Assembly: GCF_024055795.1 (NCBI RefSeq)
Contig: NZ_JAMXMY010000016.1
Span: 1 to 64,000, forward strand
Length of the DNA stretch: 64,000 nt
Source of the DNA: Actinoallomurus purpureus
Lineage (GTDB): Bacteria; Actinomycetota; Actinomycetes; Streptosporangiales; Streptosporangiaceae
Reading direction: 5' to 3'
Every line of letters starts with the position of its first letter. Position 1 is the stretch's first letter. The notes beneath the pieces are model-generated. The model searched no databases. It saw only the letters and a list, made by a program, of their open reading frames with translations, and was not told the origin of the DNA. Made by a program: the position numbers and the translations under genes. This document shows positions 1 through 64,000 of this stretch, in pieces.

Positions 1-70
1 CCCGTCATTACTGTCGACGCACGTGAGCGTGGGGGACTGGCCTATGGCACAAGCCAGGGAAAAGCTGCGG

Positions 71-661
71 CTACGTTTTCGCCATTGCTTCTCCACTTCT
101 GACGGTGCGACTTCGTGTCGCACGCTGGGAGGTGTAGGCCGGGTCCACCTCCAGGAACGGCACCCCGGCCCGCAGGGCCTTGTACTGGATGAAGGTGCCG
201 AGCTGGTGGAACGGCCAGGTAGAGAGCGTGGCCCGCTGGTGCCGCCTGAGCCGTACCCGATCGCGTATCCCACTGAGTTCCTCCAGTGCGATACCGCGTT
301 CGGTGCGTCGGGCATCGGCCACGATCTGCTTACTGATCTTGTGGTTCTCGTCTGTGGCGTGGCGGGCCTCCCGTTGTGATCGGCGGGCCAGACGGCGGGC
401 GGCCGACCGGCTCCCGGCGGCTTTCTTGGCCTGCAGTTCGGCGCGTAGCCGGGCTTGGCGCCGGCGATACCGCTGCAGGGCCTTGCCTTGGTGGTTGTCT
501 CCATCGGAGGTGGTGGCCAGGTTCACGATCCCCCGATCCACCCCGATCCAATCGGTGGGCTCGACCTGGGGGGCCTGCTCGACCTCACACGTCGCGGTCA
601 GCAAGAACATCCCGTCGCGACGCACCAGATCGGTCTCGCCCTTGCGGTGGGCCGCCAGGAA
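71..661 (-). pseudogene. TnpB remnant (IS200/IS605-family RNA-guided nuclease)
   Basis: Broken tnpB, the accessory RNA-guided nuclease gene of IS200/IS605 elements. The frame runs from about 661 down to a stop at 71; a GTG at 625 lies inside it. It keeps the RuvC-I block (DWIGVDRG, first catalytic Asp) and the RuvC-II block (GIALEELSG, catalytic Glu). It diverges right after Y-T-S-Q, where intact proteins carry the four-cysteine zinc finger and the third RuvC Asp; neither is visible in any frame. The N-terminal half is missing and family-like sequence begins abruptly at base 661, where the oppositely oriented tnpA remnant also begins. It is therefore judged inactive. Confidence 0.8.
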
Positions 662-933
662 CCGACTTCGGTGCCGAACTCGCCGAGTTCAACGGCGGAA
701 CCGACCACGTCCACCTGCTCGTGCACTACCCGCCCAAGATCGCCCTGTCCTGCCTGGTCAACAGCCTCAAAGGCGTCTCCTCCCGCCACCTCAGACAGGA
801 ACACCACGCCCACCTGTCGAAATACCTGTCGGGCGGACACCTGTGGTCCCCGTCCTACCTCGCCGCCTCCAGCGGCGGCGCACCCCTGGCGATCATCGCC
901 GAATACATCGACAACCAGAAACGACCCAACTGA
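661..933 (+). pseudogene. TnpA remnant (IS200/IS605 Y1 HUH transposase)
   Basis: C-terminal part of a Y1 transposase, the single-strand cutting and rejoining enzyme of IS200/IS605 elements. The frame shows the metal-binding HUH motif (DHVHLLVHYPP) and the helix with the catalytic tyrosine (AEYIDNQKRP), ending with a stop at 933. The first 40-50 residues are missing: homology starts at about base 661-664 (DFGAELAEF) with no start codon or ribosome-binding site. Divergent tnpA/tnpB order is known in IS605 itself, so one deletion spanning the shared promoter and both 5' ends explains the two fragments. Confidence 0.8.
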
Positions 934-976
934 CCAACCGCTCAGGCGGCGCTAGCGCGCCGCGCACAACAGAAAC

Positions 977-1016
977 GATTCCTCCCGGCCCTGAAGCTGA
1001 AGGGCCGGGATTCCTC
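977..1016 (+). repeat. IS605-type terminal stem-loop
   Basis: A 9-bp perfect stem (984-992 with 1001-1009, 8-nt loop) is flanked by two copies of GATTCCTC (977-984 and 1009-1016). It lies 40 bp after the tnpA remnant, where IS200/IS605 elements carry the subterminal hairpin recognised by TnpA. It marks the right edge of the degraded element. Confidence 0.6.
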
Positions 1017-1053
1017 GCTAGAAGCCAGTTGAACGGCTCCGGCCCGCCGCTCG

Positions 1054-1305
1054 TCAGGTCGGCCACGACGTGGAACTGTGCGAGCTGAAGGAACTGAACG
1101 CCGAGTGCCGGCTGTGTGAGCTGAACGAACTGAAGAGCTGACCCAGCGGTGATCCCTCGGCGGTGATGTCCCGGCTCGAGCGGTAGAGGTCGTTCAGCAT
1201 CTGACCGAGTGCCGTTCCGTCCAGCGCCTCGATGCCGGCGAGATCGAGGTCGGGCAGATTCAGGTCGAGCTCCGGGCTTTCCTGGTCGTCCTGGTCGTCG
1301 CTCAT
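1054..1305 (-). CDS. Putative RiPP precursor with Phe/His-Ser-X triad repeat (FxSxx-like leader)
   Basis: An 83-residue protein. The ATG at 1305 is chosen over longer in-frame starts because GGAAGGA lies about 10 bases upstream and the acidic N-terminus begins there. Residues 1-50 are acidic and leader-like (PELDLNLPDLDLAGIEALDG), resembling as I recall them the leaders of FxSxx-COOH peptides, which are substrates of radical-SAM/SPASM maturases. Residues 58-81 are eight consecutive triads with Ser second: first positions F58, F61, H64, H67, F70, F73, H76 and T79. The DNA shows an internal duplication of the F-S-S-F-S-S-H-S unit. There is no Cys and no TM segment. Aromatic-X-X triads are the substrate form of cyclophane-forming (triceptide) radical-SAM enzymes. 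No maturase is in the window; one could lie left of base 1, beyond the IS remnant. A non-RiPP low-complexity protein is the alternative. Confidence 0.6.
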   Translation of the reverse strand: MSDDQDDQESPELDLNLPDLDLAGIEALDGTALGQMLNDLYRSSRDITAEGSPLGQLFSSFSSHSRHSAFSSFSSHSSTSWPT

Positions 1306-1529
1306 GGGCTGGAGTTCCTTCCCGTACCCGGGCACCCCCTGCGCGGCGGCGGCGCTGCGGCCATGGTCGGCCGCCTCCTCTGCGGTGTCAACGAGAGGCG
1401 ATAAGCGGGCGGACCGAATAGCGCGCAGCGGATAGTCCGCGCTCCGACACGGAACGCTATCGGAGCGGCTCGGTGAATTTCCCGGCGATCTCATCGCACA
1501 CTTGATGAGATGGTGGCGAGGAGGTAGCC

Positions 1530-2534
1530 GTGACGACGTCACAGACGGACCTGAGAAAGACCCTCGGATGGTACGCCTTCGCGTTGGCTAGTGTGATCAC
1601 GCTGGGCGGAGGATTACTGCTCGCGCTGAGCGACCGCGCTCTCACCGGAACGGCGCTGATGTCCGCGATCGGCGTCAACCTGATCGCGTCGGTCGCCTTC
1701 GCCGTCGTGTTCTCCACCCTCAGCAGCCGGCTCCAGGAACGCGGACTGCACGAGGCCCTCGGCGAGCGTGTCGATCAGCTTTCGCGGTCGCTCTTCCAGG
1801 AGATCGCCGAGACCAACCAGACCTACCTGCCGGTCGCCACTTACCCTCCGCTCGATCCGGTGTCCGGATACGGCGATCAGTTCAACGTCGACATGACGCA
1901 CAGCCTGGAGGGCACGAGCTTCTACGCCTTCCGGGGGCCGAGCCCGAGGTACGTCGTGGCGCGGCTGCGCTGCGCCCGCCGACCGCCGCAGCAGGTCCGG
2001 GTCGTGTCCATGAGCCCGGGTGACCAGCGCGCCATCGCCCGGCGGGCCTCCGACCGGCGGCAGTGGGTGCGGCAGCAGGGCAAGGACCTGCCGACGCTCG
2101 AACGGGAACTCCGCCAAGAGCTGATCCGGAACATCGTCGTGCTCTTCGATTACCGCCGCGTCTGCCCCGTGGACCTTGCCTATATCGAGGACACCGCGGT
2201 CTATCGCTTCGAGATGTTCGATGACTCGATGTACCTCTCCTGGTTCCACGGGCCACGGTCGGCCGCCAGGGAGATGCCGGAGTCATTCCGATTCGGCGCT
2301 GAATCGATGGTGTACCGGATCATGCGTCAAGATCTGATGCGGAAGTTCGAGATCGCGCCGATCCACGTGCGATTCGATGCCGGCCAGGACGACGAATTCC
2401 TGGTCGCGCATCTGGAGGAACTCCTGGGCGAGCCCGTCACCGGAGACGACCTACGTCGCTGGCGCGAAGGTTACGACGCCTACGTCGCCGACTTCACCGA
2501 ATATCTGGGAGACCTCTACCGAAGGCTGGACTGA
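1530..2534 (+). CDS. Two-TM membrane protein of unknown function
   Basis: A 334-residue protein with a GTG start at 1530 and GGCGAGGAGG upstream. Two adjacent TM helices (about 13-33 and 42-64) form a hairpin, followed by a short coiled segment (SSRLQERGLHEALGERVDQL) and a roughly 240-residue soluble domain rich in Arg, Asp and aromatics. I recognise no catalytic motif. The gene is divergent from the triad-repeat precursor with a shared 224-bp intergenic region, so co-regulation is possible. Its last 19 bases overlap the convergent cupin-like gene. Confidence 0.75.
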   Translation: MTTSQTDLRKTLGWYAFALASVITLGGGLLLALSDRALTGTALMSAIGVNLIASVAFAVVFSTLSSRLQERGLHEALGERVDQLSRSLFQEIAETNQTYLPVATYPPLDPVSGYGDQFNVDMTHSLEGTSFYAFRGPSPRYVVARLRCARRPPQQVRVVSMSPGDQRAIARRASDRRQWVRQQGKDLPTLERELRQELIRNIVVLFDYRRVCPVDLAYIEDTAVYRFEMFDDSMYLSWFHGPRSAAREMPESFRFGAESMVYRIMRQDLMRKFEIAPIHVRFDAGQDDEFLVAHLEELLGEPVTGDDLRRWREGYDAYVADFTEYLGDLYRRLD

Positions 2535-3187
2535 TCGAGCCGGGCGGCGGCCAGCCGGACGGCGTCAGAAAGCTCGCGGGGTGGGCAATGTCGCCTGCGC
2601 ATTCGGTGCCGTCCCAGGTCGGGAGGGCCCACGGAGAGATCCTGGCCTGCGGGTACGGTGCGCCCCAGCGCGATCGTCGCCGCGCCGTCCGCCACGGACG
2701 TTCGATGAAAGACGCCGGATGGCAACCCGTAGGCGTCACCGGGGCCATGGACGTCTGACGACTCCGGCGTCGCGCGTACGGTCCGCGCCGTCGGGCGAAC
2801 GTCGTCCTCATCACCCGAGCTCCTCACCTCGAAGACCCGGAGGTCATGGCCGTCATCCAGCCGGATCCGCTGGTTGGTCACCTGTCCGTAGAGCACGAGA
2901 CTCAGCAGTTCCCAGCTATGGCAGTGAATCTGTGAGGTGGCCGGTGGTCCGGGGTCGGATGGCCCCAGGTCGTCGGATGGCCCCCGGTCGGCCGGCCATA
3001 GGTGGAGGCACACGCCCAGGAGCCCGTGACGCTGCAGCGGCAGGCAGATGAAGCCCAGCGGATGCAGGACGGCGTTGACGCGTAACAGCCGCGAATCCAC
3101 TTTCCGGAGGGTCTCTGCGGCCCAGGCGAACACCGGGCCCTCCGCGGCGCCCGAGGTGATCAGATGATGGAGCTCCTCGTAATTCAC
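2516..3187 (-). CDS. Cupin-like protein
   Basis: A 223-residue soluble protein. Two blocks fit an RmlC/cysteine-dioxygenase-like cupin: QIHCHSWELLSLVLYGQ (H88, H90, E93) and DAYGLPSGVFHRT (H161), the usual His-x-His...Glu and distal His metal ligands. Between them is a low-complexity DLGPSDPGP stretch. The enzyme activity and substrate cannot be told. The 3' end overlaps the 3' end of the convergent two-TM protein gene by 19 bases. Confidence 0.6.
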   Translation of the reverse strand: MNYEELHHLITSGAAEGPVFAWAAETLRKVDSRLLRVNAVLHPLGFICLPLQRHGLLGVCLHLWPADRGPSDDLGPSDPGPPATSQIHCHSWELLSLVLYGQVTNQRIRLDDGHDLRVFEVRSSGDEDDVRPTARTVRATPESSDVHGPGDAYGLPSGVFHRTSVADGAATIALGRTVPAGQDLSVGPPDLGRHRMRRRHCPPRELSDAVRLAAARLDQSSLR

Positions 3188-3489
3188 GTCGTACCACCGC
3201 CGATCCGCGCCGCGGCGGCGGCCGGCCCTTCGCGCGCACAGGGCGCACAGGGCGCACAGGCCTCAGAGGCCGACGCTTCGGCGCTCCGAGCGCGGGCTCC
3301 GGTCAGGTCGCCGGAGGCACGATTCCGCGCACCCGGTCGGTCATCGGTCGGCATATGCGGCGGCCCCCTCGGCTCTGCGGGTTCAGTATCGCCTCCGCGC
3401 CGACCACCATCCATACCGAAAGGCGGCATGTTTCCCAGGCGGGCCGGGGAGATGCGTGGTCGGTCCGGGGCGGCAGCGCTGGGAAGGGT
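3188..3489. other. Intergenic region, no gene seen
   Basis: About 300 bp between the cupin-like gene and the end of the next minus-strand gene. I see no credible coding frame, RNA gene or clear terminator; it should hold the promoter of the cupin-like gene near 3190-3250. A GGCGCACAG-type direct repeat occurs near 3235-3260. Confidence 0.4.
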
Positions 3490-4188
3490 TCATGGGGCGC
3501 CGGTGAGGTCTCCCTCGAAGACGGTCCCTCCGGGGTCGTTCGCGGGAACCTCGGCGACCGAGAGGAGGTCGCGGCGGGAATCGGGTCGCCGGATCAGAAG
3601 GTGGTGGCCCACCCCGGCGTCACAGCGGTCGGAGTCGGCGCTGACGCCGGTCATCTTCACCTCGGCCCGGCCGTCGGTCGCCGAGTCGCCCGCCAGCGTG
3701 AAGACGCACCGTCCGTTGAGGTAGGTGACCGCGAGCGTGCCGGTGAGCCGGTGCGCCCTGTCCGGAACGACCCGCAGGACCATCTCGGCGCGTCCGCTTC
3801 CGTACTCCGGCGAGTTCCACGGTCCCGTCCAGTCGCCGGCCGCCCATGACGGAAGCCGCGGGCGGATGAGGTCGGCACGGACGTAGTGGGCGAACCAGCC
3901 GACGACGTTGACGGCGATGAGGGTGACGATCGCGAGGACCGCGCGGCTGGTGACCAGCGCCAGTGGCCTGATGCGTTCGTCCTTGTCCGTGAGCGCCACA
4001 CCGGCCACGAGCAGCAGCGCCCCTATGACGAGTTCGATGAGGCGCGGCGTGCGGCCGTGCGCGGGTGGGACCACGATCGCGTTGTCGAGCACGGGGATCG
4101 ACAGGCCGAGCCCCGCCGCGAGGAGCACGGCCAGGCCGGTGATCTCCAGGAACGAGGACTTCGAGCGAAAGATGTCTGAGATGCCCAT
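3490..4188 (-). CDS. Membrane protein with extracytoplasmic C-terminal domain, unknown function
   Basis: A 232-residue protein. Three hydrophobic segments (about 14-41, 49-68 and 77-102) precede a 130-residue C-terminal domain with WNSPEYGSGRAEMVLRVV and two cysteines (in GRCVF and SDRCD) that could form a disulfide outside the cell. I do not recognise a family. It is the last gene of a same-strand block (7013 down to 3490): coiled-coil protein, vWA-like lipoprotein, coiled-coil membrane protein and this one, with gaps of 39 to 71 bases. That suggests one operon and a shared envelope complex. Confidence 0.7.
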   Translation of the reverse strand: MGISDIFRSKSSFLEITGLAVLLAAGLGLSIPVLDNAIVVPPAHGRTPRLIELVIGALLLVAGVALTDKDERIRPLALVTSRAVLAIVTLIAVNVVGWFAHYVRADLIRPRLPSWAAGDWTGPWNSPEYGSGRAEMVLRVVPDRAHRLTGTLAVTYLNGRCVFTLAGDSATDGRAEVKMTGVSADSDRCDAGVGHHLLIRRPDSRRDLLSVAEVPANDPGGTVFEGDLTGAP

Positions 4189-4259
4189 ATATCAGGGCCT
4201 TTCCGGGCTTCAGGCCGGGCCGTGCGGCCGGCTGTTCGGGACGCGGATCGGACGCTCGG

Positions 4260-5474
4260 TCAGCGTGGTTCTCCCAGGGCCTCGGACACCGCGGGGTTGC
4301 CCAGTTCGACGGCGACCCCGTGCCGGTACCTGGCCGCACAGGAGTCGAAGAAGCGCTCCAGCGCGGCGTTGCGGGCCTCCCAGCGCTCGGTCAGCTTGGC
4401 CTCGCGCTCCTGGACCTTCTCCGCCGAACGCCTCATGGCCGTCCGGCGGCCCCTGGCCTTGGCGACCCGGCGGGCCAGCGCCCGGCGTTTGGCCTGCGCC
4501 GAGGCGAGCTCCGCGCTGTAGGGGTTCTCCCCTTGGTAGCCGAAGACGAAGGCCACCATGCCGGTCAGTGCCATCAGCGCCAGGAACAGGACGGTGACCA
4601 TGAACGGTGTCAGGTGCAGCGCCGTCGCCGGGGACGGGAGGGTCTGCCCCGTCTGGGCGTCCACCTGGGACGCCAGCAGGGTCCGCCGGCGCAGATCGGC
4701 CAGCACGATCAGGGCGCCCAGCCAGGCGGTCATGACGACCACGGTCGCGACCCTGAGCTGTCGATGACCGCCCTCGACCTTCGCCTTCCGTGCCCAGCCG
4801 CCGGCCTGATGCGGCGCGACCAGCATCGCCGTGGCGGTGCCGATGACGAAGGCGAGCGTCAGGGACCGGCTCTCCCCGAAGTAGATGAAGGTCGAGTACT
4901 GGATCGGGAGTTCGACGCCGGCGAAGATCACCATGACGAGTGCACGGGAGAACCTGATCAGGCGCCGTCTGCCGAGGCTGCGGGCGGGCTCGGCCCAGCG
5001 CCTGCCGGGGTGATCCTCGTCGACCTCTCCGTCGAGGACCTTCTGGATCTTGGTCTCGTGATCCTTCGCCTCCTCCAGCTTGGCCTCGGCCTCGGCCGCG
5101 CTGGCACTCGCCTCTTCGGCCGCGGCCTCGGCGGCGGCGATCCGCTGCTCGACCCGTTGCAGGTCGCGGAGCTTGCGGATGGTGTTCTCGTTGAGAATCT
5201 CGTCCCGCTGGTTCCTCAGCGCCACGAGGTACGGCGGAGTGGTGCCGGTACTGAACGTCCACTCGTCGTACATGCCGGACTTGGCGTCGCTCCTCCCGTC
5301 CTGGAAGGCACGACCTCGCAGGTCCTTCTTCGAGTACTTGCCGCCGCCCACCAGTTCGGGCTCGGGAGCGGGCCCGCCGATCGCATCGGCCTCGGCGCGG
5401 ATCTCCTCCATCAGGATGGGATCCGGGGCGTCTCCGAAGACGTACTCGCGAATCAGTCGCTTGCCATGGTTCAT
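4260..5474 (-). CDS. Coiled-coil multi-pass membrane protein, unknown function
   Basis: A 404-residue protein. Residues 1-80 are soluble (KYSKKDLRGRAFQDGRSDAK). Residues about 85-145 form an Ala/Glu-rich coiled coil (QRIAAAEAAAEEASASAAE). Four TM helices follow (FSRALVMVIFAGVELPIQYS, TLAFVIGTATAMLVAP, RVATVVVMTAWLGALIVLA, FMVTVLFLALMALTGMVAFV), then a basic coiled C-tail with conserved-looking RFFDSCAARYRHG. The two coiled coils on the same face suggest a cytoplasmic scaffold. The gene lies between the vWA-like lipoprotein gene and another membrane protein gene. I know no named family; resemblance to the Zorya ZorA motor was considered and is not supported. Confidence 0.7.
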   Translation of the reverse strand: MNHGKRLIREYVFGDAPDPILMEEIRAEADAIGGPAPEPELVGGGKYSKKDLRGRAFQDGRSDAKSGMYDEWTFSTGTTPPYLVALRNQRDEILNENTIRKLRDLQRVEQRIAAAEAAAEEASASAAEAEAKLEEAKDHETKIQKVLDGEVDEDHPGRRWAEPARSLGRRRLIRFSRALVMVIFAGVELPIQYSTFIYFGESRSLTLAFVIGTATAMLVAPHQAGGWARKAKVEGGHRQLRVATVVVMTAWLGALIVLADLRRRTLLASQVDAQTGQTLPSPATALHLTPFMVTVLFLALMALTGMVAFVFGYQGENPYSAELASAQAKRRALARRVAKARGRRTAMRRSAEKVQEREAKLTERWEARNAALERFFDSCAARYRHGVAVELGNPAVSEALGEPR

Positions 5475-5520
5475 GGAGGGGGCCTCTCGGGTGTCGATCC
5501 GGCGCCGGGAGCGTCCGATT

Positions 5521-6255
5521 TCAGAGGTAGGTCGCGCCGGTGGTGCCGGAGGCGGTGAACACCTCGTCCCACAACTCCCGGAGTTCGATCAGTCGGGACG
5601 GATCCTTGGTGGCCAGCAGGCCGAATCCGAGGATGGAGATCTTCGTCCCCTTCAATTCCGGCAGGACGCGATCTTCCTGGAGGCGGCGAATGATCCGGTC
5701 GCGTTCCCCGCGCGTTCGGATGTCGGCTTTGTAGAGATTCAGCCGGGGGCTGTTCTCGATCATGTCGCTGATAATGAGGATCTTCGAAAGCCGCCCGTAT
5801 TCCGAGGAGTCACGGGCGATGAGATCGAGCGCCCCCAGGATGTCCGATCCCGTACGGGTGCGCTTCTCCTTCTGCGCGCATTGCGCGAGCTGCCACAGCA
5901 CCGCGACGGCCGCCCTGCGCCGGGCGGCGCGAATGCCCTCGGCCGTCTTGGGGTTGTCGCCCGGATTGTCGGCGGAGGTCGGGTTCAGCCGCAACAGCGG
6001 GTGCCTGCAGTCGGTGGCCCCGGACACCCCTGTCACCACGCCGAAGCCCACCGTCGCGCAGCCGTCCAGGTAGCGGGGGACGTAGGACTGGATCTTGTCC
6101 CGGACGTTGGTGTTCGCGAAGAACGAGGTCGTGTCGACGACCAGTCCGCACGGCACCCCGGTGGCCTCCGGCCTGCCGCAGGCGACCAGCGGCATGGCCG
6201 TACCGGCCAGGACAAGGGCCCCGGCCGCAAGGCGAACGGATGAACGAACCCGCAC
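5521..6255 (-). CDS. Lipoprotein with vWA-like domain
   Basis: A 244-residue exported protein. The GTG at 6255 is preferred because GAGAGAGGAAG lies just upstream; an in-frame ATG at 6309 would overlap the preceding gene. The signal peptide ends in a lipobox (MPLVAC, Cys26). The mature domain looks like a von Willebrand A fold: VDTTSFF at the MIDAS-1 position, a central TRTGSDILGALD segment, and ILIISDMIEN at the second Asp position. The first motif is D-T-T-S-F rather than the usual D-x-S-x-S, so metal binding may be altered. It sits between two membrane-protein genes and a coiled-coil gene, suggesting a surface adhesion or complex-assembly role. Confidence 0.65.
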   Translation of the reverse strand: MRVRSSVRLAAGALVLAGTAMPLVACGRPEATGVPCGLVVDTTSFFANTNVRDKIQSYVPRYLDGCATVGFGVVTGVSGATDCRHPLLRLNPTSADNPGDNPKTAEGIRAARRRAAVAVLWQLAQCAQKEKRTRTGSDILGALDLIARDSSEYGRLSKILIISDMIENSPRLNLYKADIRTRGERDRIIRRLQEDRVLPELKGTKISILGFGLLATKDPSRLIELRELWDEVFTASGTTGATYL

Positions 6256-6293
6256 GCGACTTCCTCTCTCCCTGACGGGGGAATGGCGGAGTT

Positions 6294-7013
6294 TCAGCGC
6301 ACTATGCATTCCTGTGCCTTCCGCACCAGGTCGGCGGCCTCTTCGGTGAGCAGGACCTCGTAGGAGGGGATCTCCGCCGCGTCCTTCCACGGCGCGGCGG
6401 GCCTGATCTGCGGTGGCGTCCACGACCTCCACCTCCTGTCCTGGCCGGATGCCGTACGGCGGTAGGCCCGGGTGACGGCGGTGCAGTAGCGACCGCCGGC
6501 CTGGTTGGCGAAGGCCACCTGCTGCAGAGCCTTCTTGTGCGCGCCGGACGTGATCGTGGCCAGCCGGCCGAGCAACCGGATGAAGGACTCGCGTTCGGCC
6601 TGCCGGCGTTCGCGGGCCCGGTCGGCCATCGCCGCCTTCCTGCTCTCCACGCGTGCCTGCGCGGCGGCCTCGCGGCTCAGCCACCCCTCACCCGGCACGG
6701 GAGACGACGAGGACGCCGGGCCGTCGGCGAGGGCCTCCTCGGTCGCGAGCACCGCCTCCGCCGCGCCGAGCAGTCGGGGCGTCAACGACCTCGCCTTCGC
6801 CTGGGCCCGTGCCAGCGTCCGCGCCTGACGCCGCCCCGCGAGCGCCTCGAGTTCCGCCAGATAAAAAGTGATCTGCTTGTCGTCCCATGTCACCGGCGCG
6901 CCATCACCGAGCCGCTCCCCGGATTCGAACGGGATTCCGAGCGCGCCGTCGGTACGGCCCTGGCGTTCGGCACCGGCCAGTTCGATCCAGCGGACCAGGA
7001 ACCAAGGCGCCAC
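6294..7013 (-). CDS. Coiled-coil cytoplasmic protein, unknown function
   Basis: A 239-residue soluble protein; GTG start at 7013 with a good AGGGGGTGA Shine-Dalgarno. It is Ala/Arg/Glu-rich with likely helical segments (YLAELEALAGRRQARTLAR and SRKAAMADRARERRQAE), and ends in a short conserved-looking motif (SYEVLLTEEAADLVRKAQ). No known domain is recognised. It is the first gene of the four-gene block ending at 3490, so its promoter should lie in the AT-richer divergent region 7014-7275. Confidence 0.65.
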   Translation of the reverse strand: MAPWFLVRWIELAGAERQGRTDGALGIPFESGERLGDGAPVTWDDKQITFYLAELEALAGRRQARTLARAQAKARSLTPRLLGAAEAVLATEEALADGPASSSSPVPGEGWLSREAAAQARVESRKAAMADRARERRQAERESFIRLLGRLATITSGAHKKALQQVAFANQAGGRYCTAVTRAYRRTASGQDRRWRSWTPPQIRPAAPWKDAAEIPSYEVLLTEEAADLVRKAQECIVR

Positions 7014-7275
7014 CGTTCACCCCCTGAAGTATCGATCGGCGGATAAAACCGATCTTCGAAGTTCGCCATTGGTTGGACGGCTGATCCCCCGATTTGGTTG
7101 CTGGAAAGTTTAAGCAAATGAGGAAGCAAAGAGCGAGCGATCACCAATGCAGCGCCATAGCCGGGAATACAAGAATTGTCGAAATTGTCACCCTAGTGGC
7201 GATTTAGGAGGAATCGACCGCCTTCCCCCGGAAAACGGGATGCGCGGGCCGGGGCCCGTGCGGTAGAACGCCGGG
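7014..7275. promoter_or_regulatory. AT-richer divergent intergenic region
   Basis: This 262-bp region between two divergent genes is visibly richer in A and T than its surroundings, especially 7080-7200. It should contain promoters for both the minus-strand membrane block and the plus-strand phosphotransferase. An AAATTGTC-like element occurs twice near 7175-7192. No exact -10/-35 pair is claimed. Confidence 0.4.
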
Positions 7276-8037
7276 GTGGAAGAGCAACGGCTGCCCGGTG
7301 GCAGACACGTGGGCGGGGTCCGTATCGGCGACACCGTCCACCGCCCGGCGAATCCGTGGACGTCCACCGTGCACGCGGTGCTGCGCCATCTGCAGGCGGC
7401 CGGGTTCGAGGGCGCTCCCCGGGTGCTGGGGTTCGATGAACAGGGCCGTGAGGTCCTGACCTTTCTGCACGGCGACACCATCGGCGAACGCCACCCCTGG
7501 CCGGCATGGCCGCATTCTGACGAGGCGCTGCGTCAGGCCGCCGCGTGGATGCGACGGCTGCACGACGCCACGGCGACCTTCGTTCCACCGGATGACGCGA
7601 GGTGGTTCGCCGGGACCTGGCAACCCGGGCTGGTCATCGGTCATCACGACGCCTCGCCCAACAACGTGGTGTGGAACGACGAGGGTCTGGTCGGGTTCGT
7701 CGACTGGGACACCGCCGGGCCTTCGCCGCGGGAGTTCGATCTGGCTCATCTGGCACTGACCTGGGTGCCGCTGCAGGCCCGGCACGTCGCCGAGTTCCAG
7801 GGGTTCACGGCGTTCGAGGACAGGTCCCGGCGGCTGCACGTCCTGCTGGACGCCTACGGTTACGACGGGGACCGCAGAGCCTTCGCCGACGTCATCGTCG
7901 GGCGAGCCCGACGCCAGGCGGGCATCATCCGCCGCCTGGTCGAAGACGGCCAGACCGCGCTGCGGCCTTTCGCCGAGAGGATGGAGCAGGCCGCCACCGA
8001 GGTCGAGGCGCTCCCAGACTCGTTCTGGCGCGCGTGA
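7276..8037 (+). CDS. Aminoglycoside phosphotransferase-family (APH) kinase
   Basis: A 253-residue protein-kinase-like phosphotransferase. It has the catalytic loop GHHDASPNN (His124, Asp125, Asn130 region) and the Mg-binding segment GFVDWDTAGPSPREFDLAHLA (D143/D145). The N-lobe is short and lacks an obvious glycine loop, as is common in this superfamily. The family phosphorylates small molecules such as antibiotics, choline or homoserine; the substrate here cannot be told. GTG start at 7276. A broken ArsC-like fragment follows downstream. Confidence 0.85.
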   Translation: MEEQRLPGGRHVGGVRIGDTVHRPANPWTSTVHAVLRHLQAAGFEGAPRVLGFDEQGREVLTFLHGDTIGERHPWPAWPHSDEALRQAAAWMRRLHDATATFVPPDDARWFAGTWQPGLVIGHHDASPNNVVWNDEGLVGFVDWDTAGPSPREFDLAHLALTWVPLQARHVAEFQGFTAFEDRSRRLHVLLDAYGYDGDRRAFADVIVGRARRQAGIIRRLVEDGQTALRPFAERMEQAATEVEALPDSFWRA

Positions 8038-8060
8038 CAGCCACGGACCATCCCTGGTGA

Positions 8061-8249
8061 GAGATATGTGAGGCCGTCGCCCGCGAGATCGGCCTGGCGG
8101 CGTGGGATCGGCAGCCGGCGACCCGCGACCGGTGGCTCGGCGCCCTGGTCGATCACCCGATCCTCATCCAACGACCGATCATCACGGCCGACGACGGCAC
8201 CGCGGTCGTCGGCCGCTCTCCCGAGGCGGTCGGGTCCGTCCTGGAGTGA
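8061..8249 (+). pseudogene. ArsC/YfgD-like arsenate reductase fragment
   Basis: An open frame from 8061 to a TGA at 8247-8249 reads REIGLAAWDRQ, then ALVDHPILIQRPIITADDG, then AVVGRSPEAV. This matches the C-terminal half of ArsC-family reductases, whose hallmark is L-V-x-H-P-x-L-I-x-R-P-I. The frame starts right after a stop at 8058-8060, with no start codon and no N-terminal catalytic cysteine, so only about 60 codons survive. It is probably a decayed gene left behind the phosphotransferase gene. Confidence 0.65.
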
Positions 8250-8257
8250 ACCCGGCC

Positions 8258-8286
8258 GGGGTCCGTACGCTCCTCGCACGGACCCC
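8258..8286 (-). terminator. Stem-loop terminator candidate after the CHAP gene
   Basis: A 9-bp perfect stem (GGGGTCCGT, 8258-8266, with 8278-8286) and an 11-nt loop lie 14 bases past the CHAP gene stop. There is no clear U-tract on the minus strand, as is common in actinobacterial terminators. It may also serve the decayed ArsC side. Confidence 0.5.
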
Positions 8287-8299
8287 GTGGGGAACCGGT

Positions 8300-9022
8300 T
8301 CAGAAGTGGATGTAGTTCCCGACGCTGCTCGCGCTGATCGTCCGGGTGTCGTAGTTGTGCGCGCTGAGGTAGTTGTACTCCTCGATCAGGATGGTGCCGT
8401 CGCCGTTGACCCGGGCGACGTAGGCGACATGGCCGTACGTGCCGGAGTTCCACTGGGCGACGGCGCCGACCTTGGCGGTGTGGTCGACCTTGACCCCGGC
8501 GGACAGCGCGGCGTTGTCCCAGTTGATGGCGTTACCCCAGTGCACGCCCTGGTAGGAGTTGGTGAAGTCGACGCCGAGCCGCTGGCGGACCCGCCAGGCC
8601 GCGAACGAGACGCACTCCCGTTTGTAGAAGAGCCACGGGTCGGCCTCGCTCGATGAGTCGGACTTGTACGGGTAGTCGTCGGTGACCGTCTGGACGCACG
8701 GGGGCGCGACGGTGCCGTCCGAACCGGTGTAGATGTAGGCGTCCGTCACGTAGCCGGCCGGGCTCGTGATCTTGTCCCAGACGCTGCTGGTGCCGTACGT
8801 GCCGGTGACCGTGGTCCCGCGGGTCTGGCACGTGATGGCGACGCCCGCGCCGTCCGCCACGCTCCCCACCGTCGCGTAGCCGGTGCCCGCTCCGGAGTGC
8901 ACGGCCAGGGCCGTACCGCTGGTGTTGACCGTGCCGGTCGCCGCGTTCGCCGTGGAGACGCCCAGCATGATCGCGGCCACGCTCGCCACGACCGTCAGCC
9001 CACTTCGTCTGATCCAGGCCAC
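8300..9022 (-). CDS. Secreted SH3b-CHAP domain protein
   Basis: A 240-residue exported protein. The signal peptide covers about residues 1-27 (cleavage after ANA-A). A bacterial SH3-like domain (about 28-98) has the TGYATVGSVADGAGV and GYVTDAYI repeats. A C-terminal CHAP amidase/peptidase domain (about 120-240) has the catalytic Cys137 in RECVSFAAWR, His198 in YGHVAYV and the acidic ILIEEYN segment. CHAP domains cleave peptidoglycan cross-links, so remodelling of the organism's own wall, or an exported lysin, is likely. GTG start at 9022 with AGAAAGGGG upstream. No c-di-AMP riboswitch was seen in front of it. Confidence 0.9.
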   Translation of the reverse strand: MAWIRRSGLTVVASVAAIMLGVSTANAATGTVNTSGTALAVHSGAGTGYATVGSVADGAGVAITCQTRGTTVTGTYGTSSVWDKITSPAGYVTDAYIYTGSDGTVAPPCVQTVTDDYPYKSDSSSEADPWLFYKRECVSFAAWRVRQRLGVDFTNSYQGVHWGNAINWDNAALSAGVKVDHTAKVGAVAQWNSGTYGHVAYVARVNGDGTILIEEYNYLSAHNYDTRTISASSVGNYIHF

Positions 9023-9189
9023 ATCAGGCCCCTTTCTGGCGGAGGATCCCGAATCTGACGTTAGGTGACTAAATAACGGGCCGGAACCGGTGAATGTGAC
9101 AAATTAACGAAGCCGCGCTCGTAACCCGAATGCTTCCTCTGAGCGTCTCGACCCTCCTGCGTTCGAGGACGCGGAAGACCCTCGGCTCT

Positions 9190-10164
9190 TCAGGCGAGCC
9201 GGTTGGTCGCCGCGACCGGCTCCGGCGTGCGGGCGACATTGGTGCGGTGCTCGCGGGGGCTGATGCCGCGGACGCGTTTGAACGCGGTGCTCAGCGCGAA
9301 CGAGCTGCCGTACCCGACCCGCTCGGCGACCTGGCCGATGGTCAGGTCCGGATCGCGCAGCAGGTCGGCGGCGAGCGCGAGACGCCAGGCGGTGAGGTAG
9401 GCCATCGGGGACTCGCCGACCAGCGCGGCGAACCGGCGGGCCAGCGCCGCCCGGGAGACGTCGGTCGCGGCGGCCAGCTTCGCCACGGTCCACGGACGCT
9501 CCGGGGCGTCGTGCAGGAGCCGCAGGGCCGCGCCGACGATCGTGTCGTTCTGGGCGCGATACCAGGGCGGCGGGTCGGCCTCGGGCCGGGAGAACCAGGT
9601 GCGCAGGGCGGCGATCAGCAGCACGTCCAGGAGTCGGTCCAGGACGGCGTCCTGACCTGGCCGCTCCTTCACGATCTCCGCCGCGAGCAGCGGTACGAGA
9701 GGGGTGTCCCAGGCGCCGTTCCGGAGAACGACGAGCGGGGGCAGCGCGTCCAACAGCGGCCGGCAGATCTCGCTGAGCACCTGGTAGGTGCCCGTGACCA
9801 TGACGGTCGTGCCCTCGGCGGCGTTGCCCCAGGTGTGGACGCCGAGATCGCCCAGGTCCGAGAACGCGTCGCCGTCGGGGGTGGTGCAGCGCTGGCCGGG
9901 GTGGATGATCGCCTGAGGCGGCGTGGCCGGGTCGTCGGCGAAGGTGTACGGATCGGGGCCGCGCAGGATCGCGACATCGCCTGGCCCCAGCTCCGTCGCC
10001 CCACCGCCGTCGGGGATCACCCACGCCGTGCCGCGTACCGTCGCGACGAGCGTGAGCGGCGCCTCGTCCTGCACCCGCAGCGACCAGGGCGGTACGAGGG
10101 AGGAGCGGAGCAGGAACGCCCCGTGTGCACGGGGGCCGTTGAGCAGACCGGCGACGACGTCCAT
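9190..10164 (-). CDS. AraC-family regulator with N-terminal cupin domain
   Basis: A 324-residue transcription factor. The N-terminal cupin-type effector domain covers about residues 1-170 (DVVAGLLNGPRAHGAFLLRS). The C-terminal AraC/XylS double HTH shows DVSRAALARRFAALVGESP and a second helix pair at IGQVAERVGYGSSFALSTAF. The ATG at 10164 fits the usual N-terminus of the family, but an in-frame ATG at 10191 is possible. It is divergent from the RraA-like gene, its likely target; the shared region 10165-10444 includes an AT-rich AATTAAATAG stretch at 10192-10201. Confidence 0.85.
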   Translation of the reverse strand: MDVVAGLLNGPRAHGAFLLRSSLVPPWSLRVQDEAPLTLVATVRGTAWVIPDGGGATELGPGDVAILRGPDPYTFADDPATPPQAIIHPGQRCTTPDGDAFSDLGDLGVHTWGNAAEGTTVMVTGTYQVLSEICRPLLDALPPLVVLRNGAWDTPLVPLLAAEIVKERPGQDAVLDRLLDVLLIAALRTWFSRPEADPPPWYRAQNDTIVGAALRLLHDAPERPWTVAKLAAATDVSRAALARRFAALVGESPMAYLTAWRLALAADLLRDPDLTIGQVAERVGYGSSFALSTAFKRVRGISPREHRTNVARTPEPVAATNRLA

Positions 10165-10444
10165 GCCTTCCGAATGTAGACGAACGAACATGAATTAAAT
10201 AGCTTCGGCCATGGGCCGTCTCACGCTCCTGTACGGCGCGCACCGAGACGACCTGCGTCCCGCCGGCCGGCCCTCGGGATCGGCGGTCCCGTCGCATCGG
10301 CCGACCGCCCTCCACTCCCCGTACGACGCCGGGCCGGGTCCCGGCCGGCGCCTGTGAGACGCTGTTTCGCGGAGCACCGGCGGATACGACGGCGTCCGCC
10401 GTGCGGACGCATCGCCGCGTTCTGACCACCGAAAGGAACCACGG

Positions 10445-11152
10445 ATGGACCTTGAGGACCTCCGGAAGCGGTTCACGACGCTGACCACCGCCCACGTGGC
10501 GGACGCGTGCGTCCGCGCCGGGCTGCCGGTGCGCTGCGCGCCCGCGCCGATGACCTCTGTCGAACCCGGCGGCCGCCTGCTGGGGCGCGCGTGCCCCGCC
10601 CGGCATCTCGGCAGCGTCGACATCTTCCTGGAGGCGTTCGAAGGGGCCGCCCCGGGTGACGTGCTGGTGGTCGACAACGGCGGGCGTCTCGACGAGGCGT
10701 GCGTCGGCGACCTAGTGGTCCGCGAGGCCGAGACGGCCGGGCTGACCGGCATCGTGATCTGGGGTCTGCACCGCGACACCGCCGACATCCGGGCGATCGG
10801 GTTGCCGGTCTTCAGCCGGGGAGCGATCTCGACCGGACCCCTCAGCCTTCGCGACCGGCCGGCGGACGTGCTCGAGTCCGCCCCAGTGGGCGATCACGTC
10901 GTGACCCGCGAGGACCTGGTCCTGGGCGACGACGACGGCGTGCTGTTCGTCCCGGTCGCCGACGCCGCGCGCCTCTTCGACATCGCGGAGCGGATCCGCG
11001 ACACCGAGCGGAGGCAGGCCGAACGGATCCGCTCGGGCGTCTCCCTGCGCGAGCAGGTGGGCTTCGCCGCCTACCTCGCCGCCCACCGGGACAATCCGTC
11101 GCTGACGTTCCGCGAGCACCTGCGATCCGTAGGCGGCGCCATCGAGGAGTGA
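10445..11152 (+). CDS. RraA-family / HMG aldolase-like protein
   Basis: A 235-residue protein of the RraA-like superfamily (class II HMG/CHA aldolases, demethylmenaquinone methyltransferase-like). It shows TLTTAHVADACVRAGLP near the N-terminus, GDVLVVDNGG, and the core LDEACVGDLVVREAE with the GIVIWGLHRDTADI loop, where family members carry metal and substrate residues. Members cleave 4-hydroxy-4-methyl-2-oxoglutarate or act as RNase E modulators; the reaction here is not clear. Ribosome-binding site GAAAGGAA before the ATG at 10445. It is probably controlled by the divergent AraC protein. Confidence 0.8.
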   Translation: MDLEDLRKRFTTLTTAHVADACVRAGLPVRCAPAPMTSVEPGGRLLGRACPARHLGSVDIFLEAFEGAAPGDVLVVDNGGRLDEACVGDLVVREAETAGLTGIVIWGLHRDTADIRAIGLPVFSRGAISTGPLSLRDRPADVLESAPVGDHVVTREDLVLGDDDGVLFVPVADAARLFDIAERIRDTERRQAERIRSGVSLREQVGFAAYLAAHRDNPSLTFREHLRSVGGAIEE

Positions 11153-11188
11153 CGGCGCCTTGGGCACGCCGGTCCGCAGCGCCGTAAA

Positions 11189-11308
11189 CCGGGGTGAAGA
11201 CGGCACGATGGCGGTGTTACCGTTCCGGGGCCGGCCGCGGGACTCCGGTGCGACTTCCGGAACCCGCCTGTGAAGCGAAGATTCGCAGCTCGTGCCCCCA
11301 CTCCCCGG
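11189..11308 (+). ncRNA. Possible structured RNA upstream of the Ro60-like gene
   Basis: About 120 bases closed by two helices: 11189-11194 with 11303-11308 (6 bp), and 11202-11208 with 11290-11296 (7 bp, GGCACGA/TCGTGCC), separated by an internal loop. Inside lie GTTCCGG (11222-11228) with CCGGAAC (11257-11263), a T-loop-like CCGG-TGCGACTT-CCGG hairpin (11245-11260), and a GCGA/TCGC hairpin at 11275-11286. It ends 29 bases before the GTG of a Ro60-like gene, so a Y-RNA-like partner is one idea. GGGA...CCGGTGCGA...CCCGCC-TGTGA also recalls a cobalamin riboswitch core, but the 3' conserved block is missing. GC-rich chance folding is possible. Confidence 0.3.
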
Positions 11309-11337
11309 CCGGCCTCCCCCACCGGAAGGCTCACACC

Positions 11338-12768
11338 GTGACGCGTGACGAGACCGGCGCGGACCTGATCGCCGCGGAGGACGTCCTGCTGTTCGTCAAC
11401 GCGGCGATCACGTCGACCGGCCAGCGTGAGTTCCACTCCGGCGCGGACGAGCAGAGCCTCTCGCTGGACTTCCTGCATCACTACCTTCTCGGCAATTACC
11501 GCGACCTGTACGCCGCGACGCTCGCCCTGGACGTCAACGACCACAACGCGGTACTCATCGCGCGGAACCTCCTGGTCACGACGGCCGAGGCGACCCCCGA
11601 GCAGCGCCGTGCCGAGGGCAGGCTGATCGCCCGGCGGCTCGCCCTGCTGCCTCCGCAGCGGGTGTACGGGCTGTTCCGGGAGCTGCGCCGCGCCCGCGTC
11701 AACAACCGGCGGACCCGGGCGATCATGCGGGACTGGCTGGCCGCCCGTCCCGACCCGGCGTTCGACGCGGTGAAGTACCGCTCCGCGGTCAAGGACGTGA
11801 CCCGGCACGCGCACCTGGCACCGGCCGGGGAACTGGGCCCCTTCCTGTTCACCCCGCACCGGCCCGCCGTCTACACGACACCGATCCTGGAGACCTGGCG
11901 ACGCGCCCACTACGAGCGGGCCGCGCTGTACGACCTGCCGTACACGGTGGCGGAGGGATTCGCCGCCCGGCACGGCATCGCGCGCGGAACGTTCCTGGAG
12001 CGGATCGCGCCCCGGCTCACCCGGCTGGAACGGCTGCGCCTGCAGGAGTCCGCGCGTGACCTGGGGGCCGACGCGGTACGAGCCGACCTGACCACGATGC
12101 CGCTGACCCGGCTGGCGTCGTACGTGCTCGCCCTCTCCCTGGAGGACCGGCGGAGCCGCCGCGCCGAGCTGACGTCGGCGCTGCGTGCGGCGGCCCGCCG
12201 TACGGCCGGCGAGCAGGCCGGACGCTGGGGAACCGTGGCGGCGGTGCTCGACGACAGCTTCTCGGCGTACGGCTCGGGGCAGAAGCGTCGCCGGCCGCTC
12301 GCGGTCGCGCTGGCCTGCCACTTCCTACTGGAGGCGCTGGCCGCCGAGTACACGCCGCTGTGGCTGTCGGGCCGGTCCGACGCGCTGGATGTCCGGCCGT
12401 ACGGGCCGACGCCGCTCGGCGAGAGGATCCTCGACGGCCTGGAGCTCGGCCCGGATCGCCTCGTCATCGTCTCCGACGGGTGGGACAACGCACCGCCGGG
12501 ACTGGCCGGTGAGGTGCTGCGGATCTGGCGCACCCGGCTCGACCCCTCCCACGCCTGCGGCATCGTCCACCTCAACCCGGTGTACGACGCTGCCGACTTC
12601 GACGTGCGGCGGCTGGCACCGGCCGTCCCGACCGCCGGCATCCGTGACGCGGAGACCCTGGTCGCGCTGGTGGAGCTGGCGCAGTTCGCGGAGGGCCGTA
12701 CGGGCCTCGCGGAGCTGCGCGCCCATCTGGCGCAGCGCGTCGAGGACTTCCTCCGGGAGGACACGTGA
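11338..12768 (+). CDS. Ro60/TROVE-like protein (helical repeats + vWA domain)
   Basis: A 476-residue protein. GTG at 11338 is chosen because GGAAGG sits 9 bases upstream and homology-like sequence starts there. Residues about 1-295 are all-helical repeats resembling the HEAT ring of Ro60 (VKYRSAVKDVTRHAHLAPA recalls the Ro60 ring motif). Residues about 298-440 look like a vWA domain with a full MIDAS: D305-D-S307-F-S309, T358 in GPTPLGER, and D380 in VIVSDGWDNAP, followed by CGIVHLNPVYDA and TAGIRDAETL. Ro60 binds misfolded RNA and Y RNAs; bacterial homologues act in RNA quality control or stress. The gene is coupled through a mini-ORF to the ARPP-2-like gene. Confidence 0.65.
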   Translation: MTRDETGADLIAAEDVLLFVNAAITSTGQREFHSGADEQSLSLDFLHHYLLGNYRDLYAATLALDVNDHNAVLIARNLLVTTAEATPEQRRAEGRLIARRLALLPPQRVYGLFRELRRARVNNRRTRAIMRDWLAARPDPAFDAVKYRSAVKDVTRHAHLAPAGELGPFLFTPHRPAVYTTPILETWRRAHYERAALYDLPYTVAEGFAARHGIARGTFLERIAPRLTRLERLRLQESARDLGADAVRADLTTMPLTRLASYVLALSLEDRRSRRAELTSALRAAARRTAGEQAGRWGTVAAVLDDSFSAYGSGQKRRRPLAVALACHFLLEALAAEYTPLWLSGRSDALDVRPYGPTPLGERILDGLELGPDRLVIVSDGWDNAPPGLAGEVLRIWRTRLDPSHACGIVHLNPVYDAADFDVRRLAPAVPTAGIRDAETLVALVELAQFAEGRTGLAELRAHLAQRVEDFLREDT

Positions 12769-12836
12769 CCGAGCGAAGCGAGGGAACCAAAAAGCACAGC
12801 ACCCTGGTCACGGGGCCGACGAAGGAGGTCCCGTGA
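12765..12836 (+). CDS. Coupling mini-ORF (repeated intergenic cassette, copy 1)
   Basis: A 23-codon frame (starting V-T-E-R-S-E-G-T-K-K) whose GTG overlaps the stop of the Ro60-like gene as GTGA, and whose TGA overlaps the GTG of the next gene as GTGA. It carries its own strong Shine-Dalgarno, GACGAAGGAGG, near the end. Nearly the same DNA separates paaZ and paaA at 22157-22225. It may be a translational coupler rather than a functional peptide. Confidence 0.5.
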   Translation: MTERSEGTKKHSTLVTGPTKEVP

Positions 12837-13978
12837 CCGATCTGTCCCTGAACGGACTCGCCACCCGCCCGTCGCAGGTGTGGGGCGGGGTGCGGCTCGT
12901 TCCGCTCGTCCGCGACGAGCCGATCGAGGACCTGCGGCTCGACGCCCAGGTGTACGACGCCGACGTGGGAGTGGTCGCGGTCGGCCCGCGGATCGCCTAC
13001 TGCTCCTACATCCCACACGGCTTCGTGGCGACGTGGGCGGATGACGGCACGCCGGCCGCGGCGTACGGCACCCAGTTGCGGAACCCCGCGGACCGCGACC
13101 GCGCACCCGCCCGGATGCCGCTGCGGTTCCACCACCGGATGGCGCGGCGGGTCGACAAGAACCGGCTGCGCTTCCTCCCTCTGCACCTGGCGCTCGAGGG
13201 CTACCTGGCGCTGCACTTCGGCGGGCCGGAGATCGCGTGGGAGGAGTGGTCGCAGCAGGCGATCCGCCGCGGGCTGTCGCCGCGTGTGGAGGAGGCGTAC
13301 ACGGGCGCCGCGGTCCGGGGACTGGCCGACGCCCTGCGGGTGTTCGAGATCCATCCGGGCCAGTGCGGGGTCCTCGTCTACGTCGCGGACGCGCTCGCCG
13401 CAGCGTTCGTGGTGCCGCACCCGGATGACTACCGCGCCCTCCACTCGACCCTGGTCCACGACCTGTACGGCGAGCTGATCTACCACTACGCGATGCTCGG
13501 CGGGCCGGTGCCCGCCTTCAAGGCGCGCATCGCGGACACGACGGTGCGTTCGCTCGCCGATCTGCGGGCCGCGGCCGCCGCGCAGCGGGACGAGTGGGCG
13601 ACCTTCCACGACGAGGTCATGGCGGGCGGGCTGCTCAGCGGCGACTACACGTACGAGTACGTCCAGGAGGTGGGGCCGTACCGCCTGTCCCGGCTCATGC
13701 CGTCCTTCGAGCGGCAGCGGGACAACCACATCGGCGAGCTCATCGACGACGACGCCGGGCGGCTCGCGTACCTCAAGACGTTCCGGCTGTCGGAGAACCA
13801 GGTCCGGCGCGGCCACCTGCTGACCCGGTTGGCCGCGGGTGACTGGCGGCTGTCCACGACGGCCGCCGCGATGGGCGTCACCGAGTTCGAGCTCGTCCGG
13901 CGGATCGAGGCCGCCGGCTTCGGGTACCTGCTCCGCCAGGATCTCCGCGACCACTACCGCGCCCGGGCCCGCCGGTGA
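12833..13978 (+). CDS. ARPP-2-like domain protein, partner of the Ro60-like protein
   Basis: A 381-residue soluble protein; GTG at 12833 with GAAGGAGG seven bases upstream. The N-terminal block (QVWGGVRLVPLVRDEPIEDL, then AYCSYIPHGFVATW) matches, as I recall it, the ARPP-2 family, named for association with ADP-ribosylglycohydrolase and rhodanese-phosphatase proteins in putative conflict or RNA-repair loci. The middle is helical; the C-terminus (STTAAAMGVTEFELVRRIEAAGF) looks like an HTH-like segment. It is translationally coupled to the Ro60-like gene, so the two products probably act together. The molecular activity is unknown. Confidence 0.55.
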   Translation: MTDLSLNGLATRPSQVWGGVRLVPLVRDEPIEDLRLDAQVYDADVGVVAVGPRIAYCSYIPHGFVATWADDGTPAAAYGTQLRNPADRDRAPARMPLRFHHRMARRVDKNRLRFLPLHLALEGYLALHFGGPEIAWEEWSQQAIRRGLSPRVEEAYTGAAVRGLADALRVFEIHPGQCGVLVYVADALAAAFVVPHPDDYRALHSTLVHDLYGELIYHYAMLGGPVPAFKARIADTTVRSLADLRAAAAAQRDEWATFHDEVMAGGLLSGDYTYEYVQEVGPYRLSRLMPSFERQRDNHIGELIDDDAGRLAYLKTFRLSENQVRRGHLLTRLAAGDWRLSTTAAAMGVTEFELVRRIEAAGFGYLLRQDLRDHYRARARR

Positions 13979-14141
13979 TCCGGCGAGCCCAGCGCGCGCT
14001 CATGCCTCGCCGAACACACCGGCGCCCAGACTCCCCCGGCTGATCTCCCACATCCAGGCCCGCTATCGGCCGCTCGACCCGCGGTGCCAGTGGGTCCCGG
14101 CCCCCGACCGGGCCCTGTTCACCGCATCCGCACAGCGTTGA

Positions 14142-16091
14142 TCACAGGTCGACCTGGGTGCCCATGACCACCGTGCGCGCCTCGGGGAGGCAGAAGTACT
14201 CCGCCGGGCTGGCGGCGTTGTGCGCCAGCGCGAGGAACAGCTTCTTCTGCCACTGGTGCATCCCCGGCGCCTGCGTGAACCGCAGCGTCCCCCGCGACAG
14301 GAAGTAGGACGCACCGTCCGGGTCGATGTCGAACTCGGTGCCCGGTGGCGCGGGCCGGGACGCCGCCAGGCGCAGGGCGGCGGGGATGTCCTGCTCGTCC
14401 TGGAACCCGTACCGCGCGGTGAGATGGAAGATGCCGTCGTCGTGGTAGCCGAGGTCGTCGATGCTGATCCGCTCCGCCGCGGGGATGTGCGGAACATTCT
14501 CGTTCGTCACCGAGACGATCACCACGCGCTCGTGCACCACGTGGTTGTGGTCGAGGTTGGCCCGCAGGGCGAGCGGAGTGGTCTTCTTCCCCGGGTGCGG
14601 GAACACCGCCGTGCCCGGCACCCGCGTCACCTGCATCTCGTGGATCTTCTCGATGAACTCCGGCAGCGGGCCCTCCTTCTCGGCGCGGCGGGCCGTCACG
14701 ATCTCGCGGCCCCGCTCCCACGTCTTCATGATCGTGAACACCGAGATCGCGATCAGCAGGGGCAGCCAGCCGCCGTGCGTGACCTTGGTCAGGTTGGCCG
14801 CGAAGTAGGTGACCTCCGCGCCGCCGATCACGACCGCGAAGACCACCAGCCGCCACGCCGGCCAGTCCCAGTGCGCCCGCGCGACCACCAGGAAGAGCAC
14901 GGTGGTGATGATGAGAGTCCCGGTGACCGCCACTCCGTACGCCGTCGCCAGGTGCTCGGAGGAGCGGAAGCCGAGCATCAGCGCCAGCACGCCGGCGAAC
15001 AGGATCCAGTTGACGGCGGGGACGTACACCTGCCCGATCTCCCGCGCCGAGGTGTGCCGGATCCGCACGTACGGCAGGAACCCCAGCCGCACGGCCTGCC
15101 GGGACACCGAGAACGCACCGGTGATCACGGCCTGGGAGGCGATCACCGTGGCCGCCGTCGCCAGGATCACCATCGGAAGCCGCGCCCAGCTCGGCAGCAG
15201 CAGGAAGAACGGGCTGGCGACGCTCTTGGGGTCGCGCAGGATCAGCGCGCCCTGGCCGAGATAGTTCAGCGTCAGCGCGGGGAAGACGACGGCGAACCAG
15301 GCACGCCGGATCGGCCGGCGGCCGAAGTGGCCCATGTCGGCGTACAGCGCCTCCGCACCCGTGATCGACAGGACCACCGCGCCCATCGCGATGAACGCGA
15401 TGTACGGGTGCTCCAGCAGGAACGCGCCGGCGTACGTCGGGGACAGCCCGAGGAGGATGCCCGGCTTCCGGATCACCTCGCCGATCCCGGCGGCGGCGAT
15501 CGCCACGAACCACAGCACCATGACCGGGCCGAACAGGCTTCCGACACGGTGCGTGCCCCACCGCTGCCCCAGGAACAGCAGCGCCAGGATGCTCGCCGAG
15601 ATCGGCAGGATCAGGTGCGAGACGGCGGGCGTGGACACCTTCAGGCCCTCGACCGCCGACAGCACCGAGATCGCCGGCGTGATGACGCTGTCGCCGTAGA
15701 ACAGCGAGGCCCCGAACACACCGAGGGCCATCGCCAGCGCCGCCCTGCCGCGCACGTTGCCGAGCACGCGTCGGACCAGGGCGGCAAGTGCCATCACCCC
15801 GCCCTCGCCGTCGTTGTCGGCTCGCAGGATGAACGTCACGTACTTCACCGACACGATCAGCGTGACCGACCAGAACACCATCGAGATCACGCCGTACACG
15901 TCGCCGCTCGTGGGGCGGACGGCCCCGTTGTCGATGCTGAACACCGTCTGCAGGGCGTACAGCGGGCTGGTGCCGATGTCGCCGTACACGACCCCGAGGG
16001 CACCGAGCATCAGCGCCCACAGCCCCGACCGGTGCCCGGACGAGGCCGGCTCGGAATCGGACGGGGCGTCTCGCAGCGCGGAGTCGGTCAT
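14142..16091 (-). CDS. kup: Kup-family potassium uptake protein
   Basis: A 649-residue membrane protein, full length for the family. The N-terminal signature GVVYGDIGTSPLYALQ is followed by 12 predicted TM segments (including SLFYGDSVITPAISVLSAVE and GAVVLSITGAEALYADMGHFG), then a soluble C-terminal domain ending in LPEARTVVMGTQVDL. Kup proteins import K+ with protons. The gene is monocistronic in appearance: the next gene upstream on the same strand (FGGY kinase) ends 58 bp away and is functionally unrelated. Confidence 0.95.
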   Translation of the reverse strand: MTDSALRDAPSDSEPASSGHRSGLWALMLGALGVVYGDIGTSPLYALQTVFSIDNGAVRPTSGDVYGVISMVFWSVTLIVSVKYVTFILRADNDGEGGVMALAALVRRVLGNVRGRAALAMALGVFGASLFYGDSVITPAISVLSAVEGLKVSTPAVSHLILPISASILALLFLGQRWGTHRVGSLFGPVMVLWFVAIAAAGIGEVIRKPGILLGLSPTYAGAFLLEHPYIAFIAMGAVVLSITGAEALYADMGHFGRRPIRRAWFAVVFPALTLNYLGQGALILRDPKSVASPFFLLLPSWARLPMVILATAATVIASQAVITGAFSVSRQAVRLGFLPYVRIRHTSAREIGQVYVPAVNWILFAGVLALMLGFRSSEHLATAYGVAVTGTLIITTVLFLVVARAHWDWPAWRLVVFAVVIGGAEVTYFAANLTKVTHGGWLPLLIAISVFTIMKTWERGREIVTARRAEKEGPLPEFIEKIHEMQVTRVPGTAVFPHPGKKTTPLALRANLDHNHVVHERVVIVSVTNENVPHIPAAERISIDDLGYHDDGIFHLTARYGFQDEQDIPAALRLAASRPAPPGTEFDIDPDGASYFLSRGTLRFTQAPGMHQWQKKLFLALAHNAASPAEYFCLPEARTVVMGTQVDL

Positions 16092-16149
16092 GTGACCATA
16101 GGTACCGGACCCGTACGACGGTGGCCATCAGCGGGGTCGGCGTTCCGCG

Positions 16150-17610
16150 CTAAGCCCGTTCGGCGAGGGCGTGGCCGATCTCCCGGGTCGCCGGATAAAG
16201 CCGCAGATAAAGCGCGTAGAGGTCGTCGTAGCGGGGCCGTACGCGCGGGTCCGGCGTGATCCGTTCGCGCACGGGGTTCCAGGCGTCGATGGACGGGTCG
16301 GCGACGGCGCTCGCGGCGAGGAACGCGGCGCCGTAGCAGGCGCCGATCGTGACGGTCCTGATCTCCTGCTCCAGCCCGGTGACGTCGGAGACGACGCGGG
16401 TCCACAGGCCGCCGCGCGTGCCGCCGCCGACGGCGACGATCCGGCGGACGTCCCCACCGGCGGCGCGCATCGTCTCCACGTTGTGGCGGACGCCGAAGGC
16501 GGTCGCCTCCAGGGCGGCGCGGTACAGATCGCCCCGCGTGTGCTCGACGGTCAGTCCCGCGATCACCCCGCGCGCGTGGGGGTCGGCGATCGGGGTCCGC
16601 TCACCGGCGAAGTACGGCAGCATCAGCAGTCCGCGCGCTCCAGGACCGGACTCCTTCGCCTCGGCCAGGAGCGCCGCGTGGTCCGGGGAGCCGAACAGGT
16701 CCCGCAGCCACTCGGTGATCATCCCGGAGGTCGCCATGCCGCCGGCGAGGTTGCGGGTGCCCGGCAGCGCGCCGACGGTGCTCCACAGCTCGGGGACGAG
16801 CAGCCGGTCGGGCACGGTGTTGATGAGGAACATCGTGCTGCCGTACATCAGCATGAGGTCGCCGGTGCCCTGCGCGCCGACGCTGAGGGCCTCCGACCAG
16901 GCGTCGATCGTGCCGGTGATGACCGGGACGCCGGCCGGCAGACCGGTGACGGCGGCGGCGTCGGCGGTGACGCGCCCGGCGATCTCACCGGGCCAGCGCA
17001 GCGGCGGCAGGTCGATCCCCGGGGCGACGTATTCCGCCCACGGGCGGTACCACTGCCGGGCGACGGAGTCGTACAGCGGCACGGCCTGGCTCGCCGAGTG
17101 GTGGTCGAGGACGTACGCGCCGGTGAGCCGGTCGGCCAGGTACGACGCCGGCATGTACAGCCGGCGCGCCCGCGCCGCGACGTCCGGTTCGTGCTCGGCG
17201 ACCCAGGCGATCTTCGGACCGACCGCCTGGGTGGACAGGAGGGAACCGCAGCGGCGCAGGACTTCCTCGCGGCCCAGTTCGGCGTCGAGGCGGGCGATCT
17301 GCTCGGTGGCACGGGTGTCCACGCCGTACAGGATGGCCGGGCGCAGCGGCGTGCCCGCCTCGTCGGTCAGGAGGACGCATGGGCCCATGCCGCTGACGCC
17401 GACGGCCGTGACCGGGTCTCCCGCGCCGGCCAGCTCGCGGGCGATCGCGACGAACTCGTCCCACCAGATCCAGGCGTCCATCTCGACATGCCCGGAACGC
17501 GGGCGATCCACCGCGTGCGGGCGGACCGCGGTGGCGAGCACGGTCCCGTCCTCGCCCACCAGCACGCCCTTGGTGCTCGACGTGCCGACGTCGACCCCCA
17601 GGTACGTCAT
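16150..17610 (-). CDS. FGGY-family carbohydrate kinase (xylulokinase-like)
   Basis: A 486-residue sugar kinase. ATG at 17610 is preferred over one six codons upstream because the protein then begins at MTYLGVDVGTSSTKG, the ATP-phosphate loop. Other FGGY features: GVSGMGPCVLLTDEAGTPLRPAILYGVD, MPASYLADRLTG, GTIDAWSEALSVGAQGTGD, and the C-terminal adenosine motif IVAVGGGTRGGLWTRVVSDV. Such enzymes phosphorylate xylulose, ribulose, glycerol or similar sugars; the substrate is not resolved. No transporter or isomerase genes are adjacent. The 275 bp upstream (17611-17885) show no gene. Confidence 0.9.
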   Translation of the reverse strand: MTYLGVDVGTSSTKGVLVGEDGTVLATAVRPHAVDRPRSGHVEMDAWIWWDEFVAIARELAGAGDPVTAVGVSGMGPCVLLTDEAGTPLRPAILYGVDTRATEQIARLDAELGREEVLRRCGSLLSTQAVGPKIAWVAEHEPDVAARARRLYMPASYLADRLTGAYVLDHHSASQAVPLYDSVARQWYRPWAEYVAPGIDLPPLRWPGEIAGRVTADAAAVTGLPAGVPVITGTIDAWSEALSVGAQGTGDLMLMYGSTMFLINTVPDRLLVPELWSTVGALPGTRNLAGGMATSGMITEWLRDLFGSPDHAALLAEAKESGPGARGLLMLPYFAGERTPIADPHARGVIAGLTVEHTRGDLYRAALEATAFGVRHNVETMRAAGGDVRRIVAVGGGTRGGLWTRVVSDVTGLEQEIRTVTIGACYGAAFLAASAVADPSIDAWNPVRERITPDPRVRPRYDDLYALYLRLYPATREIGHALAERA

Positions 17611-17885
17611 GCGGTCATGTCTCCGCACAGGTGGTCCTCGTAGGGCGGCGCCACGACCGTGGCACGGCCGATGTCCAGCCGGGGGCGGGCACCGGCGATG
17701 GACGGCCGGGACCAGGCGATCTCACCGGATCTGCTCACGCCCCTGATCGTGCCACGGCCGGCGCCTCGTCGACGCGGGCAGAAGGCTTGGCGAAGGCGGA
17801 TGCGGGACCGCGGTCTGCGCCGATCCGCCCCGTTTCGCGACCGCGATCACCGAGCGTTCCGCACGCCAGCACCGCGACGCGCTCG

Positions 17886-18827
17886 TTAGGAAAGGGAAAG
17901 GGTGTCGACCGACAGCTGCCAGAGCCGCTCGGCCGCCTCGGGGTCGAGGGCGTACGCAGCGACGCCGCGGCGGGTGCCCGGCCGGTTCGGCTCGGCCTGC
18001 TGGCAGTCCTCGAAGTATCGCCCGCCGACGCCGTCGAGCAGGGGTGACGTCGCGACCAGGACGGACGTGGCGGCGCCCTGTTCCGGCGTCTTCCAGGCCG
18101 GGCCTTCTCCCCCCATCTGGGCCCGCAGCCGGTCGAGCTCCTCCTCGGTGATGTGTCGCTGCAGGTTCGTCGGGATCGCGCCGGGCATCAGGGCGTTGAC
18201 GGTGATGCCGTCGTCCGCCCAGCGCTTCGTCGCCTCGACGGCGAACAGCACGTTGGCCGTCTTCGACTGGCCGTAGGCGGCCCACGGGTCGTACGGGCGC
18301 TGCCGGAAGTGGACGTCCTCGAACACCACGGGCGAGCGCAGGTGCGCGGAGGAGCTGACCGACACGACCCGGGCTCCCCCGGCCGTGGCCAGCGCCCGGT
18401 GCAGTCCCGTGGCGAGCGCGGAGTGACCAAGGTGGTTGGTCGCGAACTGCAGCTCCCACCCCTCCGGCGTCCGCGTCTCGGGCGACGCCATCACGCCCGC
18501 GTTGTTGACGAGAATGTGCAGCGGTCCGTCCCAGGCGGCGACGAACGACGCGACGGAGGCCTGGTCGGCCAGGTCCAGCGGGGCGACGAGGACCTGCTTG
18601 TTGCCGGTGGTCGTGATGACGTCCTCGGCGGTGCGCCGCCCAGCCTCTTCGTTGCGTACGGCAAGGGTCACCTCCGCCCCGGCGCCGGCGAGCGCTCGGG
18701 CGGTCTCGACACCGATGCCGGACGCCCCGCCGGTCACGATGGCGCGGCGGCCGGTGAGGTCGATGCCGTCCACGACCTCGGCGGCCGTGGAGTCGACGTT
18801 GAACGGTGTGGTGATGCGGGTGCTCAT
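17886..18827 (-). CDS. Short-chain dehydrogenase/reductase (SDR)
   Basis: A 313-residue NAD(P)-dependent oxidoreductase. Rossmann motif TGGASGIGVETARALAGAG near residue 33, NNAGVM, catalytic Ser in VVSVSSSAHLRS, and the Tyr-x-x-x-Lys pair in AAYGQSKTANVLF. Its length and layout match the retinol dehydrogenase/WWOX-like branch. The substrate is unknown. ATG at 18827. It is divergent from a TetR regulator, with an 11-bp inverted repeat between the two genes, so induction by a small hydrophobic molecule is a reasonable inference. Confidence 0.9.
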   Translation of the reverse strand: MSTRITTPFNVDSTAAEVVDGIDLTGRRAIVTGGASGIGVETARALAGAGAEVTLAVRNEEAGRRTAEDVITTTGNKQVLVAPLDLADQASVASFVAAWDGPLHILVNNAGVMASPETRTPEGWELQFATNHLGHSALATGLHRALATAGGARVVSVSSSAHLRSPVVFEDVHFRQRPYDPWAAYGQSKTANVLFAVEATKRWADDGITVNALMPGAIPTNLQRHITEEELDRLRAQMGGEGPAWKTPEQGAATSVLVATSPLLDGVGGRYFEDCQQAEPNRPGTRRGVAAYALDPEAAERLWQLSVDTLSLS

Positions 18828-18879
18828 GGTCTCCGCTGTCTCCCCTCGGCGATCCGGAGGGGCCGCTCCGGTAAGATCA

Positions 18880-18932
18880 AAACCGGAGGACCCTCCGATA
18901 CAGTGGAGACTAAGTGGAGCCTCCTCCGGTTT
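18880..18932. promoter_or_regulatory. Inverted-repeat operator for the SDR/TetR pair
   Basis: AAACCGGAGGA at 18880-18890 is repeated inverted as TCCTCCGGTTT at 18922-18932. A smaller partial copy, CCGGAGGA-CCCTCCGAT, covers 18883-18899. The site lies in the divergent region between the SDR and TetR genes and is the likely binding site of that TetR protein. Confidence 0.6.
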
Positions 18933-18995
18933 GCAAATCGACCACCGAACCCGGACAGTCGGCTGGTCACCCGAACGGACCGACGAGGAGGAGCC

Positions 18996-19577
18996 GTGCC
19001 GGCCACCGGCCCCCGCCCTCTGCGCGCCGACGCCCGCCGCAACCGCGAGCGGCTGCTCGAGGCCGCGGTGCGCGCGTTCGCCGCAGAAGGAGCGGATGCC
19101 ACGCTCGACGCAATCGCCAAGGACGCGGGTGTCGGCATCGGAACGCTGTACCGCCACTTCCCCACCCGCGAGGCGCTCATCGAGGCCGCCTACCGGAACG
19201 AGCTCGCCCGGCTGTGCGACGCCGTGCCGGACCTGCTGCGGACCCTGCCGCCGGACGAGGCGACCCGCGCCTGGATGGACCGCTTCATCGACTACATGGC
19301 GACCAAGAACCACATGGGGGACGCACTGCGCGCGGTCATCGCCTCCGGCGGGGACCCGTTCGCGCAGAGCCGCGACCGACTGTCCGACGCGATCACGACG
19401 ATGCTCCAGGCGGGCGCGGCCGACGGGTCCCTGCGCTCGAACGTCGACCCGCTCGACGTCCTCATGAGCCTCGCCGGGGCGTCCTTCGCCGCCGGAGAGC
19501 CGGAGCACCGTGAGCGCGTCGGCCGCATGCTCGACCTGCTGGTGGACGGCCTCCGCTACCGCCGACAGCATCCGTGA
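18996..19577 (+). CDS. TetR-family regulator
   Basis: A 193-residue repressor; GTG at 18996 with GACGAGGAGGAG upstream. The N-terminal HTH is intact (ADATLDAIAKDAGVGIGTLYRHFP, split here as ATLDAIAKDAGVGIGTLYR and HFPTREALIEAAY). The C-terminal ligand domain carries WMDRFIDYMATKNHMGDALR, which resembles the SbtR-like subgroup. It is divergent from the SDR gene and probably represses both. Confidence 0.9.
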   Translation: MPATGPRPLRADARRNRERLLEAAVRAFAAEGADATLDAIAKDAGVGIGTLYRHFPTREALIEAAYRNELARLCDAVPDLLRTLPPDEATRAWMDRFIDYMATKNHMGDALRAVIASGGDPFAQSRDRLSDAITTMLQAGAADGSLRSNVDPLDVLMSLAGASFAAGEPEHRERVGRMLDLLVDGLRYRRQHP

Positions 19578-19687
19578 TCATCGAGGGTGATGACACCGCT
19601 CGGTACTAATTCTCTGGACGATCACGAACGCGAAGATTGAGTACTTGTGCTCATGCGTCGCGATGTCGTTTCGTCGACGGTGTCAGC

Positions 19688-19969
19688 ATGAGCACTCCGG
19701 TTCAGCCCACCACCACCCATGCGTTCTTCGTTCAGTCGGCGATCTCCTTCGGCGCCTCGCTGGCGGCCTGCGCGGTCGGCATCGTTTATCTGCCCGTGAA
19801 CGGCTGGGTCCGAGGCTTTCTCGGCGTCAGCCTCCTGTACGTGGTCACCTCGGCGTTCACTCTCGCCAAGTGCGTTCGCGATCGGCACGAGATGACGAGC
19901 GTCGCCGGCCGGGTCGACCAGGCCCGCATCGACAAGTTGCTCGCCGAACACGACCCGTTCACCACCTGA
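19688..19969 (+). CDS. YiaA/YiaB-family inner membrane protein
   Basis: A 93-residue membrane protein. ATG at 19688 is used, giving MSTPVQPTTTHAFFVQSAIS, the usual start of the family. Two TM helices (about 13-32 and 40-58, ISFGASLAACAVGIVYLP and RGFLGVSLLYVVTSAFTLAK) with the diagnostic F-x-x-Q-S-x-I-S-F motif are followed by a conserved cytosolic tail (CVRDRHE). The function of the family is unknown. The gene stands alone between a TetR gene and the paa operon. Confidence 0.85.
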   Translation: MSTPVQPTTTHAFFVQSAISFGASLAACAVGIVYLPVNGWVRGFLGVSLLYVVTSAFTLAKCVRDRHEMTSVAGRVDQARIDKLLAEHDPFTT

Positions 19970-20052
19970 TCAACGATCCTCGGCGGTGGCCTCCGCGTGA
20001 CCGCGCAGGCCGCCGAAGGCTTCCCTCCGCCGCACGGAGACGGTAATGTGAG

Positions 20053-20074
20053 TTACCTACCGTTCGGTCAGTAA
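20053..20074. promoter_or_regulatory. 22-bp palindromic operator of the paa operon (PaaR-type)
   Basis: An imperfect palindrome with half-sites TTAC-N2-ACCG and CGGT-N2-GTAA around a TT centre, 32 bases before the paaZ start. This layout (ACCG...CGGT core with outer GTAA-like arms) is that of TetR-family PaaR operators known from actinobacterial phenylacetate operons. The repressor binds until phenylacetyl-CoA releases it. No paaR gene is adjacent in this window. Confidence 0.65.
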
Positions 20075-20105
20075 ATGGCGAGCGACTGGCTTGGAGGCCG
20101 GCCCG

Positions 20106-22160
20106 ATGACCGTACTGAGCAGCTACGTCGGCGGCGGATGGCAGCGACCTGCGGGCGACGGCGTGCCCCTGCACGACGCCGCGACCGGCGAGGAGATCGC
20201 CCGCGTCTCCACCGCGGGGATCGACCTGGCCGCCGCCCTGGATTACGGCCGCCGCGTCGGCGGCCCCGCGCTGCGCGCGCTGACCTTTCACCAGCGCGCG
20301 GCCCTGCTGAAGGCCCTGGCCTCGCACCTGCGCGAGCACCGCGAAGAGCTGTACGCGCTGTCGGCCCGGACGGGCGCCACGCTGAACGACTCGCGCTTCG
20401 ACGTGGACGGCGGCATCGGCGTGCTGTTCGCGTACGCGAGCCGGGGCCGCCGCGAGCTGCCCGACGACACGGTGTACGTCGACGGGCCGGTCGAGCCGCT
20501 CGGCAAGGGCGGCACGTTCGTCGGCCAGCACGTCTGCACTCCGCTGCTCGGCGTCGCGATCCAGATCAACGCCTTCAACTTCCCGGTGTGGGGGCCGCTG
20601 GAGAAGCTCGCCCCCGCCTTCCTCGCGGGCATGCCGAGCCTGATCAAGCCCGCCGAGCAGACCGCGTACCTCACCGAGCGGCTGGTCCGGCTGATCGTCG
20701 ACTCCGGGCTGCTGCCGGAGGGCACCGTCCAGCTCGTCTGCGGCCCGCCCGGCGACCTGCTCGACCACGTGACCGGCCAGGACCTGGTGGCCTTCACCGG
20801 GTCGGCCGCCACCGCCCGCAAGCTCCGCGCGCACCCGGCGATCGTCCGCGAGGCGGCGCGGTTCACCGCCGAGGCCGACTCGCTCAACTGCTCGATCCTG
20901 GGGCCGGACGCCGGGCCGGGCACGCCGGAGTTCGACCTGTACGTGAAGCAGCTCGTCACCGAGATGACCGTGAAGGCCGGGCAGAAGTGCACCGCCATCC
21001 GGCGGGCGCTCGTCCCGGCCGAGCTGATGGACGACGTCGCGGCGGCGGTGTGCGACCGGCTCGCGAAGGTCACCGTCGGCGACCCGTCCCGCGAGGACGT
21101 GCGCATGGGGGCCCTCGCCGGCCTTGACCAGCGCGAGGAGGTGCGCCGGGCGGTCAAGGCCCTGCGCGGCGCGGCGCGGCTGATCTTCGGCGACCCCGAC
21201 CACGTCGAGCCGGTCGGCGCCGACGCCGACCGAGGCGCCTTCGTCTCCCCGATGCTGCTGCGCTGCGACGATCCCGACCGCGCCGAGCCGCACGAGGTCG
21301 AGGCGTTCGGGCCGGTGTCCACGCTCCTGCCGTACACCTCGACCGAGCAGGCGATCGAGCTGGCCGCGCGCGGCCGGGGCAGCCTCACCGGGTCCGTCGT
21401 CACCGCCGACACCGGCTTCGCCCGGGAGGTCGTCATCGGTCTCGCGCCGTGGCACGGCCGGCTGCTCGTCCTCGACCGCGACGACGCGAAGGAGTCCACC
21501 GGGCACGGCTCGCCGCTGCCCAACCTCGTGCACGGCGGCCCGGGGCGCGCGGGCGGCGGCGAGGAGATGGGCGGCCTGCGCGGCGTGCTGCACCACATGC
21601 AGCGCACCGCCGTCCAGGGCACCCCGGCGACGCTGAGCGCGGTGACCGGCCGCTGGGTCCCCGGTGCCGCGAGGCGCACGCACGTCTCCGGCACCGGCGA
21701 GGGCGTGCACCCGTTCCGCAAGTCCCTCGCCGAGTTGCGGGTGGGCGACGCGGTGACGGCCGGGCCCCGTACGGTCACGCTGGAGGACATCGACCACTTC
21801 GCGGATTTCACCGGCGACACGTTCTACGCCCACACCGACGAGGAGGCCGCCAAGGCCAACCCGCTGTTCGGCGGCATCGTCGCCCACGGCTACCTCGTCG
21901 TGTCGCTGGCCGCCGGGCTGTTCGTCGCTCCCGAGCCGGGGCCGGTCCTCGCCAACTACGGCCTGGAGAACCTCCGGTTCCTCACCCCGGTCAAGCCCGG
22001 CGACGAGCTGACCGTGACGCTGACCGCCAAGCAGATCACGCCGCGCGCGAACGCCGGTTACGGCGAGGTGCGCTGGGACGCCGACGTCACCAACCAGACC
22101 GGGGAGTCGGTGGCCAAGTACGACGTGCTCACCCTCGTCGCGAAGGAGAAGACGTCATGA
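20106..22160 (+). CDS. paaZ: PaaZ: oxepin-CoA hydrolase / 3-oxo-5,6-dehydrosuberyl-CoA semialdehyde dehydrogenase
   Basis: A 684-residue bifunctional enzyme of aerobic phenylacetate degradation; it opens the oxepin-CoA ring and oxidises the resulting aldehyde. Residues 1-520 are the aldehyde dehydrogenase domain ([14 protein letters not shown], catalytic Glu in [10 protein letters not shown], catalytic Cys in [12 protein letters not shown]). Residues about 540-684 are the MaoC-like (R)-hydratase domain ([33 protein letters not shown]). The length fits full-size PaaZ. ATG at 20106 with GGCTTGGAGG upstream. First gene of paaZABCDE, behind the palindromic operator; its stop overlaps a mini-ORF start as ATGA. 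Confidence 0.95.
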
Positions 22161-22225
22161 CCGAGCGAAGCGAGGGAATCAATAAGCACAGCACCTCTGG
22201 TCACTCCTCCGACGAAGGAGGACTC
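22157..22225 (+). repeat. Coupling mini-ORF cassette, copy 2 (in frame with paaA)
   Basis: The same cassette as at 12765-12836: ATG overlapping the paaZ stop (ATGA), then [13 protein letters not shown] and a GACGAAGGAGG Shine-Dalgarno. Relative to copy 1 an extra T after the ACC of the H-S-T segment shifts the frame, so instead of ending it runs in frame into the paaA ATG at 22226. Translation may therefore start at 22157 (23 extra residues on PaaA) or at 22226. Confidence 0.55.
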
Positions 22226-23164
22226 ATGACCGCCGTCGCCGAGACCGACCTCGCGCGGCACTTCGAGCACACCATCGAGCGGGACCAGCGCATCGAGCCC
22301 CGCGACTGGATGCCCGAGGCCTACCGGGCCACGATGATCCGCCAGATCGCACAGCACGCGCACTCGGAGATCATCGGCATGCAGCCGGAGGGCGACTGGA
22401 TCACCCGCGCGCCGTCCCTGCGGCGCAAGGCGATCCTCCTCGCCAAGGTGCAGGACGAGGCGGGCCACGGCCTGTACCTCTACTCCGCCGCCGAGACCCT
22501 CGGTGTCGACCGGGCCGACCTCACCACCCGGCTGATCGAGCGGCGGCAGAAGTACTCCTCGATCTTCAACTATCCGACGCCGGCGTACGCCGACGTCGGC
22601 GTGATCGGCTGGCTGGTCGACGGGGCGGCGATCTGCAACCAGGTGCCGCTGTGCCGCAGCTCGTACGGGCCGTACGCCCGCGCGATGATCCGCATCTGCA
22701 AGGAGGAGTCGTTCCATCAGCGGCAGGGTTACGAGTTGCTGATGACGATGATGCGCGGCACCGACGCCCAGCGGGCGATGGTCCAGGACGCCGTGGACCG
22801 CTGGTGGTGGCCGAGCCTGATGATGTTCGGCCCGCCCGACCAGGACTCGCCGAACACCGCGCGGTCGATGGCCTGGAAGGTCAAGCGCCACACGAACGAC
22901 GAGCTGCGCCAGCGGTTCGTCGACATGACGGTGCCGCAGGCCGAGGCGCTGGGCGTCACGCTGCCCGACCCGGACCTGCGGTGGAACCCCGAGCGCGGCC
23001 ACCACGACTTCGGCCCGATCGACTGGGACGAGTTCAAGCGGGTGCTGCGCGGCGACGGCCCGTGCAACGCCGAGCGCATCGACCGGCGCCGCCGCGCCCA
23101 CGAGGAGGGCGCGTGGGTCCGCGAGGCCGCCGCGGCCCACGCCGCCAAACGGAGGACTCCATGA
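22226..23164 (+). CDS. paaA: PaaA: 1,2-phenylacetyl-CoA epoxidase, catalytic subunit
   Basis: A 312-residue diiron monooxygenase subunit, full length. It epoxidises the ring of phenylacetyl-CoA together with PaaB, C and E. Diiron ligand motifs are visible: [19 protein letters not shown] (E-x-x-H) and [16 protein letters not shown] (E-x-x-H), with [20 protein letters not shown] near the N-terminus. ATG at 22226 follows GAAGGAGG by 6 bases; the in-frame upstream ATG at 22157 belongs to the repeated cassette. Its TGA overlaps the next mini-ORF start (ATGA). Confidence 0.97.
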
Positions 23165-23280
23165 GCGGGCGCGCGTCGTCTGGACTGAGGAGCGCCGGGA
23201 GCGAAGCGACCAGAGCGACGAGGGAAGACGACGCGTTGGGTGCCCGCTCACCGCGAGCGAAGGGAGCGCGACGAGCATGA
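23161..23280 (+). CDS. Coupling mini-ORF between paaA and paaB, with inverted repeat
   Basis: A 39-codon frame (M-S-G-R-A-S-S-G-L...) whose ATG overlaps the paaA stop and whose TGA overlaps the paaB start, both as ATGA. The DNA forms an imperfect inverted repeat: GAGCGGGC (23163-23170) with GCCCGCTC (23242-23249), and CGCGTCGTCT (23172-23181) with AGACGACGCG (23226-23235). It also holds GAGCGAAGCGA-type sequence related to the cassette at 12.8 and 22.2 kb. It is probably an intergenic repeat kept open for translational coupling; a real peptide is less likely. Confidence 0.45.
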
Positions 23281-23552
23281 ACGATCTCTATGAGGTGTTC
23301 GTGCGCGGGAAGCGCGGGCTCAACCACGTGCACGTCGGGTCGTTGCACGCCTCCGACGACGAGATGGCGCTGCGCAACGCGCGGGACCTCTACACCCGCC
23401 GCAACGAGGGCGTGAGCATCTGGGTGGTCAAGGCGTCGCACATCACGGCGTCCAGCCCGGACGAGAAGGATCCGTTCTTCGCCCCCTCGGCGGACAAGGT
23501 CTACCGGCACCCGACCTTCTACGACATCCCCGACGACGTGCCGCACATGTGA
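23277..23552 (+). CDS. paaB: PaaB: phenylacetyl-CoA epoxidase subunit
   Basis: A 91-residue subunit that bridges the PaaAC heterodimers of the epoxidase. The sequence follows the family closely: YEVFVRGKRGLNHVHVGSLH, then DDEMALRNARDLYTRRNEG and SIWVVKASHIT. ATG at 23277 is preceded by AAGGGAGCG. The gene lies 10 bases before paaC. Confidence 0.97.
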   Translation: MNDLYEVFVRGKRGLNHVHVGSLHASDDEMALRNARDLYTRRNEGVSIWVVKASHITASSPDEKDPFFAPSADKVYRHPTFYDIPDDVPHM

Positions 23553-23562
23553 TCGGAGCGTC

Positions 23563-24429
23563 ATGTCCTTCGACAACGTCTACGAGGCCCTGACCGGGGA
23601 CGGCGACGCGCGCTGGGCGTTCGGCACGGGGTTCACCGACCCGCTGGCCGGCGTCGAGACCGCGGTTCCGCCGGGCGTCGACCGCGCCGACCTGACCGCC
23701 TACTGCCTCATGCTCGGCGACGACGCCCTGGTCATGTCCCACCGGCTGCAGGAGTGGTGCACGAACGCGCCCGACCTGGAGGAGGAGGTGGCCCTGGCCA
23801 ACATCGCACTGGACCTCCTCGGCCAGGCGCGGCTGCTGTACGCCCGGGCGGGTCACGCCGACGGCACCGGCCGGGGCGAGGACCACTACGCGTTCTTCCG
23901 TGGCGAGGAGGAGTTCGCCGGCGTCCGCCTCGTCGAGACCCCGCGCGGCGACTTCGGCGACCTGATCGCGAAGCTGCTGGTCTTCTCCACCTGGCGGCTC
24001 GCCCTGCTGCAGCGGCTGATCCCCTCCCGCGACCCCGTTCTCGCGGCCATCGCCGCCAAGGGGGTCAAGGAGGTCGCCTACCACCGCGACCACGCCGCGC
24101 GGTGGACCGTACGTCTCGGTGACGGCACCGACGAGTCGCACCGGCGGATGCAGGCGGGACTCGACCGGATCTGGCCGCTGGTCGCCGAGCTGTTCACCCC
24201 GCACGAGGCCGAGGTGCGTTCGGCCCGCTCGGGCGTCGGCGCGGACCCGGCCGACCTGCGCGCGGAGTTCGACGCCGTCCTGGACCAGGTGCTCACGGCG
24301 GCGACGCTGCGCCGCCCCGACGTGCCGCCGGACCCGGGCGGACGACGAGGCCTGCACACCGGCGCCCTCGGGCTGCTGCTCGCCGAGCTGCAGAGCGTGG
24401 CCCGCGCTCACCCGGAGGCGACGTGGTGA
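23563..24429 (+). CDS. paaC: PaaC: phenylacetyl-CoA epoxidase structural subunit
   Basis: A 288-residue ferritin-like partner of PaaA. Family features: YCLMLGDDALVMSHRLQEW, then EEEVALANIALDLLGQARLL, and KGVKEVAYHRDHAARWTVRL. It keeps some diiron-type residues but is regarded as structural in the family. The stop overlaps the paaD start region (24423-24429), implying translational coupling. Confidence 0.96.
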   Translation: MSFDNVYEALTGDGDARWAFGTGFTDPLAGVETAVPPGVDRADLTAYCLMLGDDALVMSHRLQEWCTNAPDLEEEVALANIALDLLGQARLLYARAGHADGTGRGEDHYAFFRGEEEFAGVRLVETPRGDFGDLIAKLLVFSTWRLALLQRLIPSRDPVLAAIAAKGVKEVAYHRDHAARWTVRLGDGTDESHRRMQAGLDRIWPLVAELFTPHEAEVRSARSGVGADPADLRAEFDAVLDQVLTAATLRRPDVPPDPGGRRGLHTGALGLLLAELQSVARAHPEATW

Positions 24430-24926
24430 CCGCGGTGACGGACGCGCGGGCGGTGGCCGAGACGGTCACCGACCCCGAGCTGCCGATCCTCACGCTCGCG
24501 GACCTGGGCGTGCTGCGCGACGTGGCCGAGGAGGACGGCCGGGTCGTCGTGGCCATCACCCCGACGTACTCCGGGTGCCCCGCGATGGACGCCATGCGCG
24601 CCGACCTGGTCCGCGCGCTGCGGGCCGCCGGTCACGACGAGGTCGAGGTGCGCACCGTGCTGCACCCGCCGTGGAGCACCGACTGGATCAGCGCGGAGGG
24701 CCGCCGGAAACTCGCCGATGCGGGCATCTCCCCTCCCGGCGCCGCACCGCGGCGTGCGCGAGGGCCGATCCCGCTCGCCCTCGGCCCGACCGTGCGCACG
24801 GTCCGGTGCCCGCGCTGCGGCTCCGCCGACACCGAGGAGACCTCGGCGTTCGGCCCCACCGCCTGCCGGGCGCTGCACCGGTGCCGCGCCTGTCTCGAAC
24901 CCTTCGAGCACGTCAAGGAGATCTGA
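24423..24926 (+). CDS. paaD: PaaD: Fe-S assembly (DUF59) protein for the epoxidase
   Basis: A 167-residue protein thought to help Fe-S cluster assembly in PaaE. The N-terminal MIP18/DUF59 domain shows TDPELPILTLADLGVLRDV and the reactive Cys in TPTYSGCPAMDAM. The C-terminal zinc-ribbon-like tail has two Cys pairs, CPRCGS and HRCRACLEPFEHVKEI. GTG starts at 24423 or 24426 both overlap the paaC stop. Confidence 0.95.
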   Translation: MVTAVTDARAVAETVTDPELPILTLADLGVLRDVAEEDGRVVVAITPTYSGCPAMDAMRADLVRALRAAGHDEVEVRTVLHPPWSTDWISAEGRRKLADAGISPPGAAPRRARGPIPLALGPTVRTVRCPRCGSADTEETSAFGPTACRALHRCRACLEPFEHVKEI

Positions 24927-24927
24927 G

Positions 24928-26016
24928 GTGACCGTGAGCACACCGGCGCCCGCGCGGGCACGCCGCGGGTTCCACCGCCTGAAGGTCGCCTCGGTGGAAC
25001 GGCTGTGCGCCGACGCGGTGGCGGTGACGTTCGACGTCCCCCCGGAGCTCGCCGACGTCTACGCCTTCCGCGCGGGCCAGTCGCTGACGCTGCGCCGTAC
25101 GGTCGGCGGCCGGGAGGAGCGGCGGTCGTACTCCGTCTGCGTGCCGGAGGGCGCCGCCCCGCGCATCGGCGTCCGGGAGGTGCCCGACGGCCTGTTCTCC
25201 TCCTGGCTGGTGCGGCACGTGCGTGCCGGTGACGAGATCGAGGTCGGCCCGCCCACCGGCGGGTTCACCCCCGGCGACGAGACGGCGGGCCACCACGTGT
25301 TCGTCGCGGCCGGGTCCGGGATCACGCCGGTCCTCTCGATCGCAGCCACGGTCCTGCGCGACCCGGCGGCCACCGCCACGCTGCTGTACGCGAACCGCCG
25401 GACCGACACCGTGATGTTCGCCGACGACGTGGCGGACCTGAAGGACCGCCACCTCGACCGGCTCGAACTGGTCCACGTCCTGTCCCGCGAACCCCTCGAA
25501 GCCGAGCTGTTCACCGGGCGGCTGGACGCGGCGAAGCTCACCGCGCTGTTCGCGTTGCTCCCGTCTCTCGATGACGTGGTGCACTGGTGGCTGTGCGGGC
25601 CGTACGCCATGGTCGAGGACCTGCGGGCCGTGCTCGACCGGGCGGGCGTCCCGATGGATCGGGTGCACCGGGAGCTGTTCTTCGTCGAGGACGTCCCGCC
25701 CGCCCCGGTCCGCCACGAGGAGGCCCCGCCCGACGGCGCGACCAGCGAGGTGACGCTGCTCCTCGACGGGCGTTCCACCACGGCCGCCGTGCCACGCGAT
25801 ACGCCGCTGCTGGACGCGATGCAGCGGGTCCGGCCCGACCTGCCGTTCGCCTGCAAGGGCGGTGTCTGCGGCACCTGCCGGGCCAAGGTGACCGACGGCA
25901 AGGTCCACATGCGGCGCAACTTCGCCCTGGAGGAGTCCGAGGTCGACGCCGGATTCGTGCTCACCTGCCAGTCCACGCCGCTGTCGGAGCGGGTCGGCCT
26001 CGACTACGACGCCTAG
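24928..26016 (+). CDS. paaE: PaaE: phenylacetyl-CoA epoxidase reductase
   Basis: A 362-residue NAD(P)H-dependent reductase that feeds electrons to PaaA. In order: FAD-binding domain (RRSYSVCVPEG), NAD domain (HHVFVAAGSGITPVLSIAAT and HWWLCGPYAMVEDLR), and a plant-type [2Fe-2S] ferredoxin domain with Cys309, Cys314, Cys317 and Cys347. GTG at 24928 comes right after the paaD stop with AAGGAGATCTGAGG upstream. Last gene of the operon here; paaK, paaG, paaH and paaJ are not in the window. Confidence 0.96.
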   Translation: MTVSTPAPARARRGFHRLKVASVERLCADAVAVTFDVPPELADVYAFRAGQSLTLRRTVGGREERRSYSVCVPEGAAPRIGVREVPDGLFSSWLVRHVRAGDEIEVGPPTGGFTPGDETAGHHVFVAAGSGITPVLSIAATVLRDPAATATLLYANRRTDTVMFADDVADLKDRHLDRLELVHVLSREPLEAELFTGRLDAAKLTALFALLPSLDDVVHWWLCGPYAMVEDLRAVLDRAGVPMDRVHRELFFVEDVPPAPVRHEEAPPDGATSEVTLLLDGRSTTAAVPRDTPLLDAMQRVRPDLPFACKGGVCGTCRAKVTDGKVHMRRNFALEESEVDAGFVLTCQSTPLSERVGLDYDA

Positions 26017-26023
26017 ATGCGCT

Positions 26024-26040
26024 CGCCCTGCTTCAGGGCG
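26024..26040. terminator. Hairpin between convergent paaE and CDF gene
   Basis: CGCCCTG (26024-26030) and CAGGGCG (26034-26040) form a 7-bp stem with a 3-base loop, 8 bases after the paaE stop and 17 before the end of the CDF gene. It has no U-tract; it could terminate transcription from both sides. Confidence 0.5.
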
Positions 26041-26056
26041 TACGGCGGTGGACGGC

Positions 26057-27088
26057 CTATGGTCCCTCGGCCGGGGAGTCGGGGGCGGGGCCCGGCCGGT
26101 GAACGGGGCCGTGGGAGTCGTCGCAGTGCTCGTCCGGCCGCAAGCCGATCGACAACAGCGGGTCGGGGTTGTGGTCGACCTGAAGCGTCGTGTGGGTGAT
26201 CTGGTACGACTCCGCCAGGACCGCCTCCAGGTCGGCGCGTACGGCGTGGCAGTCCTTCCCCGGCGCGACCAGGATGTGCGCGGACGCCGCGGGCATGCCG
26301 GACGTGATCTGCCAGACGTGCAGGTCGTGCACCTCCGTGACGTACGGGCGGGCGGCCAGGGCCTGGCCGACCTCTTCCGGTGACAGGCCGGCGGGGGCCG
26401 CCTCGAGGAAGATCCGCCCGGACTCGCGGACCAGCCCGACCCCTGCCTTGACCATCAGGACGACCACGACCAGGGAGGCGATGGCGTCCGCGCGGGCGAA
26501 CCCGGTGAGCACCATGATCAGACCGGCCACCGCCGTGGCGATGAAGGCGTACAGGTCGGTGAGGATGTGCTGGAAGGCACCTTCGATGTTGAGGCTGGTG
26601 CGGTTGGCCTTGGAGATCATCCAGGCGGCCGCGACGTTGACGACGATGCCGACGAGCGCGGTGGCCAGCACCAGTCCGCCTGTCACCTGCGGCGGGCTGA
26701 CCAGCCGGCGGATCGCCTCGTAGGCGAGCCACGCCGACAGCAGGAGGAGCGAGAGCCCGTTGGCCTGGGCGGACAGGATCTCGGCGCGCTTGAGACCGTA
26801 GGTGAAGCCGCCCGTGGGGGGCTTGGCGGCCAGCCGCATGGCCACGAGCGCCAGCACGATGGAGGCGGCGTCGGTGAGCATGTGCGCCGCGTCGGAGATC
26901 AGCGCCAGGGAGTGCGCCAGCACGCCGACGACGACCTCGCCCGCCATGTACGCGACGATCAGGCCGAGCGCCCCGCTCAGCCAGCGCGAGTCGGCGTCCT
27001 CACTGACACCGTGGGCGTGCCCCTCGTGACCGTGAGCGGCCTGCCCGGAGCCGTCGGGACCGCCGGCGTGCGCGTCATGGGCCCTCAT
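26057..27088 (-). CDS. Cation diffusion facilitator (CDF) metal exporter, ZitB/CzcD-like
   Basis: A 343-residue metal/proton antiporter. The His-rich N-terminus (GHEGHAHG) is followed by six TM segments with the two metal-site H-x-x-x-D pairs, SDAAHMLTDAASI and FQHILTDLYAF, and the TYGLKRAEILSAQANG loop. The C-terminal cytosolic dimer domain has VHDLHVWQITSGMPAASAHI and ends His-rich. It probably exports Zn2+ (or Co2+/Cd2+). ATG at 27088 overlaps the stop of the upstream ArsR gene by 4 bases (ATGA). Confidence 0.95.
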   Translation of the reverse strand: MRAHDAHAGGPDGSGQAAHGHEGHAHGVSEDADSRWLSGALGLIVAYMAGEVVVGVLAHSLALISDAAHMLTDAASIVLALVAMRLAAKPPTGGFTYGLKRAEILSAQANGLSLLLLSAWLAYEAIRRLVSPPQVTGGLVLATALVGIVVNVAAAWMISKANRTSLNIEGAFQHILTDLYAFIATAVAGLIMVLTGFARADAIASLVVVVLMVKAGVGLVRESGRIFLEAAPAGLSPEEVGQALAARPYVTEVHDLHVWQITSGMPAASAHILVAPGKDCHAVRADLEAVLAESYQITHTTLQVDHNPDPLLSIGLRPDEHCDDSHGPVHRPGPAPDSPAEGP

Positions 27089-27516
27089 GTCACGTCTTCC
27101 TCGGTCAGGTGGCGTTCGGGATGGGCGGCGGCCGGGGCGTGGCCGATGTGGGTGAGCGCGATGTCCAGCAGCAGACGCACGTGCGCGTCCGCGAGCCGGT
27201 AGTACGCCATCCGCCCGGCCCGGCGCACCTGGACGACCCGGTGGGCGCGCAGCAACCGCAGGTGGTGGGAGACGGCCGACTCGCTGGCCCCGGCGACGGC
27301 GGCCAGGTCGCACACGCACATCTCGCCTTCGAGCAGCGCGACGAGCACCTTCAGGCGGCCCGGATCGGCGAGCAGCCCGAACACGTCGGCGGCCTCGGCG
27401 ACATCGCCCTCCGGGGGCATGGACGCTCTGACGGTGGCGACCCGGTCCGCGTCGACCACTCGCAGCGCGCACGCCTCGATGCCGACGACCACCCGATCGT
27501 CTGAACGATTGCTCAT
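27085..27516 (-). CDS. ArsR/SmtB-family metal sensor repressor
   Basis: A 143-residue winged-helix repressor controlling the CDF gene, with which it overlaps by 4 bases. The winged HTH core reads LLADPGRLKVLVALLEGEMC, then DLAAVAGASESAVSHHLRLL. The last helix carries the alpha-5 metal site pattern D-x-H-x(10)-H-x2-H (DAHVRLLLDIALTHIGH) typical of zinc/nickel/cobalt sensors. The CVC motif in helix alpha-3 could form a second site. The operator should lie in 27517-27573. Confidence 0.92.
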   Translation of the reverse strand: MSNRSDDRVVVGIEACALRVVDADRVATVRASMPPEGDVAEAADVFGLLADPGRLKVLVALLEGEMCVCDLAAVAGASESAVSHHLRLLRAHRVVQVRRAGRMAYYRLADAHVRLLLDIALTHIGHAPAAAHPERHLTEEDVT

Positions 27517-27573
27517 ACGTCGCTACTTTACGTTCCACGTCCTGCGACGCCAAGCCACCCCCCTCGCGTAGCA

Positions 27574-28698
27574 CTACCGGGCGGGCATCCGTTTGATGGC
27601 GATCACCGCGACGTCGTCGTCCAGACTTCCGTCGACGTACGCGCGGAGGTCCTCGTGGAGGCGCTCGACGAGAGGCGCCGGGTCGTCCTCCCGCCAGGAG
27701 GCGAGGCGTTCGGCGAGGGGGTAGAAGGTGCCGGTGGCGTCGCGGGCCTCGATCACGCCGTCGGTGTACAGGAGCAGGAGATCACCGGGATGGAAGGGGA
27801 ACGCGTCGACGTCATTCTCGTCCGGGGACAGTTCCCCCAGGCCGAGCGGCGGCGCGGGCGTGCCGGCCCGCAGTTCCGTGACGCCGCCACCGGGCGTCAG
27901 CAGCAGAGGCGGCGGGTGCCCGCGGTTCGCGACGCGCACCCGCGGCTCTTCGTCGGGGATGTCGAGCACGGCGGCGGTGACGAACCCCTCCCCCTCCCCC
28001 GGCCCCGGGTCACCGTCGCCGGTCCGGGCGGGTTCGGCCTCCGCGGCGCCGTCGAGGAAGGACAGCAGATCGGGGAGCGCGGACCGCAGGTGCGCGGCCG
28101 CCCGGAACGCCCCGACCACCAGGGCGGACGTGTCGACGGCGGCCAGGCCCTTCCCCCGGACGTCACCGATGATCAGCCGGGTGCCGCCGGCGATGCGCGC
28201 CGCGCCGAACAGGTCGCCGCCGACCTTCGCCTCCTGCTCGGCGGTCAGGTACAGCGACGCGATGCACAGCGGCCCGATCCGCTCGGGGAGGGGACGCATC
28301 AGCGCGCGCTGCGCCGTCTCGGCGACCGACCGGGCCGCCTTCAGCTCCCGCCGGTGCCGCTGCCGTACGGCGGTGAAGAACACGATCAGGCCCGAGATCA
28401 GCACCAGCGAGGAGAGCTGCGTCTCGAACTCCGCCACCCCGCTCCACCGGTCGAACGCGCCGGTGAGCACCTCGGCGGCGACGGCCACCAGGCCGATCAG
28501 CGCGACCGACCCGGGGCCGGCGAAGGACGCCGTGATCGCCGGTGCCACGATCAGCAACGGCCCCAGGTGGATCCGGGGCCCGTTGAGGACGTCGGCCGCC
28601 ACGATCACCGCGATCAGCGCCAGCGGGAGCACCACCAGCGCGCGCCCCTGCCGCCATGACCGTGACCGGACCGATCGGTGCTTTCCGAACCGCCGCAC
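27574..28698 (-). CDS. Membrane-anchored PP2C-type (SpoIIE) serine phosphatase
   Basis: A 374-residue protein. The N-terminal membrane domain has about four hydrophobic segments (LVVLPLALIAVIVAADVL, LLIVAPAITASFAGPG, VALIGLVAVAAEVLTG, SSLVLISGLIVFFTAV). A helical linker and a PPM/SpoIIE catalytic domain (about 150-374) follow, with the metal-binding Asp in EAKVGGDLFGA, LIIGDVRGKGL, ANRGHPPPLLL and the late LLLLYTDGVIEARD and DDDVAVIAIKR. Such phosphatases act on anti-sigma-factor antagonists. No partner kinase or anti-sigma gene is adjacent. Confidence 0.9.
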   Translation of the reverse strand: MRRFGKHRSVRSRSWRQGRALVVLPLALIAVIVAADVLNGPRIHLGPLLIVAPAITASFAGPGSVALIGLVAVAAEVLTGAFDRWSGVAEFETQLSSLVLISGLIVFFTAVRQRHRRELKAARSVAETAQRALMRPLPERIGPLCIASLYLTAEQEAKVGGDLFGAARIAGGTRLIIGDVRGKGLAAVDTSALVVGAFRAAAHLRSALPDLLSFLDGAAEAEPARTGDGDPGPGEGEGFVTAAVLDIPDEEPRVRVANRGHPPPLLLTPGGGVTELRAGTPAPPLGLGELSPDENDVDAFPFHPGDLLLLYTDGVIEARDATGTFYPLAERLASWREDDPAPLVERLHEDLRAYVDGSLDDDVAVIAIKRMPAR

Positions 28699-28744
28699 GA
28701 TCCCTGCGTACCCGCTGGTCAGCGGCAGTCACCCGGCGGCGGCG

Positions 28745-30019
28745 CTACGTTCGGGCGACGGCGTGGGCCTCGGCCCGCCGCTCCGGGGTGCGGACGTGCT
28801 CCGGCAGCAGGCCGAACACCATGACCCGGGCCACGACCTGGGACAGCAGCCGCCTGCCGCGCGGGCCGTCGGCGATCCGGGGCAGGCGTGGCTCGGCGTT
28901 CGCCAGCGCCCGGTCGATGACGTGACGCTGGATGATCTGCTGCACCGCCTGCGTGCCGATCGTCGGGACGGCCCGGCGTCGCTGGACGCGGCGCACCAGG
29001 TCCGGGTTGAACGTCCGGTCGAACCTCGCGGGGTCTGCCTGCGCGCGGTACAGCGGCTCGGCCAGCAGGTTGGCCGTTGCCACGGCGTCCTGGACGGCGA
29101 GGTTGATGCCGACCCCGCCGATCGGCGACATCGTGTGGGCGGCGTCCCCGATGGCGAGCAGGCCCGGCCGGTCCCAGCGGTGGAGCCGGTTCATGCCGAC
29201 TTCGAGGAAGGCGGCCTTGTCCCAGTCGTCGATCTCGCCGACCCGGTCGGCCAGGGACGGCATCAGCCGCGCGAGCCGGTCCCGCAGGTCCTCCAGGCCC
29301 CGGGCGCGGACCTGCTCGTACGATCCTTTGGGGATGAGGAAGGCGATCTGCCAGTAGTCACCCCGGTCGATCATCGCCGCCATCTCCCCCTGGCCGATGA
29401 CGCCGCCGAGACCGCTCGGGTCGCCGGGCCGACGGGAGATCCGCAGCCACAGGACGTCCATCGGCGCGCCGAGTTCGGTGGGGACCATGCCGGCGGCACG
29501 GCGCAGATCGGACCGGCGGCCGTCCGCGGCGACCGTGAGCACCGCGCGCAGGTCGTGCTCGCCCGTGGCGTCCCGGTAGCGCAGTCCTCGCACCGCGCCG
29601 TCCTCCTCGATCGGCCCGAGGACCTCGGACTCCATCAGCAGCTGGAACGTCGGATAGCGCTGCGCGTGGCCGACCAGCAGGGTCAGGAAGTCCCACTGCG
29701 GGATCATCGCGATGTGGCGGTACTCCCACCGGGTGAACCGGTCGAGGTCCACGTCGATCACCGGCCGGGTCCGCGTCGCCATCCGCACACGGGTCAGGTT
29801 CTGGTGCGGGATGGCCTCCAGCCTCTCGACCAGCCCCAGCTCGTCCATCAGCCGCAGTGTGGACGGGTGCACCGTGTCACCGCGGAAGTCGCGCAGGAAG
29901 TCGCCGTGCTTCTCCAGCACCGTCGTGTGCACCCCGGCGCGGGCCAGGAGAAGGCCGAGCATGATCCCGGCGGGACCGCCGCCCGAGATGGCGCAGGTCG
30001 TGGTCTGGGCTTCCGGCAT
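28745..30019 (-). CDS. FAD-dependent monooxygenase (PHBH-like)
   Basis: A 424-residue flavoprotein of the aromatic hydroxylase/GR2 fold. ATG at 30019 is chosen since the dinucleotide motif follows at once (CAISGGGPAGIMLGLLLARA). Other features: TVLEKHGDFLRDFRGDTVHP, the DG motif in TVAADGRRSDLRRAAG, and the FAD-ribityl motif AIGDAAHTMSPIGGVGINLA. These enzymes hydroxylate aromatic or polyketide-like substrates; the substrate is unknown. The gene is divergent from the first LAL regulator. Confidence 0.9.
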   Translation of the reverse strand: MPEAQTTTCAISGGGPAGIMLGLLLARAGVHTTVLEKHGDFLRDFRGDTVHPSTLRLMDELGLVERLEAIPHQNLTRVRMATRTRPVIDVDLDRFTRWEYRHIAMIPQWDFLTLLVGHAQRYPTFQLLMESEVLGPIEEDGAVRGLRYRDATGEHDLRAVLTVAADGRRSDLRRAAGMVPTELGAPMDVLWLRISRRPGDPSGLGGVIGQGEMAAMIDRGDYWQIAFLIPKGSYEQVRARGLEDLRDRLARLMPSLADRVGEIDDWDKAAFLEVGMNRLHRWDRPGLLAIGDAAHTMSPIGGVGINLAVQDAVATANLLAEPLYRAQADPARFDRTFNPDLVRRVQRRRAVPTIGTQAVQQIIQRHVIDRALANAEPRLPRIADGPRGRRLLSQVVARVMVFGLLPEHVRTPERRAEAHAVART

Positions 30020-30368
30020 CGCAGGACCCCTGTCCTCGATCGGCAACGGTGGCGCACGAACAACGACGCCCTGCCCATACCCGGGGGGCCGCCGGCGAAT
30101 CCACCCGCTCACCGCCCAGACCCACTGCCCGCAGCCGGGGCAGAGATCGGATGCCCAGGGACGGCAGTGATCGCGGGTTGTCGAAAAATGGCTGCTCAGC
30201 AGCGATGCCCCGGCGTGGTGGAAACGCGGCCGCCGACCGTCCCGGCCGGTCGGCGCGCCACCGGGACGACCGCGACGACGGTCGCCCTGTCCTGGACCGC
30301 TCCCCGCTCCGTGGCCGGATACGGACACGTGCTGTCACGCAGCGAGATGACCTCCGTACGATGCGTTC
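30020..30368. promoter_or_regulatory. Divergent intergenic region, no gene seen
   Basis: This 349-bp region between the FAD monooxygenase gene (minus) and the first LuxR gene (plus) shows no convincing coding frame with a ribosome-binding site. It should contain both promoters. GTTGTCGAAAAATGG at 30178-30192 is the most AT-rich spot. Confidence 0.4.
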
Positions 30369-32999
30369 ATGTGGTCCCCTTCGCCGTTGGTCGGTCGTGG
30401 GGAACATCTCGACAGGGTGCGATCACTACTGACGGGCCAGGCCGCCCGTGGAGTGGTCATCGCGGGTGCGCCCGGAGTGGGAAAGACGCGCCTGGCCGCC
30501 GAGGCGATCGCCGAGCTCGATCCGGCGCGGTTCACGGTGGCGCGGGTGCAGGCGACCCTCGCCGCCGCCACCCTCCCCTACGGCTCGTTCGCGCACCTGC
30601 TGCCCGCCGGGTCCGTCTCCGGGGGCCGCGCCGACGGTGCGGGCTGGGCGGCCGACGCGCTGCTGGCCCGGCGCGGCCGGGGCACGCTGGTCGTGGCCAT
30701 CGACGACGCGCACTGGCTCGACCGCGCGTCCGCGGCGCTCGTACGCGACATCGTCGCCCGGGGTGACGCACGGCTCCTCGCCACCATCCGCGCCGGCCAG
30801 GACGTCCCCGCTCACGTCCGGCGGCTGTGGCGGGACGACCTCGTGCCGCGGCTGGAGCTCGGGCCGCTGTCGGAGCGGGAGACCGCGCGGATGCTGGCGG
30901 ACTCGGTCCGCGGCCAGGTCGAGGCGGCGACCGCGCGGCGCCTGTGGCGGATCACCGAGGGCAATCCCCTGTTCCTGCGCGAGCTGGTGCTCGCGGGCGC
31001 CCTGACCGAGAGCCGGGGGGTGTGGCGGCAGACCGGCGACCTGCCCGTCGTGCCGCGACTGTACGAACTGATCGACGGTCGGATCGGCGAGGTCGACGAG
31101 GACGAGCGGGAGGCCCTCGAGTTCGTGGCGTTCGGCGAGCCGGTCGGCGTCGACATCGTCACCGGCCTGACGTCACCGTCGGCGGTACGGCGCCTCGTCG
31201 AGCGGCAGCTCGTCACGGTGGTGGTCGACCGGCGCCGGCGGCTGGTGCGGCCGGCGCATCCGATGTACGGCGAGGTGATCCGTGGGCGGACCGGCGGCTT
31301 ACGCGCGCGCAGCCGGTTGCGGCGGCTCGCGGAGGCGACCGAGGCCGCGGGGCTGCGCCGGCGCGACGACATCCTGCGCGTCGCGGTCTGGCGGCTGCAC
31401 AGCGACAGCGTCGCCGACCCCGCCCCCATGATCGCGGCCTGCCGACTGGCCTGGGCCGCGCACGATGTGGACCTGGCCATCCGGTTGGGACGGGCGGCGC
31501 TGGAGGCCGGTGGTGGCCTGGAGGCGGCGGTCGCCCTGGGCGCCGTGCTGCACTTCGCCGACCGGCCCGCCGAGTCCGCAGCGGCGTTGCGCCGGGCCGC
31601 CGACCAGGCGGTCACCGACCGCGAGCGCGCGCTGGTCGCCGCGGCCCACGCCCGTGTCCTCCACGACGGCCTCCGGCAGACCACCGAGGCCTATCGCGTC
31701 CTCGACGTGGCGGTGGCCGCCGTCACCGCTCCGGAGTGGCGGCAGGAGCTTCTCGCGGCGAAGGCGACGTGCCAGGTCCTGGCCGCGCGGATCGAAGAGT
31801 CGCTGGCGCTGACGGCCCGGATACGCGCGATCGGCCCGCCGGCCCCGCGAGTGGCCGCCCAGCTCGCCGCCGTCGAGGGCCACGCGTTCGCGTGCACCGG
31901 CCGCACCGAGCGTGCGACGGCCACGGTCGACGCGGCGTTCACGGCGGCGCCGGGCTGGCGCGATGAGGTCCCGGAGATCGTCGCCGGGCTCGGTCTGGCG
32001 CGCCTGACGGCCCGCGTCTTCGCCGGCGATCTCGGCGGGGCGGAGGCGCTCGCCGACGCCGGGTACCACGCCCTCGGCGATTCCGGCGCGTGGAACATGG
32101 GCGTCGCCGTCCTCGCCGCCGTCCGCGGGCAGATCTGCCGGATGCGCGGCGAGGTGGGCGCGGCCATCCGCTGGTGCCGCGACGCCGCCGCCCGGTTCGG
32201 TGACAACCCGGCCGGGTTCCCCGGCCTGTGCTTCGGCGAGCTCGCCCACGCGCTGGCCCTCACGGGCGACGTTCCGGCCGCCGAGGAGGCCCTGGCGGAA
32301 GCGGAGCGGCGCGTGCTGGGCACCCATCTCGTCCCGGACTTCTCGGCGGTGCTGGCCCGTCCGTGGGTGACGGCCGCCCGGGGCGACGTCGGCCGGGCCG
32401 TCGAGGTGGCGCTGGAGGGCGCCGCCCAGGTGCGGGCGCTCGGCCTGACGGCGTTCGAGATGTTCGCCCTGCACGACGTCGTGCGCCTCGGCGCGGCCCA
32501 CCGCGCCGCCGCCCGGCTCGCGGTCCTGGCCCGCCAGGCGGACGGTGCCCTCGCACCGCTGTTCGCGCGGCATGCCGCCACGGCGGGCGACGGTAACGGA
32601 CTGGACGCCGTGTCGGAGGAGTACGAACGGCTGGGCCTCATCCTGTACGCCGCGGAGGCGGCGGCTCAGGCCGCGGCGGCGCATGAGTCCGCCGGCCGCC
32701 AGCGGGCCGCGCGGGCGGCGAGCGCCAGGGCGTGGCGCACCGCCCGCCGGTGCCAGGGCGCACGCACCCCGGCCCTGGCGGCGATGGCGACCCCGGAGGT
32801 CACCGCCCGGCAGCGCCAGATCATCCATCTCGTCGTCGCCGGATCGAGCAACCGCGACATCGCCGAGCAGCTCGGGCTCTCGGTGCGCACGGTCGAGAAC
32901 CATCTGCTCAGGGCCTACGAGCGCCTCGGCGTCGGCGGTCGTGCCGAGCTCGCCGACCTCTTCGGGGCGCCGGCGCGCCGGTCGCGTACGGAGGTGTGA
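30369..32999 (+). CDS. LAL-type LuxR transcriptional regulator (AAA-TPR-HTH), copy 1
   Basis: An 876-residue large ATP-binding LuxR regulator. N-terminal AAA ATPase with Walker A GAPGVGKT (33-40) and Walker B VVAIDDAHWLD (108-118), a long helical TPR-like middle region, and a C-terminal LuxR HTH (TARQRQIIHLVVAGSSNRDI, then GLSVRTVENHLLRAYERLGV). LALs respond to sugars or other signals and activate metabolic operons. The gene lies 3 bases before a paralogue, implying an operon and possible hetero-oligomers. Confidence 0.95.
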   Translation: MWSPSPLVGRGEHLDRVRSLLTGQAARGVVIAGAPGVGKTRLAAEAIAELDPARFTVARVQATLAAATLPYGSFAHLLPAGSVSGGRADGAGWAADALLARRGRGTLVVAIDDAHWLDRASAALVRDIVARGDARLLATIRAGQDVPAHVRRLWRDDLVPRLELGPLSERETARMLADSVRGQVEAATARRLWRITEGNPLFLRELVLAGALTESRGVWRQTGDLPVVPRLYELIDGRIGEVDEDEREALEFVAFGEPVGVDIVTGLTSPSAVRRLVERQLVTVVVDRRRRLVRPAHPMYGEVIRGRTGGLRARSRLRRLAEATEAAGLRRRDDILRVAVWRLHSDSVADPAPMIAACRLAWAAHDVDLAIRLGRAALEAGGGLEAAVALGAVLHFADRPAESAAALRRAADQAVTDRERALVAAAHARVLHDGLRQTTEAYRVLDVAVAAVTAPEWRQELLAAKATCQVLAARIEESLALTARIRAIGPPAPRVAAQLAAVEGHAFACTGRTERATATVDAAFTAAPGWRDEVPEIVAGLGLARLTARVFAGDLGGAEALADAGYHALGDSGAWNMGVAVLAAVRGQICRMRGEVGAAIRWCRDAAARFGDNPAGFPGLCFGELAHALALTGDVPAAEEALAEAERRVLGTHLVPDFSAVLARPWVTAARGDVGRAVEVALEGAAQVRALGLTAFEMFALHDVVRLGAAHRAAARLAVLARQADGALAPLFARHAATAGDGNGLDAVSEEYERLGLILYAAEAAAQAAAAHESAGRQRAARAASARAWRTARRCQGARTPALAAMATPEVTARQRQIIHLVVAGSSNRDIAEQLGLSVRTVENHLLRAYERLGVGGRAELADLFGAPARRSRTEV

Positions 33000-33002
33000 C
33001 GG

Positions 33003-35666
33003 ATGGCGACCAGGCGGCCTCCGGACGACGCGGGTTCGCTGCCCGTCTGGCCGTTCGTCGGCCGTACGGCCCAGCTCGACGCGGTCCGCGCGGCCCTCGG
33101 TGACGGGTCCGGTTTCGGTGTCGTGGTGGCCGGCCCCGCCGGGGCGGGCAAGACCAGGCTGGCCGCCCAGGTCGGCTCCGGGGTGTCCGGCTTCGTGGTG
33201 GCGGCGGTCCGCGGCACGACGGCGGCCGCGGACATCCCCTTCGGCGCGATCGCCCACCTGCTTCCGGAGCGGTTCCCGCCCGAGGGCAGCGCCAATCCGC
33301 TCCGCTGGGCGGCCGAGGCCTTGCGTCCCCGGGCCGGCGACGCCCTGCTGCTCCGCGTCGACGACGCGCACCTGCTGGACTCCGCCTCGGCGGCGCTCAT
33401 CCACCAGATGGTGCTGCACCGCGGGGCCCGCCTGCTGGCCACCGTCCGCAGCGGTGAACCCGCGCCGGATCCCATCGTCGCACTGTGGAAGGACGGTCTC
33501 GTCCGGCGCCTGGAACTCGAGCCGTTGCCGGTCGAGGAGACCGATCGGCTGCTCGGCCGGGTGCTCGGCGGACGGGTCGAGAGGGCGACCCTGCGGCGGC
33601 TGTGGCGGGTCACGCAGGGCAACCTCCTCTACCTGCGGGAATTGGTGATCGCCGGCCGTACGACCGGCACGCTCGACGAGGCCGACGGGCTGTGGCGTTG
33701 GCACGGCGACCTGTCCCTGACCCCCCGGCTCCGCGACCTCGTCGAGGCCCGGATCGGCGACGTGCACGACGACGAACGCCGGGCCCTGGAGTTCGTCGCG
33801 CTCGGCGAGCCGCTCGGCGCCGACATCCTCATCCGGCTCACGGATGCCGTGGCCGTCGAACGATGTGAGGCCCGCCAGCTGATCACGACGTTCCGCGACG
33901 GCCGCCGGCTACAGATACGCCCGGCGCATCCGCTGTACGGCGAGGTGGTCCGTGCCCGCGCGGACCCGGATCGCACCCGGGAGATGCTCGCCCGGCTCGC
34001 CGACGCCGTCGAGGCGACCGGGCCACGGCGGCGCGAGGACGCGCTCCGGGTGGCGGTCTGGCGGCTCGACGCCGGAACGGCCGGTCAGCCCCTCCCGCTG
34101 ATCAGAGCGTGCCGCCTGGCGATGTCCCTCTTCGACGTCGCGCTCGCGCAACGGCTGGGCCGCGCCGCGATCGACGCCGGCGGCGGGACGGCCGCCGCGC
34201 TGCCGCTGGCCTACGCGCTCTTCTTCGACGACCGGCCGGAAGAGGCCGAGGAGATCCTGCGCCGGGCCGCGGAGGCACCCGCCACCGACCGCGATCGATC
34301 GGTCCACGCGCGGACCCGGGCGCTCGGGCTGACGTGGAGTGTGGGCGACGACGTCGACGCCCACCGGATCGTCGATGAGGCCGCGTCCTCCGTCGCCGAG
34401 CCCGCGACGCGCCAGGAACTCCTGGTCATGAGCGCCTTCATTCACTTCTTCGCCGGGCGGCCGGAGGACGCCGACCGGCAACTCGCGCGAGCGCGCCGTC
34501 TCGGCGGCGCCATGAACCCCGCCAGTGCCGCGGAGGCCGCCGTCGTCGAGGGCCTCCGTCTCACGCACAGCGGACGGACCGTACGAGCCCGGGCCGTCGC
34601 CGAGACGGCGCTGCGGGAGGTCGCGCGCTGGCGTGACGAGGCGCCCGACGCGTTCTGGAGCCTCCACTGCGTCCGCCTGCTCTCCCACCTCTTCGACGGC
34701 GATCTGGCCTCGGCCGAGCAGGTCACCGGCCTCGTTCAGCAGCACATGCGGGAGGAGTCCCCGTGGCGCCTGGGCGTGGCCGGCTTCGACGGCCATCGCG
34801 CTCAGATCCGCCTGCTGCGGGGGAAGGCGGTCGACGCGATCCGGTCGTGCCGTGACGGCATCGCCCAGCTCGGCAGTGACGGCAAGGGCTTCGCCGGGCT
34901 GTGCTTCGGTGAGCTCGCGCACGCCTCCGCGCTGCTCGGTGACGTCGAGACCGCCAGGACGGCCCTTGCCGCCGCCGAGCGGCGATCGCTCAGGACGTTC
35001 GTGCCCATCGACTTCCCCGCCGTGCTCGCCCGCGCGTGGGTGCTGGCCGCCGGCGGCGACCTCGGCGCGGCCGTGACCTCGGCCCTGGCCGCCGCCGCCT
35101 CCGCCGAGACCCATGGGCTGCTCGGCTACCGGATGTTCGCCCTGCACGACGTCGTACGCCTCGGGGCGGCCTCCCGGGTCGCCAAGGACCTGGCCCGGCT
35201 GTGCGCGACCATGGACGGCCCGCTCGCCCCGGTCTGCGCCCGGCACGCGGCCGCCGCCGTCGCCGGTGACGGCCCGGAGCTCGACGCCGTCTCCCGCGCC
35301 TTCGAGCGGATGGGCATGCTCCTGCACGCCGCCGAGGCCGGCGCTCAGGCCGCCGCCGCGTACCCCCCGGGCGATCGGGCGGGTGTCTTCGCCGCCTCCC
35401 GCGCCTGGGCCCTCGCCCAGGGCTGCCAGGGAGCCCGCACCCCCGCCCTGCGGGGCCTGATTCCTCCCCGGCTCACCGCGCGGCAACGGGAGATCGCCCG
35501 TCTCGCCGCGGCCGGGTCGAGCAACCGGGAGATCGCCGAGCGTCTCGTGCTGTCGCCCCGTACGGTCGCGAACCACCTGGTCGGCGTCTACGGCCGGCTG
35601 GGCGTCGGCGACCGCGCGGCCCTCGCCGAGCTGCTCGGCAGCCTCGACGCTTCCTGGTTTGAGTAG
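33003..35666 (+). CDS. LAL-type LuxR transcriptional regulator, copy 2
   Basis: An 887-residue paralogue of the preceding protein with the same architecture: Walker A GPAGAGKT (44-51), Walker B LLLRVDDAHLLD, TPR-like middle, and C-terminal HTH (TARQREIARLAAAGSSNREI, then VLSPRTVANHLVGVYGRLGV). Shared segments such as FAGLCFGELAHA and FALHDVVRLGAA point to tandem duplication. ATG at 33003, just after the stop of copy 1. The next gene (DUF6623 protein) starts 86 bases on and is a candidate target. Confidence 0.95.
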   Translation: MATRRPPDDAGSLPVWPFVGRTAQLDAVRAALGDGSGFGVVVAGPAGAGKTRLAAQVGSGVSGFVVAAVRGTTAAADIPFGAIAHLLPERFPPEGSANPLRWAAEALRPRAGDALLLRVDDAHLLDSASAALIHQMVLHRGARLLATVRSGEPAPDPIVALWKDGLVRRLELEPLPVEETDRLLGRVLGGRVERATLRRLWRVTQGNLLYLRELVIAGRTTGTLDEADGLWRWHGDLSLTPRLRDLVEARIGDVHDDERRALEFVALGEPLGADILIRLTDAVAVERCEARQLITTFRDGRRLQIRPAHPLYGEVVRARADPDRTREMLARLADAVEATGPRRREDALRVAVWRLDAGTAGQPLPLIRACRLAMSLFDVALAQRLGRAAIDAGGGTAAALPLAYALFFDDRPEEAEEILRRAAEAPATDRDRSVHARTRALGLTWSVGDDVDAHRIVDEAASSVAEPATRQELLVMSAFIHFFAGRPEDADRQLARARRLGGAMNPASAAEAAVVEGLRLTHSGRTVRARAVAETALREVARWRDEAPDAFWSLHCVRLLSHLFDGDLASAEQVTGLVQQHMREESPWRLGVAGFDGHRAQIRLLRGKAVDAIRSCRDGIAQLGSDGKGFAGLCFGELAHASALLGDVETARTALAAAERRSLRTFVPIDFPAVLARAWVLAAGGDLGAAVTSALAAAASAETHGLLGYRMFALHDVVRLGAASRVAKDLARLCATMDGPLAPVCARHAAAAVAGDGPELDAVSRAFERMGMLLHAAEAGAQAAAAYPPGDRAGVFAASRAWALAQGCQGARTPALRGLIPPRLTARQREIARLAAAGSSNREIAERLVLSPRTVANHLVGVYGRLGVGDRAALAELLGSLDASWFE

Positions 35667-35752
35667 GGCCTACTCATGCTCCGGCCGCCCGGCGTTCCTA
35701 GCGTGGCGTTCAGCCGCCGAACCTCCGGCGGCGACACGGGGAAGGGGCAGCG

Positions 35753-36235
35753 ATGGCCAAGCTGTACGCGTCATGGGTACCCGGGTACTCCTTCGTCGCA
35801 CAGAACATGGGCACGGCGACGCTCGATCCGAAGAACCAGCCGTTCGTCGACGTCAACGGCCTGCGCGAAGGGTTCGGAGCGCACTACTACCTCAAGCCCG
35901 GCAAGTCCAACTGGTTCCACGTGGCGATTCCGACGCCGGTCATCGTCGAGGACCGCCGCGCGACCCTCGGCCGGGTCATGGTCCTGTACTCGATCACCGA
36001 GCAGTTCGGCGCCCTGCAGGCGGTGGACGTCTGGGACGGTCCCAACCGGATCCTGCACCGCGACGGGCTCAGCATCGACGGCAACCACGCCGGGGGCCTG
36101 GACGCCTTCAACACCTGGAACGTCAACCACGACGGGATCGCCTGGGGCGTCGGCATCTCCATGCTGTTCACGTCGCCCGGGGGCGCCGACATCTACTTCG
36201 CCTCCGCGGGCGGCGACTTCTTCCACAACATCTGA
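35753..36235 (+). CDS. DUF6623-family protein
   Basis: A 160-residue soluble protein. I recognise it as DUF6623 from its start (MAKLYASWVPGYSFVAQN) and the conserved YYLKPGKSNWFHVAIPTPVI and HRDGLSIDGNHAGGL segments; it is predicted all-beta and ends GDFFHNI. The function is unknown. It follows the LAL pair on the same strand with GGGGAAGGGG before its ATG, so it may be in the same regulon. Confidence 0.7.
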   Translation: MAKLYASWVPGYSFVAQNMGTATLDPKNQPFVDVNGLREGFGAHYYLKPGKSNWFHVAIPTPVIVEDRRATLGRVMVLYSITEQFGALQAVDVWDGPNRILHRDGLSIDGNHAGGLDAFNTWNVNHDGIAWGVGISMLFTSPGGADIYFASAGGDFFHNI

Positions 36236-36329
36236 TCCCTCCCCGGCCGCCACGGGGGCGTCGGCCGGGGCGTTCATCGGCCCTTGCGAGAGCCGGGCCG
36301 GCACACCAGCAGACGGGGAGGTAAGCGCC

Positions 36330-36995
36330 ATGGTCACCAGCGCATCGATCCAGGTCCTGTCCGGGCCTCGTCGAGACATCGCCCGCAGGACCAGAGGGCC
36401 GCTGGCGGCCATGGCGTGCGTCGCCATGCTGCTCTGCGGCTGCAACAGCGGCGGCTCGGGTTCGGGCGGCGGCGACCACGGCGGCTCCAGCGGAGGAGGC
36501 GGCGGAAACGGCGGTGGTGGTGGCGGGAACGGCGGTGGCGGCGGTGGCGGTGGCGGGCACCGGTACGGCTTCAGCCTGCCCTCCGGCCCGACCAGTGGCG
36601 AGCCCTTCGGGCTGACCTACAACTACATCCGCGCCGGGCAGTGCGATGATGCGCAGCAACAGCTGGACAGTCAGATCGTGGATGAGACCAGCTACTCGAA
36701 GATCCTGAGAATCGGCATCGCGGTGTGCCGAAATCACCTGGACACCGCGAAGGACGATCTCCGAACGCTCTCCCGGCCCTCTTTCGACCGGGACAGCTGG
36801 TACCTCTGCCAGCTTTACCGGGCCTCCGCCTCCGTCGTCTACCAGCGGCCAAGATCGGCGTTCGGCACCTGCCCGCCACCGCCAGTGGAGTCCCCCGATC
36901 CCTCGGGGTCGGAGGGAAGCACGGGACCGTCCGGACCTCCCGACTCCGCAGGCCCCTCCGACTCCCCGGAGGCTTCGACCGGAACGGGCGGGTGA
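36330..36995 (+). CDS. Gly-rich lipoprotein, unknown function
   Basis: A 221-residue exported protein. ATG at 36330 with GGGGAGGTAAG upstream. The hydrophobic signal ends at a lipobox (MLLCGC) around residue 36-37. A Gly/Asn/Ser-only linker of about 40 residues follows, then a folded helical domain (FGLTYNYIRAGQCDDAQQQL, then LRIGIAVCRNHLDTAKDDL) that resembles a small TPR-like unit, and a Pro/Ser-rich tail. The stop is 3 bases before the next gene's GTG, so the two are probably translated together. Confidence 0.7.
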   Translation: MVTSASIQVLSGPRRDIARRTRGPLAAMACVAMLLCGCNSGGSGSGGGDHGGSSGGGGGNGGGGGGNGGGGGGGGGHRYGFSLPSGPTSGEPFGLTYNYIRAGQCDDAQQQLDSQIVDETSYSKILRIGIAVCRNHLDTAKDDLRTLSRPSFDRDSWYLCQLYRASASVVYQRPRSAFGTCPPPPVESPDPSGSEGSTGPSGPPDSAGPSDSPEASTGTGG

Positions 36996-36998
36996 CCC

Positions 36999-38258
36999 GT
37001 GCCGGACGGGCGCCCAGCACGTACGGAGACCTCGACGGCACCGCCCGCCGGACCACAGGAGACGGCGACGGGAGCGGAGGCCTCTCCGCCGCCCGGCCGG
37101 GCACCCGACGCGGGAAGGCCGGCCTCGCGGCCGGACGCCGCTGAAGGCGGGACGCGGGAGATGCTGGTCTCCCGACCGCAGGAGACGGCACCCGACGCGG
37201 GCCCATCGGCATCCCCACCCGGACGGACACAGGGCACGCCGGGTTCCGAGTCGCACGAGACGACACCCGATGCCGGCGCACCGGCGCCCGATGCCGGCGT
37301 ACCGGCGCCCGATCCGCGGACGGCGGGTTCGGCGGCTCCGGCTCCGGACGGGAAGGCGGCGTCGTGGGAGGGGGAGACGACGACCGGCGAGACCGACGGC
37401 GAGGGCGGGAAGGGCAACGAGATCCTCCGCTGGCTCGTCGGGATCGTCGCCAACGCCACCGTCCTGACCGCCCTGCTCGTCTTCTTCGGCTGGCAGCGCA
37501 ATGACGCGCAGTCACAGGCCCTAGGGTTCGACGAGAGCATCCTCGGGATGTCCACCCGCGACTACCTCCTGCGCAGCGTCCCACCGATGCTCGTCCTGCT
37601 CCTGATCATCGCGGGGTGCGGGATGGTATGGCTCTGGTGGGACGACCGGCTCGTGCGTCGGATCCGCACCAGGGGACCTGACGACCGCGTCGTCCGGTGG
37701 ACACTGCGAATCCTGCCGTTCGCCTGGCTCATCCTCCCGGGGCCCATCCGGATCCTGGGCCCCGTCTGGTACGTCTGGCGGCCCGCGGCCTTTGTCGCCT
37801 TTCCCCTCAGCATCGGCGCCAGCGCTCTCCTCCTCCTGTACGCCGCCCACCTGCGGAGCATGCTGCCCGAGGCGACCGAGCCAACACCGGGGAGAGCGCC
37901 GCTGCTGCGCGCCTTCACCGCCATCGTCGTCGGCGTGGCGCTGTTCTGGGGAACGTCGAACTACGCGACGGTCCAGGGCTACGCCATGGCGGACCGCTTC
38001 GCGACCCACATCGGGGACCTCACAAGGGTCGTGGTCTACAGCCCCAAGCGCCTATACCTCACAGCGCCGGGCGTGACGGAGACGACACTCACCGACGCCA
38101 AGGCGGCCTATCGCTACCGGTACACCGGCCTGCGGCTGAACCTTCACACCGGCGGTCACTACGTCCTCGTCTCCGACGGGTGGACCCCGAAGCACGGCGT
38201 GGTCATGCTGATCGCCGATGACGACCCCGTACGCCTGGAGTTCGTACGACGGCGGTGA
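36999..38258 (+). CDS. Pro-rich N-terminal multi-pass membrane protein, unknown function
   Basis: A 419-residue protein. Residues 1-135 are disordered, Pro/Ala/Thr-rich, with a short tandem repeat (D-A-G-A-P-A-P and D-A-G-V-P-A-P-D). About four to five TM segments follow (LVGIVANATVLTALLVFFGW, PMLVLLLIIAGCGMVWLWW, RILPFAWLILPGP, AAFVAFPLSIGASALLLLYA, FTAIVVGVALFWGTSNYATV), and a C-terminal domain of 100 residues. No known family. Start GTG at 36999, directly after the lipoprotein gene. Confidence 0.7.
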   Translation: MPDGRPARTETSTAPPAGPQETATGAEASPPPGRAPDAGRPASRPDAAEGGTREMLVSRPQETAPDAGPSASPPGRTQGTPGSESHETTPDAGAPAPDAGVPAPDPRTAGSAAPAPDGKAASWEGETTTGETDGEGGKGNEILRWLVGIVANATVLTALLVFFGWQRNDAQSQALGFDESILGMSTRDYLLRSVPPMLVLLLIIAGCGMVWLWWDDRLVRRIRTRGPDDRVVRWTLRILPFAWLILPGPIRILGPVWYVWRPAAFVAFPLSIGASALLLLYAAHLRSMLPEATEPTPGRAPLLRAFTAIVVGVALFWGTSNYATVQGYAMADRFATHIGDLTRVVVYSPKRLYLTAPGVTETTLTDAKAAYRYRYTGLRLNLHTGGHYVLVSDGWTPKHGVVMLIADDDPVRLEFVRRR

Positions 38259-38292
38259 GCCCTACCTCGGTTGCCCGCGACGGCCGTACCGT

Positions 38293-38328
38293 CGAGGGTT
38301 TTGGCACTCAGAATGACGAAAACCCTCG
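38293..38328. terminator. Inverted repeat after the membrane protein gene
   Basis: CGAGGGTTTT (38293-38302) and AAAACCCTCG (38319-38328) form a perfect 10-bp stem with a 16-base loop, 35 bases past the stop at 38258. It is likely a terminator for the 36.3-38.3 kb genes, though the large loop also fits a protein-binding site. Confidence 0.5.
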
Positions 38329-38497
38329 GCGTGAACACCGAAGATCACTCAGGGCCGACCCGGGACGGGCCGTCGCGGCACCGGCGTGGACGGCGGGCCA
38401 GGGTCGGGGCGCCGAGGGAGCGCCCCAAGCTCGGCCCAGCGAGCCCCCTTGCCGATGGGCGCCTTGCGGCGGGGCCTGGGGACTGGGGTGCTTCTCG

Positions 38498-38701
38498 TCA
38501 GCGGGCGGCCGGGACGGTGCGGTGTTCGCGCACGCGGGTGCGGCCGGCGGTCTCCGGGGTCTGCGCGGTGGCCGCCTTGAGGGCGGTGCGGCGCCGCAGC
38601 CAGAAGTTGTTCCGCGCCCAGTCGAGGCCATCGCGGCTGTCCGCACCGGCGAGGGGGCCGAGCACGGCGAGCGCGACGAAGATCGCGAGCATCGTCCACA
38701 T
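38498..38701 (-). CDS. Small single-TM protein divergent from LysR
   Basis: A 67-residue protein with one N-terminal TM helix (MWTMLAIFVALAVLGPLAG) and a basic tail (NNFWLRRRTALKAAT). A good AGAGGAGA Shine-Dalgarno precedes the ATG at 38701. It lies head-to-head with the LysR gene across 111 bp, the position usually taken by a LysR target. Function unknown. Confidence 0.6.
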   Translation of the reverse strand: MWTMLAIFVALAVLGPLAGADSRDGLDWARNNFWLRRRTALKAATAQTPETAGRTRVREHRTVPAAR

Positions 38702-38812
38702 GGTGATTCTCCTCTGTCATCACTGTTCTTCGTTGTTGCTCCTTACATTGTGCGCTTGATCATCGTGAAGGTCCAGCGAGCTTTACTGCATGGAATAGGT
38801 AAGATCTTCTGA

Positions 38813-39754
38813 ATGATCGACCTGGCCCGGTTGCGCGTCCTACGCGAACTTCAGCTGCGCGGCACGGTCGGCGCGGTGGCCGACGCCCTCGGCTACAGCC
38901 CGTCGGCGGTGTCCCAGCAACTGGCCCAGCTGCACAAGGACGTCGGCGTACCACTCACCGAGCGGGTGGGACGCCGCCTGCGGCTGACCGCGGCCGGAGA
39001 GACTCTGGCCCGCGCCGCCGACGGCCTGCTGTCCCAGGCACAGCAGGCCGAAGAGGCCGCGCGTGCCGCGTCCGGGGTGGTCGCCGGAACCGTACGTGTG
39101 GTCGCCTTCCAGACCGCCCTGCTGAACCTGGTGGCGCCCGCACTGGACACGCTGTCCGCCCGCTACCCGGACCTCGTCGTCGAGGTGCTCGACGACGAGT
39201 TCGAGCGCGCCCTGCAGTCCCTCGTGCTGCAGGGGGTCGACGTGGTGATCAGCAACCAGTACGACGCCATCCGGCGGCCGCGCACCGCCGGGCTGACCGA
39301 CGAACTCCTGCTCACCGAGCCGACCCGGTTGATCCTGCCTGCCGGGCACCGCCTCGCCGCCTCGGAGTCGCCGGTGCGGGTGGCCGAGCTGGCGGGTGAG
39401 GTCTGGGCGTCCGCGCATCCCGGAACGGCGCACGCCGAACTCACCGAACGGCTGTGCGTCGAGCACGGCGGCTTCCGCCCCGAGATCCGGTACCGCTCCA
39501 ACGACCTGCTCGTCAGTCTCGCGCTCGCGGCCCACGGCCAGGCGATCGTGCTGGTTCCCGAGCTGGTCCGGTTCACCGACCAGTCGAGGGTCGCGGTCCG
39601 GGACCTGGCGGACACGGCCGTACGACGCCACGTCATCGTCTGGACGCGGCGCGACGGCGACGTACGGCCGTCGGTACGCGCGGTGCTCGACGCCCTGCGC
39701 TCGGCCGCCGACGAGGTGGCCGCCGTGCGCCCCGGCATCACGCGTGGCGGGTGA
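38813..39754 (+). CDS. LysR-family regulator
   Basis: A 313-residue regulator. The N-terminal winged HTH reads LRVLRELQLRGTVGAVADAL, then GYSPSAVSQQLAQLHKDVGV, and the C-terminal effector-binding domain starts near residue 90 (GTVRVVAFQTALLNLVAPAL). ATG at 38813. The target could be the divergent 67-residue protein gene and itself; the intergenic AT-rich stretch 38730-38812 (TAGGTAAGATCTTCTGAA) should hold the operator. Confidence 0.9.
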   Translation: MIDLARLRVLRELQLRGTVGAVADALGYSPSAVSQQLAQLHKDVGVPLTERVGRRLRLTAAGETLARAADGLLSQAQQAEEAARAASGVVAGTVRVVAFQTALLNLVAPALDTLSARYPDLVVEVLDDEFERALQSLVLQGVDVVISNQYDAIRRPRTAGLTDELLLTEPTRLILPAGHRLAASESPVRVAELAGEVWASAHPGTAHAELTERLCVEHGGFRPEIRYRSNDLLVSLALAAHGQAIVLVPELVRFTDQSRVAVRDLADTAVRRHVIVWTRRDGDVRPSVRAVLDALRSAADEVAAVRPGITRGG

Positions 39755-39804
39755 GCGCCGGCACCGGGGTTCCGGTCCGGCACGGGGGCTCTGGCGAAGT
39801 CCGC

Positions 39805-41583
39805 CTAACGGGGCCGGCGGCCTCCGCCGCCGGCGGCGTCGCGTTCGCGGCGGATGGTCGGCTTGCGGCCCTTGATGGTGGTCCTGCGCAGGGCCTTGAT
39901 CACGTCTTCGGCCGCGGACTCGGGGATCTCGACCAGGGAGAACCGATCTGCGATCTCGATCGTGCCGATGTCCCGCCCCGCCAGGCGCGACTCGCCGGCG
40001 ATGGCGCCGACCAGGTCCTGCGGCCGGATCCCGGCGCTGCGGCCCGCACCGACGAACAGCCGCGTCATGCCCTCCGCGGGGCCACGGCGGTCGCGGCGGC
40101 CGCCGTCCCGGCGATCGCGGCCGTCCCGCCCGTCGCGCCGATCACCGTCGCGGCCGGGCTTGTAGGCGACCTCCGGGATCTCCTCCTCGTCGACCGTGGC
40201 CCCGCTGGAGTCGTACGCGAGCTTGACCGCCGCGAGCGCCACCTCCATGACGTCGAACTCCTCGGCCAGCGGTTCGACCACGGCGAGGAACTGCTGTAGA
40301 TCGTCCTCGAGGAGGCTCTCCTGCAGCGCCGCGCGGGTCAGCTCGAAACGCCGTGCCCGCAGGTCGGCGACGGTGGGGACCTTCTGGACGGCGATCCGCT
40401 GCCTGGTCTGGCGTTCGATCGCCTTGAGCATCCGGTGCTCGCGCGGCTCGGCGAGGGTGATCGCGACGCCCTCGCGGCCGGCGCGGCCGACCCGGCCGAT
40501 GCGGTGGACGTACGACTCGGACGCGGAGGGGACGTTGTAGTTGACGACGTGGGTGAGCTGCTCGATGTCGAGTCCGCGCGCCGCCACGTCGGTGGCGATG
40601 AGCAGTTCGGCCGTGCCGCCCCGCAGTCGGCCCATGACCCGGTCCCGCTGTTCCTGGCTCATGCCCCCGTGCAGCGCCTCGGCGCGGTAGCCGGAGCCGT
40701 TGAGGCTCTCGGTGAGCTGGTCGACCTCCTCGCGCGTGCGGCAGAACACGATCGCGGCGGTGGGCGCCTCGACGTCGAGCAGCCGCCCGAGCGCCGCCGG
40801 CTTGTGGGCGCGGCCGACGATGTACGCCTCCTGCCGCACCTTCGGCGCCTCGCCGGGAGCCGCCGTCTCGCGGCCCATCTGGATCCGGACGGGTTCGCGC
40901 AGGTAGCGCCCGGTGATGCCCTCGATCCGCGGCGGCAGCGTCGCCGAGAACAGCACGGTCTGACGCTCCTCGGGGGTCTCCTGGAGGATCGTCTCGATGT
41001 CCTCGGCGAAGCCCATGTCGAGCATCTCGTCGGCCTCGTCGAGCACGACGACGCGGATGCCGCCCAGCTTGAGGGTGCCGCGGCCGATGTGGTCGAGGGC
41101 GCGGCCCGGCGTGGCGATCACGACGTCGACCCCCCGCTCGATCGACTTGATCTGCCATCCGATCGGCTGGCCGCCGTAGATGGGCAGGGCCCGCACGCCC
41201 ATCTCACGGCCGTACCGGTGGAACGCCTGGGAGACCTGGACGGCCAGCTCCCGGGTCGGCACGAGCACGAGGGCCACCGGACCGGCGCCCCGGCCCTCCT
41301 CGGGCATCCGCTGGAGAATCGGCAGCGCGAACGCCGCGGTCTTGCCCGTCCCCGTCGCGGCCTGCCCCACGAGGTCGCTGCCCTCGATCAGCGGGGGGAT
41401 CGCCTCCCGCTGGATCGGGGTGGGCTCCTCATAGCCCAGGCCGGACAGCACGTTCAGCAGCTCCGGCCGCAGTCGCAGATCCGCGAAGCTCGTCGCGCCG
41501 TCGGCCGTGCCATCGGCCGGGCTGCCGGTCACACCGTCGGCCGTGCCGCCGGTCGTGCCGTCGGACTCATTGGCGGTCATCAT
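39805..41583 (-). CDS. DEAD-box RNA helicase (DeaD/CsdA-like)
   Basis: A 592-residue ATP-dependent RNA helicase. Q motif (YEEPTPIQREAIP), Walker A ATGTGKT, PTRELA, TPGRALDHI, DEAD box VVLDEADEMLD, SAT (LFSATLP) and motif VI (HRIGRVGRAGREG) are all present. A charged R/G/D-rich spacer follows, then a DbpA-like C-terminal RNA-binding domain (RLFVGAGRSAGIRPQDLVGA). It probably acts in ribosome assembly or cold adaptation. Start at one of two adjacent ATGs. Confidence 0.96.
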   Translation of the reverse strand: MMTANESDGTTGGTADGVTGSPADGTADGATSFADLRLRPELLNVLSGLGYEEPTPIQREAIPPLIEGSDLVGQAATGTGKTAAFALPILQRMPEEGRGAGPVALVLVPTRELAVQVSQAFHRYGREMGVRALPIYGGQPIGWQIKSIERGVDVVIATPGRALDHIGRGTLKLGGIRVVVLDEADEMLDMGFAEDIETILQETPEERQTVLFSATLPPRIEGITGRYLREPVRIQMGRETAAPGEAPKVRQEAYIVGRAHKPAALGRLLDVEAPTAAIVFCRTREEVDQLTESLNGSGYRAEALHGGMSQEQRDRVMGRLRGGTAELLIATDVAARGLDIEQLTHVVNYNVPSASESYVHRIGRVGRAGREGVAITLAEPREHRMLKAIERQTRQRIAVQKVPTVADLRARRFELTRAALQESLLEDDLQQFLAVVEPLAEEFDVMEVALAAVKLAYDSSGATVDEEEIPEVAYKPGRDGDRRDGRDGRDRRDGGRRDRRGPAEGMTRLFVGAGRSAGIRPQDLVGAIAGESRLAGRDIGTIEIADRFSLVEIPESAAEDVIKALRRTTIKGRKPTIRRERDAAGGGGRRPR

Positions 41584-41763
41584 GAAACGTCCTTCCCAAA
41601 GCTCACCTCTACGCCTACACCGTCCCTGTCGGCACCGTTCGATCGCACCCCGGGTTGGAGCGTTCCCTGAGGGCCGGACCGGCGGGACGTGGCGCGGACG
41701 ATCGCGCGCGGCCGGACAGGGCTGGAACGCTCGGGGCGGGGATGTGCCGGGGCGGCACGCCCG

Positions 41764-42603
41764 TCAGGGCTTGCGCCCCACGCCCCCGATCGCCCAGACG
41801 CTCCGGGGGTCGACGGTGGGTTCACCGGCGTCCGGGCGCCAGGCCGGAACATGGACGATACCGGGCTCGACGACGTGGAGGCCGTCGAAGTAGGGCTCGA
41901 CCTCGGCGCGGGTGCGGACATTGCGCCGACGGGACCCGCGTACGATCTGCTCGTCCTGGTAGAGCTCGGCGAGCCGTCGGGTGACCTCGGGGCGCACGTC
42001 CGAGATGGCGTGCGTCATGACCACGTGGCTTCCGGGGGCGACCGCCCGCCGCAACCGGTCGACGATGCGCAGGACCACGTCGTCCTCGGGGATGACGGCC
42101 AGCACGCCGACCAGCACGATCCCGACCGGCCGCCGCAGGTCGATCAGGTCCGTCAACCCCGGGTGGGCGAGCAGCTCATCGGGCTCGCGCAGGTCGGCGC
42201 GGATGACGGCGGTCCGGAAGGTCTCGGCCAGCAGCGCCTCGGCGTGGTTGACGACGAGGTCGTCGTTGTCGACGTAGACGACCCTCGCGTCCGAGGCGGC
42301 GGCCTGCGCGACCTCGTGCACGGGTCCCTGGGTCGGCAGCCCGCAGCCGATGTCGACGAACTGCCGGATCCCGGTCTCCACCAGGTAGCGCACCGCGCGG
42401 TGAATGAACTTGCGAGACTCGCGCGCCATGATCGGTAGCTCGGGGGCCAGGGCGAGGGCCTGGTCGGCGGCCGCCCGGTCGGCGGCGAAGTGGTCCTTCC
42501 CGCCGAGCATGTAGTCGAGCATCCGGGCTTCGTTCGGCATCGTCGGATCGAAGCCAGGCGGCCTCGGCCCTGACTCCACCTGCGCCCCCTCACGAACCAC
42601 CAC
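41764..42603 (-). CDS. SAM-dependent methyltransferase (DUF574/PF04672 type)
   Basis: A 279-residue member of the actinobacterial DUF574 methyltransferase family. Typical segments: PNEARMLDYMLGGKDHFAAD, the SAM loop QFVDIGCGLPTQGPVHEVAQ, and the acidic VVYVDNDDLVVNHAEALLA. The substrate is unknown; many paralogues per genome are usual. The gene is isolated between the helicase gene and the beta-helix/AAA gene. Confidence 0.92.
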   Translation of the reverse strand: MVVREGAQVESGPRPPGFDPTMPNEARMLDYMLGGKDHFAADRAAADQALALAPELPIMARESRKFIHRAVRYLVETGIRQFVDIGCGLPTQGPVHEVAQAAASDARVVYVDNDDLVVNHAEALLAETFRTAVIRADLREPDELLAHPGLTDLIDLRRPVGIVLVGVLAVIPEDDVVLRIVDRLRRAVAPGSHVVMTHAISDVRPEVTRRLAELYQDEQIVRGSRRRNVRTRAEVEPYFDGLHVVEPGIVHVPAWRPDAGEPTVDPRSVWAIGGVGRKP

Positions 42604-42656
42604 GAGGAAAATACTCCCAGAATTCGGTGCCTAACGTCGGATTATCGAAGGACGGT

Positions 42657-45380
42657 TCACAGCGGCCCGTCCGGCAGGTCCTGCGGCCGTACGATCGTCA
42701 GGTCCTCCTTGGTCGGCGCGCCCAGGTCCGCCACCCGCTGCGCGTGCTGCTCGGTCATCCGCTGGAACACCTGCCGGGCCGCTCGGCCGTTGCCGAACCG
42801 CGCCCCGCGCGGGTAACGCTCGAAGAACTCCAGCAGGCGGGCCAGGGTCTCGTCGGGCAGGTGGTAGTCGTGCTGCCGGGACTGGTGCTGGACGATCCGG
42901 ACGAGCTCCTCGGAGGAGTAGTCCTCGAAGGTCAGCGTCCGCGTGAACCGCGAGGCGAGCCCCGGGTTGGAGTCGATGAACCGCTCCATGTCCCCTGGGT
43001 AGCCCGCCGCGATCACCACGACCTCGTCGCGGTGGTCCTCCATCAGCTTGACCAGCGTGGCGATGGCCTCCTGCCCGAAGTCGTTGCTCTGCCCGTACGG
43101 CGCGAGGGCGTACGCCTCGTCGACGAACAGCACGCCGCCCAGTGCCCGCTTGAAGACCGCCTGTGTCTTCGGCGCGGTGTGGCCGACGTACTCCCCGACC
43201 AGGTCGCCGCGGTCGGTCTCGACCAGGTGTCCACTGGACAGCAGCCCCAGGGCCGCGAGGATCCGGCCGTAGAGGCGGGCGACGGTGGTCTTGCCGGTGC
43301 CGGGGTTGCCGGCGAATACCAGGTGCCGCGAGAGCGGGGGCGGCGACAACCCCACCTCCTCACGGCGCTTGACCATCTGCATCAGCTTGGCCAGCGAACC
43401 GACCTCCTGCTTGACGCGGCCCAGGCCGACCAGCCGCTCGAGTTCGGCGAGGAGGTCCGCGAGGTCCTCCTCACCCTCGCCGTTCGCGAGGGTGCCGCGG
43501 GCGGTGGCGTGCCCCGCGCCGGGCCGCAGCGCCGCGCGCTGGCTGCGTTCGGCGGCCGGCATCGCGCTGGTGGCGACGTTGCCGGTCCGGCAGTCCTGGA
43601 AGACCGGCTCGGCGCCGTCCGCGACGGTGACGTCCTCCTTGGTGTCGTGGATCAGGCAACGGCGCACGGTGGGCGTGGCGTGCGGGCCGACGTACAGCGC
43701 GGGAAAGCCCGTCTCGGAGATGTCGCAGTCCTCGAGCACGCCGGCGGCGCCCTCGTTGACGTACACGCCGTTCTTGCCGCACCGGGCGATGGTCACCGAC
43801 CGGACGCGCGGCCGGGCGCCCGTCCAGATCACCAGCGCGCTGCCCTCGGTGTCGCAGATCTCGGCGTCCTCGATCCACGCATCACTGCCCTCGTCGAGGA
43901 ACACCCCGGCCGAGCCGGTCCCCGAGACGCTGCCCCCGCGGATCAGCACGCCGGTGTCGGTCCCGACCTCGATTCCGGTGCGCGCCACCTCGGAGAAGTC
44001 ACAGGCGTCGAGGAGGGGCCGGTGCCGGGTGGTGATCTGGGCGCCCATCTCGACGTCGCTGATCCGGCACTCGCGCAGCACGGCGTCGGCCCCCTCCACC
44101 GACACCCCGGCCATCCGTGCCCGCTCGATCCGGGTCCGCTCGGCGAACAGGTCGGCTCGCTCGTCGACCCGGACGCCGTGCTCGGGCGTCTCCCGGATGT
44201 GGCAGTCCTGCAGCGTGGCCCGCGCGCCGCCGCCGAGGTGGACGGCCGTGAACGCCGTCCTGGCGATCTCGCACTCCATCAGGGACACGACCGCGTCGCC
44301 CTTGCAGTGCACCCCGTTTGCCGCCGACCGGGCGAACACCGACCGGCGGGCGCGCACGGTGGCCGCGCCGGTGACGACCAGCGCCGTTCCGGTGACGTCG
44401 ACGGCGCGCACGTCCTCCAGCTCCAGCCGGCACGACCCGGTCGCCATGATCGCCACGGCGTCGGTCTCGCGGACCTGGCAGTCCTTCAGCCGGGCGACGG
44501 CCTCGCCGCGTACGAGCACGCCCTCGGCCTTGGTGCGGACGATCTCGCACCCCTCCAGCCGGACGCGGCGGTCGTCCAGCCCGGCCGAGGCGCCCTCGGC
44601 CTCGTCGTCCCGGGGGACGGTGGTGGCAGGCGTCTGCTCCGCCGCGCCCGCGGAGTCCTCCAGGCGCACTCCCTGCGCGCCGGAGTCGTACAGTTTGCAG
44701 CCCCGGACGGAGGCGTACGCGGCTCCTCCGATGACCAGCGCGGCCTCCCCGGACCCGCGGATCTGGCAGTCGGTGAACAGCCCGTCGGCACCGCCGCTCA
44801 GCTGCAGGCCGGGGCCGTGTGCCCGGTCGACGACGGTGCGGACGCACTCGACCTGGGCGGTGCCGTCGAGCCGCACGCCCGCACCGGCCACGGACCGTAC
44901 GGTGCAGTCCGCGATGATCCCCTTGCTGGTGCCCGACACGCGCACGCCCGTGCGACCGGCGTCGCGCACGGTGCATCCGCGCAGCGTGAAGGTCGCGTCG
45001 GTGAGGGTGACGCCGCCACCGCTGATCTCGCAGCGTTCGATCACCGGGGCGCCGGATCTGCCGAGCACGGCGACGTCCGACGACGCGGGCGCCTCGAGTG
45101 TCAGGTCGCGCACGGTGGCCGAGCAGTCGTGCAGGCTGAGCGCTGGCCCGTGCGGCGAGACGACGCGGACCGTGCCCGCCCCCTTGGCCGCGACGATCGT
45201 GACGTTCCGGTCGACGATGAGCGCCTCGTTGTAGACGCCGGGCTGCACGGAGACCACCGCGCCGTCGGCGGCGGCCCGCACGGCGGCGCCGATCGTGCGG
45301 TGCCCGCCCCAGGCTCCCGGCGCGACGCGCTGCCAGCCCGTCTTGACACGGAACTCCTCACGATCCGTGTTCCCTGGCAT
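42657..45380 (-). CDS. Right-handed beta-helix repeat / CbbX-like AAA+ ATPase fusion protein
   Basis: A 907-residue protein; ATG at 45380. Residues about 15-600 are pectate-lyase-like beta-helix repeats (GGHRTIGAAVRAAADGAVVS, then many C-x-I-x-x-T-x-x-x-G-V rungs), interrupted by a short acidic loop. Residues about 640-907 are an AAA+ domain of the CbbX/SpoVK/EccA type, with Walker A GNPGTGKTTVARLYG, Walker B GVLFVDEAYAL and arginine-rich sensor regions. The ATPase likely remodels a protein partner and the helix provides a binding scaffold. No type VII secretion genes are nearby. A longer start at 45470 is possible. Confidence 0.85.
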   Translation of the reverse strand: MPGNTDREEFRVKTGWQRVAPGAWGGHRTIGAAVRAAADGAVVSVQPGVYNEALIVDRNVTIVAAKGAGTVRVVSPHGPALSLHDCSATVRDLTLEAPASSDVAVLGRSGAPVIERCEISGGGVTLTDATFTLRGCTVRDAGRTGVRVSGTSKGIIADCTVRSVAGAGVRLDGTAQVECVRTVVDRAHGPGLQLSGGADGLFTDCQIRGSGEAALVIGGAAYASVRGCKLYDSGAQGVRLEDSAGAAEQTPATTVPRDDEAEGASAGLDDRRVRLEGCEIVRTKAEGVLVRGEAVARLKDCQVRETDAVAIMATGSCRLELEDVRAVDVTGTALVVTGAATVRARRSVFARSAANGVHCKGDAVVSLMECEIARTAFTAVHLGGGARATLQDCHIRETPEHGVRVDERADLFAERTRIERARMAGVSVEGADAVLRECRISDVEMGAQITTRHRPLLDACDFSEVARTGIEVGTDTGVLIRGGSVSGTGSAGVFLDEGSDAWIEDAEICDTEGSALVIWTGARPRVRSVTIARCGKNGVYVNEGAAGVLEDCDISETGFPALYVGPHATPTVRRCLIHDTKEDVTVADGAEPVFQDCRTGNVATSAMPAAERSQRAALRPGAGHATARGTLANGEGEEDLADLLAELERLVGLGRVKQEVGSLAKLMQMVKRREEVGLSPPPLSRHLVFAGNPGTGKTTVARLYGRILAALGLLSSGHLVETDRGDLVGEYVGHTAPKTQAVFKRALGGVLFVDEAYALAPYGQSNDFGQEAIATLVKLMEDHRDEVVVIAAGYPGDMERFIDSNPGLASRFTRTLTFEDYSSEELVRIVQHQSRQHDYHLPDETLARLLEFFERYPRGARFGNGRAARQVFQRMTEQHAQRVADLGAPTKEDLTIVRPQDLPDGPL

Positions 45381-45563
45381 ACCCACAAGATCAAGCTTGC
45401 CAGGCTCACCTGCCACACGCGAGTGCCGTGGTTTCACGATTCCAGTACCGGACCGATTCACTCGGATCACGATGTGGTGATTGTCACCGCGCGGTTCCAG
45501 CGGGTGAGATCATGCCTTATGGCCTACCGTGTGCGACCGCCTGGCTACCCGAGCCGGGCGAGC

Positions 45564-46526
45564 ATGCCGAACCGCAGGACCGTCCTGCTGGCGGGCCTCG
45601 GGCCGGCCGCCCTGGCCGGTCTGGGCGCGGTCGGCGGCTGTGCGCTGACCGGCGCCGGGGACGGCTACCGGAAGGGGCCGCTGCCGATCGCGGCCGGGCT
45701 CGGGGACGGGGTCTACTACCTGTACGGGCAGCGGCTCGCCCGGCTCATCGGCGACGGCCTCCCGGGCGTGCGCGTCTCGGTCGACGTCACGACCGGATCC
45801 GTGGACAACCTGCGACGTCTGCGGTCGGGCCGGGACCGCTTGGCGTTCGTGGCGGCGGACGCCGCCGCCACGACGGTGCCCGGGTCCAGCGTGCCGATCC
45901 GGGCACTGGCCCGGCTGTACGACGACTACGTCCACCTGGTGGTCTCCGGGTCGTCGGGGTTCCGGTCGATCGGCGACCTACGCGGCCGTCGCGTCTCGGT
46001 CGGCGCGAAAGGATCGGGCGTGGAACTCGTGGCCCGGCGGGTGCTGACCGACGCCGGGCTCGCCGGACGCGGCGACATCCAGGAGTTCCAGATGGGCCTG
46101 AACGACTCCGCGGCCACGCTGCGCACGGGCCTGATCGACGCGTTCTTCTGGTCCGGGGGCCTGCCCACGACCGGGATCGCCGCGCTGGCCGAGCAGCTGC
46201 CGCTCAGGCTGATCCCGCTGGGCGGCCTGGCACCGGCGATCCGCCGGCGCTACGGTCCGTACTACCGAGCCGCGACGATCCCCGGCGGCACGTACGTGAA
46301 CGTCGAGGAGACCCAGACCTTCGCCCTGGCCAACTTCCTGGTCGCCCCGGCCTCCCTCGACGACGGGCTCGCCTACCGCGTGACCGAGATCCTGATCCGC
46401 GACCGGGACGCCATCGCGGCGGCCGTGCCCTCGGCGGAGCTGCTCGACGTGCGCGACGCCGTCCAGACCGATCCGGTGCCGCTGCACCCGGGGGCGGTGC
46501 GGTACTACCGGTCGATCAAACTCTGA
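45564..46526 (+). CDS. TAXI-family solute-binding lipoprotein
   Basis: A 320-residue exported binding protein. The signal has a twin-arginine-like NRRTVLLAGLGPAALAG and a lipobox VGGC, so it is probably a lipoprotein. The mature part has the TAXI pattern (GLGDGVYYLYGQRLARLI, then VDVTTGSVDNLRRL, GRRVSVGAKGSGVELVARRV, LIDAFFWSGGLPTTGI). No TRAP permease genes are present; a histidine kinase and response regulator lie convergent, overlapping by 11 bases. A ligand-sensing role is therefore likely. A start at 45519 is an alternative. Confidence 0.88.
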   Translation: MPNRRTVLLAGLGPAALAGLGAVGGCALTGAGDGYRKGPLPIAAGLGDGVYYLYGQRLARLIGDGLPGVRVSVDVTTGSVDNLRRLRSGRDRLAFVAADAAATTVPGSSVPIRALARLYDDYVHLVVSGSSGFRSIGDLRGRRVSVGAKGSGVELVARRVLTDAGLAGRGDIQEFQMGLNDSAATLRTGLIDAFFWSGGLPTTGIAALAEQLPLRLIPLGGLAPAIRRRYGPYYRAATIPGGTYVNVEETQTFALANFLVAPASLDDGLAYRVTEILIRDRDAIAAAVPSAELLDVRDAVQTDPVPLHPGAVRYYRSIKL

Positions 46527-47889
46527 CGGCGGACACCGCCATGGTCACCCGCAGGCCCGCCCCCTCGGCGGCGGCGATTTCCAGCCGGCCGCCGCTCGCC
46601 TCGAGGAGCGTACGGGCGACCGACAGGCCCAGCCCGGAACCGTCGACGTTCTGGTGGCCGGGACTGCGCCAGAAGCGGTCGCCGATGCGGGCGAGCTCCT
46701 CGGGCGGCAGGCCGGAACCCTCGTCGGTGACACGGATCTCGACGTCATGCCCGGACTCGGCGACCTCGACGGTGACGGCCGACCCCTCCGGAGAGAACTT
46801 CAGCGCGTTGTCAATGACCGCGTCGAAGGCGCTCCCCACGCCGGTGGGGTCGGCCGCGCCGAGCACCGGCCCCTCCCAACTCCGGCGGACGTCGATGGCC
46901 CGCTGGTCGGCGACGACCTGCCAGGCGGTGACACGCTCATCGACGAGCACCGCCACATCGATGGTCTCCACCGTGGCGCCGCCCTCCTCGGCCAGGGCCA
47001 GCTCCAGCAGGTCGTCGAGGACCCGCGTGAGACGCTGCGCCTCCTGCCGGAGGTCCCGCATCTCCTCCTCCGACCCCGGCGGCAGGGACAGCGCCAGGCC
47101 CTCCAGCCGCAGCATGACGGCCGACAGCGGGTTGCGGAGCTGGTGTGAGGCGTCGGCCGCGAAGGCGCGCTGGCGTTCCATCGCGGCCTCGACCTTCTGC
47201 ACCATCTCGTTGAACGACGTCGTGAGGCGGCGCAGCTCGGGCGGGCCGGTGGCACCCGGCACGCGCACGTCGAGCCGTCCCGTCGCGATCGTGTGGGTCA
47301 CCGCGTCCAGCGCGCGCACCGGGCGCAGGACCCAGGTGGCCAGCAGGTGGGCGAGGGCCAGGAACAGCAGGACCGCGACGGCCTCCACGGCGGCGAGCAG
47401 CGCCCAGTCCCGGGTGACGGCGGCCCGCATGCGGCCCGTGGGCGAGACCGTGACCACGGCGCCCACGACGTCGCCGTTCCGCCTCACCGGCGCGGCCACG
47501 ACGAGCGGGCGGTCGTCCCACGGCCAGATCGTGCGGGTCTCGGCGCTGTGCCGGCCCGCGAACGCCTGCCGCAGCGCGGCCGGAACGTCCCCCGTCTCGT
47601 TGCCGGGATAGCGGGGTGTGCTGATCCAGGCCAAGCGTTGGCGGTCGACCACCGCCGCGGAGGTCCCGTAGACCTCGTGATAGCGCGTGAGCTCGGCGCC
47701 GATGTCGGAGGACGACGCGCCGAGGGGAGCGACGACCACGAGGGCCGCGAACCGCGTCGTGTCGTCCAGGCGGTCCTGGAACAGCGACTCCTGGTGCTGC
47801 CGGACGATGCTCGTGGCCAGCGGGACACCGAGCGCGAGCAGGCTGCAGACCACGAGGGTGTTGAGGATGAGGATGAGGCGAGCGCGCAC
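46516..47889 (-). CDS. Sensor histidine kinase
   Basis: A 457-residue membrane kinase. TM1 (about 4-26), an extracytoplasmic sensor loop, TM2 (LLAAVEAVAVLLFLALAHLL), HAMP (RPVRALDAVTHTIATGRLDV), the H-box ASHQLRNPLSAV, the N-box DAVIDNALKFSPEG, and G-boxes TDEGSGLPPEEL and DGSGLGLSVARTLLEASGG. GTG at 47889, 7 bases after the response regulator stop. Its partner ligand protein may be the convergent TAXI lipoprotein. Confidence 0.93.
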   Translation of the reverse strand: MRARLILILNTLVVCSLLALGVPLATSIVRQHQESLFQDRLDDTTRFAALVVVAPLGASSSDIGAELTRYHEVYGTSAAVVDRQRLAWISTPRYPGNETGDVPAALRQAFAGRHSAETRTIWPWDDRPLVVAAPVRRNGDVVGAVVTVSPTGRMRAAVTRDWALLAAVEAVAVLLFLALAHLLATWVLRPVRALDAVTHTIATGRLDVRVPGATGPPELRRLTTSFNEMVQKVEAAMERQRAFAADASHQLRNPLSAVMLRLEGLALSLPPGSEEEMRDLRQEAQRLTRVLDDLLELALAEEGGATVETIDVAVLVDERVTAWQVVADQRAIDVRRSWEGPVLGAADPTGVGSAFDAVIDNALKFSPEGSAVTVEVAESGHDVEIRVTDEGSGLPPEELARIGDRFWRSPGHQNVDGSGLGLSVARTLLEASGGRLEIAAAEGAGLRVTMAVSAVRV

Positions 47890-47896
47890 GGGCGGA

Positions 47897-48622
47897 TCAG
47901 GGGTGGGAGGGCGCGGGTCGTGGGTCTCCCGCCGGCGGGCCGCCGTCCGCGGTGGCGCGATAGCCCACCCCGCGTACGGTCTGGATCGCGCCGGGCACCC
48001 TCAGCTTGGCCCGCAATGAGGCGATGTGGACCTCCAGGGTCCGCTGGTTGCCCTGCCAGCTCGTCCGCCACACCTCGCTGATCAGCTGATCACGGGGGCA
48101 GACGACGCCGGGCCGGCGGGCGAGCACCGCGAGCAGGTCGAACTCCTTGCGGGTCAGGGCCGCCGGCACCCCGTCGACGCTGACGACCCGGCGCAGCCGG
48201 TCCAGGTGGATCCGCCCGGCGATCAGCGTGTCCGCGGGCGGCTCAACCGGACGGGCGCCGTCATGTCGCGCGGTCCGCCGGCTCACGACGTGGATCCGCG
48301 CGATCAGCTCCCCGACGTCGTACGGCTTGACCACGTAGTCGTCGGCGCCCAGGTGGAGGCCGTGGATGCGGGAGCGCACGTCGGCCCGCGCGGTCACCAT
48401 GATGATCGGGGTGTCGCGGACCGCGCGGATGCGGCCGCACAGCTCGAACCCGTCGCGGTCGGGCAGGCCGAGGTCCAGCAGGATGACGTCCGGCTCTCCG
48501 CTGAGGCGTTCGAGGGCCTCACCGGCGGTGCAGGCCGGCTCCACCTCGAAACCGTGCCTCCGGAGCACCGAGCACAGCGCGGCGGCGACGCGCACGTCGT
48601 CCTCCACGACGAGTAGCCGCAT
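47897..48622 (-). CDS. OmpR-family response regulator
   Basis: A 241-residue regulator. ATG at 48622 gives the receiver start MRLLVVEDDVRVAAAL. Phosphorylation Asp in VILLDLGLPDRDGFEL, Lys in VVKPYDVGELIAR, and a C-terminal winged helix (ALTRKEFDLLAVLARRPGVV, then RTLEVHIASLRAKL). Transcribed ahead of the histidine kinase with a 7-base gap. The upstream region holds the MITE at 48685. Confidence 0.94.
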   Translation of the reverse strand: MRLLVVEDDVRVAAALCSVLRRHGFEVEPACTAGEALERLSGEPDVILLDLGLPDRDGFELCGRIRAVRDTPIIMVTARADVRSRIHGLHLGADDYVVKPYDVGELIARIHVVSRRTARHDGARPVEPPADTLIAGRIHLDRLRRVVSVDGVPAALTRKEFDLLAVLARRPGVVCPRDQLISEVWRTSWQGNQRTLEVHIASLRAKLRVPGAIQTVRGVGYRATADGGPPAGDPRPAPSHP

Positions 48623-48684
48623 CACCGCTCCTTTCCGGGGCCACGTACCGACATCGTCCAATCGCACACCGTACCGGGCCGCTA

Positions 48685-48911
48685 GGGCCTGTCTCAAAGT
48701 CCCCGTCCGTAGCGAGCGGTGTCCAGGTGGTGCCTCGTAAGGCGGAGGAGGGAGTCAGCCTGGTGTTGGCTGGCGACTCCTCCCGGGGCCCCCGCGGAAA
48801 CGCGCCGGGTCGGCGAAGCCGTCCCTCGCGTTTTCGTGGGGTGGGGCGACAACGCGGCGAGGCGCCGCCTGGGCGCCGCGCAGTAGGACAGCGGGGCTTT
48901 GAGACAGGCCC
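48685..48911. mobile_element. 227-bp MITE with 15-bp terminal inverted repeats
   Basis: Terminal repeats GGGCCTGTCTCAAAG (48685-48699) and its exact complement (48897-48911) extend by CCCCG/CGGGG after one mismatch. TA flanks both ends (48683-48684 and 48912-48913), as after a TA target duplication. The interior has no transposase frame. The ends resemble insertion sequences of the IS630 or IS5 type. It sits between the response regulator promoter region and the APC permease terminator. Confidence 0.75.
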
Positions 48912-48921
48912 TAAGGGGAAA

Positions 48922-48955
48922 CGTTCCGGGCCCTCCCGACGGAGGGCCCGGAACG
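48922..48955 (-). terminator. Strong terminator of the APC permease gene
   Basis: A perfect 15-bp stem (CGTTCCGGGCCCTCC, 48922-48936, with 48941-48955) and 4-base loop lie 16 bases past the stop of the permease gene. On the minus strand it is followed by TTT. It may act in both directions. Confidence 0.8.
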
Positions 48956-48970
48956 CGTGCACCCGGCCGG

Positions 48971-50602
48971 TCAGCCGACCGGGGCGAGATCGGCTTCCCT
49001 CGCCGCCAACTCCCCGGCGACCTCACGCGACGGCCCGGCCCAGCCACTGCGGACACCCCAGGCGTAGAAGCCCAGCGAGGTGACCGCGACGACCGCCATG
49101 TCCACGCCGTACGGAAGGACGCCGTGGCCGCCGAACTTCGCGCTGCCCAGCGCGGACAGCAGGACCATCCAGCCCAGGTAGACGACGAGCCAGATCCCGG
49201 CCCTCAGGTGCGGCGCCCACCCGGCGAACCGCTGCCGCCAGCCGTAGTAGACGTAGAGCGGCAGCCCGAGGGCCATGATCCCGATCACCTCGCCGGTCAG
49301 CGGCCACGTCGACCAGAACAGCAGCAGCGAGGCGAACATGAACCCGGCCGGAGCAATGATCTTCAGCGCCGGCGCACGGGCGGGCCGCCGCAGGTCCGGA
49401 CAGGTGCGGCGCAACACCATGGCCGACACGGGCCCGGTCACGTACGAGATGACGGTCGCGACCGAGATGACCGAGGCGAGCGAGCCCCAGCCCCGGAACG
49501 TGAACAGGAAGACGAAGGAGACCGCGAGGTTGAACCACATCGCCGGCTGCGGGATGCCGTACTTCGGGTGGACGTAGCCGAGGATCTTCGGGAAGTAGCC
49601 GTTCTCCTTCATGCCCTGGATCATCCGCGCCGTGGAGGCGGTGTAGGTCATGCCCGTGCCGGACGGGGAGATGAACGCGTCGGCGTACAGCGTGACGGCC
49701 AGCCAGTTGAGGTTCCACGCCATCGCCAGGTCGGCGAACGGCGAGTTGAAGTTGATTCCGGACCAGCCGTGCCCGAGCAGGTGGCCGGGGACCGCGCCGA
49801 TGAACGCCGTCTGCAGGCCCACGTACACGACCGCCGCGATGACCAGCGAGCCGATCAGCGCGATCGGCACCGCACGGCCGGGGTTGCGTGCCTCACCGGC
49901 CAGGTTGATCGGGCTCTGGAAGCCGTTGTAGGCGAACACGACGCCCGAGGTCGCGATGGCGCTGAGCACCGCCGCCCAGCCGTACGGGGCGAAGCCGCCG
50001 TGGTGCGTGAAGTTGCCGCCGTGGAAGCCGGAGGCGACCAGCCCGATGACCGTCAGCGCCGGGATGGCGAACTTGACGATCATGATGAAGTTGTTCGCCA
50101 TCGCGTACAGCTTGACGGTCCAGTAATTCAGCAGGAAGTAGACGATCACCAGGCCCGCGGCGATCGCCAGGCCCGCCGGATGGAGCTCCTTGCCGTCGTA
50201 CAGGCCCTTGGCCCAGTGCCACTTCCACGAGCTCATGTACTGCACGGACGCCTCGGCCTCGATCGGGATGACCGAGACGATCGCGATCCAGTTCGACCAG
50301 CCGCCCATGTAGCCGACGAGCGAGCCGTGGGAGTAGTGCGCGTAGCGGACCATGCCCCCGGACTTGGGGAACAGCGATCCGAGCTCCATGTACGACAGCC
50401 CAATGAGGATCATGATGCCCGCGCCGATGACCCACGCGAGGAGGGCCGCGGGCCCGGCGACCTGCGCGGCCTTCCAGGAGCCGAACAGCCAGCCGGAGCC
50501 GATGATCGAGCTGAGCCCGACCATGAGAAGCGAGAACGTTCCGAGTCGCCGCCGGTTGTCACCGGTGGACGCGGACCCGGGCGTGGGTGACGCGGTCGCC
50601 AT
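48971..50602 (-). CDS. APC-family amino acid permease
   Basis: A 543-residue transporter with about 12 TM segments. The N-terminal consensus SLLMVGLSSIIGSGWLFGSW is followed by SYMELGSLFPKSGGMVRYAHY and GVVFAYNGFQSPINLAGEARN. It imports amino acids or polyamines; the substrate is not resolved. ATG at 50602. Followed by a strong terminator. Confidence 0.92.
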   Translation of the reverse strand: MATASPTPGSASTGDNRRRLGTFSLLMVGLSSIIGSGWLFGSWKAAQVAGPAALLAWVIGAGIMILIGLSYMELGSLFPKSGGMVRYAHYSHGSLVGYMGGWSNWIAIVSVIPIEAEASVQYMSSWKWHWAKGLYDGKELHPAGLAIAAGLVIVYFLLNYWTVKLYAMANNFIMIVKFAIPALTVIGLVASGFHGGNFTHHGGFAPYGWAAVLSAIATSGVVFAYNGFQSPINLAGEARNPGRAVPIALIGSLVIAAVVYVGLQTAFIGAVPGHLLGHGWSGINFNSPFADLAMAWNLNWLAVTLYADAFISPSGTGMTYTASTARMIQGMKENGYFPKILGYVHPKYGIPQPAMWFNLAVSFVFLFTFRGWGSLASVISVATVISYVTGPVSAMVLRRTCPDLRRPARAPALKIIAPAGFMFASLLLFWSTWPLTGEVIGIMALGLPLYVYYGWRQRFAGWAPHLRAGIWLVVYLGWMVLLSALGSAKFGGHGVLPYGVDMAVVAVTSLGFYAWGVRSGWAGPSREVAGELAAREADLAPVG

Positions 50603-50646
50603 GGATCACTCCATAATTCGTTGCGCGCTTTCGCGGGGAAAGAAGA

Positions 50647-50718
50647 GGCTGTCTCGCAAGATTTGGTCGAGGATCCCCCCACGCGGGGACCCGACCCAAG
50701 ACGTTTGAGCGAGATCTG
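50647..50718. repeat. Imperfect fold-back repeat
   Basis: GGCTGTCTCGCAAGATTTGG (50648-50667) is followed after GGATCCCC-N-GGGGACC by the imperfect complement ending in GCGAGATC near 50715. A long imperfect hairpin of about 70 bases results. It may be a degenerate IS end or small MITE; no target duplication is seen. Confidence 0.35.
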
Positions 50719-50824
50719 AGGTTCCACGGTGCCGACATCGGAAAAGCCGGGACATTTGACCGCTCGTCGGCCGCGCCTCAGGTGACAGGTCCTGCTGCGC
50801 GGCCCGTTCGTGCCAGCTGAGCGA

Positions 50825-51073
50825 TCAGTCGGTCAAGCCGCGCGCCAGCTTGACCGAGTGCAGCAGCGGCGCAGTGCCCTGGCTGACGACCGCCACCTCA
50901 TCGGGTGAGATTCCCAGTGCGTCGGCCGCGCGGCACTGGATGGTTGCATACCCGGCGCTCACCTCGGCCAGCAGGCGGATGGTCGCCTGGCCGCCGTGGT
51001 GGCGGATGAGGGCACAACGGCGGCGACGACCTGCTCCCGGCCCACCCTTACAGGTACCGCCGGATTTGATCAC
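50825..51073 (-). CDS. Small hypothetical protein, uncertain
   Basis: An 82-residue frame. The N-terminal third is basic and low-complexity, but the C-terminal 55 residues (QATIRLLAEVSAGYATIQCR, then ADALGISPDEVAVVSQGTAP) look protein-like. It is divergent from the phosphotransferase gene at 51096 with only 22 bases between. It could be a decayed gene. No family recognised. Confidence 0.35.
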   Translation of the reverse strand: MIKSGGTCKGGPGAGRRRRCALIRHHGGQATIRLLAEVSAGYATIQCRAADALGISPDEVAVVSQGTAPLLHSVKLARGLTD

Positions 51074-51095
51074 GTGGCGTGGTTACCATCGCCGG

Positions 51096-52052
51096 GTGAC
51101 CACGCCGCAGTCCGTGCAGCAGGCCGCGACAGCCGTACGCCCTCGCTGGGATGAGCTTCCCGCACCGCTCCGGGACGGCCTGGCCGAGCTGCTCGGCGAA
51201 ATCACCACGGTGGAGATTCAGGGCGGCGGGTTCACCCCGGGCCTGGCTGCCCGAATCCAGCTTGCCGACGGCGAGCGCGTATTCGCCAAGGGCATCCCTG
51301 CCGCTCATCCGCTGGCCGGGAAGTACCGTGACGAGGCCGCGACCACTCGGAGGCTTCCGGCGGCAACGCCCGCTCCGCGGCTACGTTGGGACGGCCAGAT
51401 CGCCGACTGGGTGGTGCTCGTCTTGGACGACCTGGACGCCCGGCACGTGGACCTCTCGCCCGGCTCGCCGGATGCATCCCGGGTCGTGGCCATGGTCGCC
51501 GGCCTGGCGGATGTCCTGACCCCCTGCCCCATCGACGCGCCCGCCGCCGAGCTTGAGCTCGCCGACCTCGTTCACGGCTGGGACGCCCTTGCCGAAGCGT
51601 CTGCCGCCGATCTGGACGAGTGGACCCGGCGCCACCTGAGCGACCTGGCCGCGCTCGAAACCGACTGGCTCGCGGCAGCCGGCGGCACCACGCTGGTCCA
51701 CGGCGACGTCAACGCCTCCAACCTTCTCATCGACCGCGCCGAGGGCGTGTGTCTGATCGACTGGGCGCAGCCGGTGCGCGGCGCGACCTGGCTGGATGTC
51801 GTCGACCTCGTACCCCACCTGATCCTGGCCGGGCACACACCCGCCGAAGCAGAAGCCGTTCTCGCCGACGTACCGGCCTGGCGAGACACCGCTCCAGCGG
51901 TCATCACGAGCTACGCCGCCGCGTTCGCCGGATACTGGGAGCGCAGCTCACTCCGGCCGGCACCGCCTGGAGTTCCCTATCTTCGCGCCCATCAGGCCCG
52001 AGCCGCTCGAGCAGCGATCGCCTGGACGATGCACCGCACCGGTTGGGCGTGA
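51096..52052 (+). CDS. Aminoglycoside phosphotransferase-family (APH) kinase
   Basis: A 318-residue kinase. The N-lobe has GGGFTPGLAARIQLADGERV and FAKGIPAAHPLAGKYRDEAA (Lys and Glu for ATP). The catalytic loop is LVHGDVNASNLLIDR and the metal site CLIDWAQPVRGATWLDVVDL. Substrate unknown. GTG at 51096 after CGCCGG; its downstream neighbour in sequence is a 52-bp copy of the CBM2-gene tail. Confidence 0.85.
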   Translation: MTTPQSVQQAATAVRPRWDELPAPLRDGLAELLGEITTVEIQGGGFTPGLAARIQLADGERVFAKGIPAAHPLAGKYRDEAATTRRLPAATPAPRLRWDGQIADWVVLVLDDLDARHVDLSPGSPDASRVVAMVAGLADVLTPCPIDAPAAELELADLVHGWDALAEASAADLDEWTRRHLSDLAALETDWLAAAGGTTLVHGDVNASNLLIDRAEGVCLIDWAQPVRGATWLDVVDLVPHLILAGHTPAEAEAVLADVPAWRDTAPAVITSYAAAFAGYWERSSLRPAPPGVPYLRAHQARAARAAIAWTMHRTGWA

Positions 52053-52057
52053 CCGAA

Positions 52058-52109
52058 CGCGGTCAGCAGCCGATGCGCGACCCGTTGACCGCCACGTCGT
52101 CGAACCACA
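52058..52109. repeat. Copy X2 of the 3' end of the CBM2-Cip1 gene
   Basis: 52 bases almost identical (one mismatch, G/C at 52080) to 53506-53557, the last codons (W-F-D-D-V-A-V-N-G-S-R-I-G-C, stop) of the Cip1-like gene, in the same orientation. Here no gene belongs to it. It marks a local duplication that flanks the AraC/VOC genes. Confidence 0.8.
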
Positions 52110-52167
52110 GGGCGCATCTGCTCCTGCCAACAGTGTCGGCACGGTGTGAATGGTGACGTCCATGAAG

Positions 52168-52632
<465 letters not shown>

Positions 52633-52778
52633 GAGAGAACTCCTTTCATCGATGTCCGCGAGCAGCTGGGTTACCTGCCGAGGTAGCCGCTGCGATGCCG
52701 AGCCCGGTGTCGTGGCCGAGCCCGCAGCCGGCAGAGGCCGGTGCGGGCGCGCATGTTAGTTGTGCCGCGCCACCCGGC

Positions 52779-53405
52779 TCAAAGCGATGCGGTCTCTGAT
52801 GCGGTCTCCCACGCGAACCCGTCCGGATCGGTGAAGGGCCCGGCATCGCTGCCGATCATGATCCGGTGCGATCCGGTGCCGTCGGGAGAGACACCGGCGT
52901 CCTTGGCAAGGGCCCGGCGCCCGTAGAGCGCCAGTTTGACGGGACTCGACGGAGTGGCGAACTCGACGTACTTGCGGCCGAAGCTCTTCGCCACGGCGAG
53001 GCCGCGGTCAACGTAGAACCGCTTGCTCGCGGCCACGTCCGCGACTCCCAGTAGGAGCACGATCTCCTCGATCTGCCGAGTGGCCGGGCCGGTGTCCTTC
53101 TTCGCCGAGGTCGCGACCTTCCAGATCGTCCCGTCCGGGGCTTGTACGACGCCTCCATAGCCCCAGAGCGACTTCACGGCCGGCTTCAGCGGCGAGGCGC
53201 CGGCGTCGAGGGCGGCGTCGATGAGGCCGTTGACGGTGGCGGGCTGGGACACCGTGAGCGACATCGTGAACCCGCGGAAGCCGGTCGTCGGCGCCTCCGA
53301 GGCCCGCAGGCGTATCTGAGTGCCCAAACCGAAGGCTTCGGCGTAGAAGCGGTTGGCGGCGGTGGGGTCGGCCGCCTCAAGGGTGACGGATTCGAAGGAA
53401 GTCAT
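52779..53405 (-). CDS. VOC (glyoxalase-like) two-domain protein
   Basis: A 208-residue protein with two VOC modules: SFESVTLEAADPTAANRFYA... at the N-terminus and EEIVLLLGVADVAASKRFYV... in the second half. Family members bind metal and act on small molecules or sequester antibiotics; activity unknown here. ATG at 53405. In related loci the araC gene stands upstream of the VOC gene; here an araC-tail remnant lies there (53437-53490) while an intact araC is downstream. Confidence 0.85.
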   Translation of the reverse strand: MTSFESVTLEAADPTAANRFYAEAFGLGTQIRLRASEAPTTGFRGFTMSLTVSQPATVNGLIDAALDAGASPLKPAVKSLWGYGGVVQAPDGTIWKVATSAKKDTGPATRQIEEIVLLLGVADVAASKRFYVDRGLAVAKSFGRKYVEFATPSSPVKLALYGRRALAKDAGVSPDGTGSHRIMIGSDAGPFTDPDGFAWETASETASL

Positions 53406-53436
53406 GGTGATGAGCCTAGGAACGGCACCGTGACTT

Positions 53437-53490
53437 GCGCTTCTCGATTCCTGACCGGTCTGGTCACCTGTTTCGTCACACGACGGAATC
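53437..53490. repeat. Copy Y1: remnant of an araC tail upstream of the VOC gene
   Basis: 54 bases matching the end of the intact araC gene (52194-52249) in the same orientation, with a 2-bp deletion that breaks the frame. It lies 31 bases before the VOC gene and directly after the CBM2 gene stop. Confidence 0.75.
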
Positions 53491-53505
53491 CGCGCCGCCG
53501 CGTGG

Positions 53506-53557
53506 CGCGGTCAGCAGCCGATGCGCGAGCCGTTGACCGCCACGTCGTCGAACCACA
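53506..53557. repeat. Copy X1: 3' end of the CBM2-Cip1 gene
   Basis: The partner of X2 (52058-52109); contains the last 14 codons and the stop of the secreted CBM2-Cip1-like gene. Confidence 0.8.
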
Positions 53558-54686
53558 ACGTGTCCCGCGCGCCGCCGTAGCTCTCCCAACCCAGGCGCAG
53601 GTCGGTGGGGCGCGGGCGCCAGTTCGCCCGGCTCAGCCACTGGCGGTCGACGTCCGGGGTCGGGGTGCCGTCCAGGTGGAGTCCGCTCACCTCGGTGCCG
53701 TTTAGCCAGGTGCTCATCGTGCCGTTCGTCCCGTTGATGGCGAACTCCAGGCAGGACCACTGGTTCACCGGAAGCGGCACGCTCATCGCGACCCCGGCCG
53801 GGCTCTGCTCGGGCAGCGTCGCGTCGTCGGACTCACGGTTCCACTGCAGCGCCTGGTTCTGCCCGCCCAGCCGCAGGTGCTTGCCGCCGTCGGCCGCGTC
53901 GGTGAGGGTCGTGAAGGCGACGTGCCCGGCCGGCAGCGCCTGGGCGTGCCGCACGTAGTAGCGGACGTACAGCACCGAGCCGGCCGCAGCCACGCCCGTC
54001 GTGTTGACCGCGAACGCGTGGTCGCAGTAGGTCGCGCCGCCGTCGACGCGGATCGACGTGCTGCCGCTGTGGGCCTGCGTGTGGTCGACGGCGACGGTGC
54101 CGGTGCCCTGGCAGTCCGGGTACGACGGCTGCCAGGCACCGGACAGAGTCGTGCCGGTCTGGTCCTCGAAGCCATCACAGAACGCGGCCTGGGCGCACGG
54201 CGTCGGGGTCGGAGTGGGAGTCGGTGTCGGAGTACCGTCACCGTCGCAGCGTGCGCCGTTGAGCGCGAAGTCGCCCGGGACCGCGTTCTGGCCGCTGAAC
54301 GTCGCCTGGAGGCCGAACGTCGTCGACCCGCCCGTCGCGAGGGTGCCGTTGTAGCCGCTGTCGCGGGCGGTCACGGCCTGCCCGGCCTGGGTGACCTGGG
54401 CGTTCCAGGCGGAGGTGACCTTCTGGTCCCCGGCGAACGTCCAGGTCAGCGTCCAGCTCGTGACGGGCGCGGCGTTGTTGGTGACCGTGACCTGCGCGGT
54501 GAAGCCACCCGTCCACTGGTTGAGGGAGTAGGCCACCGCGCAGGGCGAGGCGGCGGACGCCGACCGGGTTCCCGGGAGGCCGAAGGCGAGCGACACCATG
54601 AGGACGACCGCCCCCAGCACCGCCGGGACCGCCCCGTACGGGAAACGCCGGGACGTCGTGGATCGGGTGTTCGCTGGACCGGCCAT
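53511..54686 (-). CDS. Secreted CBM2 + Cip1-like (lyase-type jelly-roll) protein
   Basis: A 391-residue exported protein. Signal peptide to about residue 45 (cleavage near SASAA). A family 2 cellulose-binding module (about 46-148) has SLNQWTGGFTAQVTVTNN and the WTLTWTFAGDQ strand. A (PT)n linker follows, then a Cip1-like domain (about 165-391: CDGFEDQTGTTLSGAWQPSY, YVRYYVRHAQALPAGHVAF, LRLGWESYGGARDTLWFDDV). Cip1 homologues are co-secreted with cellulases and have a polysaccharide-lyase-like fold; activity uncertain. Probably acts on plant polysaccharides outside the cell. Confidence 0.88.
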   Translation of the reverse strand: MAGPANTRSTTSRRFPYGAVPAVLGAVVLMVSLAFGLPGTRSASAASPCAVAYSLNQWTGGFTAQVTVTNNAAPVTSWTLTWTFAGDQKVTSAWNAQVTQAGQAVTARDSGYNGTLATGGSTTFGLQATFSGQNAVPGDFALNGARCDGDGTPTPTPTPTPTPCAQAAFCDGFEDQTGTTLSGAWQPSYPDCQGTGTVAVDHTQAHSGSTSIRVDGGATYCDHAFAVNTTGVAAAGSVLYVRYYVRHAQALPAGHVAFTTLTDAADGGKHLRLGGQNQALQWNRESDDATLPEQSPAGVAMSVPLPVNQWSCLEFAINGTNGTMSTWLNGTEVSGLHLDGTPTPDVDRQWLSRANWRPRPTDLRLGWESYGGARDTLWFDDVAVNGSRIGC

Positions 54687-54786
54687 GGAAACTCCTCACC
54701 GGGGGCGGCGCGTACGCACCAGAGTGCGAGCACCTCATCCGCCCGGCAAGGATCTTCCACGTTCTTTCACGACCGGCCGGAGCGGC

Positions 54787-55227
54787 TCAGCGAGTGGGCT
54801 TCCAGCCGTGCAGGCGCATCAGGGCGGCGGCCACGTGGGCGAAGCGGTCGCCTTCGAGGATCGCGCCCTCCCGGCGGATGTCGTCCTCGTCGAGCTCGAA
54901 CACGCGGTCCAGCCGCACGTACGACCCGCGGCCGTCGCGGTCCCAGCTCCCCGAGCCGAGCTCCATCCAGTCCGGGTCGTCACCGTGGTCGCGACTGGAG
55001 AGCATCATCGCGAGCAGCCGGCGCCCGTGGCGCCCGACGACCAGCAGCGGCCGGTCCTTCCCGCGCGCCGGGTCTTCCTCGTAGGGCACCCACGCCCAGA
55101 CGATCTCACCGGGGTCCGCGAGCCCGTCCAGGTCCGGGGAGTATTCCAGGGTCGCGGCCCGCTCGGGGGTGTAGATCTCACGCACCGCGCCGCGGGACGG
55201 CCTCGGGTCTTCACCATGATCAAGCAT
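54787..55227 (-). CDS. PemK/MazF-like family protein
   Basis: A 146-residue protein with the SH3-like barrel of the PemK/MazF group: DPGEIVWAWVPYEEDPARGK, then RPLLVVGRHGRRLLAMMLSS and DRVFELDEDDIRREGAIL. MazF proteins are RNA endonucleases; many long actinobacterial relatives are solitary and of unknown activity. No antitoxin gene is adjacent: the next gene upstream on this strand is a TetR-like gene 9 bases away. Confidence 0.75.
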   Translation of the reverse strand: MLDHGEDPRPSRGAVREIYTPERAATLEYSPDLDGLADPGEIVWAWVPYEEDPARGKDRPLLVVGRHGRRLLAMMLSSRDHGDDPDWMELGSGSWDRDGRGSYVRLDRVFELDEDDIRREGAILEGDRFAHVAAALMRLHGWKPTR

Positions 55228-55236
55228 CCGGGCAGC

Positions 55237-55872
55237 TTATCCGGCCGGATCCGGCGCGGTTCCCTCGGCCGAGGAACACGCCGGGCGGTGACCGAGGCGG
55301 AGGCCGGCGATCATCTGGGCGACGTAAGCGTCGTCCGGGGGCGCCTCACCGAGCAGCAGCCTCGTGAACGCCTGGTTGACGCAGGCGCCGAGGAGGAGCC
55401 GGGCGGCGGCCACGCAGTCGACGTCCGCCGCGATCCGCCCGAGCGCGCGCTCCCCGGCGAGGTAACCCGCGACGGCGTCGTACGCCGCCTGCGGTCCCAG
55501 GTCATGGGTCTGGAGGGCCTGCCGAAGCCGCATCAGCTGGTCGGGGTTGGCAAAGACCGACACCTTCGCGGCCAGGATCTCCGTGTAGAAGCCGATGGTC
55601 GCCCGCGCGGCGGGGGCGAGGTTGCCGGCGACCTCTCCCTGGCCGACCCGCCTGTTCAGATCCTTCATGACGCGTGCGAAGACGGGCAGGCGGTCCTGCA
55701 GGAGGGCGAGGTAGAGGGTCACCGTGGACTGGTCGGACGCGTCCCCGACCGCCCGGCCGACCGCCGGCGCACCCCGAAGGATGTCGGCGGCCGCCCCGAG
55801 CACCTGATGCCGTACGGCGTCGCCGTGACCGCCCGCCGGCGAGGACCCCGCCGATTGATCATCGGTTTCCAT
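55237..55872 (-). CDS. TetR-family-like protein with degenerate HTH
   Basis: A 211-residue protein; ATG at 55872. The C-terminal two thirds look like a TetR ligand domain (LPVFARVMKDLNRR, then RLRQALQTHDLGPQAAYDAV, LLLGACVNQAFTRLLLGE). The N-terminus reads HQVLGAAADILRGAPAVGRA then STVTLYLALLQDRL: the recognition region (normally ...IA..AGVSK.TLY.HF) is scrambled and shortened. DNA binding is doubtful. It overlaps the end of the EamA gene, so both are likely co-transcribed under MarR control. Confidence 0.7.
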   Translation of the reverse strand: METDDQSAGSSPAGGHGDAVRHQVLGAAADILRGAPAVGRAVGDASDQSTVTLYLALLQDRLPVFARVMKDLNRRVGQGEVAGNLAPAARATIGFYTEILAAKVSVFANPDQLMRLRQALQTHDLGPQAAYDAVAGYLAGERALGRIAADVDCVAAARLLLGACVNQAFTRLLLGEAPPDDAYVAQMIAGLRLGHRPACSSAEGTAPDPAG

Positions 55873-56842
55873 GACGACCAAGGATCTTGCGGAGAACCGC
55901 CCTCGTCAACGCGGACGGCACCGCCGGTCGTCTCCGGGACGTCGAGGGCTCCGGGCGCGGCCTGGCGGTTCCCTGGCCGGCCAGCGTGCCGCCGAAGGCG
56001 AGGGCCATGCCGGCCAGTTGCAGCGGGGCCAGGGCCTGGCCGAGCGCCGCCCAGCCGATGACGGCGGCGGACAGCGGGCTGAGCAGGGCGAGGAAGGACA
56101 CCGAGGTGGCGGGGAGGCGGGAGATGCCGCGGAACCACAGCCAGTACGCGGTGGCCGTGCCGACCGCTCCGAGGTAGAGGTAGCCCGCGACGGCACTGCC
56201 GCCGAGGGCGGGAGGCGGGCCCTCGATGAGCAGGGCGACCGGCACGAGCAGCAGCCCGCCGGCGGTGAGCTGCCAGGCGGTGAGGGTGAGCGCGCCGACG
56301 CCCTCAGGACGGCCCCAGCGCTTGGTGAGCACCGTGCCCGCCGACATGGACGCGGCTCCGGCGAGCCCGGCGAAGACCCCGACCATGTCCAGGCGCGCGT
56401 CGGCGCGCAGGACGACGAGGCCGACTCCGGCGAGCCCGGTGAACGCGGCCAACACCCGGCGGACCGTCGGCCGCTCCGTGAGCAGCAGGGCCGCGAAGGC
56501 GAGGGCGAACAGCGGACCGACCGCGCCGAGCACCGCCGCGACACCGCCCGGCAGCCGGTACGCGGCCAGGAACAGCAGGGGGAAGAACGCGCCGATGTTC
56601 AACAGCCCGAGCACCGCCGCCCGCCAGATCCACGCGCCGCGCGGGAGCGTCCGGGTGGCGACGAGCAGAGCGAGTCCGGCCGGCAGCGCCCGCATCGTCG
56701 CGGTGAACAGTGGGCGGCCGGGCGGCAGGAACTCGGTGGTGACCGCGTAGGTCGAGCCCCAGGTGAGGGGAGTCAGCGCGGTGAGGGCCAGGTCGCGGGC
56801 TTTCGGCAGGGAGACGCCGCGCCGGGCCGTGATGGCGACCAT
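55859..56842 (-). CDS. EamA/DMT-family transporter
   Basis: A 327-residue membrane protein with two EamA repeats and about ten TM segments (ALTALTPLTWGSTYAVTTEF, GLLNIGAFFPLLFLAAYRLP, GAVGTATAYWLWFRGISRLP). Likely exports a metabolite or drug. ATG at 56842 with AGGAGTGAT upstream. Divergent from a MarR gene with palindromic operators between them. A basic tail of about 35 residues is unusual. Confidence 0.9.
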   Translation of the reverse strand: MVAITARRGVSLPKARDLALTALTPLTWGSTYAVTTEFLPPGRPLFTATMRALPAGLALLVATRTLPRGAWIWRAAVLGLLNIGAFFPLLFLAAYRLPGGVAAVLGAVGPLFALAFAALLLTERPTVRRVLAAFTGLAGVGLVVLRADARLDMVGVFAGLAGAASMSAGTVLTKRWGRPEGVGALTLTAWQLTAGGLLLVPVALLIEGPPPALGGSAVAGYLYLGAVGTATAYWLWFRGISRLPATSVSFLALLSPLSAAVIGWAALGQALAPLQLAGMALAFGGTLAGQGTARPRPEPSTSRRRPAVPSALTRAVLRKILGRHGNR

Positions 56843-56863
56843 CAGATCACTCCTTATTAAGAA

Positions 56864-56934
56864 TCTCAATGTTGAGATATCAACATGTGGGTATCCTCAT
56901 CGTCAAGTAGATGAACGTTGAGATTGTTGACGTT
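56864..56934. promoter_or_regulatory. MarR operator region with three palindromes
   Basis: TCTCAA-TG-TTGAGA (56864-56877) overlaps TGTTGA-GATA-TCAACA (56870-56885), and a third site AACGTTGAGATTGTTGACGTT-like (imperfect palindrome) covers 56914-56934. All lie in the 106-bp region between the EamA and MarR start codons, as expected for MarR dimers repressing both genes. Confidence 0.7.
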
Positions 56935-56948
56935 GAAGGGTGCCGGTT

Positions 56949-57449
56949 ATGAGCGATGCGGTGGACGGGATCGTCGCCCAGTGGCGGAGCGAGCGGCCCG
57001 ACGTCGACGTGTGGCCGATGGGGATCGTCGGCCGGATCACTCGGCTGTCACGGATCCTGGACCGCGAGCTGAAGGAGTTCTTCGCCTGCCACGGCCTGGA
57101 GCGCTGGGAGTTCGACGTGCTGGCCACCCTCCGCCGCTCCGGCCCGCCGTACGAACTGACGGCGGGGGCCCTCAACCGGGCGGCCATGGTGACCTCAGGC
57201 GCGATCACCAACCGGATCGACCGGCTCACGGCGCGAGGGCTGGTCGAGCGGGTCCCGGACGCGGAGGACCGGCGGTCCGTACGGGTTCGCCTGACCGAGC
57301 GGGGCCAGACGGCGGTCGACGAGATCGTGGGCCCCCACGTGGCGAACGAGGCGCGCCTGCTGGCCTCCTTGGGCCCGGAGGACCGGGACCGGCTGGGGGG
57401 CCTGCTCCGCGGCCTCCTCGAGTCTCTGGGCGACACTTCCATCGATTAG
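56949..57449 (+). CDS. MarR-family regulator
   Basis: A 166-residue winged-helix repressor. Core: HGLERWEFDVLATLRRSGPP, then MVTSGAITNRIDRLTARGLV and the wing DAEDRRSVRVRLTERGQ. ATG at 56949 after GAAGGGTGCCGG. Divergent from the EamA exporter, its likely target. Confidence 0.93.
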   Translation: MSDAVDGIVAQWRSERPDVDVWPMGIVGRITRLSRILDRELKEFFACHGLERWEFDVLATLRRSGPPYELTAGALNRAAMVTSGAITNRIDRLTARGLVERVPDAEDRRSVRVRLTERGQTAVDEIVGPHVANEARLLASLGPEDRDRLGGLLRGLLESLGDTSID

Positions 57450-57532
57450 CCGGACGCCGGACGGCAAGGACGACCCCGTCGGCCGGGCCAAGAACCGCCG
57501 GGTGGAGATCGCTTACCGGAAGTAGCCCGGCG

Positions 57533-57973
57533 TCACGTCGTGTCGAAGCAGCCGTCGAACTCCCACAGCGGATTGGTGACGGTGGCGCCGTCCGCCGCGA
57601 CGATCATCTGCTGGCCGTTCAGGTCCGCCGGGCCGTCACCGTCCGCCGCGTAGCAGCCGTTCGTCTGGACATGAAGCTGGTACGACGCGGTCTCCGGAAT
57701 CGCCGGTCCGGCGTTGAACCAGGTCACCGCGCACGTCCAGTCGTTGCCCGCGCCCTGGTCCGCCGTTGACGGCCCGCCCTTGGCGCAGGCGGCCTTCGCG
57801 TGCATCGACGCCGCCGTGACCTTCCGGCCCCGCAGGGACTGCTGGAGCACGTAGAGGTTGGCGAACGTCGGCGCGACGGTGTCGTTCAGCCGGTCGCGGG
57901 TGATTCCGGAGGATCCACAGCCGGTGGTCCCCAGCAGGACGGCCGCGAGCGCGGCGATCACTCCCCATCGCAT
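57533..57973 (-). CDS. Small lipoprotein, unknown function
   Basis: A 146-residue protein with a lipoprotein signal (MRWGVIAALAAVLLGTTGC, Cys19). The mature part has four Cys that could form two disulfides (KAACAKGG, WTCAVTW, NGCYAADG, DGCFDTT). Starts 3 bases after the ABC permease stop, so it is probably the last gene of that operon. Confidence 0.75.
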   Translation of the reverse strand: MRWGVIAALAAVLLGTTGCGSSGITRDRLNDTVAPTFANLYVLQQSLRGRKVTAASMHAKAACAKGGPSTADQGAGNDWTCAVTWFNAGPAIPETASYQLHVQTNGCYAADGDGPADLNGQQMIVAADGATVTNPLWEFDGCFDTT

Positions 57974-57976
57974 GGT

Positions 57977-58834
57977 TCAGCCCTCAGTGATGTCGCGACG
58001 GCGCAGCAGCGCGTGGGCGCCGCCGACGAAAAGGACGAAGTACACGGCGCTGACCACGGCGCCCTGGGCGAGCGGCCCGTGGAACGGAGGGTCGGTGAAC
58101 AGGCCGTGCCAGGCGCCGAACGGCGTGGTCGGCAGCAGCATCCGGACGACCTCCGGGGCGTTGACCAGCGACGCGAGCTGCAACGCCAGGCCGATGACGA
58201 CCGGCCCGCCCACGCCGAGCGCACTGTTCCGGCTCGCGACCGACAGCAGCAGGCCCAGGGCGGTGAACGCCAGCACGGGCGGCAGCACCGTCGCCCAGGC
58301 GACCAGCACCAGGACCACGCAGTGCCCCGGTTGCAGGAGCGTGCCGGACAGGCCGATCAGCGGCTGCCGGCCCACCAGCAGCACGCCCGCGGCCAGGCTG
58401 GACACCGCCACGAGCGCCGTCATCGCGATCGAGTACGTCATCGCGGCGAGGGCCTTGCCGACGAAGACCTGGGACCGGCTGCGGGACCGGGTGAGGATGG
58501 TCTTCCACGTGCCGTACCGGTCCTCGCAGGAGAAGATGTCGCCGGCGACGACGCTGGTGAGGGCCGGCAGCGCCCACTGGCCCGCGAAGCCGAGCACCAC
58601 CAGCGGGATCGAGAACCCGGAGTCGTGCACCCACCGGCCGAACAGGGTGTCCTGCGGCGTGTTGCTCTGCACGTTCAGCGCCGAGACGAACAGGAACGGG
58701 GCCAGCAGGCACAGGATCGCCGCCGCCTGGACCTTCACCTGCCTGACCAGTTTGGCCAGCTCGCAGCGGTAGACGACCCACGATCCGCCGCGCGCGGCGC
58801 TGCGGACCTCCGGGCGTGCCGCGACCGCCGTCAT
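57977..58834 (-). CDS. ABC-2-type transporter permease
   Basis: A 285-residue membrane protein with six TM segments; long extracytoplasmic loop after TM1 (VQSNTPQDTLFGRWVHDSGF) and the coupling region GDIFSCEDRYGTWKTILTRS. Typical ABC-2 exporter subunit. ATG at 58834 overlaps the stop of the ATPase gene (ATGA). Confidence 0.9.
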   Translation of the reverse strand: MTAVAARPEVRSAARGGSWVVYRCELAKLVRQVKVQAAAILCLLAPFLFVSALNVQSNTPQDTLFGRWVHDSGFSIPLVVLGFAGQWALPALTSVVAGDIFSCEDRYGTWKTILTRSRSRSQVFVGKALAAMTYSIAMTALVAVSSLAAGVLLVGRQPLIGLSGTLLQPGHCVVLVLVAWATVLPPVLAFTALGLLLSVASRNSALGVGGPVVIGLALQLASLVNAPEVVRMLLPTTPFGAWHGLFTDPPFHGPLAQGAVVSAVYFVLFVGGAHALLRRRDITEG

Positions 58835-59793
58835 GGGGCCACCTCCTGGGGAACGTCGGGGGCCGGTTCCTTCGGTTCCTCCGCTTCGGTGAGCGCGAAG
58901 AACAGCGCCTCCAGCGGCGAGGACTCCAGGTCGAGCCGGCGCACGGCGACGCCCGCCCGGCCGAGCGCGATCACGTATTCGTCGAGGTGCTCGCGCTGGG
59001 CGTGCACGATCAGTTCCCGGCCCGCGACGGCGGCGGCGACCCCCGGCGTGTCGCCGGCCATCGTCAGCGCCCGCTCGTCGTCACTCGTTGCGAGGCGGAA
59101 GGCCGGATCCGGGGCGCGCTCGCGGAGGCGTTCCATCGACCCGTCGAAGACCACGCCGCCCCTGCGCATGATCGTGACGTCGTCGCACAGCTCCTCGACC
59201 TCGCCCATGTCGTGGCTGCTCAGCAGCACGGTGACCCCGTCGCCGGCCAGCCGCGCGACGAGGGCGCGCATGTCCCGCATCCCGGCCGGGTCGAGGCCGC
59301 TCGCCGGCTCGTCCAGGATCAGCAGGCGCGGATCGCGCAGCAGCGCCCCCGCGATCCCCAGCCGCTGGCGCATGCCGACCGAGTAGCCGCCGACCTTCGC
59401 GCCGGCCTGGTCGCGCAGGTCGACGAGTTCGAGCGCCTCGTCAATCCGGCTCGCGGCGGGGCCGCCGTCGAGCTCGGCCAGCAGCGTCAGATTGCGGCGG
59501 CCGGAAAGGTAGGGGTAGAAACGGGGGCTTTCCACGAATCCGGCGACGCCGTCGAGCACGCGCGCGCCGAATTCCTCCCGGGTCCGGCCGAGGATCCGGA
59601 TCGAGCCCGCGTCGGGCCGTACCAGGCCCATGAGCATGGTGAGCAGGGTGGTCTTTCCGGCGCCATTGGGCCCGAGCATTCCATGGACCCGGCCGGGGCC
59701 GACCCGAAGGTCGACCCCGGCCACGGCCACCGTGTCCTCGAAGCGCTTGGTCAGTCCGAGCGCCTCGATCGCCGGTGAAGAGGGTTCATCCAT
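58831..59793 (-). CDS. ABC transporter ATP-binding protein
   Basis: A 320-residue ATPase. Walker A GPNGAGKTTLL, Q-loop region, signature YSVGMRQRLGIAGALL, Walker B LLILDEPASGLDP and H-loop LSSHDM. A C-terminal extension (about 220-320) follows, as in CcmA/DrrA-type exporters. It begins 18 bases after the phosphoesterase gene stop; one four-gene operon (62580 to 57533) is plausible. The substrate is unknown. Confidence 0.93.
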   Translation of the reverse strand: MDEPSSPAIEALGLTKRFEDTVAVAGVDLRVGPGRVHGMLGPNGAGKTTLLTMLMGLVRPDAGSIRILGRTREEFGARVLDGVAGFVESPRFYPYLSGRRNLTLLAELDGGPAASRIDEALELVDLRDQAGAKVGGYSVGMRQRLGIAGALLRDPRLLILDEPASGLDPAGMRDMRALVARLAGDGVTVLLSSHDMGEVEELCDDVTIMRRGGVVFDGSMERLRERAPDPAFRLATSDDERALTMAGDTPGVAAAVAGRELIVHAQREHLDEYVIALGRAGVAVRRLDLESSPLEALFFALTEAEEPKEPAPDVPQEVAP

Positions 59794-59811
59794 CGTCGTT
59801 ATGAGACCTTG

Positions 59812-62580
59812 TCATTTCGCCTTGTGCGGTGCCTGGGCGCGGCTTGACGGAATGTCATTGTCGACGCCGTTGGTCACCACGGTCTGCGGGAACTTCTTGA
59901 GCACCTCGTCCGGGGACATCACCTTCGAGTCGCCCGGGTACGGCCGCTTCCAGCCGGTCGTGGCGTACCACGTGAGCCGGTTGAACGGAGCGAACGCGAG
60001 CTGGTCCTCGGACTTGAAGTTCTGCTTCTCCGACCAGGCGAGCCAGGCCTTCTGCATCGGGTCCGTGGCCTGCGCCGCCGTCCCGTTCATCGTGTCGAGC
60101 GGGATCTGGTTCGGCAGTGCGGTGTACGGGGTGTAGTCGGGCCTGTCGGTGAACGCCCCGTACATCGGCTCGGCCGCCATGTCGAGCTGGTTCATCGGCG
60201 GCAGGCCGAGGATCTGCTCGATCGTGCGGGTGACGTTGAGCTGGCTGTAGTAGGTGTGGTCGATCCCGCCGTGCTTGGCGTACGGGCTGGCGATCAGCGT
60301 GACGTTGCGGTGCCCGTCGACGTGGTCGATGCCGTTCTGCGAGTCGTCCTCGACGACGAAGACCGCGCTGTCCTTCCAGTACTTCGAGTGCGAGATCGTG
60401 TCGATGATGCGGCCCGTCGCCAGGTCGTTGTCCGCGACCATCGCCGACGGCGTCGGGTAGCCCTTGTTGAGGCCGTTGGTGTGGTCGTCCATGACCCACA
60501 GCATGTTGAGCGCGGGCAGGTTCCCGTTCGTCTCGTACTGGGCGAAGTCCCGCTGGAACAGGTCCGCGCGGTACTGGTCGGGGATGTTCGTCTGGAAGTT
60601 CGGGAAGTCACGCGACAGGATCTTGTCGAGCGACGGCACGTCGGCCGTGGTCTGGCAGTAGCCGACCGGCACGTGCGGAGCGCCCGTGGCCTTGCCCTCC
60701 AGGACCTGGGAGTCCTTGTACCAGTCCGCCCACGTGCCGGGGCAGGCCGCTCCGCCCGGGGCGTTCCAGAACTCCGCGTACTCGCCCCAGACGTGCGCGG
60801 TCAGGCCGTGCGCCTGGGCGTTGTCCCACAGGAACCCCGACTTGGGGTAGACCATCGCGTCCGGCTGACCGTAGTCACGGATGTAGTTGGCGTAGGAGCG
60901 TTCGAGGTAGTCGTTGACGAAGCCCGCGTCGAGCCAGGTGTGGCCGACGGCGGAGTTGGTTCCGTCGGAGTACAGGTTGTCGATCAGCGGGAACTGCTGG
61001 GCGAGGGCGTGGGTGTTCGGCGTGACCTTCTGGCCGAACTGCGTGTACGAGGGGTTGCCGTTGCCGCGCGGGTCGTCGCCGAGGACCTGGTCGTACGTGC
61101 GGTTCTCCTTCACGATCACGAACACGTGCTTGATCTTCGAAGGGGCGCCGATGCGGACCGGGACGGCGGTCGGCCGCGCGAACCTGGAACCCTTTCGGTT
61201 GCGGGCCCGTAGACCGTTCCACTGGTTGTTGCGGAAGACCTGCGAGGTGTACGTGGCGATCTGCTGCCGGGTGGGCCGCTCGACCAGGCCGACGGTGCCG
61301 ACGTCGGCGTAGACCTGGCGTCCGGTCGCGGGGTCGGTGCCCGGTCCCTCGCTGATCGTCCCGTCCTTGCCGAGCGCTCCGACGCCCGCCTGGTTCGCGA
61401 CGACGAGCCGGTCGAGCGTGGCGTTCCAGTGCAGCGTGCCCGGGTACCAGGCCGTCGGGATCAGTCCGTCGAAGGCGACCGGCCGGTGCGCGCCGCGGTA
61501 CTCATAGATCGCGAGGGCGTTGTTCCGGCCGAGGCTGACGACCAGGTGCGACGGGTCGATGAACTCCAGCGCGTTGGGCGAGCTGCCGAACGGCTGGCCG
61601 GGCAGCGGGTTCACGTTGAAGGTCTGGGTGACCCTCTGGGCGACCGTGTCGATGATCGACACCGTGTCGTCGCTGGAGTTGGTGACGAGCAGCTCGGTGC
61701 CGTGCGCGAGCAGGCTGCTCGGGTCCAGGCCGAGGCGGTAGGTGTGGACGACCTCGTTGGTGGCCAGGTCGACCTCCGAGACCGTGCCGGTGCTCGCCCG
61801 GCCGTCGACCTTGTCGGCGACCACCGGCGAGTCGTAGCTCAGGTTGGTGAAGTCACCGTCGGCCGGCTTACGGCCACCCTCGTTGCTGACGTACGCGTGG
61901 TCTCCGACGATGGCCACGTCCCGGGGCGCGACACCGACGGACGTCTGGGCGGTCAGCGTACCCGTGGCGGGGTCGAGTACGCCGAGCCGGTCCCATCCGT
62001 CCAGGACGACCAGGATGTGGCCGCCGTCCGGGGTCCAGGCCAGGTCCGTGGGCAGTGGCGCCGCCGCGGCGCCGGTCGAGCTCTTCGGTACGGAGGCGTC
62101 GGCGGGCAGCTTGACGACGCTCGGGTTGCTCAGTGTGCCGTCGGCGACGACCGAGAACTTCAGGATGTCGCTGCCCTGCGCGGCCCACAGGGTGTTGCCG
62201 TCGGGTGAGTAGAGCAGGCCGCCGACACCGACGTTGCCGCTGCCGGTGCCCTTCGGCGGGGTGTACTGCTGCAGGACCTTCTGGCCGACCAGGTCGACGA
62301 CCGTGAACAGGCCCGCACCCGACTTGGTGAGGTCGACTGCGGTCTTGCCGTCCGGCCGTACGGCCAGGTCCATCGGCCGGCCGGACTGCTCGATGCTCGC
62401 GCCGGCGGGGGTGACGTATTGGTTGTCAGGGGTGAGTACGGATCCGTCAGCCTGCCGTCCGACCAGATGGTCGGCCAGCGGTTTGTTGTGGCCGGTCACA
62501 CCCGCGGCGAAAGCCGTCGTGGATGTGGCCAGGGCCAGGGCAATGCCGATTACCGGCATTGACAGTAGCCGTTGGGCCAT
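59812..62580 (-). CDS. Secreted YncE-like beta-propeller + phosphoesterase
   Basis: A 922-residue exported protein; ATG at 62580 with GGCAGGAGGAATCG upstream. Signal peptide to about 25 (ALATSTTAFAAG). Residues about 40-470 are a seven-bladed propeller (LAVRPDGKTAVDL, LAWTPDGGHILVVLDGWDRL, VTNSSDDTVSIIDTVAQRVT). Residues about 490-900 are a phosphoesterase/acid phosphatase domain (HVFVIVKENRTYDQVLGD, MLWVMDDHTNGLN, VFVVEDDSQNGIDHVDGHRN). Such proteins hydrolyse phosphate esters outside the cell. Confidence 0.9.
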   Translation of the reverse strand: MAQRLLSMPVIGIALALATSTTAFAAGVTGHNKPLADHLVGRQADGSVLTPDNQYVTPAGASIEQSGRPMDLAVRPDGKTAVDLTKSGAGLFTVVDLVGQKVLQQYTPPKGTGSGNVGVGGLLYSPDGNTLWAAQGSDILKFSVVADGTLSNPSVVKLPADASVPKSSTGAAAAPLPTDLAWTPDGGHILVVLDGWDRLGVLDPATGTLTAQTSVGVAPRDVAIVGDHAYVSNEGGRKPADGDFTNLSYDSPVVADKVDGRASTGTVSEVDLATNEVVHTYRLGLDPSSLLAHGTELLVTNSSDDTVSIIDTVAQRVTQTFNVNPLPGQPFGSSPNALEFIDPSHLVVSLGRNNALAIYEYRGAHRPVAFDGLIPTAWYPGTLHWNATLDRLVVANQAGVGALGKDGTISEGPGTDPATGRQVYADVGTVGLVERPTRQQIATYTSQVFRNNQWNGLRARNRKGSRFARPTAVPVRIGAPSKIKHVFVIVKENRTYDQVLGDDPRGNGNPSYTQFGQKVTPNTHALAQQFPLIDNLYSDGTNSAVGHTWLDAGFVNDYLERSYANYIRDYGQPDAMVYPKSGFLWDNAQAHGLTAHVWGEYAEFWNAPGGAACPGTWADWYKDSQVLEGKATGAPHVPVGYCQTTADVPSLDKILSRDFPNFQTNIPDQYRADLFQRDFAQYETNGNLPALNMLWVMDDHTNGLNKGYPTPSAMVADNDLATGRIIDTISHSKYWKDSAVFVVEDDSQNGIDHVDGHRNVTLIASPYAKHGGIDHTYYSQLNVTRTIEQILGLPPMNQLDMAAEPMYGAFTDRPDYTPYTALPNQIPLDTMNGTAAQATDPMQKAWLAWSEKQNFKSEDQLAFAPFNRLTWYATTGWKRPYPGDSKVMSPDEVLKKFPQTVVTNGVDNDIPSSRAQAPHKAK

Positions 62581-62781
62581 CGATTCCTCCTGCCGCATGG
62601 CCTGCCGGGTGACAGGCCAATCCGCCGAGGAATCTAGACCGATGATCACCCCGCTGCCTACACCGCAGGACGAAGAACATCGGAACAGCAATGGCGCATA
62701 TAGGCCATCAAATCCGGTTTAAGCTGTTTTTCCCGGTCGCCAGGGCTTTGCCGCCCGTTCACCGGTGGCCGCCCGGCTCGC

Positions 62782-63243
62782 TCATTCACGCCGGAAGACG
62801 TCCGTGACCCCGGCCCGCCGCCCCGCGTCCCACGCGACCGTGAGGGTCCCGCCGCCGGCTCCCAGCGCCGCGTGCCCGCTCAGCCGGTCACGGGCACCGT
62901 TGGCACACGTCAGCGCGATGCGCATCGCGCCGTCGATCGTGCCGGCGCAGAAGTATGGAGAGTTCAGCGCCGCGGCCCCGCGGAAGAGATAGAGGGCCAC
63001 CCGCGTGCCCCCGGTCCGGGCGCCCCACGTGCCGTCGGCCGCCGACTTCTTCTCCGCTCCCGGCCGGACGCCGTTCATCGTCGGAACGGCTCCGGGGGCC
63101 GACGGCCGCCCGGAGGGCGAGGCCGGACCGCTCGCGGCGGGCGCTCCGGGCACGGTCGGGGGCGTCGCGTCGTGCCTCGAGCCGCTACACCCCGCCGTCA
63201 CCACGACGAGCGCCAGTGCTCCGACGGCGGACCATCCCCGCAT
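62782..63243 (-). CDS. Small lipoprotein, unknown function
   Basis: A 153-residue exported protein. ATG at 63243 with GGGAGGACGG upstream is preferred over one at 63279. Signal ends at a lipobox (VVVTAGC, Cys19). A Pro/Ala/Ser-rich spacer (about 20-50) precedes a small domain with two Cys (SPYFCAGTIDG, ALTCANGARD). Ends VTDVFRRE. No family recognised. Confidence 0.7.
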   Translation of the reverse strand: MRGWSAVGALALVVVTAGCSGSRHDATPPTVPGAPAASGPASPSGRPSAPGAVPTMNGVRPGAEKKSAADGTWGARTGGTRVALYLFRGAAALNSPYFCAGTIDGAMRIALTCANGARDRLSGHAALGAGGGTLTVAWDAGRRAGVTDVFRRE

Positions 63244-63330
63244 CCCGTCCTCCCACCCGGTCGATGCATGCCCCCGCACCGGAAAGGCCGAGGGGGCGCC
63301 GGCCGGTCGCCGGCGCCCCGGCCGCGCGGC

Positions 63331-64000
63331 TCAGTGCCGGGCCTTCACCTTGACAGTGATCTTCTTCGGCGCCTTGACGCGCTTCTTGGACGTCGTGACC
63401 TTCGGCTGCGGGCGGAGCCCCGCGGCCAGCTTCGACAGCACCGACGCGGACGACGAGGACCGCAGCGCGGGCGTGCTGGCGGGGTTGATGCCGGCGCCGA
63501 GGCTCATGACGCCGACGAGGTTCATCGCGTTGTTCGCCGAGCCCGCGGGCAGCCCCATCATCCCGTTGATCACGCCGTCGAGGATCCCGCCGGGACCGCA
63601 TCCCTTGGCGGCGGGCACCGCGATCTTGTTGTTGATCTGGATCGGATAGGGCGACCAGCCGAGCGCCGGGTCACCGGCCCCGCCCGGGACGAGAACGGTC
63701 GGGGTCAGGCTCGTGGTGATCGGTCCGATGACGCACGAGGTGCCGAGCAGCTGGTTGTTCAGATGGACGTTCAGCTGCGCCGTCGCCTGGATGCCACCGG
63801 AGCCGAGCTGGACGGTGATCGGCGCCGCCAGCGACTGGGTGACGGTGAGCCGGTTGAACGGCAGCATCGCCGCCGGCGTCTTGCCCAGCACGGGGCCGAT
63901 CAGCGGCAGCTGCCCGATGAGGCCACCGGGGACCTCGACGGGCTGCGACACGAGCTGCTCCCCCATGACCGGCGCGTGCAGGACGCTGCCCGGGCTGAGC
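63331..64000 (-). CDS. Exported-type protein, 5' end outside window
   Basis: Partial; the frame stays open from the window edge to a stop at 63331 (at least 223 codons). The ATG at 63966 is probably internal since upstream codons read L-S-P-G-S-V-L-H-A-P-V in the same style. Hydrophobic, Gly/Pro/Ser-rich beta-like sequence (VPGGLIGQLPLIGPVLGK, then AAPITVQLGSGGIQATAQLN) and a Lys-rich end (TSKKRVKAPKKITVKVK). It is probably secreted; family unknown. Confidence 0.6.
   Translation of the reverse strand, partial: LSPGSVLHAPVMGEQLVSQPVEVPGGLIGQLPLIGPVLGKTPAAMLPFNRLTVTQSLAAPITVQLGSGGIQATAQLNVHLNNQLLGTSCVIGPITTSLTPTVLVPGGAGDPALGWSPYPIQINNKIAVPAAKGCGPGGILDGVINGMMGLPAGSANNAMNLVGVMSLGAGINPASTPALRSSSSASVLSKLAAGLRPQPKVTTSKKRVKAPKKITVKVKARH

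Follow-up and report, generated by a model that had tools for sequence, protein, structure and literature searches.

The window, a stretch of 64,000 nucleotides, lies at the very start of contig C7 of the source genome. Its first ~1,030 bases are filled by an IS200/IS605-type element, and beside it on the minus strand lies a small gene of the FxsA type. The features of this region are as follows.

1..123, minus strand: 5' end of a group II intron (GTGCGAC) within tnpB; the contig ends inside it, and an identical copy is at the end of contig C11
124..625, minus strand: TnpB of the IS605-type element, N-terminally truncated, with the group II intron inside (NF040570, 128 bits)
665..933, plus strand: truncated IS200/IS605 TnpA, C-terminal part (PF01797, E=6e-25; NF033573, E=2.6e-24)
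975..1018, no strand assigned: GC-rich hairpin, approximate end of the IS605-type element, beside the fxsB break
1031..1066, minus strand: first 12 codons of fxsB (VADLTSGGPEPF), whose GTG overlaps the fxsA stop as in Sphaerisporangium rufum; compared with L063 ..GCCGAGCCGTTCCGGTCGTTCATCTGC
1054..1305, minus strand: gene for an fxsA-type precursor of 83 aa (ATG at 1305), in which the array comes after an acidic leader (residues 1-57); based on the ORF and seven homologues
1072..1134, minus strand: predicted core, seven aromatic triads FSS FSS HSR HSA FSS FSS HSS (residues 58-78)
1054..1071, minus strand: C-terminal tail TSWPT and stop

The ORF from 1305 to 1054 encodes MSDDQDDQESPELDLNLPDLDLAGIEALDGTALGQMLNDLYRSSRDITAEGSPLGQLFSSFSSHSRHSAFSSFSSHSSTSWPT, and a ribosome-binding-like site, GGAAGGA, lies 5' of its ATG. 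Coordinates, strand and residues 58-81 agree exactly with the initial annotation. That annotation counted eight triads; seven are aromatic (residues 58-78), whereas the eighth is T-S-W. When the last 30 residues were shuffled with their composition kept, a run of seven triads arose in 6 of 200,000 shuffles. The DNA duplication that had been pointed out is present in weak form, as two 24-nt FSSFSSHS units identical at 21 of 24 bases, and a repeat search with a 9-base seed did not report it. Because its three differences are all synonymous, a recent duplication is unnecessary as an explanation, and the proposed recent expansion of the core was not borne out. Divergent from fxsA, positions 1530-2534 (plus strand) encode a 334-aa protein without any Pfam or NCBIfam match, whose N-terminal stretch looks membrane-spanning.

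Homologous precursors with the same leader and 6-20 triads were found in seven relatives, counted by genome: one Sphaerisporangium, two Nonomuraea, three Streptomyces and one Nocardia, that is, five named genomes plus G168 (Nonomuraea) and G811. The gene had been put forward as a candidate triceptide/FxS precursor, an idea to be abandoned if homologues lacked the triads and never occurred near a radical-SAM gene. The opposite was found in 7/7: every homologue keeps the triads and immediately precedes the gene of an intact FxsB radical-SAM/SPASM maturase. The two closest FxsBs in a survey of 299 genomes of the family (83 and 80% identity over the fragment that remains in the source genome) are encoded by full-length genes with a homologous precursor directly 5'. 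In a scan of named genomes, five FxsBs showed at least 73% identity and the next dropped to 49%; each of these five, from S. rufum, Streptomyces ipomoeae, S. laculatispora, Nonomuraea typhae and Nocardia bovistercoris, is immediately preceded by an array precursor. The arrays of S. rufum, N. typhae and S. laculatispora count 11, 10 and 6 triads. In a tree of FxsBs, those of six relatives group with the remnant from the source genome in one clade (SH-aLRT 100). The FxsB of G811, found later and outside this tree, shares 76% identity with the S. rufum enzyme.

A profile search detected the array precursor in 4 of 343 genomes of the family, the source genome included, and in 1 of 394 genomes of the genus of G057, which we take to be Streptomyces; among 397 genomes of the phylum there was no other genuine match. 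It was absent at 75 more distant FxsB-like loci and, within narrower flanking DNA, at 27 further FxsB loci of the family. No clade member was present in a plasmid collection, where every match was below 60% identity. The clade has few members, scattered across three actinobacterial families, which suggests horizontal transfer. Two kinds of array-like sequence were set aside. The low-scoring runs in L056-L060 and L062, from other genomes of the family and phylum, consist mostly of FSA, FSV, YAE and FSS, belong to different proteins and have no FxsB-like protein beside them; an HGC run near FxsB in L084 is an opposite-strand frame that does not look like a gene. At L083, L084, L088 and L095, the ORFs just 5' of Streptomyces scabiei-type FxsBs each terminate in one ..EFES(S/T).. 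motif, and it is possible that they are one-core precursors.

Triads were tallied over the window precursor and six relatives. The third residue of the 52 Phe triads is Ser in 50 and Ala in 2, and the second is Ser, Asp, Asn or Gly. All 26 His triads have Ser second, with Ser, Arg, Ala or Gln third. The initial description of the array as triads with Ser in second position thus suits the His triads (26/26), but the informative register of the Phe triads is F-x-S (50/52). The array closes with a Trp triad in four of these precursors. The 42 FSS triads are spelled in 11 ways at the DNA level, using both Ser codon boxes, which suggests conserved residues and not newly duplicated DNA. Selection on the triad residues would explain the arrays better than slippage.

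Does this gene belong to a known class of precursors? With the FxSxx-COOH model TIGR04268 the window precursor scores 12 bits, under the cut-off of 28, and the relatives' precursors are also under it (best 19.7 bits). It ends in TSWPT, not in Phe-x-Ser-x-x-COOH; that of S. rufum ends in TSWAT and most others have WSG(R), the termini among the relatives being TSWAT, WSGR(A/G/V) and WSR. Because both the model cut-off and the C-terminal motif are missed, filing it as an FxSxx-COOH peptide is inappropriate; it is a variant that has a tandem core and an FxsB clade to itself. The likeness to the FxSxx-COOH (FxsA)/FxsB systems (TIGR04268/TIGR04269) lies in an FxsB-family maturase directly downstream (intact in all seven relatives, a split remnant here), an acidic leader with a similar DLD..AL..L pattern, and the F-x-S motif. 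The differences are 6-20 consecutive triads where those systems have one FxSxx at the C-terminus, the presence of His and Trp triads among those of Phe, and a separate FxsB clade. As in triceptides, the core carries aromatic-x-x motifs beside a 3-CyFE-type radical-SAM enzyme. The evidence supports the assignment of the window gene as an FxsA-type, triceptide-like precursor, and the earlier interpretation holds in kind. A literature search, whose coverage excluded most chemistry journals, returned no description of the array variant.

The likely chemistry can be read from related enzymes. We take the InterPro entry of MscB to correspond to FxsB. MscB links Phe C4 to the Ser beta-carbon at an F-x-S motif, HaaB links His to Ala (His-x-Ala) and YhhB links His to Arg (His-x-Arg) (PMC11002830). 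Triads of the His-x-Arg and His-x-Ala types occur in the arrays, as in the YhhB and HaaB/ScaB triceptides with their His/Tyr motifs (PMC11002830), whereas here Phe-Ser triads dominate and the array is long; with the YhhB model the FxsBs of the array clade score 373-391 bits, under the cut-off of 445. The H(Y)NR repeat peptides of rSAM Cluster 41 (PMC9062424) are alike in motifs and enzyme types, with repeated aromatic-x-x triads that mix Tyr and His, and a radical-SAM enzyme together with an aKG/Fe oxidase, but their third residue is Arg and they have about three triads.

A second enzyme accompanies FxsB. In five relatives the gene directly downstream of fxsB encodes a protein, ~900-1,000 residues long, that contains an aKG-HExxH peptide beta-hydroxylase domain (110-123 bits with TIGR04267; cut-off 40), and in G811 a homologue (61% identity) follows FxsB. 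This neighbour was thus seen in 6/6 relatives with readable downstream DNA; the S. laculatispora contig ends too early. The motif HE(Y/H)GH was confirmed in the two HExxH proteins that were read. PMC12636437 cites a HExxH-family enzyme whose hydroxylation of Asp and His requires that the peptide already contain a cyclophane. The fused radical-SAM and aKG-HExxH proteins ChlB/ChlH, cited in the same paper, resemble the present system in that cyclophane formation precedes HExxH beta-hydroxylation of His and Asp; here, in contrast, each enzyme has its own gene and the core consists of tandem triads.

In the source genome the maturase gene is broken. The initial annotation saw no maturase in the window, which is broadly correct, except that the first ~12 codons of fxsB are present (1066-1031, minus strand); the search beyond the window for a radical-SAM/SPASM gene, which it had proposed, found a split fxsB remnant on contig C52. 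Over the whole genome, the family-model search detected four FxsB genes, of which three are complete and one survives as a fragment where C52 begins. Reading inward from that contig end, one meets the 3' end of a group II intron, the remaining part of tnpB, fxsB codons ~14-102 and then a deletion that reaches into the HExxH gene. The TnpB of the window stops 123 bases from the contig end, at GTGCGAC, the consensus start of group II introns. Bases 1-126 of C52 end in the intron 3' end (RF00029 at L004:50-126, 62.6 bits, E=4.9e-11), and the match stops one base before the coding sequence of exon 2. Virtual splicing of C7 to C52:127 onward puts TnpB in frame across its zinc-finger motif (VDPAYTSQ-QCPVPWCGH). 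A second intron copy has its 5' part at the end of C11 and its 3' part at the start of C3, and the alternative contig pairing also splices in frame; the intron alone therefore does not fix the C7-C52 junction.

The two halves of fxsB do so. Overlapping the fxsA stop and running on past it, C7 reads GTG GCC GAC ... CCG GAG CCG TTC and C52 continues TCG TTC ATC TGC AAG, whereas the intact fxsB of S. rufum reads GCC GAG CCG TTC CGG TCG TTC ATC TGC AAG across the break. The halves match this reading, which places fxsA, the IS element and fxsB in that order on one strand; synteny of fxsB and fxsA is what decides the C7-C52 adjacency deduced here. The fxsB remainder (C52:398-664) corresponds to residues 14-102 of S. 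rufum FxsB with 83% identity and is fused directly, with a frameshift, to residues 37-149 of the downstream HExxH protein; beyond these, nothing more of the cluster was found on C52. The remnant scores 121 bits as a fragment, over residues 1-84 of the TIGR04269 model. With fxsB split and the deletion reaching into the HExxH gene, the maturase and its partner are destroyed and fxsA is left an orphan. Judged from the assembled sequence, the cluster is a relic in the source genome.

The two intron copies (window 1-123/C52:1-126 and C11:1001965-1002087/C3:1-126) both cause contig breaks and allow the contigs to be ordered, C7 with C52 and so C11 with C3. Because they sit at an identical codon position (..YTSQ|Q) in two distinct tnpB genes, site-specific targeting of tnpB by the group II intron is suggested.

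Several other explanations of the precursor have to be weighed. Membership in the His-Xaa-Ser (HxsA/HxsB/HxsC) systems, instead of FxsA, is hardly credible. Those systems also have multi-copy three-residue repeats with His and Ser, and HxsA-type models match the repeat weakly (E 0.0013 to 0.9), but no match reaches the cut-off (14-19 bits, where TIGR03979 requires 122), all are composition-driven, and Phe is the first residue of most triads. The candidacy was rejected on the identity of the maturase, which is FxsB, not HxsB: with the FxsB model TIGR04269 (cut-off 370), the enzymes adjacent to the arrays reach 433 bits in S. rufum and 425 bits in Nonomuraea (G168), versus 61 and 55 bits, against 370, with the HxsB model. 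That the array is a Ser-rich low-complexity tail or repeat protein and not a modified peptide is a little less remote and still very improbable. The strict linkage of the array to one FxsB clade, the conserved leader, the constrained third positions of the triads and the mixed synonymous codons all speak against it, although the composition of the repeat is biased and spurious FSA/FSV/YAE repeats occur in other genomes.

It is also unlikely, though less so than either of these, that the precursor still works and is matured in trans by another FxsB of the source genome, of which three are intact. All three full genes score above the cut-off, and the precursor gene keeps an intact ORF and ribosome-binding site. 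Against this, all three fall outside the array clade, one of them, among the matches listed, is 55% identical to the remnant over 93 residues, the two precursors of the FxSxx model in this genome have no arrays, and arrays were found only with the dedicated FxsB clade.

The reading that we prefer, and regard as very likely, is an FxsA/triceptide-type RiPP precursor with a tandem core, which would be cross-linked in the relatives and was orphaned here by insertion of the IS605-type element and deletion. As inferred from sequence, the steps may run as follows. The dedicated radical-SAM/SPASM enzyme of the FxsB clade would bind the acidic leader and, in successive triads, connect the ring of Phe, His or Trp in first position with the beta-carbon of Ser, Arg, Ala or Gln in third position. 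Each link would lose 2 Da, yielding a string of three-residue cyclophanes, and the adjacent aKG-HExxH enzyme would then probably beta-hydroxylate residues of the cross-linked peptide. In the source genome, the IS605-type element with its group II intron split fxsB at about codon 13, and a deletion took out most of fxsB and most of the HExxH gene, so no cognate enzyme matures the precursor. It is conceivable, although we lean somewhat against it, that a single FxsB clade works along up to 20 contiguous Phe/His/Trp triads to give a rod-like, HExxH-hydroxylated poly-cyclophane, built of tandem three-residue rings that differ in ring chemistry, whose length is set by genetic copy number.

Two more FxSxx-type precursors above the model cut-off are present in the source genome, at C11:324108-324233 and C11:580975-581103 (L011, L012). 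One has a classic FxSxx-COOH terminus, FNSTV, and the protein encoded after it resembles AAA/STAND proteins (read by eye); the second terminates in LWHMPSDTGDV and so lacks an FxSxx terminus. FxSxx peptides have been placed with actinobacterial conflict systems (Kaur et al., PMC7159879). A TPR/AAA-type protein follows the array cluster of N. typhae (L066:8676-11127); in Nocardia, the protein ahead of the cluster (L067:60-3092) has WD40 repeats and, as read by eye, a TIR-like N-terminus. These neighbours are in line with the link to conflict systems, a context that is not common to all relatives.

The window captures the decay of a cluster, in which a mobile element within a mobile element splits the maturase while the precursor stays intact. 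If the arrays of the relatives are fully cross-linked, the FxsB clade would tolerate Phe, His and Trp rings and repeat its reaction 6-20 times per peptide. If so, these arrays, which occur in nature in several lengths, would form a natural experiment on how processive cyclophane-forming radical-SAM enzymes are and which rings they tolerate.
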